A DNA stretch of 34,514 nucleotides. It comes from an uncultured Bacteroides sp. GTDB taxonomy: Bacteria > Bacteroidota > Bacteroidia > Bacteroidales > Bacteroidaceae. Of this stretch, positions 1 to 34,514 are shown piece after piece. Location of the stretch: assembly GCA_947173895.1 (NCBI GenBank), contig CAMWGU010000027.1, positions 1 to 34,514 of the forward strand, given 5' to 3'. Below the pieces are notes generated by a model. It saw only the letters and a program-made list of their open reading frames with translations. It was not told the DNA's origin and did no database searches. Made by a program: the position numbers and the translations under genes. Position 1 is the first letter of the stretch. Each line of letters opens with the position of its first letter.

Positions 1-266
1 CTTACCACCGTAAGGTGGCAAAGCGCTGTGGGCCTAGCCTACTGAAAGAGATTGCCGACCTGTGCGGTATTAAAAAGAACCTGACCACGCACACAGCCCG
101 GCACAGTTTCGCTTCGGTTATCGCACTGGCTAACAACGTGTCACTGCCGAACGTGGCTAAAATGCTGGGGCATTCATCTACGAGAATGACACAACACTAT
201 GCAAAAGTATTAGACCAAACTATTTTAAAAGATATGCAAGAGGTTGAAAAGCAACTTTCTATTTAG
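1..266 (+). CDS. Tyrosine recombinase (integrase), C-terminal end only
   Basis: This is the last 88 or so codons of a phage-type integrase; the frame stays open to the window edge (readable from base 3), so the GTG at 15 is not a real start. The catalytic C-terminal signature is visible: the HxxR box in HTARHSFAS, a LGHSS loop, and the tyrosine nucleophile in TQHYAKV about 20 residues from the end. In this family the enzyme cuts and rejoins attachment sites to integrate or excise a mobile element. Its place beside excisionase-like, primase and mobilization genes says it belongs to the element that fills the first 12-13 kb. The catalytic arginine I and the N-terminal domains lie outside the window, so completeness cannot be judged. 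Confidence 0.93.
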   Translation, partial: YHRKVAKRCGPSLLKEIADLCGIKKNLTTHTARHSFASVIALANNVSLPNVAKMLGHSSTRMTQHYAKVLDQTILKDMQEVEKQLSI

Positions 267-273
267 CACCAAT

Positions 274-314
274 TATCCAGTAGCCTTGTTGTATAAAGCT
301 AAGGCTACTGGATA
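274..314 (+). terminator. Perfect 14-bp inverted repeat after the integrase
   Basis: Arms 274-287 and 301-314 are exact reverse complements around a 13-nt loop, 8 nt after the integrase stop. No T-run follows directly; the nearest is at 339-345. The 11-mer TACTGGATACT from the right arm (306-316) recurs at 327-337. A terminator is the simplest reading, but a recombinase or excisionase binding site is also possible. Confidence 0.6.
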
Positions 315-335
315 CTTCCTCTTAAATACTGGATA

Positions 336-998
336 CTATTTTTTTGATTTTGAAGTTGAGATTTCAGTTCTAGTTATAACCCAACATTTTTTTTCAGGAA
401 TATACTCTAGCTCTTTCCTATGGTAGGGCAATAGAATCAAAGCTGAATCTATTTGTGGAGATTCAAATGTCACATAGCCATTACCTAAATCTTTCACTAC
501 AATATTATAGCGTTCTAATACTGATTTCAATATTTTACTGTCTGTTGCAAATTGCTTTATCTCTTCATTATCTACAATATTTGAAGCATCATATTTTATA
601 GAATACTTTATCATATTAGCAGAAGAATCTATTTCAGCTCTAAAATTAGGTTTAAATACATCTTTAGTCATGATATAGTATTGTTTATAATATTGTAATG
701 AATCCATCGCATTTTCGTATTTTGCAAATAAATCATTAACATATCGAATAAACTCATCACCATTCATTTTTTTATCACCCGCATAAAAGAAGAATGTTTT
801 TTCAACCGTTTTAATTATACTGTCTTGCTTTACCCTCCAAGTTGAATCTTGATTTAATGCTGATGTTAACAAAATTTCTCTCTTTTCAATATCTTGTTTA
901 AGACGAGTATTATCTTGATACAAGAAAACAGATGAAATAATAGAACTTACAGCAATAACGACAACAATAATAATGTATAGCTTTTGAATAGTTTTCAT
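336..998 (-). CDS. Membrane-anchored hypothetical protein with coiled-coil-like N-terminus
   Basis: The 220-residue product is not recognised. It begins with a short charged stretch and one strongly hydrophobic segment at about residues 8-27, so it is probably anchored in the inner membrane with the rest in the periplasm, or is a lipid-free secreted protein. A charged, glutamine- and lysine-rich region with coiled-coil character follows; the C-terminal half is a mixed soluble domain with several aromatic residues (YHRKELEYIPEKKCW). Its ATG overlaps the stop of the upstream gene (ATGA, 995-998), which indicates translational coupling and a joint function. It is AT-rich compared with the backbone of the element and lies between integrase and excisionase-like genes, a usual cargo position. 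Function is unknown. Confidence 0.75.
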   Translation of the reverse strand: MKTIQKLYIIIVVVIAVSSIISSVFLYQDNTRLKQDIEKREILLTSALNQDSTWRVKQDSIIKTVEKTFFFYAGDKKMNGDEFIRYVNDLFAKYENAMDSLQYYKQYYIMTKDVFKPNFRAEIDSSANMIKYSIKYDASNIVDNEEIKQFATDSKILKSVLERYNIVVKDLGNGYVTFESPQIDSALILLPYHRKELEYIPEKKCWVITRTEISTSKSKK

Positions 999-1318
999 TT
1001 CTTTTCTTTTTGATAATCATTAAAATTTTTGATAAACAAACTGATTTCCTGCAAAGTAACCTTTTGCTCCTGTTCATTTACCCATTTACTTTTTTCTTCT
1101 TGAAGTTTATTTTGAAATTCTACTTCTAAGCGCAACTTTTCATATTGCAAATCGCGAATTTTATTTTCATACTCATTTTCTGTTCTCCAACTTCCAATTT
1201 TCCAACCAATTCCAAAAGTTAAAGTTCCAACAGTAATAATAGTACCAATGATACCACCTATACTATTGAACAGAGAAAAGGAGTGTTCTTTTTTTTCTTC
1301 TATAACCTTCTTTGCCAT
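995..1318 (-). CDS. Small membrane protein with C-terminal coiled coil, unknown function
   Basis: The 107-residue product starts at the ATG at 1318. A longer frame to 1342 would put its start inside the -7 box at 1340-1347, so the internal start is preferred. After about 10 charged residues there is a glycine-rich hydrophobic segment (about residues 17-38, GGIIGTIITVGTLTFGIGW), then a highly charged helix (about 40-90) with strong coiled-coil character. It is the first gene of a two-gene operon with the membrane protein at 336-998 and overlaps it by four bases. Two single-pass coiled-coil proteins made together suggest a membrane complex. No family is recognised. Confidence 0.72.
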   Translation of the reverse strand: MAKKVIEEKKEHSFSLFNSIGGIIGTIITVGTLTFGIGWKIGSWRTENEYENKIRDLQYEKLRLEVEFQNKLQEEKSKWVNEQEQKVTLQEISLFIKNFNDYQKEKK

Positions 1319-1339
1319 TATTACTATTCTAAAATCACG

Positions 1340-1347
1340 CAAAGATA
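1340..1347 (-). promoter_or_regulatory. Bacteroides -7 promoter box for the 995-1318/336-998 operon
   Basis: TATCTTTG on the minus strand matches TAnnTTTG exactly and lies 21 nt before the ATG at 1318. No clear -33 element is seen. Confidence 0.65.
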
Positions 1348-1436
1348 CTAAAATCCTTTAATATAATTTGTTAGTAAATCGCATTTTAGAAGCACGAGGA
1401 ACTTCCAATGTAATAACAATATAAAATTTAACCCAA

Positions 1437-1480
1437 AAATCCAGCAATACTGTTTTCAAGAAAACGCGATTGCTGGATTT
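1437..1480 (-). terminator. Terminator after the HTH pair
   Basis: A perfect 12-bp inverted repeat (1437-1448 and 1469-1480) encloses a second small dyad (GTTTTC and GAAAAC, 1452-1465). On the minus strand the stem is followed by a T-rich stretch. It lies about 75 nt after the stop of the HTH gene at 1556. Confidence 0.7.
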
Positions 1481-1555
1481 CAATCAATCAAACAATAAAT
1501 CAATAAATACAGAAAACAAGATTCAAATAAAACAAGATTTCATGTTTTCAAGATT

Positions 1556-1837
1556 TCATTTTCTGTAATGCCTTTCCAGCAGGTCTAAAATCTCGCTTTC
1601 CCGGTAGATTATTTTTCCCGGAAGCTGCACGTACCCCAGCAGTCCCGTGTCTCTGTAATCCTGCAACGTCCGTTTGCTGATACAAAGCCGCTCGCATACT
1701 TCCTCGCCCGTCAAGTAGTGTTCACCGTTCAATACCGGGCGATAGTTCATTACCATGTACTCCACGTTTTCCAGCACCCTGTCGAGGGAGGAAAACAGTA
1801 CCAGCGTGATTTCGGAATCTTTCGTTATCAAATCCAT
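1556..1837 (-). CDS. Excisionase-like helix-turn-helix protein
   Basis: The 93-residue protein has a MerR/excisionase-type HTH in its C-terminal half: EEVCERLCISKRTLQDYRDTG, then the short wing GYVQLPGKIIYRESEI. Small proteins of this type in Bacteroidales elements control excision by binding att DNA or by regulating integrase and mobilization genes. The N-terminal 40 residues are not recognised. It follows the similar gene 1842-2129 after 4 nt, so they form one minus-strand operon that diverges from the HTH gene at 2469. The domain call is firm; the exact role is inference. Confidence 0.85.
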   Translation of the reverse strand: MDLITKDSEITLVLFSSLDRVLENVEYMVMNYRPVLNGEHYLTGEEVCERLCISKRTLQDYRDTGLLGYVQLPGKIIYRESEILDLLERHYRK

Positions 1838-1841
1838 ACGC

Positions 1842-2129
1842 CTACTTTTTAGAATTGTCCCTTACTTGGTTGAGCAGAAATGTTTCCACGTCTGAAGCCT
1901 TGTAGTAAATCTTATTGTTAATCTGCGAATAAGGCAGTTTTCCCGTATCACGGTAAGTCTGCATCGTTCGGGCTGAAACATTCAGCAAACGGCAAGTCTC
2001 GCAGTTATCCAGCCATTTGTCACGCTTCCTGCGTAAAGGCACGCAGAACGCATCCACACGACCCACAAAATTTTCAAACCTCTGTTTCCATAGTTCAAAA
2101 GTTTTCTTTTCAATCGTCACTATTTCCAT
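1842..2129 (-). CDS. Excisionase-like helix-turn-helix protein
   Basis: The 95-residue protein starts at the ATG at 2129; the longer open frame upstream (to 2396) has unlikely protein sequence and crosses a -7 box at 2177-2184, so it is rejected. The C-terminal half carries the same fold as its neighbour: CETCRLLNVSARTMQTYRDT followed by a wing with YYKASDVETFL. The N-terminal half is helical and basic. The YKASDV wing also occurs in the HTH protein at 7508-7867, so these are paralogues within the element. The likely role is excision or regulation together with the neighbour at 1556. Confidence 0.85.
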   Translation of the reverse strand: MEIVTIEKKTFELWKQRFENFVGRVDAFCVPLRRKRDKWLDNCETCRLLNVSARTMQTYRDTGKLPYSQINNKIYYKASDVETFLLNQVRDNSKK

Positions 2130-2176
2130 AACCGATATATTTATTCTTGTCAATACTCCGTTTTTCTTCACTGGTG

Positions 2177-2184
2177 CAAATATA
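2177..2184 (-). promoter_or_regulatory. -7 promoter box for the minus-strand HTH operon
   Basis: TATATTTG on the minus strand matches TAnnTTTG and lies about 48 nt upstream of the ATG at 2129. The rest of the 339-nt gap to the plus-strand HTH gene (2130-2468) holds no gene that I can support. Confidence 0.55.
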
Positions 2185-2407
2185 TAAGACTGAATGACAG
2201 GTTGTTTATCTCTGTCCGCAAATGACCTTGCGTGTCCGAAAATGTCCACCGCCAACCCAACAACAACACGAAAGAAACGAACCGATAACAAAAAAACTGT
2301 TTTTTCCCACTTCCTAAATAAGTAAGGTAACGAACACAAATCCGTTTTCCACTTGCCGATATTAATTTGAAGCAGAGCGAAGCAAAGCGAATCCAAACGG
2401 CTGGCAC

Positions 2408-2440
2408 TTTGTTTTTTACCGATTTTTCTTATTTTATTTG
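2408..2440 (+). promoter_or_regulatory. Possible -33/-7 promoter for the plus-strand HTH-VapE operon
   Basis: TTTG at 2408-2411 and TTTATTTG at 2433-2440 (one mismatch to TAnnTTTG) are 21 nt apart, 28 nt before the ATG at 2469. The spacing suits Bacteroides promoters, but the -7 box is imperfect. Confidence 0.4.
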
Positions 2441-2468
2441 TGGTGCTAATTCAAAAAAACAAGCACCT

Positions 2469-2777
2469 ATGAACAATCCTTTCGAAGAAATTTTCAAGCG
2501 GCTGGAGAACATCGAAAAGATGATTGCCCCGGTCATGGGCGTACAACCCGAAGAACGGCAGGACGGAAAAGAGCCTGTGTTAGTCAAAATATCCGTTGCC
2601 AGCGGTATAACCGGGTATTCGGTCAATTACCTGTACCACTTAGCCAGCAAGGGACTGATACCGTGTGTCAAGCGTGGGCGTACCCTTCGTTTCGACATGG
2701 AGGAACTCAAAAAGTGGATGCAGCAGCAGTATATCCCGGCTTCTAACAGACTTCCCGATGAAAAAGAAAAGAAGTGA
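2469..2777 (+). CDS. Helix-turn-helix DNA-binding (excisionase-like) protein
   Basis: The 102-residue protein starts at the ATG at 2469; the open frame extends upstream to 2367 but passes through the likely promoter. The N-terminal 35 residues look like a short coiled coil (EEIFKRLENIEKMI). The rest is an HTH_17 domain: KISVASGITGYSVNYLYHLA, then KGLIPCVKRGRTLRFDMEEL. Proteins like this precede VapE/primase genes in Bacteroidales mobilizable elements and are taken as excision factors or repressors. Its end overlaps the VapE gene by 20 nt, so the two are translated together. Confidence 0.87.
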   Translation: MNNPFEEIFKRLENIEKMIAPVMGVQPEERQDGKEPVLVKISVASGITGYSVNYLYHLASKGLIPCVKRGRTLRFDMEELKKWMQQQYIPASNRLPDEKEKK

Positions 2778-3990
2778 TGATGCACGGCACATCGAGGGCT
2801 GGCAGTCAAAGAACGAGCGCATAGAAAGCCTGTTGAACGTCCTGTACGATTTCCGGTTCAACACCGTAAAGAGCCGGACGGAATACCGGACTGCGGGTTC
2901 TTCGGGCTTGTACCAGCCCGTTACAAAATTTGTCCTGAACTCGTTCAGGCGTAGGCTGGATGCGACCGCTGGTATTGTCACCTCTGCCGAGAACATCCGT
3001 ACCATACTAGAAAGCGATTTCGCAAGAAAGGTACATCCCATACGGGAATACTTCAACGCCCTGCCACTTCTTAATCCAACCGAACATGGGCATATCGGTA
3101 GGCTTCTGAACACGGTACAAGTAGCCAACCCCGGCAAATGGGAGGAATATTTCACGAAATGGCTTATCGGTGTGGTAGCCAACGCCATGAATGACACGGG
3201 ATGTCAGAACCATACCTGTTTGGTATTGACCGGGGACAAGCAGGGACAGTTCAAATCGTGGTGGCTGGACAACCTTTGCCCGACACCGCTTAAGAACTAC
3301 CTGTTTACCGGAAAGATAGACACGCAGGGCAAAGACATCCTGACACTGATAGCCGAATACCTGTTCATCAACATTGACGACCAGCTAAAGGAACTCAACA
3401 AGCAGAACGAGAACGCATTGAAGAACCTTATCACCACCCCGGCGGTGAAGTACCGCAGACCGTATGACGTTTACATAGAGGAATATCCCCACCTCGCCAG
3501 CTTCATGGCTTCGGTGAACGGCAACGAGTTCCTGACCGACCCGACAGGCAGCAGGCGTTTCTTGCCGTTCGAGGTGCTGCGCATAGACAAGCCCACGGCA
3601 GAAAGTATTCACATGGATAACGTCTATTCCGAAATCATGTACCTGTACCGTCAGGGCGTACGCTACTGGTTCAATGATGCGGAGATTGGGGAACTGCACC
3701 TGACAAATGCGGAATTTGAGGTGCAGACGGTCGAGTTCGAGATGCTGGCACAATACTTTGAGAAGCCGACAGAGGGGGAAGAAGCCCTGTTTTTTATGAC
3801 AACGGCACAGATACTGGCACGCTTACGGGATATATGCCCCATGCAACTATCCGAAAAACGGCTGGGGGAAGCGTTACGCAAAGCCGGGTTCAAACGGGTA
3901 CAGAAACGTATCGACAAACAGACCTATTCGGTATATGGGTACAGGATAAAGCCTGTTCCAACATCCTATACAAACAACGATTACGGTTAG
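2758..3990 (+). CDS. VapE-family P-loop ATPase (virulence-associated E, helicase-like)
   Basis: The 410-residue product starts at the ATG at 2758, 20 nt inside the end of the HTH gene. It matches the VapE family, whose P-loop domain resembles the helicase part of phage-type primases and serves replication of mobile elements. The P-loop is at about residues 157-165 (TGDKQGQFKS); it keeps Lys-Ser but has Phe where the usual Gly stands. A Walker B-like FINIDDQ lies about 50 residues later. A conserved basic motif, DPTGSRRFLPFEV, follows, and the C-terminal winged part (SEKRLGEALRKAGF) is as in DUF3874-type ends. The heptamer region and Toprim primase come next, suggesting one replication module. 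Confidence 0.85.
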   Translation: MKKKRSDDARHIEGWQSKNERIESLLNVLYDFRFNTVKSRTEYRTAGSSGLYQPVTKFVLNSFRRRLDATAGIVTSAENIRTILESDFARKVHPIREYFNALPLLNPTEHGHIGRLLNTVQVANPGKWEEYFTKWLIGVVANAMNDTGCQNHTCLVLTGDKQGQFKSWWLDNLCPTPLKNYLFTGKIDTQGKDILTLIAEYLFINIDDQLKELNKQNENALKNLITTPAVKYRRPYDVYIEEYPHLASFMASVNGNEFLTDPTGSRRFLPFEVLRIDKPTAESIHMDNVYSEIMYLYRQGVRYWFNDAEIGELHLTNAEFEVQTVEFEMLAQYFEKPTEGEEALFFMTTAQILARLRDICPMQLSEKRLGEALRKAGFKRVQKRIDKQTYSVYGYRIKPVPTSYTNNDYG

Positions 3991-4013
3991 CACGGTCATT
4001 TTACAATTGGGTA

Positions 4014-4295
4014 TTACTGCAACGCAGTAACTGCCATAGTAAGATATATTTTTATTTTATAGCCTGTATATCAAATTTTTAATAATAGCGCAGTAAGCAG
4101 TAAGATAAAACCGCAAACTTTTGGAAAAGTTTGGAAAAAGAAAAAACGCAGGATTTATCAGGGTTATATTTCTATCTTCTTTTGAAGAAATAACTTACTT
4201 ATCTTACTGCATAAGAGATAATCCGCTGAAAAAAAAAGAATTATGCGCAGAAACATAGCAACTTTTCTTCTTACTGACTTCTTACTGTGCTACTG
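4014..4295. repeat. Repeated CAGTAAG heptamers, candidate origin or Rep-binding region
   Basis: The 335-nt gap between VapE and the primase gene contains exact CAGTAAG at 4091-4097 and 4098-4104 (tandem) and its complement CTTACTG at 4203-4209, 4270-4276 and 4280-4286. Near copies are at 4014-4020 and 4024-4030 (a 7-bp dyad with 3-nt loop), 4038-4044, 4194-4200 and 4289-4295. AT-rich tracts lie between them (4040-4080). The arrangement, direct copies on the left and inverted copies on the right next to replication genes, resembles an iteron origin or a repressor array for the primase promoter. No gene is seen here. Confidence 0.6.
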
Positions 4296-4325
4296 CAATT
4301 TATCAACATCAAAAAAATAAAGACT

Positions 4326-5306
4326 ATGACCTACAAGGAAGCCAACAATATCAGTATCAAGGATTACCTGAACTCTTTGGGAATCCAGCCCGTCACGGAA
4401 AAGGGAAGCTACGGGATGTACCGCAGCCCCTTACGGGAGGACAACACACCGAGTTTCAAGGTGGATTATAACGCCAATCTATGGTGTGACTACGGAACCG
4501 GCGAGGGCGGGACGCTCATCGACCTTGTGATGAAGCAGAACGGGTGCAACGCCTACGGTGCTATCTGCCGACTGGGGCAGGGCGACACAGCCTCTTTTTC
4601 CTTTCACGGGAAAGACCTGCCCGAAAGGGACACGAAAAGGCAGGCAGCCAGCCCGATAGAGATACGCAGAATACAGCCGTTACAGAACCCGGCACTCATG
4701 CGCTACTTGCAGGAAAGGGGGATTTCCCCCGGGACGGCAACCCCATACGTGCAGGAGATGTATTACCGCATCGGTGGAAAGCCTTATTTTGCGCTGGCGT
4801 TCAGGAATGATTCAGGAGGTTACGAGCTTCGCAATCCCCGTTTCAAGGGCGGCACATCAAAAGACATCACCCATATAAGGCAAAAGGGAGAGCCGAGAGA
4901 TACCTGTTTCGTGTTCGAGGGCTTTATGGATTTCCTCTCATTCCTCACTATCCGGCAACAGAAAAGCCCGGATATGCCCTGTACCGACTGGCAGGACTAC
5001 GTTATCCTGAACTCCACCGCCAACGTAGATAAAGCCTTATATCCGTTGGCTGGTTACGGGCATATACACTGTATGCTTGACAATGACGAGGCAGGCAGGA
5101 AAGCGGTTGAAGCCATAAGGCAGGAATACAAATGGCGTGTACGTGACGCATCACACCTGTACAGCGGTCACAATGACCTGAACGACTATCTGCGTAGCCT
5201 TAAAGTGAAGCAATCCCAACATTTGACAGTTACCGACAAGCCCCAGCCGGAGCATGATAACAGACAAAATCCGGGTGAAAAAAGAAAGAGAGGGCTAAGA
5301 ATGTGA
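4326..5306 (+). CDS. Toprim-domain DNA primase (DnaG/CHC2-like) of the element
   Basis: The 326-residue product starts at the ATG at 4326. The N-terminal region (about residues 28-75) has the CHC2 zinc-finger layout, with TPSFKV and GEGGTLIDLV, but three of the four metal ligands are missing: SPLR replaces CPFH, and only one Cys remains in WCDYG. The Toprim catalytic domain is complete, with the EGFMDFLSF glutamate at about residue 198 and LDNDEAGRKA at about 251-260. In the family this makes RNA primers for replication or conjugal complementary-strand synthesis. It lies after the heptamer repeats and before the mobilization genes. The C-terminal tail is basic (KRKRGLRM). Confidence 0.88.
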   Translation: MTYKEANNISIKDYLNSLGIQPVTEKGSYGMYRSPLREDNTPSFKVDYNANLWCDYGTGEGGTLIDLVMKQNGCNAYGAICRLGQGDTASFSFHGKDLPERDTKRQAASPIEIRRIQPLQNPALMRYLQERGISPGTATPYVQEMYYRIGGKPYFALAFRNDSGGYELRNPRFKGGTSKDITHIRQKGEPRDTCFVFEGFMDFLSFLTIRQQKSPDMPCTDWQDYVILNSTANVDKALYPLAGYGHIHCMLDNDEAGRKAVEAIRQEYKWRVRDASHLYSGHNDLNDYLRSLKVKQSQHLTVTDKPQPEHDNRQNPGEKRKRGLRM

Positions 5307-5356
5307 CCTGCAAGGCTGGCGGCATGAACCGACGGCAGGCTGTGTGATTAGGGAGA

Positions 5357-5408
5357 GCAAGGTTATGTTTCGGTAGACCGAAACACCTTGCTTTGCTTGA
5401 CAGCAAAG
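5357..5408. other. Candidate origin of transfer (oriT): two adjacent dyads
   Basis: A nested 35-bp dyad (GCAAGGT 5357-5363, GTTTCGGT 5367-5374, ACCGAAAC 5377-5384, ACCTTGC 5385-5391) is followed at once by CTTTGCT (5391-5397), loop TGAC, and AGCAAAG (5402-5408). It lies 55 nt upstream of the mobilization operon, where oriT is found in related Bacteroides mobilizable elements. The nick site cannot be placed from sequence alone. The whole 156-nt gap 5307-5462 holds no gene. Confidence 0.6.
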
Positions 5409-5462
5409 AAAATTTCTCCCGTTGGTCGCAATTTTTAAGATACCACCTAAAAGCAAAAACGT

Positions 5463-5846
5463 ATGACAGGGATAAGGAACAAACCGGGAGGTCGCCCGGC
5501 AAAAAGCCGGATAGACAAGCAGAACCGGGTAGTCAGCACGAAACTGACCGAGTTACAGTTCTACGCAATCAGGAAGCGAGCCGGGGAAGCCGGGCTGCGT
5601 GTCAGCGAGTACGTCCGGCAGGCGGTCGTTTCGGCAGAGGTGACGCCCCGGCTGAACAGGCAGGATGCGGACACTATCCGCAAGCTGGCAGGGGAAGCCA
5701 ACAACATCAACCAACTGGCGCGCCGGGCGAATGCCGGAGGGTTCGCACTGGTAGCGGTGGAACTGGTGAAACTCAAGAACAGAATTGTCGAAATCATAAA
5801 ACGGTTGTCGGATGATTGGAAAAATAAGAAAGGGAAACGGATTTAA
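5463..5846 (+). CDS. Relaxosome accessory protein (MobA/MobC-like, ribbon-helix-helix)
   Basis: The 127-residue basic protein has the ribbon-helix-helix layout of plasmid relaxosome accessory proteins: VVSTKLTELQFYAIRKRAGE, then RVSEYVRQAVV, and a C-terminal helical part with NINQLARRAN that is typical of the Bacteroides MobA/BmgB and MobC families. Such proteins bind oriT and help the relaxase to nick it. The gene overlaps the relaxase gene by 35 nt, as is normal for the pair. It starts 55 nt after the candidate oriT dyad. The N-terminus is lysine- and arginine-rich (RNKPGGRPAKSR), fitting DNA contact. Confidence 0.88.
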   Translation: MTGIRNKPGGRPAKSRIDKQNRVVSTKLTELQFYAIRKRAGEAGLRVSEYVRQAVVSAEVTPRLNRQDADTIRKLAGEANNINQLARRANAGGFALVAVELVKLKNRIVEIIKRLSDDWKNKKGKRI

Positions 5847-6735
5847 AGGCTGCGTGAACTATGTACTCGGCAAGGAACAGGCAACCTTGCTTCATGCGGA
5901 GGGAGTGTTGGCGGAAAGCAACCGGGACATCATACGCAGTTTCATTCTGCAAGCCGGGATGAACCCCGACCTGAAAAAGCCAGTCGGACATATTGCGCTA
6001 AGCTATTCCCCGGTGGACGCACCCAAGCTGACAGACGGGAAAATGGTACAGCTTGCGCAGGAGTACATGCGTGAAATGAAAATCACCGATACGCAGTACA
6101 TCATCGTGCGCCACCAAGACCGGGAGCATCCGCACGTGCATATTGTGTTCAACCGTATAGACAACAACAGCAAGACCATTTCGGACAGGAACGACATGTA
6201 CCGCAACGAGCAGGTATGCAAGAAGCTGAAAGCTAAACACGGGTTTTATTTCGCTAAAGGCAAGGAGCATGTAAAGCAGCACCGTTTGAGAGAGCCGGAC
6301 AAATCCAAATACGAGATTTACAATGCCGTAAAGGATGAAATCGGGAAATCAAGGAACTGGCAGCAGTTACAAACCCGACTGGCAGAAAAGGGTATCGGGA
6401 TTCATTTCAAGTACAGGGGACAGACTGGCGAAGTGCAGGGCATATCCTTTTCCAAAGGTGGATACACGTTCAAGGGTTCGGAGATAGACCGCAGTTTCAG
6501 TTTCTCCAAGCAGGATAAATGTTTCGGGGATGCGGGGCTGAACACTACCGGAAGCAACCGACAGACGGTTTTCGCACCTGTTCAGGAGCCAGCGCAGACA
6601 CCGGGCAAAGCCGACAGTCCGTTACTGGCAGGCTTGGGCGGTCTGTTCTCTGCCCCGTCCTCTCCGGCTGATGAAACGCCCGACAATCCCGGTGAAAGAA
6701 AAAAGAAGAAAAAGAAACGACACTTAAAATTATAG
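5812..6735 (+). CDS. Relaxase/mobilization nuclease (MobB-like, MOBP type)
   Basis: The 307-residue product is a relaxase of the Relaxase/mobilization nuclease family. The probable nucleophile tyrosine is at about residue 17 (GCVNYVLG). The HUH-type metal motif is clear at residues 101-110: HQDREHPHVH, followed by IVFNR. Such enzymes nick one strand at oriT, stay bound to the 5' end and lead the DNA into the recipient through the conjugation channel of a helper element. No type IV secretion or coupling-protein genes are in the window, so this element would be mobilized by another. The C-terminus is low-complexity, proline-rich and ends in a long lysine stretch. The start overlaps MobA by 35 nt. 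Confidence 0.93.
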   Translation: MIGKIRKGNGFKGCVNYVLGKEQATLLHAEGVLAESNRDIIRSFILQAGMNPDLKKPVGHIALSYSPVDAPKLTDGKMVQLAQEYMREMKITDTQYIIVRHQDREHPHVHIVFNRIDNNSKTISDRNDMYRNEQVCKKLKAKHGFYFAKGKEHVKQHRLREPDKSKYEIYNAVKDEIGKSRNWQQLQTRLAEKGIGIHFKYRGQTGEVQGISFSKGGYTFKGSEIDRSFSFSKQDKCFGDAGLNTTGSNRQTVFAPVQEPAQTPGKADSPLLAGLGGLFSAPSSPADETPDNPGERKKKKKKRHLKL

Positions 6736-6739
6736 GAAC

Positions 6740-7465
6740 ATGGAAAATAACTTAATTTTGGAGGGGCTTCTCTCTATGGTTACGGAACTGAAAGAACGGC
6801 AGGAGAAGCAGGTAACGCCAGCCAGCCGGGAGGAAACGATTAACCGACTGGACGTTATCGAACAGCGCATTTCGGAAATGCAGGGCAAATCCGGCATTAC
6901 TGAAAACATGGTGCAGGAGATTCTAAACCAAATCGGCAGTATCGGAAAAGGGCAGTCCGGGAACCAAAAACAGGACCTTGAAGATATAAAGGGGCTTATC
7001 GTGACCTCGCACCGATATTTCAAGGAGCGGTTAAAGGTGTTGTTCCCGGCTGATGATACACCAGCCGGAGAAATAACGCCCGTTTCATGGTACGGCAAAC
7101 TGACATACCGGGTAACTCCCTGTCTGAAGCCCAAGTTCTTTCTTCTTTCAGCAGGGATAATCATTTGCCTTGTGTCGCTTGCATTGAATGTGCGGTTTAT
7201 ACAAAGAATGCAGCGGTTACAGGACAACGATATAAAATACCGCTATATCCTGATGAAAGGAAAGGCAGACGGCAGCAGCCTTGATTTGCTGGAAACGAGG
7301 TTCGGCAGGGAACGGGACAACGATTTCATCCGAAGCCTGACCGATTCGGTGAAAGGCTTTGAATACCGCAGCAGAAAGCAGGCGGAAGCGTTGGAACGGG
7401 CAAGGCTGTTAAACGAGCAAGCCGAGCAGCTAAGGGAGCAAGCCGACAAATTAGGCAAGCCATAA
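6740..7465 (+). CDS. Mobilization protein MobC-like, single-pass membrane protein
   Basis: The 241-residue product begins 4 nt after the relaxase stop and is the last gene of the mobilization operon. It has an N-terminal coiled-coil-rich part (about residues 1-70), one transmembrane segment at about 132-152 (FFLLSAGIIICLVSLALNV), and a charged C-terminal coiled coil (about 205-240, glutamate/glutamine/arginine-rich). A protein of this layout is regularly the third gene of Bacteroidales mobA-mobB-mobC sets. A role in linking the relaxosome to the membrane is plausible but is inference; the sequence has no enzymatic motif. Confidence 0.8.
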   Translation: MENNLILEGLLSMVTELKERQEKQVTPASREETINRLDVIEQRISEMQGKSGITENMVQEILNQIGSIGKGQSGNQKQDLEDIKGLIVTSHRYFKERLKVLFPADDTPAGEITPVSWYGKLTYRVTPCLKPKFFLLSAGIIICLVSLALNVRFIQRMQRLQDNDIKYRYILMKGKADGSSLDLLETRFGRERDNDFIRSLTDSVKGFEYRSRKQAEALERARLLNEQAEQLREQADKLGKP

Positions 7466-7475
7466 AACAAAAGCG

Positions 7476-7505
7476 AAGCCGGAACAGAACCGCCCCGGCT
7501 TTTTA
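7476..7505 (+). terminator. Rho-independent terminator after the mobilization operon
   Basis: AAGCCGG (7476-7482) pairs with CCGGCTT (7495-7501) around a 12-nt loop and is followed by a run of T residues. It sits 10 nt after the MobC stop and also at the 3' end of the convergent HTH gene. Confidence 0.85.
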
Positions 7506-7507
7506 AT

Positions 7508-7867
7508 TCACTTCTTTTTCTTCGTGCAGTGTTCTTTCTCGAACTGGCGCAACGAGGTGACGCTGAACCGCTCCTTGATGAACTCCCGGACATCGGAAGC
7601 CTTGTAGTACACTTTTCCGCTGATTGTGAAGTACGGCAGCGCACCGATAGCCCGGTAGCGTTGCAGGGTCTTGATACTTACTTTGAACAGCAGGCACAAG
7701 TCCTGATTATCCAGCAGGTTGTCATCTTCGGGCAGCACCCTGTCGGCATTGCGCAGTACCCGTACATCCTTGCAGAGTTCTTCCAGTTTGGCGTACAGCT
7801 TCTGCATCCATACGCTGAAATCGTCATTGTCTATATACATGATTGCTTCATTTTTCTGATTATACAT
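7508..7867 (-). CDS. Excisionase-like helix-turn-helix protein
   Basis: The 119-residue protein has an HTH_17-type domain in its C-terminal half: NQDLCLLFKVSIKTLQRYRA, then GALPYFTISGKVYYKASDVREF. The YYKASDV wing is shared with the HTH protein at 1842-2129. The N-terminal half is helical (KLYAKLEELCKDVRVL). The ATG at 7867 is used here; the ATG at 7840 (MYIDNDD) is an alternative that loses nine residues. A weak -7 box (GAACTTTG, minus, 7893-7900) lies upstream. It converges on the mobilization operon and is the fourth such regulator on the element; a role in control of mobilization or excision is likely. Confidence 0.85.
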   Translation of the reverse strand: MYNQKNEAIMYIDNDDFSVWMQKLYAKLEELCKDVRVLRNADRVLPEDDNLLDNQDLCLLFKVSIKTLQRYRAIGALPYFTISGKVYYKASDVREFIKERFSVTSLRQFEKEHCTKKKK

Positions 7868-7970
7868 TATGGTCTGTCAATCGATTGATGAAGCAAAGTT
7901 CAGAAAACAGGTGCAAAGAAATTATAGGGGAACTAATGGAATCCCCTATAAATAAATCGTAAGCCGTTGG

Positions 7971-8381
7971 TTATCTGTACCCTTTCTTGTCATGTTCCTT
8001 TTTGATAAGTTCTACCAATCCATTAAGAAACCCGGTCAGTTTGCCCGGCTTTCGTTTTATCACGTCCTCATGTTTTTGGTAACAGTCGCCTATCTTGATG
8101 TTGAACAGCCATTCAAAGGCTTTCGCCAAGTCCACCAAGTAGGCGGGCTTGCCGTTCTGATACACGATGTCTTTGGAGAGGAACAAACCGCTTACCATTT
8201 CCATGATGTTGATAAGGGTTGTCTTGTCAGCGAGGTAGAGAGGGGAAAGTGGTTGTGTATTAGAATGTGTCCTGAACTGTTCGGGATATTTAATTCGTAA
8301 CCTTATAATATAAATTTCTGTATTTATTATTCCTATTGCTTCATCAATAAATTGCGTAAAGGGTATTTTCCTTTTGCCCAA
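7971..8381 (-). CDS. RteC-like regulatory protein, short or truncated
   Basis: The 136-residue frame has features of the C-terminal region of RteC-type proteins of Bacteroides transposons: SPLYLADKTTLINIMEMVSG, then LVDLAKAFEWLFNIKIGDCY and a basic RKPGKLTGFL helix. RteC activates excision genes of CTnDOT-like elements. There is no ATG at the front of the frame: the first possible start is TTG at 8381, inside the end of the upstream 79-residue gene (38-nt overlap). Either this is translated by coupling from a TTG, or an older longer gene was broken or frameshifted here. The family call is moderately sure. Confidence 0.65.
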   Translation of the reverse strand: MGKRKIPFTQFIDEAIGIINTEIYIIRLRIKYPEQFRTHSNTQPLSPLYLADKTTLINIMEMVSGLFLSKDIVYQNGKPAYLVDLAKAFEWLFNIKIGDCYQKHEDVIKRKPGKLTGFLNGLVELIKKEHDKKGYR

Positions 8382-8583
8382 ATTGCATACGATACAATTT
8401 GAGCTTGTTTAATCCCATTGAATAAAAACGTAATAGGACTGCATAATCCTGTTCTACTGTACTTATTTCTACTAAATAAGCAGTCAATTCATTGATAGCA
8501 TCTGTCAACTCTGCAACAGATGCTTTGTGTTGAGTATATTCAGACAATAACTGAAATATGCTCAATTCAAGGATTCTTTTCAT
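8344..8583 (-). CDS. Small hypothetical protein upstream of the RteC-like gene
   Basis: The 79-residue product is not recognised. It is mostly helical (ELSIFQLLSEYTQHKASVAEL) and has no signal peptide or membrane segment. It starts 10 nt after the hydrolase stop and overlaps the RteC-like frame by 38 nt, so the three genes could be one minus-strand transcript from the promoter at 9184-9191. Together with the next frame it would make about 205-210 residues, close to a full RteC, so it may be the N-terminal part of a frameshifted RteC-like gene. Confidence 0.5.
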   Translation of the reverse strand: MKRILELSIFQLLSEYTQHKASVAELTDAINELTAYLVEISTVEQDYAVLLRFYSMGLNKLKLYRMQFGQKENTLYAIY

Positions 8584-8593
8584 TTTCTTTAAT

Positions 8594-9160
8594 TTAAAGT
8601 GTCGTTAAACATGATTTTATGTACTCGTCAGTCGATATAATAGTGGCATAAAATGGTGTTAATGCAGCTAAAAAAACAGCTTGCACTTTTTCTGCTTCTA
8701 CCTTAAAACCTTGAAATTCTAAATCTTTAGTAGCGCAAGCGTCCTGTATTATAGTGCATTTATATCCCAAGTCTTTAGCAGCTCTTACGGTAGCATCCAC
8801 GCACATGTGTGTCATCATACCACAAATAACTACATCTGTGATATTTTTAGATTGTAACAAATTATTTAATTCTGTCTGATAAAAACTGTTCGGAGAATGT
8901 TTAATAATTATATCTTCTTTTTTTATCGGAGCAACACTGCTATGTATTTCTGCCCCTATAGTATCAGGTAGAAAAAAAGTTGCATCCTGTCTAGATGAAA
9001 TATGCCGTATATATATAACTGGTAGGGAATTTAACCTAAAATAATGTATAAGTTTTTGCGCTTTTAATACAGCATCCAAACTGCCTACCAGTGGATATAA
9101 TCCACCTTCAAAATAATCATTTTGGAGGTCTATAAGAATTAATGCTTTCTGTTTTTTCAT
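8594..9160 (-). CDS. Isochorismatase-family cysteine hydrolase
   Basis: The 188-residue protein shows the full cysteine-hydrolase triad: Asp in LILIDLQND (about residue 10), Lys in IIIKHSPNSF, and Cys in GMMTHMCVDATVRAA with its preceding cis-peptide motif. The family hydrolyses isochorismate, nicotinamide or related amides; the substrate cannot be told from sequence. The ATG at 9160 is chosen because the upstream GTG at 9184 lies inside the -7 box. It is divergent from an HxlR regulator, a common pairing in which the regulator controls the hydrolase. It appears to be cargo of the element. Confidence 0.88.
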   Translation of the reverse strand: MKKQKALILIDLQNDYFEGGLYPLVGSLDAVLKAQKLIHYFRLNSLPVIYIRHISSRQDATFFLPDTIGAEIHSSVAPIKKEDIIIKHSPNSFYQTELNNLLQSKNITDVVICGMMTHMCVDATVRAAKDLGYKCTIIQDACATKDLEFQGFKVEAEKVQAVFLAALTPFYATIISTDEYIKSCLTTL

Positions 9161-9183
9161 TTTTATGCTTTTAATATTTTCCA

Positions 9184-9191
9184 CAAAGTTA
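9184..9191 (-). promoter_or_regulatory. -7 promoter box for the hydrolase operon
   Basis: TAACTTTG on the minus strand matches TAnnTTTG and lies 23 nt before the ATG at 9160. It is only 9 nt from the divergent box at 9201-9208. Confidence 0.65.
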
Positions 9192-9200
9192 AATGTTTAC

Positions 9201-9208
9201 TATCTTTG
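9201..9208 (+). promoter_or_regulatory. -7 promoter box for the HxlR regulator gene
   Basis: TATCTTTG on the plus strand matches TAnnTTTG exactly. The 5' leader would be about 75 nt and contains the dyad at 9207-9238. Confidence 0.65.
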
Positions 9209-9238
9209 TATCAAGTATGTACAATTTAGTATGATACA
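9207..9238. promoter_or_regulatory. Candidate HxlR operator
   Basis: TGTATCA (9207-9213) and TGATACA (9232-9238) form a perfect 7-bp dyad with an 18-nt spacer that itself contains GTATGTAC. It overlaps the start region of the regulator transcript and lies next to both divergent promoters, where an autoregulatory operator would sit. Confidence 0.5.
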
Positions 9239-9288
9239 GACTAAAAGGTATCGAATATTGATTATCAAATTAATGTGCTCAAATAAAA

Positions 9289-9624
9289 ATGAATAAGAAC
9301 ATTAAAAAAGATATTTGTGTGCTTGATTTTGCTTTCCAACGGATAGGAGGGAAATATAAAGGACGTATTCTTTGGGCTCTGTCAAAACATACGGTTATGC
9401 GATATGGTGAACTGAGCCGTGAAATATCCGACATAAGTACAAAGATGCTCACACAAACCTTGAGAGAGTTGGAAATGGATAATTTGATTCATCGTGAAAT
9501 GTATCCTCAAGTTCCCCCAAAAGTCGAATACTCTTTAACCGAGACAGGCAAGGAGCTTATTCCATTCATTAAATATTTGGTTGATTGGGGATATAAAAAA
9601 ATGGCTGAAGAAAACGAGAATTGA
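9289..9624 (+). CDS. HxlR-family winged-helix transcriptional regulator
   Basis: The 111-residue protein has the complete HxlR (DUF24) winged helix: DFAFQRIGGKYKGRILWALS, RYGELSREISDISTKMLTQT, LRELEMDNLIHREMYPQVPP and KVEYSLTETGKEL. The usual N-terminal cysteine for redox sensing may be represented by Cys at about residue 10 (DICVLDF). HxlR proteins act as dimers on divergent promoters in response to oxidants or electrophiles. It is divergent from the cysteine hydrolase and a dyad lies in between, so local regulation is likely. Confidence 0.93.
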   Translation: MNKNIKKDICVLDFAFQRIGGKYKGRILWALSKHTVMRYGELSREISDISTKMLTQTLRELEMDNLIHREMYPQVPPKVEYSLTETGKELIPFIKYLVDWGYKKMAEENEN

Positions 9625-9641
9625 TTAATTTTCATAATAAC

Positions 9642-9649
9642 TAATTTTG
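9642..9649 (+). promoter_or_regulatory. -7 promoter box for the AlbA_2/helicase pair
   Basis: TAATTTTG matches TAnnTTTG and lies 20 nt before the ATG at 9670. It is followed by GTATCATC, which shares ATGATAC (as its complement) with the HxlR dyad. Confidence 0.6.
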
Positions 9650-9669
9650 TATCATCGTCATAAAAACTT

Positions 9670-11046
9670 ATGCTGAATACAGAAACCATACAATCACTCA
9701 TCGATAGCGGAGAAGGCTATAATGTAGAGTTCAAAGTTCGTGTTCCTTCAAAGGTTCGTGAACTAACAGAGGAAATTTGCGCTTTCGCTAATGCTGACGG
9801 AGGATATTTGCTTATCGGCGTAGATGATAACGGACAGATTATTGGTACAGGTTTGGAAAATGACAAACGTTCAGCCATTCAAGGCTCTATCAGTGAAATA
9901 TCTCCGGCTCTCCATTGTGATATGTATGCGGTAAATATCGAGGATAAGACAGTTTGGGTAATTGATGTTCCGTCAGGGAAAGATAAACCTTATATATTTT
10001 CCGGTTCTATCTATGTGCGTGAGGGAGCGAACTCGCAAAAACTTCGCACAGCCGAAGAAATGCGCAGCTTCTTTCAGGAATGTAACAAAATCTTTTTCGA
10101 CCATATACCCTGCCATTGGTTCAATATCTACACGGATGCGGATGAACAGATGATTAAGGATTTCCGAACAGAAGCCAAACTTAGTCCATCCACACCCGAC
10201 AAACAAATATTTGAGAACTTGGAACTGTTTACCGAGAATGGAACGGCAAAGAACGGTGCAGCGATGTTCTTCGGAAAACAACCTGAACGAAAGTTTCCAC
10301 ACGTTGTTACAAGATGTGTTCTTTTCAAGGGAACGAATAAAGTCTATATTATAGATGACAAAACTTTCAGAGGTTCATTGTACCAACAGTATTTACAGGC
10401 TATGTCTTGGCTGGAAAGCAAACTGCAAGTAGCTTATAAAATAGAGGGAACAGGACCAAGAGAGGAAATTTGGGAAATCCCTCTGACCGTATTTAAAGAA
10501 GCTATTATAAACGCCTTGTCGCACCGTGATTACTACGAACAAGGCGCAAGCATTATGATAGAAATGTTTGAAGACCGGGTAGAGATTTCCAATCCCGGAG
10601 GACTTTTACCTGTTGTAGCTAAAGACTTTGGACACAAAAGCATGACACGTAATCCGCTAATATTCGGATTATTTACCCGTATGCACTTGGTAGAAAGAGT
10701 TGCATCCGGTATTCCCCGTATGCAAGAAGCTATGAGAGAAGCAAATCTTCCTGAACCGGAATTTCATACGGACGGGATGTTTACGGTTATATTCAAAAGA
10801 GGTATCAGTATCAAGAATGATACTGTAAATGATACTGTAAATGATACTGTAAACTCAAAAGAACAGGAAGTACTAAATATCATCAAGCAATATCCTGGAC
10901 TTAATTCGTCTAAGATTGCAGGATTAATAGGCAAAAGTGTTCCGACTGCTAAACGCTACTTAAATTCTTTGGTTAGATTAGATTTGATAGAGTTTAGAGG
11001 GGCACAGAAAAATGGAGGATATTATTGGAATAGCCCAAAGAGATGA
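9670..11046 (+). CDS. AlbA_2 (Schlafen-like) domain ATP-binding protein with C-terminal HTH
   Basis: The 458-residue protein has three parts. An AlbA_2/Schlafen domain (about residues 14-125) shows EFKVRVPSKVRELTEEICAF followed by ANADGGYLLIGVDDNG. A GHKL-type ATPase domain (HATPase_c_4, about 270-370) shows KEAIINALSHRDY and VEISNPGGLLP. The C-terminus (about 395-450) is a winged helix (LNSSKIAGLIGKSVPTAKRY) after a linker with a triple NDTV repeat. The family is often annotated as a RecG-like or transcriptional regulator; its biochemical role is poorly known and some members sit in phage-defence loci. It precedes the DUF2075 helicase by 55 nt on the same strand, probably in one operon. Confidence 0.88.
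   Translation: MLNTETIQSLIDSGEGYNVEFKVRVPSKVRELTEEICAFANADGGYLLIGVDDNGQIIGTGLENDKRSAIQGSISEISPALHCDMYAVNIEDKTVWVIDVPSGKDKPYIFSGSIYVREGANSQKLRTAEEMRSFFQECNKIFFDHIPCHWFNIYTDADEQMIKDFRTEAKLSPSTPDKQIFENLELFTENGTAKNGAAMFFGKQPERKFPHVVTRCVLFKGTNKVYIIDDKTFRGSLYQQYLQAMSWLESKLQVAYKIEGTGPREEIWEIPLTVFKEAIINALSHRDYYEQGASIMIEMFEDRVEISNPGGLLPVVAKDFGHKSMTRNPLIFGLFTRMHLVERVASGIPRMQEAMREANLPEPEFHTDGMFTVIFKRGISIKNDTVNDTVNDTVNSKEQEVLNIIKQYPGLNSSKIAGLIGKSVPTAKRYLNSLVRLDLIEFRGAQKNGGYYWNSPKR
10816..10851 (+). repeat. Three tandem copies of a 12-bp repeat inside the AlbA_2 gene
   Basis: AATGATACTGTA occurs three times without change (10816-10827, 10828-10839, 10840-10851) and encodes NDTV three times in the linker before the C-terminal HTH. 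The unit is four codons, so gain or loss keeps the frame. Confidence 0.85.
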
Positions 11047-11101
11047 AACACCAAGTAAAAATTATCATCATATTTAAAATTAGTATTTGCAAATTTGCCC
11101 T

Positions 11102-12538
11102 ATGAAAAGTGTCAATATTCTATCTATCATAGAAGCTTATCGAAAACTAAGTAATACACTATTCCAAAAACTTATGAATAGTTACGGAATAATCAGTGGA
11201 ATAAAAGATTACGAGCTTAATGGTATAGAGTCTTTTGTGAATGAATTATTAAAAATAAAAAATAACATCACCATTGTTAACAACTATTATTTAGGATATT
11301 CAATACCACAAATTGGAAAAGAATTTGATTTACTTAGATTTGGTGATAATTATATTATCAACATAGAAATAAAAACGGAGAGTTCAATAGACAAGATATT
11401 CAAACAACAGCAAAAGAATAGATACTACCTCGAGTTCTTGGATAAGGAAGTTTATATCTATACCTATATTTTAAACGAAAATAAGCTTTATAAACTCATA
11501 ATAAAAGATAGTAATAATGAAATAAAAGAAGCGACTTTTAATGAGTTGTGCAACAAGCTGTTTCTTCAAGAAGTAGTAACATTCAACAATATTGATGATT
11601 TATTTAATCCATCCGACTATTTAGTTTCTCCTTTCAATTCTCCTGAAAAATTTATGGCAGAAGGATATTTTCTTACAGTCCAACAAGAACAAATATATAA
11701 TGAAATCCGAACAAAGTTATCTGACGCAACAACAAAATTCATAGCTTTAACAGGTAGTGCAGGAACAGGCAAAACATTATTGACTTATCATATAGCTAAA
11801 GAAAGCATTCGGAAAGGCGAAAAAGTACTTATTTTACATTGTGCTCCACTAAATAGTGGTCACAAAATCTTAATGGAAGAATATGGTTGGAGCATACATA
11901 TGCCTAAATATGCTCCGAATACGACAGATTTTGACTTAATTATAATTGACGAAGCCCAACGAATGTATCCATATCAATTTGATAAATATATAGAAGAAGT
12001 ACGCACTTTCAATAAAAAATGCATATTCTCATACGATGAAAACCAATACTTGCGTGATAATGAGAAAAATTACCATACCAAAGAAAGGATTGAAAAAGAA
12101 TTATCATGTACCCCCTATAAGCTAACAGATAAAATTAGAACAAATAAAGAAATTGCATATTTTATAAGACAACTTTTCAATCTCAAAAAGAATATATCCA
12201 ACATAGACTATCCCAACATTGAACTTACATATTGCAAAAATTATTTTTCTGCAAAATCATTGCTGCAAAAATTATCGAAGAAAAACTGGAAAGTGCCTAA
12301 TTACACACCGGGAACGCGCTCAACCTTCCATTATGAAGCATACTTATCCGGTGATACAGAAAGTGCACATTCTGTAGTTGGTCAAGAGTTCGACAACGTT
12401 GTGATAGTCATAGATGACTCTTTTAAATATAATTCTCAAGGAGATTTAATTGCTGATAATACTTATTATTCGCAAAGACAAATGTTATATCAAATAATCA
12501 CTAGGACAAGAAAAAAAACTGCATATTGTAATAATTGA
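11102..12538 (+). CDS. PD-(D/E)xK-like nuclease fused to DUF2075 (Schlafen group 3-like) helicase
   Basis: The 478-residue product starts at ATG 11102 (a TTG at 11087 is less likely). An N-terminal domain has a restriction-nuclease-like pattern: Asp76 in GKEFDLLRF, then Glu89-x-Lys91 in INIEIKTE. A superfamily-1 helicase domain of DUF2075 type follows: Walker A GSAGTGKT at 218-225, Walker B IIDEAQR at 281-287, SYDENQY at 310-316, and VVGQEFDNVVIVIDD at 425-439. The frame ends abnormally after RTRKK: with one A fewer in the A8 run at 12511-12518 it would continue for 22 more residues with family-like sequence to the stop at 12582-12584. The gene is very AT-rich and probably cotranscribed with the AlbA_2 gene. 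A defence role is inference. Confidence 0.82.
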   Translation: MKSVNILSIIEAYRKLSNTLFQKLMNSYGIISGIKDYELNGIESFVNELLKIKNNITIVNNYYLGYSIPQIGKEFDLLRFGDNYIINIEIKTESSIDKIFKQQQKNRYYLEFLDKEVYIYTYILNENKLYKLIIKDSNNEIKEATFNELCNKLFLQEVVTFNNIDDLFNPSDYLVSPFNSPEKFMAEGYFLTVQQEQIYNEIRTKLSDATTKFIALTGSAGTGKTLLTYHIAKESIRKGEKVLILHCAPLNSGHKILMEEYGWSIHMPKYAPNTTDFDLIIIDEAQRMYPYQFDKYIEEVRTFNKKCIFSYDENQYLRDNEKNYHTKERIEKELSCTPYKLTDKIRTNKEIAYFIRQLFNLKKNISNIDYPNIELTYCKNYFSAKSLLQKLSKKNWKVPNYTPGTRSTFHYEAYLSGDTESAHSVVGQEFDNVVIVIDDSFKYNSQGDLIADNTYYSQRQMLYQIITRTRKKTAYCNN

Positions 12539-12758
12539 CAATGAAGTCATGTTAGATAGATGTATAGATATTCTAAATAAATAATTTCATCGACTTACTA
12601 ACAAAAATCTAAATTAAAGAATTTAATATCAGAAAATGTACTATCTTCGCATTCAGAAATCGTACCCAAGATACAAACTTGTGTTGAACGGTGCAAAGCT
12701 GTGAAAACCTTATTCAAGGGACTTACATCGTAGCAAAGATATAACTTACTGAGAGATA

Positions 12759-12794
12759 GTGCCATATCAAACCGTTTTCGGTTGCTGGTGGCAC
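12759..12794. other. Two-step dyad of unknown role
   Basis: GTGCCA (12759-12764) pairs with TGGCAC (12789-12794), and inside it AACCG (12770-12774) pairs with CGGTT (12779-12783) around TTTT. It has no T-run; it could be an RNA hairpin or a recombinase or excisionase site near the element end. Confidence 0.4.
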
Positions 12795-12818
12795 CACTTT
12801 GAAAGAAGGCGAAACGAA

Positions 12819-12855
12819 AAAAACTCCTGATTTCCAAACGAAATCGGGAGTTTTT
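12819..12855. terminator. Strong bidirectional terminator hairpin
   Basis: A 16-nt arm (12819-12834) pairs with 12840-12855 with a single G-T wobble and a 5-nt loop; there are five A before and five T after, so it can end transcription from both sides. No clear gene ends next to it. Confidence 0.8.
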
Positions 12856-13165
12856 GTTTTCCGAGGGGACGCGAAAAGCGGCAGAATATTACCGTTTCCG
12901 GTGTTCCAATCGGTGAAGCAAGAAAGGTGGAACGTGAATCTCCACCGATTGCCAATAGTGTAAGCATTGAGAATGTGGCAAAGGCAGAAACCTATGTATA
13001 GTTGAGGTTCATCCCGTCAGCCACTTGTTCCCGATGCTTTAAAATTGTTTTTGGCCACCATGTTTGATTAAATTTCGCAAAAGGCCAACTCCTTCACGAT
13101 ATGAGTTTCGACCTGACGCACACTGGAAGAATTTTCTGGCAGCTATCGTATAGAGTTGGATTATC

Positions 13166-14404
13166 TCATCCTTGCCAGTTTCCTCGTGTAAAATCGGGAA
13201 TCTCCACCGGCACACTCCCTTGCCGTACGGAACGTTCGCTCAGTTCCGTGATGCAGGACCATTCGGCTGCGTCATATACATCCTGGTCCAGAGGCAGGCC
13301 GTTCCGCAGGCAATGGATGAGCCGGTAGTCCATAATGTAATTCATCTCATTCGGCATCTTCTTCCGTCGCGCTTCCTCGCCGATGACGGCCGTAAAAGGA
13401 TGTTTGTAACGCGCCATTACCCGTTCAAGCTGCTCGCCCGCCAAAGGCTCTTTGCCATATTCATCGAGCAGAAGGCACGGAACGGGGTATTTCTGCATGA
13501 AGCCTTTTGTGCCGCACACCGTCTGATGGCGGCTGTAGGGGCGCGGAGTGGCCACGTCGTATTGCAGCAAAATGGTCTTTCCCTTCACGGTACGAATCAA
13601 CGTAGTGTTCACATCTCCCATCTCGTAATGCTGTCCCGCCTCTTCGGAGGACAACCCGAATATCCGGCTGGCATAGGCGGATAGGCCTGCCTGGCGCGAG
13701 GACATGGAAACTAGGTAATCCATGCGGTCTCCTCGATGGATGTTCATCCACTGGCAGACAGGACCCAACCCGTGAGTGGGATAAGGATTGCCTGTATGTC
13801 GTTGGCTGTAGAGTTTCATCCAATGGTTATGATAGCCGCCCTCCGTCTCATCGGCAAAATAATGCTTGCGCAAGTCGTGGATGTAGGCTCCTTCGGCATG
13901 GGTGATTTCGCCCAGCACTCCCTGTTGCACCATGTTCAATGTGGTCAGGGCATAGGCATCGTAACAACAGTTCTCCAGCATCATGCAGTGCCGGCGTGTT
14001 TCTTCGGCTGTGTCCACCAACCGCCAGCAGTCGGTCACGCTCATGGCGGCAGGAACTTCCAACGCCACATGGCGTCCCTGCCGCAGGGCATAAACTGCCA
14101 TCTCGGTATGTGTCAGCCAATCCGTACATATATAAATAAGGTCTATCTCCTTGCATTCGCACATTTTGCGCCACATTCCCTCTTCTACATAATTCATCGC
14201 TTGGGGGCGGCCGGACTCCTGCAATATGTGCTCCGCACGTTCGATGTTTTCTTTCCGCAGGTCGCAAAGGGCTTTTACCTCGACACCTTCCAGATGCATG
14301 TATCTTTCGAGCGCAAGGATCCCCCTGTTGCCCAGTCCGATAAAACCGATACGGACGACAGGGATGGGGGGACAAGTTAGATTGAGTACATTCGGACGTT
14401 TCAT
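13166..14404 (-). CDS. GH109-type Gfo/Idh/MocA protein (alpha-N-acetylgalactosaminidase family)
   Basis: The 412-residue product has an N-terminal Rossmann fold with the dinucleotide motif [11 protein letters not shown] (about residues 18-28) and the Bacteroidales GH109 signatures [20 protein letters not shown] and [10 protein letters not shown]109 enzymes use NAD in an oxidation-elimination cycle to remove terminal alpha-N-acetylgalactosamine from glycans. The ATG at 14404 is chosen because TATCTTTG lies 20 nt upstream; a longer start at 14482 would add a hydrophobic stretch resembling a signal peptide and overlap the upstream stop by four bases, so an exported form cannot be excluded. The exact substrate is not shown by the sequence. 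Confidence 0.85.
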
Positions 14405-14424
14405 AGATTGTATTATTCCGACGG

Positions 14425-14432
14425 CAAAGATA
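14425..14432 (-). promoter_or_regulatory. -7 promoter box for the GH109 gene
   Basis: TATCTTTG on the minus strand matches the consensus exactly, 20 nt before the ATG at 14404. It argues for the shorter start. Confidence 0.55.
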
Positions 14433-14478
14433 ATTAGAAATATCGAGAGGGAGAAAGGAGGAAGAGTAAGTTTTTTGT

Positions 14479-16134
14479 TCATGATTGGCATATACCGGAA
14501 TCTTTTGCTTTGAATACAGGAATGGTGGTTTGTGTTTCCGTTTCGAAGCCGAACCAGTAGCCGTGCTTTTCTGTGTCGTCGGCGGGCAGGAAGCACAGGC
14601 GAAGGCTGTCTTTGTATGCTCCGTAAATCACTTCCCACGTGGAGGGAGGGGTCTGGCGTTTGGTACGCACGTTTTCGGCAGGGAGTTTTTTCAGCGACAT
14701 GCCGGCCTCTATCCAGGCTATCGTGGCCTGTAGCCGGAATTCGGGGCGGTTCTGCTTGCAATATTCGTAAAGTATCAGGCCTCGTTTTTCCAAGCTCATG
14801 GGTTGGTCTGCCAGGTTGGCTTTTTGCAGATATTCCAGGAAATGCCGCAGGAAGTGCTCATCCTGCAATATGAGTTCGCGCGTCAGAGCCTGCCATGCCG
14901 GAGTGTTGTAGAATCCGTCCAGCAGTCGAGACAGCAGTCGGGCCGTCTGTAATTCGTTGGTGCTGATTTCGTGTGTTTGCAACACTTCGTATGGGGGCAA
15001 TGGGGAGTATCTGATTCCCAGTTCTTCCGCTTTTCGGCGCATTTCGGTGCCGGGGAGCAGTTTGAGCGATTCCAGTTGTATTTCTCCGGCGTGGTATTCG
15101 GCCAGGGTGCGCACGTCCTCAAATATTTCCGAAAGATGATATAGCGGCAGTCCGGCAATCAGGTCGGCATGTGTTTCCATGTTGGGCAGGGCGCACAGAA
15201 ACTTCAGTCCCTCCAGTGCATCAGACAGCTTGCCCATTCTGTGGCTTCTTTCGAGCACGGGTTCGCGCAGGCTTTGAATGCCGGCTTCCAGATGGAGTAG
15301 TCCTTCGGGCAGTTGTCTTAACTCTTCTTTCAGTTCCTCCGATAACAGGGCTGGGTGTATTTCCAGATGGAAACGGATGTTGGGATGGAATTCCAGAAAG
15401 AGGCGTAGCAGTTCTTTGGCTCTTCGCGGGTTGTAATTGAAGGTACGGTCCAGCACGCGTACGTTCTTGATGCCGTGTGTGTGGATGGTCTGCAACCTTT
15501 CGCGGATGCTTTCGATGGAGAGGGTGCGTACGGGCTTTTCGCCTCCACTGACGCAGAAAGCACAGGTATTGAAGCAGCCGCGTGTGGTCTCCAGTTGTAC
15601 AAAAGGCTTGCTCCAGTTGAAGAAGGGGCTTTGTTCGGGAGAAACGAGTCCGGCAAAGTCTGTCACACGGGCCGTTCCGTTGTCCTTGTATTCTTTGTCG
15701 GGAGTGAGATAGCAGAGGCCTGGGATGGTGTCCCATTGTTCCGGATGTTCCCGGCAGGCCAGCCACTGTGCGAAGGATTCTTCGCCTTCGCCTCTGAAGA
15801 CACAGTTCACAAACGGGTTCCGGCGGAGGAACTCTTCGTTGTCGCCAAGGAACTCAGGGCCGCCCAGAACCAGACTGGTTTCGGGTATTAATGCTTTTAC
15901 TCTAGAGGTGACATGCATCAGTTGCTCGTGGTTGAAAAGCCAGGTGGTGGCGGCAAGGATGTCGGGCCGGCGCCGGCATATTTCGTCGACAATCATTCCG
16001 ATATTTTCATTGATGGTGGCAGATACGACTTCCCATTCCAGTGAAGGGTCTGTCATGACTTGTGCATGCAGGGCCGGCAGGGCCAGTGAAGAATGGGCGT
16101 ATGAACTGTTCAGGTCTATCCAGAGAATTTTCAT
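14479..16134 (-). CDS. B12-binding radical SAM protein (DUF4080 type)
   Basis: The 551-residue product has an N-terminal cobalamin-binding-like Rossmann domain (about residues 1-130, with [12 protein letters not shown] and [12 protein letters not shown]), then a radical SAM core with the iron-sulfur motif CFNTCAFC in [20 protein letters not shown]-terminal DUF4080-like domain follows. Such proteins are predicted to use S-adenosylmethionine and a 4Fe-4S cluster, but no reaction is known for this subgroup. Its promoter lies in the end of the acetyltransferase gene upstream. Family assignment is firm; function is open. Confidence 0.9.
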
Positions 16135-16153
16135 TGTTTCTTTGTTTATTGTT

Positions 16154-16672
16154 TCATTCGGCAGGCAAAGATACTTCTTTTTTGGTAACTGTCCGTTGGT
16201 AGGCGATGCGAGATGTTCCGTTGTGGGTATAAATGATGCCGCATTGCCGGAAGCCGTGCTTCTTCAGAATATGTTGCATCACGAGGTTGTCATGATGGGT
16301 ATCTACCCGGATGTTGTCGCAATGGTCGAAACACCATTTGAAGCAAGCCTCGGCTATGCCTTTTTGTCTGCCGTTGGTTGCCATCCGATGAATCACGTAA
16401 TACGGATTGTCGTTCAGCCAGTTGCCGTCGTCAATGCGGGCATACGTGGGGTCCTCACCGGGAATGAAGCTGAAGGTTCCTGTTATTTCTTTATTCTCAT
16501 TTTCGCATACATAGCTGGTGCCGTTGTTTATTTCTTGCCGAATCAGTTCGGCAGACGGATAACCGTTTATCCACTGGTTGGGGTTGCCATGTGCTTTCAT
16601 GAACTGGCGGGCATAGGCAAATATGTCCATGATCGTGTCCAGGTCGTGGAGTAAAGAATGTCTGATTGTCAT
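16154..16672 (-). CDS. GNAT-family N-acetyltransferase
   Basis: The 172-residue protein has the GNAT order of motifs: an N-terminal RHSLLHDLDTIMDIFAYARQ, a central beta-strand pair with YVIHRMATNGRQKGIAEACF containing the acetyl-CoA loop (here NGRQKGIA), and a C-terminal KKHGFRQCGIIY. The substrate is unknown. It follows the second acetyltransferase (16694-17125) after 21 nt, probably in one operon. The promoter for the radical SAM gene lies just inside and after its 3' end. Confidence 0.88.
   Translation of the reverse strand: MTIRHSLLHDLDTIMDIFAYARQFMKAHGNPNQWINGYPSAELIRQEINNGTSYVCENENKEITGTFSFIPGEDPTYARIDDGNWLNDNPYYVIHRMATNGRQKGIAEACFKWCFDHCDNIRVDTHHDNLVMQHILKKHGFRQCGIIYTHNGTSRIAYQRTVTKKEVSLPAE
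16166..16173 (-). promoter_or_regulatory. -7 promoter box for the radical SAM gene
   Basis: TATCTTTG on the minus strand lies 31 nt before the ATG at 16134 and inside the last codons of the acetyltransferase gene. Confidence 0.6.
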
Positions 16673-16693
16673 TATGTAGCTGTCCTTAAGGGG

Positions 16694-17125
16694 TTAGTCT
16701 AAGTTCATTCGGTATACGTTGGTCTGTTTCTGTTCAAAGCCCGCTTGCCGGTATAGCTTGTTGGCTGCTGTCCGTGTGGCTCTCGAAGTCAGCATCAAAA
16801 GGGGGATGGACTGCGTTTTTACGTATTGTATGGCATGTTCCACCAGTTGTTTGCCCAAGCCTTGCCCTCGGTAGGCCTCGTCTACTATTACGTCTTCTAT
16901 CCATGCTTTTCCGCCGGTGGGGCTATAATAGATGCCCACGGTCAGCATTCCTGCAATTTTCTTGTCGGCCAGCAGAAAGAACAGATGGGTGTTTTCTTGT
17001 GATATGATTTGTCTGAGGATTGCTTCGGTCAGTTTCACCGGACGGTTGGTGAGCTGGTTCAGCAGTTTCTGCATCGCGTCTGTATAATCCGGAATAAAGT
17101 CTTTTACTTCTACTATTTCGATCAT
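16694..17125 (-). CDS. GNAT-family N-acetyltransferase
   Basis: The 143-residue protein carries a textbook acetyl-CoA loop, YRGQGLGKQL, in WIEDVIVDEAYRGQGLGKQL, and the C-terminal AANKLYRQAGFEQKQTNVY. It acetylates an unknown small molecule or protein amine. It is the first gene of a minus-strand pair and diverges from a third acetyltransferase at 17234. A TATATTTA box at 17154-17161 (one mismatch) is its likely promoter. Confidence 0.92.
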   Translation of the reverse strand: MIEIVEVKDFIPDYTDAMQKLLNQLTNRPVKLTEAILRQIISQENTHLFFLLADKKIAGMLTVGIYYSPTGGKAWIEDVIVDEAYRGQGLGKQLVEHAIQYVKTQSIPLLMLTSRATRTAANKLYRQAGFEQKQTNVYRMNLD

Positions 17126-17153
17126 TATTTCTAACTGAATTTAGGATTGGCCG

Positions 17154-17161
17154 TAAATATA
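17154..17161 (-). promoter_or_regulatory. Likely -7 box for the acetyltransferase pair
   Basis: TATATTTA on the minus strand has one mismatch to TAnnTTTG, about 28 nt before the ATG at 17125. A CCGG-TTAT-CCGG dyad (17173-17184) lies just upstream. Confidence 0.4.
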
Positions 17162-17233
17162 GTAATTATTTTCCGGATAACCGGTTCTTTTTTTATATCT
17201 TGTCCTCGTTTTTAATTATTGAGACGTACGTAT

Positions 17234-17725
17234 ATGATCAGACGAGTAGAACTTCGGGATGTCCGAGCCATAACATATATATATAATGTATATGTTGAGC
17301 ATAGTGTGGCTACTTTTGAGACGGAGCCGCTGAAGGAAGAAGAAATGTGTAGCCGGATTGCGGGCATTGCATCCCGTTTTCCTTATTTTGTTTATGAAGA
17401 TGGGGAAGAGGGGAAGGTGGCCGGATATTGTTATGCCCATTTGTGGAAGGAAAAGGCGGCCTATCGGCATACATTGGAGACGACCATTTATCTTGCTCCC
17501 GGATATGAGAGGAGAGGAATAGGCAGGGCGTTGATGGAAAGGTTGATTGAGGAATGCCGTAAGGAGGGCTATCGTGCGTTGATAGCTTGCGTTACAGAAG
17601 GGAATACGGCCAGCGAAGCATTGCATTTGCGACTTGGGTTTGCTAAAGTATCTCATTTTGAGGGAGTAGGGATGAAATTCGGCCGATGGCTGGATGTGGT
17701 GGATTATGAATTGTTGTTGCTTTAG
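17234..17725 (+). CDS. GNAT acetyltransferase, phosphinothricin acetyltransferase-like
   Basis: The 163-residue protein starts at ATG 17234. The layout is that of the phosphinothricin/methionine-sulfoximine acetyltransferase subgroup: IYNVYVEHSVATFETEP, GYCYAHLWKEKAAYRHTLET, the acetyl-CoA loop PGYERRGIGRALM, and the C-terminal NTASEALHLRLGFAKVSHFE. Chromosomal members often act on amino-acid analogues; real substrates are mostly unknown. The 10-mer ACGTACGTAT stands directly before its start (17224-17233) and again in the palindrome cluster after its stop. Confidence 0.92.
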   Translation: MIRRVELRDVRAITYIYNVYVEHSVATFETEPLKEEEMCSRIAGIASRFPYFVYEDGEEGKVAGYCYAHLWKEKAAYRHTLETTIYLAPGYERRGIGRALMERLIEECRKEGYRALIACVTEGNTASEALHLRLGFAKVSHFEGVGMKFGRWLDVVDYELLLL

Positions 17726-17738
17726 AACATGGCTAAAA

Positions 17739-17820
17739 ACACGTACGTATGTGTGGGCTTACACATACGTACGTGTAGGCCTACACATACGGTCGCGAAG
17801 GCTCACACATACGTACGTGT
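17739..17820. repeat. Cluster of ACACGTACGTATGTGT inverted repeats
   Basis: ACACGTACGTATGTGT (17739-17754) is followed by its exact reverse complement at 17761-17776 and again at 17805-17820; a half copy ACACATAC lies at 17783-17790. The palindrome GTGTAGGCCTACAC (17773-17786) joins the two halves. The RNA could fold into a 16-bp hairpin with a 6-nt loop just after the acetyltransferase stop, so termination is possible, but the repeated nested dyads go beyond a normal terminator. Confidence 0.85.
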
Positions 17821-17927
17821 TTTACGACGCGATAATAGGGGTGTTTTTTTACGGTTTTTAAGAGTAAACGCCGCGGTTTTGGGATATTATTTAGGCACAC
17901 TTTTATAGCTTTTGTGCAAAAAACAAG

Positions 17928-17935
17928 TATCTTTG
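17928..17935 (+). promoter_or_regulatory. -7 promoter box for the acyl-CoA carboxylase operon
   Basis: TATCTTTG matches exactly; a transcript from about 17942 would have a leader of about 146 nt. Confidence 0.7.
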
Positions 17936-17945
17936 CAGCCAATTT

Positions 17946-17976
17946 AGCTCCCGCACCATACAGGCAACAGGGAGCT
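17946..17976 (+). promoter_or_regulatory. Stem-loop in the carboxylase operon leader
   Basis: AGCTCCC (17946-17952) and GGGAGCT (17970-17976) pair perfectly around a 17-nt loop at the very start of the predicted transcript. It may protect or regulate the mRNA. The rest of the leader (to 18087) shows no known riboswitch. Confidence 0.45.
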
Positions 17977-18087
17977 TTCCGTTATATAATCAATACTAAT
18001 GAGAGATGCCATTCGAGTCGGTGTGTTCCTGTTTCAGTGAATATGCCAGCGACTTTGTGTGGCATTTCGGGTAAAAAGAGAAGGATT

Positions 18088-19599
18088 ATGATACAAAAGA
18101 TTCTAATTGCCAACCGTGGCGAGATAGCCGTGCGCGTCATGCGCTCTTGCAAAGAGATGGGCATTCGCACGGTGGCTGTTTTTTCGGAAGCCGACCGCAC
18201 GGCACGTCATGTGATGTATGCGGATGAGGCCTGCCTGATAGGTCCTGCCGCTTCCAAAGAAAGTTATCTGAATATAGATAATATCATTCGGGCTGCCAAG
18301 CAGCATCATGCCGATGCTATTCATCCGGGGTATGGGTTTTTGTCCGAGAATGCTGATTTTGCCCGCCGGTGCAAGGAAGAGGGAATTATCTTTATCGGAC
18401 CGGCTGCCGAGACCATGGAGGCGATGGGCGACAAGATTGCTGCCCGCAAGCGTATGATTGCTGCCGGGGTACCCGTGGTGCCCGGCACGGAACAGCCGTT
18501 GCAAAGTGCCGATGAGGCGGTGCGTGTTTGTAACGAAATAGGCTATCCTGTCATGCTGAAGGCCTCGATGGGCGGTGGCGGAAAGGGTATGCGACTGATA
18601 CACAGCGAGGACGAGGTGGTAGAGGCATATAACACCGCACGCTCCGAATCCATGTCCTCTTTTGGTGACGATACGGTGTATTTGGAGAAATTTGTGGAAG
18701 AACCTCATCATATAGAGTTTCAGATTCTGGGAGACAATCATGGCAATGTCATCCATCTGTTCGACCGCGAATGCTCCGTCCAGCGCCGTAACCAAAAGAT
18801 AGTAGAAGAAAGCCCGTCGCCTTTCCTCACTCCCGAACTTCGTCAGGAGATGGGAGAAAAGGCAGTGGCTGCCGCCAAGGCGGTGAACTATTCGGGTGCC
18901 GGAACCATTGAGTTTCTGGTGGACAAGGACCGTCATTTCTATTTTCTGGAAATGAATACCCGTCTTCAGGTGGAGCATCCCATTACCGAAGAAGTGGTGG
19001 GCGTAGATCTGGTGAAAGAACAGATACGCATTGCCAATGACGAAGTACTGCATCTGAAGCAAGAAGAACTATACCAACGCGGACATGCCATCGAATGCCG
19101 CATCTGTGCGGAAGACACGGAAAACAACTTCATGCCTTCGCCGGGTATCATCAGGCAGCTGACAGAGCCCAACGGCATCGGGGTGCGCATTGACAGCTAC
19201 GTGTACGAGGGCTACGAGATTCCCATCTATTACGATCCGATGATAGGCAAGCTGATTGTGTGGGCCACCACCCGCCAGTATGCCATCGAGCGTATGCGCC
19301 GTGTGCTCTACGAATACAAGATTACAGGACTGAAGACCAATCTTGGTTATCTGAAACGCATTATGCACGTCCCCGATTTTGTGAGGGGCGAATACGATAC
19401 GTTGTTTGTAGCGAAAAACTCCCGCATGCTACTCCGTAGCAACGGTAATAATGAGGAGATTGAGAACATGGCCATGATTGCCTCCTACATCGACTATCTG
19501 ATGAACTTGGAGGAGAACAAAGGGGCTCAGTTGTCCGATGCACGTCCCATCAGCCGTTGGCGTGAGTTCGGCTTACAGAAAGGAGTATTAAGAATCTGA
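18088..19599 (+). CDS. accC: Biotin carboxylase subunit of acyl-CoA (propionyl-CoA) carboxylase
   Basis: The 503-residue product starts at ATG 18088; the frame upstream is leader. It opens with KILIANRGEIAVRVMRSCKE, has the ATP-grasp glycine loop GGGGKGM at about residue 162, ECSVQRRNQKIVEESPSP, and the catalytic EMNTRLQVEH at about 288. It carboxylates biotin on the carrier protein with ATP and bicarbonate. The C-terminal extension beyond the usual 450 residues fits the acyl-CoA carboxylase alpha type but lacks the biotin domain, which is encoded separately by the next gene. It leads a three-gene operon, with 24 nt to the carrier gene. Confidence 0.95.
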   Translation: MIQKILIANRGEIAVRVMRSCKEMGIRTVAVFSEADRTARHVMYADEACLIGPAASKESYLNIDNIIRAAKQHHADAIHPGYGFLSENADFARRCKEEGIIFIGPAAETMEAMGDKIAARKRMIAAGVPVVPGTEQPLQSADEAVRVCNEIGYPVMLKASMGGGGKGMRLIHSEDEVVEAYNTARSESMSSFGDDTVYLEKFVEEPHHIEFQILGDNHGNVIHLFDRECSVQRRNQKIVEESPSPFLTPELRQEMGEKAVAAAKAVNYSGAGTIEFLVDKDRHFYFLEMNTRLQVEHPITEEVVGVDLVKEQIRIANDEVLHLKQEELYQRGHAIECRICAEDTENNFMPSPGIIRQLTEPNGIGVRIDSYVYEGYEIPIYYDPMIGKLIVWATTRQYAIERMRRVLYEYKITGLKTNLGYLKRIMHVPDFVRGEYDTLFVAKNSRMLLRSNGNNEEIENMAMIASYIDYLMNLEENKGAQLSDARPISRWREFGLQKGVLRI

Positions 19600-19623
19600 T
19601 TCTTCATTTAATCAAGCAAAAGT

Positions 19624-20139
19624 ATGGAAATACATATTGGAGATCGCGTAGCCGATGTAACCTTGGTGAGCAAGGAAGGAAACAAAGTGCGATTTATGAT
19701 TGACGGGAAGCCGTATGACGTGGATATCGTCATGGCCGAGAACGGAAGCTGCTCCATCCTGCATGATGGCAATTCCTTCAATGCCGAACTGATCCGTGGG
19801 GAGGGTGGCAAAAGTTATGATGTAAACATGTTCTATCGTTCCTATCATGTGGACATAGTGGATACCCAGACCAAATATCTGCGTATGAAAAAAGGAGGTG
19901 AAGAGATACAAGATGATAAGATTGTGGCTCCTATGCCCGGAAAGGTTGTGAAAATTCCCGTCCGGAAAGGCGACCGTCTGTCGGCCGGCGATATTGTGGT
20001 GGTGCTTGAAGCCATGAAAATGCAAAGCAACTACAAGGTGACTTCGGACTGCACGGTGAAGGATATCCTGGTCGATGAAGGTGATTCCGTCAATGCCAAC
20101 CAGACATTAATAGTATTGGATATTATAAAAGAAGATTGA
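19624..20139 (+). CDS. Biotin carboxyl carrier protein of the carboxylase complex
   Basis: The 171-residue product ends in a biotinyl domain: [20 protein letters not shown] and the biotinylation site EAMKM with Lys132. The N-terminal 90 residues form a beta-rich domain, probably for contact with the other subunits, as in acyl-CoA carboxylase alpha subunits. It moves the carboxyl group from the carboxylase to the carboxyltransferase. Its stop overlaps a possible TTG start of the next gene, but the ATG 3 nt after the stop is the preferred start there. Confidence 0.95.
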
Positions 20140-20141
20140 TC

Positions 20142-21674
20142 ATGACAAGAGAGGAAATATACAGCCGGTTCGAAGAACTGGACAAACGTGCATCGTTGGG
20201 TGGCGGTGTGGACAAAATAGAGAAACAACACGCCCAAGGAAAAATGACCGCCCGCGAGCGTATCGAGATGTTACTAGACAAAGGGACATTCAACGAGCTG
20301 GACAAGCTGGTGAACCACCGCTGCGCCAACTTTGGCATGGAGAAAAAACAAATAGCCGGCGATGGTATGGTCACCGGTTATGGCAAGATAGACGGTCGTC
20401 CGGTGTTTGTCTATGCCTACGATTTTACCACCCACGGCGGCTCGCTGAGCGAGACCAATGCAGCCAAGATAGTAAAGGTTCAGCAACTGGCGCTAAAGAC
20501 CGGGGCTCCCGTCATCGCTTTGAATGATTCGGGGGGAGCGCGCATTCAGGAAGGAGTGAACAGCCTGGCCGGATACGCTTCTATCTTCTATCAGAATACC
20601 ATTGCTTCGGGGGTTATTCCTCAGATTTCCGCCATTTTGGGCCCTTGTGCCGGAGGTGCCTGTTATTCTCCCGCACTGACCGATTTTATCTTTATGGTGA
20701 AAGAACAGAGCCACATGTTCATCACCGGTCCGGATGTGGTAAAAACTGTGACCAATGAAGAGGTAGGCAAGGAAGAACTGGGCGGTGCATACACTCACAG
20801 CGGCAAAAGCGGCGTGGCTCATTTTATGTGCAACAACGAAGAAGAAACGTTGATGAGCATCCGCGAGCTACTGAGTTTCCTGCCTTCCAACAATATGGAA
20901 GATGCGCCGATGGTTTCTTGCTGCGATGATGTCCACCGTCAGGTGGAGGCATTGCAGACGGTCATTCCCGAAGATCCGAACATGCCTTACGATATAAAGG
21001 ACATCATCGAACCGGTGCTGGACAACCAGTACTTCTTCGAAGTGATGCCTCATTTTGCTAAGAATGTAGTGGTGGGATTCGGCCGTCTGGGAGGCCGTTC
21101 GGTGGGTATTGTGGCCAATCAGCCCGCCTGGTTGGCCGGTGTCCTCGATATTGATGCCAGCGATAAGGCTGCCCGCTTTATCCGTTTTTGCGATTGCTTC
21201 AACATCCCTCTGATTACTTTCGAGGACGTTCCCGGATTCCTGCCCGGAACGGTGCAAGAGCACAACGGTATCATCCGTCATGGTGCGAAGATAGTTTATG
21301 CATATGCCGAGGCTACGGTGCCTAAGGTGACTTTGATTACCCGCAAGGCATACGGTGGCGCTTACATTGTCATGTCCAGCAAGCCTACGGGAGCCGATGT
21401 GAACCTGGCATATCCGCAGGCGGAAATTGCCGTGATGGGAGCAGAAGGAGCGGTGAACATTCTGTATCGTAAGTCCACTCCAGAAGAGAAAGTTCAGATA
21501 ATCAAAGAGTATGAAGAGAAGTTCTCTAATCCTTACTGTGCTGCGGAGCGTGGCCTCATTGACGAGGTGATAATGCCTCGTGACACCCGTTACAAGCTGA
21601 TTCAGGCTTTGGAGATGTGTCACAACAAGAACCAGAGCAATCCGCCTAAAAAGCATGGTAATATGCCTTTATGA
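20142..21674 (+). CDS. Propionyl-CoA/methylmalonyl-CoA carboxyltransferase subunit
   Basis: The 510-residue product is an acyl-CoA carboxylase beta subunit: KMTARERIEMLLDKGTFNEL, the first oxyanion loop NDSGGARIQEGV, GPCAGGACYSPALTDFIFM, and the second half with VPGFLPGTVQEHNGIIRHGAK and RKAYGGAYIVM. It transfers carboxyl from biotin to propionyl-CoA, or in reverse decarboxylates methylmalonyl-CoA. An ATP-dependent carboxylase in the operon favours carboxylase use. In Bacteroides this links to the succinate-propionate route. The next genes are unrelated and a terminator follows. Confidence 0.94.
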   Translation: MTREEIYSRFEELDKRASLGGGVDKIEKQHAQGKMTARERIEMLLDKGTFNELDKLVNHRCANFGMEKKQIAGDGMVTGYGKIDGRPVFVYAYDFTTHGGSLSETNAAKIVKVQQLALKTGAPVIALNDSGGARIQEGVNSLAGYASIFYQNTIASGVIPQISAILGPCAGGACYSPALTDFIFMVKEQSHMFITGPDVVKTVTNEEVGKEELGGAYTHSGKSGVAHFMCNNEEETLMSIRELLSFLPSNNMEDAPMVSCCDDVHRQVEALQTVIPEDPNMPYDIKDIIEPVLDNQYFFEVMPHFAKNVVVGFGRLGGRSVGIVANQPAWLAGVLDIDASDKAARFIRFCDCFNIPLITFEDVPGFLPGTVQEHNGIIRHGAKIVYAYAEATVPKVTLITRKAYGGAYIVMSSKPTGADVNLAYPQAEIAVMGAEGAVNILYRKSTPEEKVQIIKEYEEKFSNPYCAAERGLIDEVIMPRDTRYKLIQALEMCHNKNQSNPPKKHGNMPL

Positions 21675-21783
21675 CAAAAGGCGTTGGTTTGCATTCTGTT
21701 CTTGTTTGCTAGTCCGTGTGTTGTCATTGGCAAAACTAAAATGACCGCTTCCCCAAGCCACGGATTATAACAGTAGGATCTGA

Positions 21784-21834
21784 AAGAGTCGTATCAAACT
21801 CTGTTTCTAAGTAATGATACGACTCTTCTTTTTT
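21784..21834 (+). terminator. Rho-independent terminator of the carboxylase operon
   Basis: A perfect 13-bp stem (21784-21796 and 21815-21827) with an 18-nt loop is followed by a T-run (21829-21834). It lies between convergent genes and may serve both. Confidence 0.88.
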
Positions 21835-21861
21835 GTCCTTACAGCTGTTCAAGTTGAATGA

Positions 21862-23166
21862 TCATTGGGCCAGCCATGCGTTTATTTGTGTCTTGATCTC
21901 TTCTTGTGTCGGAGTGTCGAAACTTCCGATGCGGGTGGTATGGCTTCCGCCGGGCAATACATACACTTTGATATTCTTCTTATTCTTCAGCCATGTGACG
22001 CCCGAAGCAGTCCAAGGATCATCTCCACCATAAATATAAATCATTTCGGGGTCATGCTTCTTTAGGAATTTCACTACCTTATTATATAGTGTCTTGTCAA
22101 ACGCAAGGGTTGACAGTTCGGTTGGCAGCATCACTTTGCGTAAATAGTCTTTGCTGCTCTTTATGGTCAGATACTTTTTAAAAGGCTTGATGTCATATCC
22201 ATAATAGCCCAGCTCCTTGGCCGCTTGTACATTGAAGGAGGGGTAGGGGGACTGTTCTGAGAAATAATCCGGTTCACAGATAGCGATGAAGTGGTTGAAC
22301 AAGATTGTATCGTTTGCTTCTGTTGCTGGAATTTTGTTTATCGGTGTTCCCCACTGCCATAAAGCAAATGAATATTCCAAGACATTGAAATCGTATGCCT
22401 CGGCAATAGGGATACGGAAAGTATACCCTTTGTCTGAACAATATTTCTCGAACATGGGGAGCAACTGGCTTTTCCGCTTCAGTATTTCCAGTTGGAAATC
22501 TTCCACCTGTTGGCGGTTCTCAAGAGTCGATACCTTTTGAGCAATGAACGGTTCGTGACGTCCGTCTTCCAACGACCGGTTAAGAGGGGCTACATATGGT
22601 ATGGAAATGTCTACATCGTCTGGAAAGAACGTGCGATAGAACATGGTTGTCTGTCCGCCTTTACTGATCCCGGTAGCTATCCATTTCTGCTCATACAGTT
22701 GCTTCAGAGTGGTAGTTACATGGTGTAAATCGTAAAGTGAGTTTTCAACTGTCAGGTAATCCCAGTTGCAAGGTTCCGGCATGGACTCGCCAAAATAGCG
22801 GTATTCCACAAAAACCAGATTAGCGTTCAATAGTTGAGATAATTCTTCTTTGTAGCGTGGATGAGTGGCATAACCGGCAGAATAGCCTTCAGTAACTAGT
22901 ACGGTGGGACGGTCGAAACCTGCATGCGAGAGGATGACCCTTTGCTTGAAACTTCCCTCCTCCGGATGATGTGGGTCCAGTAGCTGGTTGATGAAGAACA
23001 CATATTTTTCCGAGCATACATCACTTTGTAGCGGTTTAATATCACTGATGTCTGATAGATTTTGAAGTCTTTTCAGCAATTCGGTAGGGGCAGATGTAGC
23101 CCGTGATTGTAGAGGCAATAAGACGATCCATATCGCCCATAACATAAAAGCGTGCGTACGTTTCAT
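21862..23166 (-). CDS. S37-family (S28-like) serine aminopeptidase, exported
   Basis: The 434-residue product begins with a signal peptide (hydrophobic residues about 7-20, likely cut after SRATSA) and belongs to the tripeptidyl aminopeptidase group of alpha/beta hydrolases (S37, PS-10 type). The catalytic serine is at about 168 in TGISKGGQT, with the aspartate in YIYGGDDPWTASG and the histidine in LPGGSHTTRI. It would remove short peptides from the N-terminus of periplasmic or surface peptides. The gene is monocistronic and divergent from the methyltransferase-like gene; both have their own -7 box. Confidence 0.9.
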   Translation of the reverse strand: MKRTHAFMLWAIWIVLLPLQSRATSAPTELLKRLQNLSDISDIKPLQSDVCSEKYVFFINQLLDPHHPEEGSFKQRVILSHAGFDRPTVLVTEGYSAGYATHPRYKEELSQLLNANLVFVEYRYFGESMPEPCNWDYLTVENSLYDLHHVTTTLKQLYEQKWIATGISKGGQTTMFYRTFFPDDVDISIPYVAPLNRSLEDGRHEPFIAQKVSTLENRQQVEDFQLEILKRKSQLLPMFEKYCSDKGYTFRIPIAEAYDFNVLEYSFALWQWGTPINKIPATEANDTILFNHFIAICEPDYFSEQSPYPSFNVQAAKELGYYGYDIKPFKKYLTIKSSKDYLRKVMLPTELSTLAFDKTLYNKVVKFLKKHDPEMIYIYGGDDPWTASGVTWLKNKKNIKVYVLPGGSHTTRIGSFDTPTQEEIKTQINAWLAQ

Positions 23167-23199
23167 TATTTATAAATGGTTTAGTAACTAAATGGGTAA

Positions 23200-23207
23200 C
23201 AAAAATA
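23200..23207 (-). promoter_or_regulatory. -7 box for the S37-type peptidase
   Basis: TATTTTTG on the minus strand matches TAnnTTTG, 33 nt before the ATG at 23166. Confidence 0.6.
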
Positions 23208-23239
23208 GTATTTTATTTCGATATTGTCGGACAATCTTT

Positions 23240-23247
23240 TATCTTTG
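23240..23247 (+). promoter_or_regulatory. -7 box for the methyltransferase-like/adenosyltransferase operon
   Basis: TATCTTTG on the plus strand, 24 nt before the ATG at 23272. Confidence 0.68.
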
Positions 23248-23271
23248 TAATATATAATAAAGTTGAGAATT

Positions 23272-23895
23272 ATGTTTTTTCTTCATCGTATATGGAACTG
23301 GTGCAGTCGTTTTCGCTATCGTTGTGGTTACGGAGTACATTCTCCGTCCGATTTTTTTTTGATCACCTCTGTTATTTATGAAAGACATCATTACTATGCC
23401 TATCGGATGTTGCAAGCAAGGAAATTTCCCACTTATTTGCCACATTATCGAAGAAAAGTGAACCGTTTGTTGTTTCGGTTGGTTAATTATTTCAGACCAA
23501 AGTCTCTGATTGAAGTGGGAACTGGTAACGGAGCTTCTATCAGCTATATGCGGGCTGCATGTCGCACCATGGAATCGATCACTTTGAAAGGCACCAATTG
23601 GACGAAAACTTCCCGGCAACTGGAAGAGAAACTGTCGGACATGCGTACACTAGACTGTTTACACATAGGCTATACTCCTTTTTATAGAGAAGTTTTTGAA
23701 CAGGCGCTTCCCTATGTCGGGTCTCATAGTTGCTTTATTATCGGTGGCATTCATGATTCGAAGCAGAAACGAGATTGGTGGAAACAAATTGTAGCGAGCG
23801 AAGCAACCGTTATTACTCTTGATTTGTATGACATAGGACTGGTTTTTTTTGATAAAGCAAGATATAAACAACATTATATTGTCAATTTCTTATAG
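23272..23895 (+). CDS. SAM-dependent methyltransferase-like protein
   Basis: The 207-residue product has one clear sign of a class I methyltransferase: the SAM loop [11 protein letters not shown] at about residues 80-90. The N-terminal [20 protein letters not shown] is typical of a conserved Bacteroidetes family. No substrate motif is seen, and the region after the loop is poorly conserved. It starts at ATG 23272 (an upstream TTG at 23263 is less likely) and is followed after 7 nt by the cobalamin adenosyltransferase, so they are probably cotranscribed. Confidence 0.75.
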
Positions 23896-23902
23896 TCGGA
23901 CC

Positions 23903-24466
23903 ATGAAGAAAAGTATGATATACACCAAAACGGGTGATAAAGGAACTACATCGTTGGTAGGTGGTACCCGGGTATCGAAGACGCACATACGACTGGAAGC
24001 GTATGGCACAGTAGATGAATTGAACTCCCACTTGGGATTGTTGCAAACTTATTTGACGGATGAGGCGGACAAAAAAACTATTTTTTGTGTGCAGAATAAA
24101 TTATTTTCCGTTGGTTCCTATTTGGCAACTGATCAGACACAGACCAAACTGCGTGTGGAAAGCCGTGTGACGGATGAAGATATTCGGATGTTGGAACAGG
24201 CGATTGATACTATCGATAATGAGCTTCCTCCTCTGAAGGCATTTATTCTGCCGGGAGGTGGACGTGGAGCTGCTGTTTGCCATGTTTGTCGGACAGTGTG
24301 CCGTCGTGCCGAGCGGCGTATTCTTGCGTTGGCCGAGGAATGTGAAATGGATGCCTGTATAACGGCATTTGTCAATCGCTTGTCTGATTATTTATTCATT
24401 TTAGCCCGAAAGTTAAATCATTTAACAGGGATGGATGAAATTTATTGGGATAAAAGTTGCAAATGA
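23903..24466 (+). CDS. Cob(I)alamin adenosyltransferase, PduO type
   Basis: The 187-residue product has all PduO-type signatures: [15 protein letters not shown] near the N-terminus for ATP binding, [23 protein letters not shown] and [15 protein letters not shown]. It transfers adenosyl from ATP to reduced cobalamin to give adenosylcobalamin, the cofactor of methylmalonyl-CoA mutase in the propionate route. The ATG at 23903 is used; the frame extends back into the upstream gene. It is 2.2 kb after the propionyl-CoA carboxylase operon, so functional linkage is plausible. Confidence 0.94.
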
Positions 24467-24478
24467 GATAATTTATTA

Positions 24479-24486
24479 TACTTTTG
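24479..24486 (+). promoter_or_regulatory. -7 box for the DUF2795 gene
   Basis: TACTTTTG matches TAnnTTTG and lies 50 nt before the ATG at 24537. Confidence 0.6.
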
Positions 24487-24536
24487 CGACTGATTAAAGA
24501 ATAAAGAAAAAGCATTTACTTAAAAATAGAAAGATT

Positions 24537-24758
24537 ATGTACTGGACATTAGAATTGGCCTCGAAGTTAGAGGATGCTCCCTGGCCTGCTACAAAGGATG
24601 AGTTGATTGACTATGCCATGCGTTCGGGTGCTCCGTTAGAAGTGATTGAAAACTTGCAGGAGATGGAAGACGAAGGCGAAATCTATGAAAGTATAGAAGA
24701 TATTTGGCCGGATTATCCCAGCAAAGAGGATTTCTTCTTCAACGAAGAGGAGTATTAA
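24537..24758 (+). CDS. DUF2795 small acidic protein
   Basis: The 73-residue product is very acidic and matches the DUF2795 type: WPATKDELIDYAMRSGAPLE then VIENLQEMEDEGEIYESIED. No function is known. It has its own promoter box and stands alone between the adenosyltransferase and an outer-membrane protein. Confidence 0.85.
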   Translation: MYWTLELASKLEDAPWPATKDELIDYAMRSGAPLEVIENLQEMEDEGEIYESIEDIWPDYPSKEDFFFNEEEY

Positions 24759-24786
24759 ATCCAAGTAGTAATGCATTAAATGCCAG

Positions 24787-24817
24787 CGCGACAGACAATA
24801 TTGGATTATCTGTCGCG
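24787..24817 (+). terminator. Hairpin after the DUF2795 gene
   Basis: CGCGACAGA (24787-24795) and TCTGTCGCG (24809-24817) form a perfect 9-bp stem with a 13-nt loop, 29 nt after the stop. There is no clean T-run, so termination is likely but not certain. The rest of the gap to 25003 has no gene besides the promoter at 24971. Confidence 0.6.
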
Positions 24818-24970
24818 TTGTTACGTTTGGCCTTATATCCAGGATACTTTATGTCCGCCATGCGAACGGGCGGTAGAACCATTGCCCATAGACCGATGTT
24901 CTGAATGAAAGCTTCGTGGCTCATGAACAGATTTCTTGATAGATTGAACATTATACATGAAAAAAGTGTT

Positions 24971-24978
24971 TATCTTTG
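24971..24978 (+). promoter_or_regulatory. -7 box for the outer-membrane protein gene
   Basis: TATCTTTG, 25 nt before the ATG at 25004. Confidence 0.72.
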
Positions 24979-25003
24979 CGGCGTAAACTAAAAAGATGCA
25001 AAC

Positions 25004-25585
25004 ATGAAAAAAATTATTAGCGTATTGATGGTGGCAGTATGTTTAATGATGGCTGCTCCTGTTCAGGCTCAGTTACATTTAGGTGTAAAGGGTGGGCTGA
25101 ACCTATCAAAGGTAAGTTTCTCAAAGTCTGATTGGAAAGGAGACAATAAGACAGGCTGGTTTGTTGGTCCGATGGCTGAATTTACATTGCCTATTGTCGG
25201 AATAGGTGCGGATGTCGCTGCGCTTTATTCGCAGACGGATTTGGCCGCAAAAGGTTACGAGGTAGATGCAAAGCTGAAAACCATAGAGATTCCGGTGAAT
25301 CTGAAATGGTCTTTTGGCATGGGCAGCATGCTGGGGGCCTATATTGCGGCTGGACCTCAGTTTGGCTTCAATATTGGCAATAAAAACGGTTTCATGGATT
25401 ATGAACTGAAGAAACATAATACTACGTTCAATGTGGGTGCTGGTTTGAAGTTGATCCGCCATTTGCAATTGGGTGTGAATTACAACTTTGCATTGAGCCA
25501 TACGGCCACCATCGATGTGAATGAGTACGAAACAATCAAGATCAAGAATAATACTTGGCAGGTATCGTTGGCCTATTTGTTCTAA
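25004..25585 (+). CDS. Outer-membrane beta-barrel protein, PorT/OmpW-like
   Basis: The 193-residue product has a signal peptide (about residues 1-22, ending PVQAQ) followed by alternating hydrophobic and polar strands beginning LHLGVKGGLNLSKVSF, typical of small eight-stranded barrels of the porin-family/PorT-like group in Bacteroidetes. It ends in a strand with aromatic last residues (WQVSLAYLF), as expected for insertion by BAM. The role is unknown; many members are general outer-membrane proteins. It has its own promoter and terminator. Confidence 0.88.
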   Translation: MKKIISVLMVAVCLMMAAPVQAQLHLGVKGGLNLSKVSFSKSDWKGDNKTGWFVGPMAEFTLPIVGIGADVAALYSQTDLAAKGYEVDAKLKTIEIPVNLKWSFGMGSMLGAYIAAGPQFGFNIGNKNGFMDYELKKHNTTFNVGAGLKLIRHLQLGVNYNFALSHTATIDVNEYETIKIKNNTWQVSLAYLF

Positions 25586-25607
25586 GCGTACTCATTTAAT
25601 AAAAGAT

Positions 25608-25643
25608 AAAAAGGAGACATTCTTCACAGAGTGTCTCCTTTTT
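25608..25643 (+). terminator. Rho-independent terminator of the outer-membrane protein gene
   Basis: A 12-bp stem (25608-25619 and 25632-25643) whose right arm ends in a T-run. The -7 box of priA begins 3 nt later. Confidence 0.9.
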
Positions 25644-25645
25644 TG

Positions 25646-25653
25646 TAATTTTG
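25646..25653 (+). promoter_or_regulatory. -7 box directly before priA
   Basis: TAATTTTG matches TAnnTTTG; its last base is only 4 nt before the ATG at 25658, so a transcript from it would be leaderless or nearly so. Confidence 0.5.
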
Positions 25654-25657
25654 TGTC

Positions 25658-28120
25658 ATGAAAAAATTCGTAGATGTCATAGTGCCTTTGCCGATAGCCA
25701 ATCAATATACTTATTCTCTTCCTCAGGAAATGGAGGAAATGGTACAGATAGGTTGCAGGGTGGTGGTGCCGTTTGGAAGGAAAAAGTTCTATACGGCCAT
25801 AGTAACCCATGTGCATTACTCGGCTCCAGAAGGATATGAGACGAAAGATTTATGTGAGGTCTTGGATTCGTCTCCTGTATTGCTGCCTGAACAATATGAG
25901 TTCTGGCAATGGCTGTCGGATTATTATCTGTGTACGTTGGGAGATGTGTATAAAGCAGCCATTCCGTCGGGAATGAAGCTGGAAAGCGAGACATTGGTAG
26001 AATACAATCCCGACTTTGAGGCCACTGTCCCCTTGCCAGAGAAAGAACAGACGATTCTGGACTTATTGAGCCGGGATCCGGAGCAGTGCATCACTCAGTT
26101 GGAGAAGGCTAGCGGACTGAAGAATGTGCTGACTGTTATCAAATCATTGTTGGATAAAGAGGCTATTTTTGTCAAAGAAGAACTGAAACGTAACTACAAG
26201 TCACGTACCGAGGCGAGGGTGAAACTGGCAAACGGAGAAGCCGATGAGGCTTACTTGGAACAATTGTTCAATGACTTGTCGCGGGTCCCAAAGCAGTTGG
26301 CTGCATTAATGAAATATGTGGAATTGTCGGGATGGACATCCAAAGGATGTGCCTTGAAAGAGGTGACGAAGAAGGAGTTGCTGGAGAAGTCGGGCATTTC
26401 TACTTCCGTCCTGAATGGCTTGATTGAGAAAAAAATAATGGAAGTTTACCATCAAGAGGTGGGAAGACTGGATAAACGAACATGGCCCCTCGGTGATATA
26501 AACCCGTTGAATGCTGCACAACAGCAGGCTTATAGCGATATTCTTCAATGTTTTAGAGAGAAAAATGTATGTCTGCTCCATGGGGTTACGTCCAGCGGCA
26601 AGACGGAGATCTACATTCATCTCATTCAGAAAGCACTGAGCGCGGGAAAGCAGGTCTTGTATCTACTGCCCGAAATAGCATTGACCACTCAGATTACCGA
26701 ACGTTTGAAAAGAGTGTTCGGCCATCGGTTGGGCATCTATCATTCCAAGTTCCCGGATGCCGAGCGGGTAGAGATCTGGCAAAAACAACTGAAAGAAGAA
26801 AGCTACGATGTGATTCTAGGAGTCCGTTCCTCCATCTTTTTGCCTTTCCGTAAGTTGGGCTTGGTTATAGTAGACGAGGAACACGAGAATACGTATAAAC
26901 AGCAAGATCCTGCCCCACGCTATCATGCCCGTAGTTCGGCCATCATGCTGGCATCTATGTTCAAGGCGAAAGTGTTATTGGGGACAGCTACTCCCTGTGT
27001 GGAGACTTATTTTAATGCCACTTCGGGCAAATATGGTTTGGTGGAACTGAAGGAACGATATAAAGAACTTCAGCTTCCTCAAATCGATTTGGTCGATATT
27101 AAGGAACTGACGCACCAAAAACGGATGCAAGGACCTTTCTCACCAACACTGGTCAGGCAAATAAAAGATGCATTGAACCGCAAGGAACAGGTCATTTTGT
27201 TTCAAAACCGTCGCGGGTTTGCCCCGATGATAGAATGCCACACTTGCGGTTGGGTTCCCCGATGCAAGAATTGTGATGTGAGCTTGACTTACCATAAAGG
27301 GCTGAACCAACTTACCTGCCATTATTGTGGATATACCTATCAAGTGCCCCGTTCCTGTCCGGCATGTGGCGGAGTGGAACTGATGCATCGGGGATTCGGT
27401 ACAGAACGCATTGAAGATGATATAAAGCTGCTATTTCCCGAAGCCAAAGTAGCCCGGATGGATTTGGATACTACTCGTACGCGGACGGCATACGAGAAAA
27501 TTATTGCCGATTTCCAACAGGGAAGGACCGATATATTGATAGGCACCCAAATGGTGTCCAAGGGATTGGATTTCGATCATGTCAGTGTGGTGGGAATACT
27601 GAATGCGGATACCATGCTGAATTTCCCGGATTTTCGGAGTTATGAGCGTGCTTTCCAACTGATGGCCCAGGTGGCTGGCCGGGCCGGCCGTAAAAACAAA
27701 CAGGGACTGGTCATTCTTCAGACCAAGTCGCCGGACTTGCCGGTGGTTCATCAAGTAATCCGAAATGACTATGAACAGTTGTATTATGACCAGTTGGCAG
27801 AGCGGCAAATGTTTAAATATCCACCCTATTACCGCCTGATTTATGTCTATTTGAAACATCGAAAAGAAGACGTATTGGATTTGGCAGCGGATGCGATGGC
27901 GGCCTGGCTTCGTGCCGGATTGGGCGACAGGGTGTTGGGGCCAGACAAACCGCCGGTGGCCCGTATACAGACTTTGTTCATCAAGAAAATGATTATAAAG
28001 GTGGAGCAAAATGCTTCTATGGCGAAGGTGCGCCACTATTTGCTGGCCGTGCAGCGCGCCATGGGGGAAGACGAACGTTTTCGCTCCTTGGTAGTATATT
28101 ATGATGTAGATCCGCAATAA
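25658..28120 (+). CDS. priA: Primosomal protein N' (replication restart helicase)
   Basis: The 820-residue product is a complete PriA. The N-terminal DNA-binding domain (VIVPLPIANQYTYSLP) is followed by a superfamily-2 helicase with Walker A HGVTSSGKTEIY at about residue 309 and the DEEH box VDEEHENTYKQ. The cysteine zinc cluster is at about 528-575 (CHTCGWVPRCKNCD and CHYCGYTYQVPRSCPACG). After it come DLDTTRTRTAYE and QVAGRAGR motifs. PriA rebuilds the replisome at stalled forks. The start is fixed by the ATG 12 nt after the outer-membrane gene terminator. Confidence 0.97.
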   Translation: MKKFVDVIVPLPIANQYTYSLPQEMEEMVQIGCRVVVPFGRKKFYTAIVTHVHYSAPEGYETKDLCEVLDSSPVLLPEQYEFWQWLSDYYLCTLGDVYKAAIPSGMKLESETLVEYNPDFEATVPLPEKEQTILDLLSRDPEQCITQLEKASGLKNVLTVIKSLLDKEAIFVKEELKRNYKSRTEARVKLANGEADEAYLEQLFNDLSRVPKQLAALMKYVELSGWTSKGCALKEVTKKELLEKSGISTSVLNGLIEKKIMEVYHQEVGRLDKRTWPLGDINPLNAAQQQAYSDILQCFREKNVCLLHGVTSSGKTEIYIHLIQKALSAGKQVLYLLPEIALTTQITERLKRVFGHRLGIYHSKFPDAERVEIWQKQLKEESYDVILGVRSSIFLPFRKLGLVIVDEEHENTYKQQDPAPRYHARSSAIMLASMFKAKVLLGTATPCVETYFNATSGKYGLVELKERYKELQLPQIDLVDIKELTHQKRMQGPFSPTLVRQIKDALNRKEQVILFQNRRGFAPMIECHTCGWVPRCKNCDVSLTYHKGLNQLTCHYCGYTYQVPRSCPACGGVELMHRGFGTERIEDDIKLLFPEAKVARMDLDTTRTRTAYEKIIADFQQGRTDILIGTQMVSKGLDFDHVSVVGILNADTMLNFPDFRSYERAFQLMAQVAGRAGRKNKQGLVILQTKSPDLPVVHQVIRNDYEQLYYDQLAERQMFKYPPYYRLIYVYLKHRKEDVLDLAADAMAAWLRAGLGDRVLGPDKPPVARIQTLFIKKMIIKVEQNASMAKVRHYLLAVQRAMGEDERFRSLVVYYDVDPQ

Positions 28121-28170
28121 CTCCGTATATACGGGAACATTGGTTCTATATCGGCTTAAAAACTGGAAAA

Positions 28171-28881
28171 ATGAAGATAGAATTAGACGTGCATACCCAC
28201 ACTGTTGCTAGTGGGCACGCATTCAGCACCTTACAGGAAATGGCGCAGGCAGCTGCCGCCAAAGGACTGAAAGTATTGGGGATAACGGAACATTCGTCCG
28301 GTATTCCCGGCACATGTCATCCCATTTATTTCAGAAACTTGCATGTTGTTCCCCGCCAGATGTATGGCGTCGAACTGTTGCTAGGAGCTGAAATCAATAT
28401 CTTGGATGGAAAAGGAAACCTTGATATGGATGAAGGCTATATGAAAATGCTGGATATCCGCATTGCAGGGATTCATTCTCTCTGCTATGAATGCGGGACT
28501 GCGGAAGAAAATACGTATGGGATGGTGCAGGTTATCAGTAATCCGTATATCCATATCATCAGTCATCCCGGTGATGGTACGGCGGCATTGCATTTTGAAC
28601 CGATGGTTCGGGCGGCCAAGGAACATCACACCCTGCTGGAGATAAATAACAGCTCGCTGAAACCTGTCCGTAACAAACCGGCTGCCTGCGAGAACAATCT
28701 CACTATACTTCGTTTGTGCAAACAATACGAAGTGCCGGTTATTTTGGGGAGCGATGCACATATATCTTTCGATATAGCCCGTTATGACCACCTGTATGAA
28801 TTGTTGCAGTTTGTCGAGTTTCCCGAGAGCCTGATTATGAACCGTGATGTGAAATTATTTAAAGAATACCTTCAAATTTAG
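28171..28881 (+). CDS. PHP-domain phosphatase/phosphoesterase (YcdX-like)
   Basis: The 236-residue product has the PHP metal motifs: DVHTHTVASGHAFST (His8, His10), ITEHSSGIPG, GAEINILD, IISHPGD, and the final GSDAHISFDIARYD. Family members bind two or three metals and hydrolyse phosphate esters; the E. coli relative YcdX affects swarming, with unknown substrate. It is followed after 7 nt by the tyrosine phosphatase gene, probably as an operon. Confidence 0.9.
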   Translation: MKIELDVHTHTVASGHAFSTLQEMAQAAAAKGLKVLGITEHSSGIPGTCHPIYFRNLHVVPRQMYGVELLLGAEINILDGKGNLDMDEGYMKMLDIRIAGIHSLCYECGTAEENTYGMVQVISNPYIHIISHPGDGTAALHFEPMVRAAKEHHTLLEINNSSLKPVRNKPAACENNLTILRLCKQYEVPVILGSDAHISFDIARYDHLYELLQFVEFPESLIMNRDVKLFKEYLQI

Positions 28882-28888
28882 ACTGTAG

Positions 28889-29359
28889 ATGAAACGAATA
28901 CTTTTTGTCTGTTTGGGCAATATTTGCAGATCTTCTTCGGCCGAGGAAGTGATGCGTACCCTTATAAAGGAAAAGGGACTGGAAAACGAGATCGAAGTTG
29001 ATTCGGCAGGCATCCTGAGCTATCATCAGGGAGAACTGCCCGACAGCCGTATGCGGATGCATGCTTCTCGCCGGGGGTATAATCTGATTCACCGGTCGCG
29101 TCCGGTCCGTACGGAAGATTTTTATCTTTTTGATATGATCATCGGCATGGACGACCGGAATATAGAAGACCTGACAGAGCGTGCTCCCGATTTGGAAACG
29201 GAGAAGAAAATCTGTCGCATGACAGATTTTTGCCGTACCAAGGTGGTGGATCATGTGCCCGATCCTTATTATGGCGGCGCGCAGGGATTTGAAAATGTGC
29301 TCGACATATTGGAAGACGCCTGCGTGGGGTTGCTTACTTTTTTAGTTCCGGATAACTGA
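28889..29359 (+). CDS. Low-molecular-weight protein tyrosine phosphatase
   Basis: The 156-residue product carries the active-site loop CLGNICRS at residues 8-15 (Cys8, Arg14) and the general acid Asp at about 125 in VPDPYYGGAQGFENV. It removes phosphate from phosphotyrosine; in related bacteria such enzymes pair with a capsule tyrosine kinase, but none is seen here. Its last 26 nt overlap the end of the convergent HD gene. Confidence 0.94.
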   Translation: MKRILFVCLGNICRSSSAEEVMRTLIKEKGLENEIEVDSAGILSYHQGELPDSRMRMHASRRGYNLIHRSRPVRTEDFYLFDMIIGMDDRNIEDLTERAPDLETEKKICRMTDFCRTKVVDHVPDPYYGGAQGFENVLDILEDACVGLLTFLVPDN

Positions 29360-31391
29360 TGCGGGTGTGATACATTGTTTTCAGTTTTTCCTTGAAAAGC
29401 GCTTTGATCAGAGCTATGTCCTTGAATGTGATGGGACATTCCTTGAAATAACCTTCGGACACTTGTGTGTCAATAATCTTTTCCACCAATGTGCTGATGC
29501 TTTCCTCCGTATATTCCGGCAGACTGCGTGAGGCAGCCTCCACAGAATCCGCCATCATCAGAATGGCCTGCTCTTTGGTGAACGGATTGGGACCGGGATA
29601 GCGGAATTTGTCCGGATCTACCTCTTCGTCAGGATGTTCATTTTTGTATGAGATGTAGAAATACTTGGTCAATCCCTTCCCGTGATGAGTGCTGATAAAG
29701 TCTTTGATAACTTTGGGCAGGTTGTGTTTCTCCGCCAGTTTCAGGCCATCGGTGATGTGGCTGATTATGACTTGTGCGCTCTGTTCGTGGTTCAGGCTCT
29801 TATGCGGATTTACTCCCGACTGATTTTCGGTGAAGAAAGCCGGGTTCATCATCTTGCCTATATCATGATATAGTGCGCCGGTACGCACCAATTGGCTTTT
29901 GCCCCCGATTTTATGTGCCGCAGCCGCAGCTAGGTTGGCCATTTGCAGCGAGTGTTGGAATGTGCCCGGAGCCACTTCGGACATTTCCCTGAGGAGGCTG
30001 TTGTTGATGTTGGACAATTCTACCAGTGTCACGTCCGAAGTGAAGCCGAACGTTTTTTCCAGCAGGAACAACAACGGATAGGCAAACAATAACAAAATGC
30101 CGTTGATCATAAAATAGATGTACATGCGCGTATTCAGTTTGGTCAGGTCGTCCTCGTGAATCAATTCGAAGGCGAAATACAATAGGGCATAGCTGATAAA
30201 CACAATCAAGGCCGTTCGCAGTAATTGTGACCGTTGCGACAGTTCCCTCAGGCTGTAGATGGACATCATGCCTGCCACCACTTGCAGCAGGATGAATTCA
30301 TGCGGGAAGCGCAGGGTGATGGAGCAGAGCAGAATGATGGTGATATGGGTGATAAATGCCGTTCGCGAATCAAGGAAAACACGTACGATAATGGGGACCA
30401 TGGCAAATGGAACCAGATAAATGCTCGACAGGTTTTGTTCTACGATGACAGATGCTACAACGGGAAAAAACACAATCAGTGCAAACAGCAAGGTAAGTGT
30501 GCCCCGCCGTTCGTAGTAGTCGGATCGAAACAATTCCAGATAGGTCATGAAGCAAAACAGGAAAATCCCTACATATAGCAGTTGACCGGCCAGAGTCAGT
30601 CTTTTTTCTTGTGCAGTCTCGCTTCTTTTCTCCCATTCTTTGCGCAAGGATTCTAATATGTTGTAAGTATGCTTGTCCACTATTTCTCCGCGGTCTATGA
30701 TCTTTTGTCCGTTCAGCACAAAACCGTTTGCCCATGAAATGTTGGAGAGCAGGTCCTTTTGCGCGGTTTCCGATTTTTCCTCATCGTATATCAGGTTGGA
30801 TGTAATGTAGTTGTTCAGGTTGCATTGTTGCAATATCTTTTTCTTGTAATGAACCGTATCTGCGTTCAGCAGGTATTCGTATGCTTCCTTTCCGGTGTAC
30901 AATTGGGCCACAAAACGGCTTGTCGCTATGTTTTTGTCCACTAGTTGTATGGCCACGATACTGTCTTCCTCCAGTCGTTTCAGATCATTGCCTGCAATGA
31001 TTCCGTTTTCATACAATAATTTCAGCATGCGTTCTACGTAGCGCACATAATCCGTTCCCGGCATCAGATGGCGCAAAGTCTTACTGTAGTCGTCTCGCAG
31101 TTTGGCCACTATTTTTTTCTCCACCTCTTTATCTACTTGGAAGTAGGGTTGGTATTCTGCCAGAATACTGTCCTGCTCTTTTTGCACCTGTAAATCGTTT
31201 TTATAGATGGGGAAATCGAAGGAAGCTTGCAGCAGTCCGTATTTCCAAGGCTTGTTGATGTCAAATTGATAGCTGAACTTTCTTCCGTTGGGCAGAAAGT
31301 ACACAATAATGGATATGGTTGCAATGAAAATAAGTCCTTTATAAATCAAATTTCTATATGAAAATTGTCTTCTTGTCTTCAAACTGTTCAT
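29334..31391 (-). CDS. 7TM-HD protein (PgpH-like cyclic-di-AMP phosphodiesterase family)
   Basis: The 685-residue product has one N-terminal membrane segment (about residues 20-38), a long periplasmic region (about 40-280) as in 7TM-7TMR-HDED proteins, a cluster of seven or so membrane helices (about 285-450), and a cytoplasmic HD domain with [28 protein letters not shown] at about 508, and [12 protein letters not shown]. Such proteins hydrolyse cyclic di-AMP. The ATG at 31391 is chosen because the longer start at 31415 lies in the palindrome shared with the gltX side. Direct proof of substrate is lacking. Confidence 0.92.
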
Positions 31392-31403
31392 AGCCTTAAT
31401 TAT

Positions 31404-31417
31404 TTTTGCGCGCAAAA
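31404..31417. promoter_or_regulatory. 14-bp palindrome between the divergent HD gene and gltX
   Basis: TTTTGCGCGCAAAA is a perfect palindrome 13 nt upstream of the HD gene ATG. It also completes a plus-strand TATTTTTG box (31401-31408). It could be an operator. Confidence 0.5.
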
Positions 31418-31442
31418 TACAAAAAAATCGGGAAATTTAGAT

Positions 31443-31450
31443 TACTTTTG
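31443..31450 (+). promoter_or_regulatory. -7 box for gltX
   Basis: TACTTTTG matches TAnnTTTG and lies 25 nt before the ATG at 31476. Confidence 0.65.
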
Positions 31451-31475
31451 CAACGTATTTTTATATAAAACAACA

Positions 31476-32993
31476 ATGTCAGAAAGAAAAGTAAGAGTTC
31501 GTTTTGCTCCGAGTCCGACAGGAGCGTTGCATATCGGCGGTGTTCGCACAGCCTTGTATAACTATCTGTTCGCTCGCCAGCACGGTGGAGATTTGATTTT
31601 CCGTATAGAAGATACCGACTCAAACCGCTTTGTTCCGGGAGCGGAGGAATACATCATCGAGTCGTTTAAATGGTTGGGCATTAACTTCGATGAAGGGGTT
31701 AGTTTTGGTGGCAATTACGGTCCGTACCGTCAGTCCGAACGTCGTGATATTTATAAGAAATATGTGCAGGTGTTGCTTGATAGCGGCAAAGCTTATATAG
31801 CTTTCGACACGCCGGCCGAACTGGAGGCGAAACGTCAGGCGGTGGCTAATTTCCAGTACGATGCGTCTACCCGTCTGTCTATGCGCAATTCGCTGACGTT
31901 GCCGAAGGAGGAAGTGGATGCGCTGATAGCCGAGGGTAAACAATATGTGGTACGTTTCAAGATAGAGCCCGATGAAGATGTGTATGTGCATGATATAATC
32001 CGTGGCGAGGTGGTGATCAATTCTTCCATTCTGGATGATAAGGTTTTGTATAAATCGGCGGACGAACTGCCTACTTATCATTTGGCCAACATTGTGGATG
32101 ACCATTTGATGGAGGTTTCTCATGTGATTCGTGGTGAGGAATGGCTTCCTTCCGCCCCTTTGCATGTGTTGCTGTATCGGGCTTTCGGCTGGGCGGACAC
32201 GATGCCCGAGTTTGCCCATCTTCCGTTGTTGCTGAAACCTGACGGCAATGGCAAACTGAGCAAGCGCGATGGTGATCGTCTAGGTTTCCCTGTCTTCCCG
32301 TTGGAATGGCATGATCCTAAGACCGGTGAAGTGTCTTCGGGCTACCGTGAATCCGGTTACTTGCCCGAGGCAGTGATCAATTTCCTTGCCCTGTTGGGAT
32401 GGAACCCGGGTAACGACCAAGAGTTGATGTCGTTGGACGAATTGGTGAAACTCTTCGACCTGCGCCGTTGCAGCAAGGCCGGAGCGAAGTTCGACTTTGA
32501 GAAAGGGAAATGGTTCAATCACGAATATATTTTGCATAAGAGCAATGAGGAAGTGGCAGGACTTTTTATGCCGATTTTGAAAGAACATGGCATTGAGGCT
32601 CCGATGGACAAGGTGGTGATTGTAGTGGGGCTGATGAAGGACCGTGTAAGTTTCATCAAGGATTTGTGGGAAACCTGTAAGTTCTTCTTTGTAGCTCCGG
32701 TGGAATATGACGAGAAAACCCGCAAGAAACGTTGGAAAGAAGATTCGCCCGAACGCATGTTGGAATTGGCGGACGTGCTGGAGGCTTTAGACGATTTCTC
32801 GCTGGAACATCAGGAAGCTGTGGTCATGAAATGGATAGAAGACAAGGGGTATCATTTGGGCAATATAATGAATGCTTTCCGTCTGACTCTGGTGGGTGAG
32901 GGTAAAGGTCCGCACATGTTCGACATCTCGGCTGTTTTGGGAAAAGAAGAGACTTTGCAACGTATCCGTCGGGCTGTGGAAGTGCTCAAATAA
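31476..32993 (+). CDS. gltX: Glutamyl-tRNA synthetase
   Basis: The 505-residue product is a class I synthetase: the HIGH box is in [20 protein letters not shown] and the KMSKS box is [12 protein letters not shown]. The start at ATG 31476 follows the -7 box and gives the normal N-terminus [13 protein letters not shown]. It charges glutamate to tRNA-Glu. The next gene, waaA, begins 14 nt after its stop, so both are probably cotranscribed. Confidence 0.98.
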
Positions 32994-33007
32994 TATAGCC
33001 GGTAGTT

Positions 33008-34228
33008 ATGATTTATAACTTGGTCATCTATATTTATCTATTCGGGGTGAAGCTTGCCGCGTTGTTCGGCAACAAGCCCGCCAAGATGGTGAAAGGCCAT
33101 CGGGAAGTGTTCGATTTGCTGCGTGACAAGATCGACCGGAATGCGCGTTACATTTGGTTTCATGCGGCTTCGTTGGGCGAGTTCGAGCAAGGACGTCCTT
33201 TGATAGAACGCATCCGCAAGGAACATCCCGAATATAAAATATTGCAGACTTTTTTTTCCCCCTCGGGCTACGAGGTGAGAAAGAACTATCAGGGGGCAGA
33301 CATTGTCTGCTACTTGCCTTTTGATACTCCGCGCAATGTGCGCCGGTTTGTAGAGCTGGTCAATCCCTGTATGGCGTTTTTCATTAAGTACGAATTTTGG
33401 CGAAACTATCTGAACGAACTATATAAAAGAGGAGTGCCCACCTACAGTGTGTCCTCTATTTTCCGCCCCAATCAGATTTTCTTCCGTTGGTATGGAAAGC
33501 GCTATCGGGAAGTGTTGAAGACATTTGCCCACTTGTTTGTTCAGAATGATGTGTCGAAAAAACTCTTGGCAGGGATCGGTGTGAACCGGGTAAGCATTGT
33601 GGGCGACACTCGTTTCGACCGCGTGCTCGACATTTTCCGGCAGGCTAAGCAGCTTTCTTTGGTAGAGAAATTCAAGGGTGATGCCTTGACTTTGGTTGCA
33701 GGCAGTTCGTGGGGGCCAGACGAGGATCTTTTTATCCGTTATTTTAATGAACACCCCGGCCTGAAACTGATTATTGCCCCTCATGTGGTGAGCGATGACC
33801 ATTTGAAGGAGATTATGGGTAAGGTGAAGCGCCCATGCGTCTGCTATACCGAAGCTGTGGAGGCAGAAGTGGCACAGGCCGATTGTCTGATAATAGACTG
33901 TTATGGATTGTTGTCTTCCATCTACAGATATGGCGAGATCTCCTATGTGGGCGGCGGCTTCGGAGTAGGAATCCACAATGTGCTGGAAGCGGCGGTATAT
34001 GGCATTCCTGTGATATTCGGGCCTAATAACAAGAAATTCCGTGAAGCGCAGCATTTGTTGGAGAGAAAAGGAGGTTTTGAAGTTACCGGTTATGATGATT
34101 TCAGCCGGTTGATGGACCGCTTTTTGTGCGATAGCGATGCGCTGGATCAAGCAGGCAGGGCTGCCGGAGAGTATGTGAGCCATCACGCCGGAGCACTGGA
34201 AAAGATTATAAAGGAGATCCCTTTCTGA
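33008..34228 (+). CDS. waaA: 3-deoxy-D-manno-octulosonic acid (Kdo) transferase
   Basis: The 406-residue product is a GT30-type Kdo transferase: an N-terminal membrane-associated helix (YNLVIYIYLFGVKLAALFG), the active-site ASLGEFEQGRPLIERIRKEH with the catalytic Glu, TFFSPSGYEVRK, and the C-terminal GGGFGVGIHNVLEAAVYGIPVIFGP donor-binding region. It adds Kdo to lipid A precursor at the inner membrane. Confidence 0.97.
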   Translation: MIYNLVIYIYLFGVKLAALFGNKPAKMVKGHREVFDLLRDKIDRNARYIWFHAASLGEFEQGRPLIERIRKEHPEYKILQTFFSPSGYEVRKNYQGADIVCYLPFDTPRNVRRFVELVNPCMAFFIKYEFWRNYLNELYKRGVPTYSVSSIFRPNQIFFRWYGKRYREVLKTFAHLFVQNDVSKKLLAGIGVNRVSIVGDTRFDRVLDIFRQAKQLSLVEKFKGDALTLVAGSSWGPDEDLFIRYFNEHPGLKLIIAPHVVSDDHLKEIMGKVKRPCVCYTEAVEAEVAQADCLIIDCYGLLSSIYRYGEISYVGGGFGVGIHNVLEAAVYGIPVIFGPNNKKFREAQHLLERKGGFEVTGYDDFSRLMDRFLCDSDALDQAGRAAGEYVSHHAGALEKIIKEIPF

Positions 34229-34293
34229 CGATTACGGAAGGGATGCCTGCATCCGATTGGTCGTTCTGTGCGACAAGGCGGATGGATTTACAT

Positions 34294-34332
34294 AACGAGC
34301 TAGGCCTGTTTGCAGTATCGGCCTGGCTCGTT
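34294..34332 (+). terminator. Terminator after waaA
   Basis: AACGAGC (34294-34300) pairs with GCTCGTT (34326-34332), and inside it a GGCC pair extends the stem; only a short T-rich tail follows. Confidence 0.65.
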
Positions 34333-34438
34333 TGTTGCATAAACTTGGTTGGTGCGTGAAATTTGTTTCAGCCACGCTTGCCGGGTCGTTTCACATCTGC
34401 CTTCTTCACTATCCGTTTGAACTAGCAACGGTGACTGT

Positions 34439-34483
34439 ATATGTTTAGCAACAGGGATATACTGTCAGTAAACATATTTTTTT
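34439..34483 (+). terminator. Second terminator-like hairpin near the window end
   Basis: ATATGTTTA (34439-34447) pairs with TAAACATAT (34469-34477), followed by a T-run (34477-34483). It may belong to a small gene not seen, or serve as a backup terminator. Confidence 0.7.
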
Positions 34484-34514
34484 ATCACCTCAATATTCTT
34501 CATTTATGTTTTTT

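Follow-up and report, generated by a model that had tools for sequence, protein, structure and literature searches.

A mobilizable element of an uncultured Bacteroides with an AbiO/Nhi-type nuclease-helicase gene in a likely cargo slot next to a bacterial Schlafen gene

The stretch of DNA analysed here, from an uncultured Bacteroides sp. (assembly GCA_947173895.1, contig CAMWGU010000027.1, positions 1 to 34,514 of the forward strand; these 34,514 nucleotides are the window), carries a gene for a bacterial Schlafen-type protein (P1) and, directly behind it, a gene for a nuclease-helicase (P2). We consider it likely that P2 is a one-gene AbiO/Nhi defence that occupies an exchangeable cargo slot close to the element's right end, beside a separate bacterial Schlafen. 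On this reading, a Bacteroides-like host has an AbiO/Nhi defence gene on a mobilizable element, and defence modules of different kinds, Nhi in one case and a type VI retron in another, can fill the slot downstream of a bacterial Schlafen gene. A structural question follows as well, namely whether the linker of long Schlafens is an inactive PD-(D/E)xK nuclease with kinship to the one in Nhi. The features are as follows, in window coordinates.

15..266, plus strand: tyrosine integrase, C-terminal fragment, cut by the contig start (PF00589, E = 3.8e-11)
2665..7465, plus strand: element backbone (Pfam; 91% nucleotide identity to the sister element L044 over window 1746-8403)
2665-3990, plus strand: VapE-like gene (Pfam)
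4287-5306, plus strand: Toprim/Zn-ribbon gene (Pfam)
5463-5846, plus strand: MobC/NikA-like gene (Pfam)
5812-6735, plus strand: MobA/VirD2 relaxase (Pfam)
6740-7465, plus strand: open reading frame without Pfam match, part of the backbone
9642..9649, plus strand: TAATTTTG, presumed Bacteroides-type -7 box, 28 nt before P1
9670..11046, plus strand: P1, bacterial Schlafen-type protein, AlbA_2 + HATPase_c_4 + winged HTH (458 aa; Pfam)
11023..11046, plus strand: 3' end of P1; the alignment of close copies ends 5 to 6 residues short, and the Xylanibacter muris remnant is alike onward into P2
11102..12538, plus strand: P2, Nhi/AbiO-type nuclease-helicase (PADLOC, PF09848, motif conservation)
11102..11650, plus strand: P2 N-terminal PD-(D/E)xK-like domain (D81/E94/K96/Q107 in 21 of 21 sequences; predicted topology)
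12511..12518, plus strand: A8 run where the P2 frame departs from that of its relatives (frame stop at 12538)
12642..12892, no strand assigned: right-hand part of the element, common to L044 (86.5%)

Domain architecture and family of P2

The P2 reading frame (11087-12538) opens at a TTG at 11087, with the ATG at 11102 as its likely start, which bears out the 55-nt spacing from the end of P1 given in a first-pass annotation of this DNA; the feature end at 12584 given there has to be moved, since the open frame stops at 12538. PADLOC matched P2 both to AbiO (PDLC02350, E = 2.9e-162; residues 6-477 of 483 on model positions 1-448 of 468) and to Nhi (PDLC02372, E = 4.9e-162; residues 6-477 on model positions 1-450 of 470), an identity that the first-pass annotation had missed. 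It had rightly named a DUF2075 helicase with intact Walker A and B: Pfam finds SLFN-g3_helicase (PF09848, E = 1.6e-11), presumably the family once called DUF2075, and the translation has both GSAGTGKT and IIIDEAQ intact. The SLFN-g3_helicase domain was found in all eight members of set A3, and the SF1 helicase residues G228, K229, D288, E289, Q320, R351, G432, E434, T472, and R473 are each kept in all 21 aligned sequences.

The N-terminal part had been proposed as a PD-(D/E)xK-like domain with Asp76, Glu89, and Lys91 (D81, E94, and K96 when counted from 11087, as here), and this proposal holds up: the putative nuclease residues D81, E94, K96, and Q107 are identical in the window copy and all 20 aligned relatives. 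In the AlphaFold model, D81 lies on the strand 79-86, E94 and K96 end the strand 89-96, and Q107 sits in the helix 101-118, so that the predicted order of strands and helices is PD-(D/E)xK-like. The model has a mean pLDDT of 71.1, with ten-residue means of 65 to 95 over residues 1-170 and below 50 across most of 351-483; because it is weak past residue 350, the second RecA lobe is left out of our structural claims. Foldseek searches with the model placed no Schlafen among the best 50 matches, the best 50 in a viral structure library were mostly helicases and PhoH-like ATPases and uninformative on the N-terminal domain, and phmmer of that domain against the PDB gave no matches.

Nhi of Staphylococcus epidermidis is activated by a phage single-strand-binding protein and is proposed to degrade phage DNA, according to the available text of PMC10732053, and the available part of PMC11084316 describes the detection and degradation of phage replication intermediates by Nhi. 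Membership in this family supports, by analogy, an anti-phage role for P2; that much of the two-gene anti-phage system first suggested stands, whereas the two-gene unit is not supported (see below). P2 resembles the AbiO/Nhi family in domain order, catalytic motifs, and helicase motifs alike, and the window copy differs by its position downstream of a bacterial Schlafen gene within a mobilizable element and by the early end of its frame.

This early end follows the A8 run: the P2 tail differs thereafter, four of four close relatives run on past the same KK, and the letters matching the relatives' C terminus lie in a different frame. Since the source genome is a draft assembly of 143 contigs, a homopolymer or assembly error at A8 is possible; the window copy may therefore be inactive or misassembled. 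A dead copy, deprived of its C-terminal strand and helix, is a serious possibility without being the probable one, as the stop at 12538 and the longer frames of all four close relatives favor it, but a homopolymer error may occur in such a draft, and the remainder of the P2 frame is open and conserved.

Domain architecture and expression of P1

As stated in the first-pass annotation, P1 unites an AlbA_2 domain, a GHKL ATPase, and an HTH in one gene; Pfam identifies SLFN_AlbA_2 at residues 15-125 (E = 1.1e-23), HATPase_c_4 at 292-375 (E = 3.1e-25), and HTH_24 at 397-441 (E = 7.8e-6). The predicted fold of the AlbA_2 lobe matches Schlafen structures. The E-x4-E-x-K active-site pattern is present (E15, E20, and K22), with the spacing of E209/E214/K216 in SLFN11, which the available text of PMC9482658 gives as essential. 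Among 17 aligned sequences, drawn from 27 P1-type proteins, E15, E20, and K22 are kept in 17, 16, and 17, respectively. They are no longer listed as invariant once 8 of 13 P1 relatives from viral contigs (21 to 28% identity) are added, an alignment in which the rows L100, L103, and L105 start past residue 22 of P1. P1 as a single-sequence query retrieved no relatives from viral contigs, and the whole genome carrying the window has five AlbA_2 matches. In seven close copies of P1 (L017-L023), the alignment stops at residue 452 or 453 of 458.

PADLOC pAgo models also matched P1 (E = 1.8e-23); a role as an Argonaute part was rejected because no PIWI domain was found in P1 at E = 0.001. These matches are probably explained by pAgo models that contain fused AlbA_2-type regions, and AlbA_2-type fusions to pAgo are reported in the available part of PMC6299218. 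P1 shares its architecture of AlbA_2, minimal histidine-kinase ATPase, and wHTH with the bacterial Schlafen described near BREX in the available text of PMC12839542, and P1 has the E-E-K site; the two differ in setting, since no BREX gene was recognised in the window and P1 adjoins Nhi or, in L044, a type VI retron.

All eight P1 copies examined, the window included, have TAnnTTTG 26 to 29 nt ahead of the start codon. We take this motif to be the Bacteroides -7 box; it is absent from the 55-nt gap between P1 and P2 in the window, and the P2 relatives L012 and L014, which lack P1, have it at -104 and -88. A shared transcript of P1 and P2 in the window, which the first-pass annotation had suggested, is plausible.

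Occurrence of P1 and P2 in other genomes

A P2 relative was found beside none of 39 other P1-type loci in the DNA searched, which comprised 3 loci of the same genome, 23 of the family sample (the split gene L025/L038 counted once), and 13 viral contigs, with flanks of 1.5 kb in both directions (less where a contig stops) for genomes and up to 5 kb for viral contigs. For nine of the genome loci, the search was extended to extracts of 12.8 to 19.9 kb (in L041, with 1.1 kb downstream of P1), and one locus, L026, is cut off ahead of its downstream side. When 20 other P2 loci (4 near relatives, 11 of 82 plasmid records, and 5 viral contigs; flanks short in L012, L050, L059, and L061) were searched with profiles of P1 and its AlbA_2 domain, 18 had no AlbA_2 nearby up to E = 10. 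The other two hold decayed pieces: in X. muris (L011), a P1 remnant lies beside P2 (E = 5.3e-8), and in L016, a short AlbA_2 start of different sequence (E = 0.008) lies by a P2 relative among type I RM genes. Among the loci examined, the pair is intact only in the window, and megablast of the pair against plasmids gave no match. In this sample the two genes are mostly apart, the outcome that the first-pass annotation had named as refuting its idea of a two-gene system like a split long Schlafen, and that idea is not supported. We regard P1 and P2 as probably independent because P2 stands without AlbA_2 at these 18 loci, for instance by a Fic gene (L014) or on plasmids. Among the P2 relatives nearest to the window copy, AlbA_2 pieces at two out of four do exceed random placement, given that the window's own genome has so few AlbA_2 matches, and clustering in defence islands could explain this neighborhood.

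Two of the P2 loci have further companions. In L014 (12191-15167), the gene immediately before the Nhi relative, in the same orientation, is of the Fic/DUF4172 type. In L016 (4091-12078), type I methyltransferase and specificity genes come before the Nhi relative, and a RhuM-like gene (PADLOC PDC-S05) and a gene that looks Fic-like by eye come after it. As for P1, the nine larger neighborhoods include L041, which adjoins type I RM genes, and L044 with its retron; in the other seven (L042, L043, and L045-L049), no defence gene was recognised by eye, and PADLOC on one neighbor gene in L043 gave no match.

Among genomes close to that of the window, relatives of P2 are rare. With the window's own genome counted each time, they occur in 2 of 61 genomes of the genus, while the family, order, and phylum samples yield at least 5 of 301 (2 of these being weak partial helicase matches), at least 2 of 393, and, at E = 1e-20, at least 1 of 395, respectively; the last three counts are lower bounds because few candidates per genome were scored. 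Matches to P2 were further found in 82 of 72,556 plasmid records, of which 57 cover 80% or more of P2, and in 4 of 50,697 phage records. The pattern is that of a mobile defence gene. One relative, 77% identical (L012), lies on a 3,577-base contig filed under a Candidatus Gastranaerophilales MAG, possibly a mis-binned Bacteroidales contig. In the Streptococcus phage records MK448847.1 and MK448846.1, the Nhi relatives stand at the extreme record end, a usual place for prophage cargo genes.

The locus in Xylanibacter muris and the sister element L044

Window positions 10672-12579 are homologous without a break to X. muris (79% nucleotide identity), so that the 3' end of P1, the intergenic stretch, and P2 show the joining to be common to two genera. 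The P1 part there reaches 75.7% identity to the window across 345 positions, the alignment having 39 gap columns, and it has 6 to 12 stops per frame, the longest open stretch being 83 codons. X. muris P2 is an open frame of 496 aa, 82.2% identical to window P2 over 1,400 positions with no gap, and its dN/dS of about 0.08 (with dS at 1.09, near saturation) indicates purifying selection. Taken together, the unbroken homology, the decayed P1, and the preserved P2 indicate that the joining predates the divergence of the two copies and that P2 outlived P1 in X. muris, which speaks against an obligate pair.

L044 belongs to the same family and matches the window in BLASTN along the backbone and at the right end, as listed above. 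Its P1 is 93.8% identical to window P1 in the first 1,115 nt and weaker beyond (87% at the amino acid level overall). Between P1 and the right end (L044 11311-12730), it carries a type VI retron (RT_VI, 3.2e-81; HTH_VI, 2.3e-29; RVT_1, 6.4e-14), in which a small ORF precedes HTH_VI and RT_VI. The retron thus holds the same slot behind a close P1 as P2 does in the window, and the defence genes differ. The GC content is 29.5% for P2 and 30.5% for the retron RT, 40% for P1, and 49 to 56% for the five backbone genes. Because L044 shares backbone, P1, and right end but has a retron, and both cargoes are AT-rich, we propose a swappable slot; that the slot behind P1 accepts different modules is the simplest reading.

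Proposed mechanism and alternative explanations

If P2 acts as Nhi does, its SF1 helicase part may recognise replication intermediates of the phage that bear single-strand-binding protein, and cleavage of these intermediates would fall to its PD-(D/E)xK part. P1 would be a separate module that combines an intact E-E-K RNase site with an ATPase lobe and a DNA-binding tail; once triggered, it could cleave tRNA or regulate genes. A transcript shared by P1 and P2 would then reflect where P2 happened to land, not one joint machine.

In the alternative of a two-chain long Schlafen, P2 would sense phage or stalled-fork DNA and P1 would cleave tRNA. We judge this very unlikely: the surveys found the pair intact only in the window and the genes otherwise apart at both kinds of loci, a retron fills the same slot in L044, and X. 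muris kept P2 with a dead P1. In addition, the three-part Schlafens of PMC9482658 are, in the text available, without the HATPase and wHTH of P1, and no profile-level link joins the Schlafen linker to the P2 N-terminal domain. Two other roles for P1 each strike us as improbable, though less so. As a backup abortive effector, P1 would cleave tRNA as a layer added to P2 or to other defence cargo behind it, as proposed for Schlafen RNases beside BREX; it does precede two different defence modules on sister elements, and its close copy in L041 adjoins type I RM genes, but seven of nine larger neighborhoods have no defence gene recognised by eye, and this P1 is not known to be toxic in a phage-dependent way. 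As a transcription regulator without enzymatic role, P1 would work through its ATP-binding lobe and winged helix, with AlbA_2 binding nucleic acid. The HATPase_c_4 and HTH domains, the varied surroundings of P1 copies with no fixed partner, and the lack of a fully invariant triad in the alignment with distant viral-contig relatives agree with this role, but simple DNA binding would not demand a triad kept as it is across the 17 aligned sequences.

Comparison with group III Schlafens

The group III Schlafens SLFN5, SLFN11, and SLFN14 have the same AlbA_2 lobe fold and SF1 helicase family as P1 and P2. However, they hold core, linker, and helicase in one chain, whereas the window has two genes 55 nt apart; P1 has one AlbA_2 lobe, its HATPase and wHTH stand between AlbA_2 and helicase, and P2 has what looks from its residues like an active nuclease domain where group III Schlafens have the linker. 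The linker is called a domain of unknown function in the available text of PMC8789055. By eye, the linker and the P2 N-terminal domain both place a D on a strand, both have a K-Q helix, and both lie about equally far from Walker A. VIA rows 7zel_A, 9erd, 7zep_A, and 9uie_B (SLFN11/SLFN14) span the P2 N terminus with large rmsd and give first and last residues only; row 9nyy_A (SLFN14) aligns the helicase only (model residues 175-352, rmsd 2.7).

Identity of the linker with the Nhi nuclease domain was considered and set aside, as hhalign, PF21026, and phmmer searches gave no profile-level link. With 21 Nhi N-terminal regions against three Schlafen linkers, hhalign aligned only the Q-motif/Walker A part, and the whole region under other settings reached a probability of 0.1. 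Removal of the Walker part left a score of 7.3 on 19 columns outside the active site, a value equalled or exceeded by 5 of 200 column-shuffled controls. PF21026 gave one match in four genomes (E = 0.53), none at P2. It would be bolder still to derive the long vertebrate Schlafens from an AlbA_2 RNase joined to an Nhi/AbiO-type nuclease-helicase whose nuclease decayed into the linker, with the window element as a working two-gene defence that has both parts in Schlafen order; we give this idea hardly any credence.

Setting of the element

The carrier is an integrative mobilizable element, as its integrase fragment and MobA/MobC genes indicate, with its left end beyond the contig; VapE-like and Toprim genes are also present, and the mobile-element setting stated in the first-pass annotation is confirmed. 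Searches of the window found no Rfam match at the gathering threshold and no tRNA. An RteC-like regulator fragment (PF09357, E = 9.4e-7) lies on the minus strand at 7971-8381. Between backbone and P1 (8594-9624) are divergent isochorismatase and HxlR-type regulator genes, for which L044 has no BLASTN match at E = 1e-5. A dispersed repeat of about 120 nt occupies 12777-12897, and a second copy lies in the same genome (G000:C104); 36 of 301 family genomes match a 341-nt query at E ≤ 1e-10, nearly all over the 12777-12897 part only.
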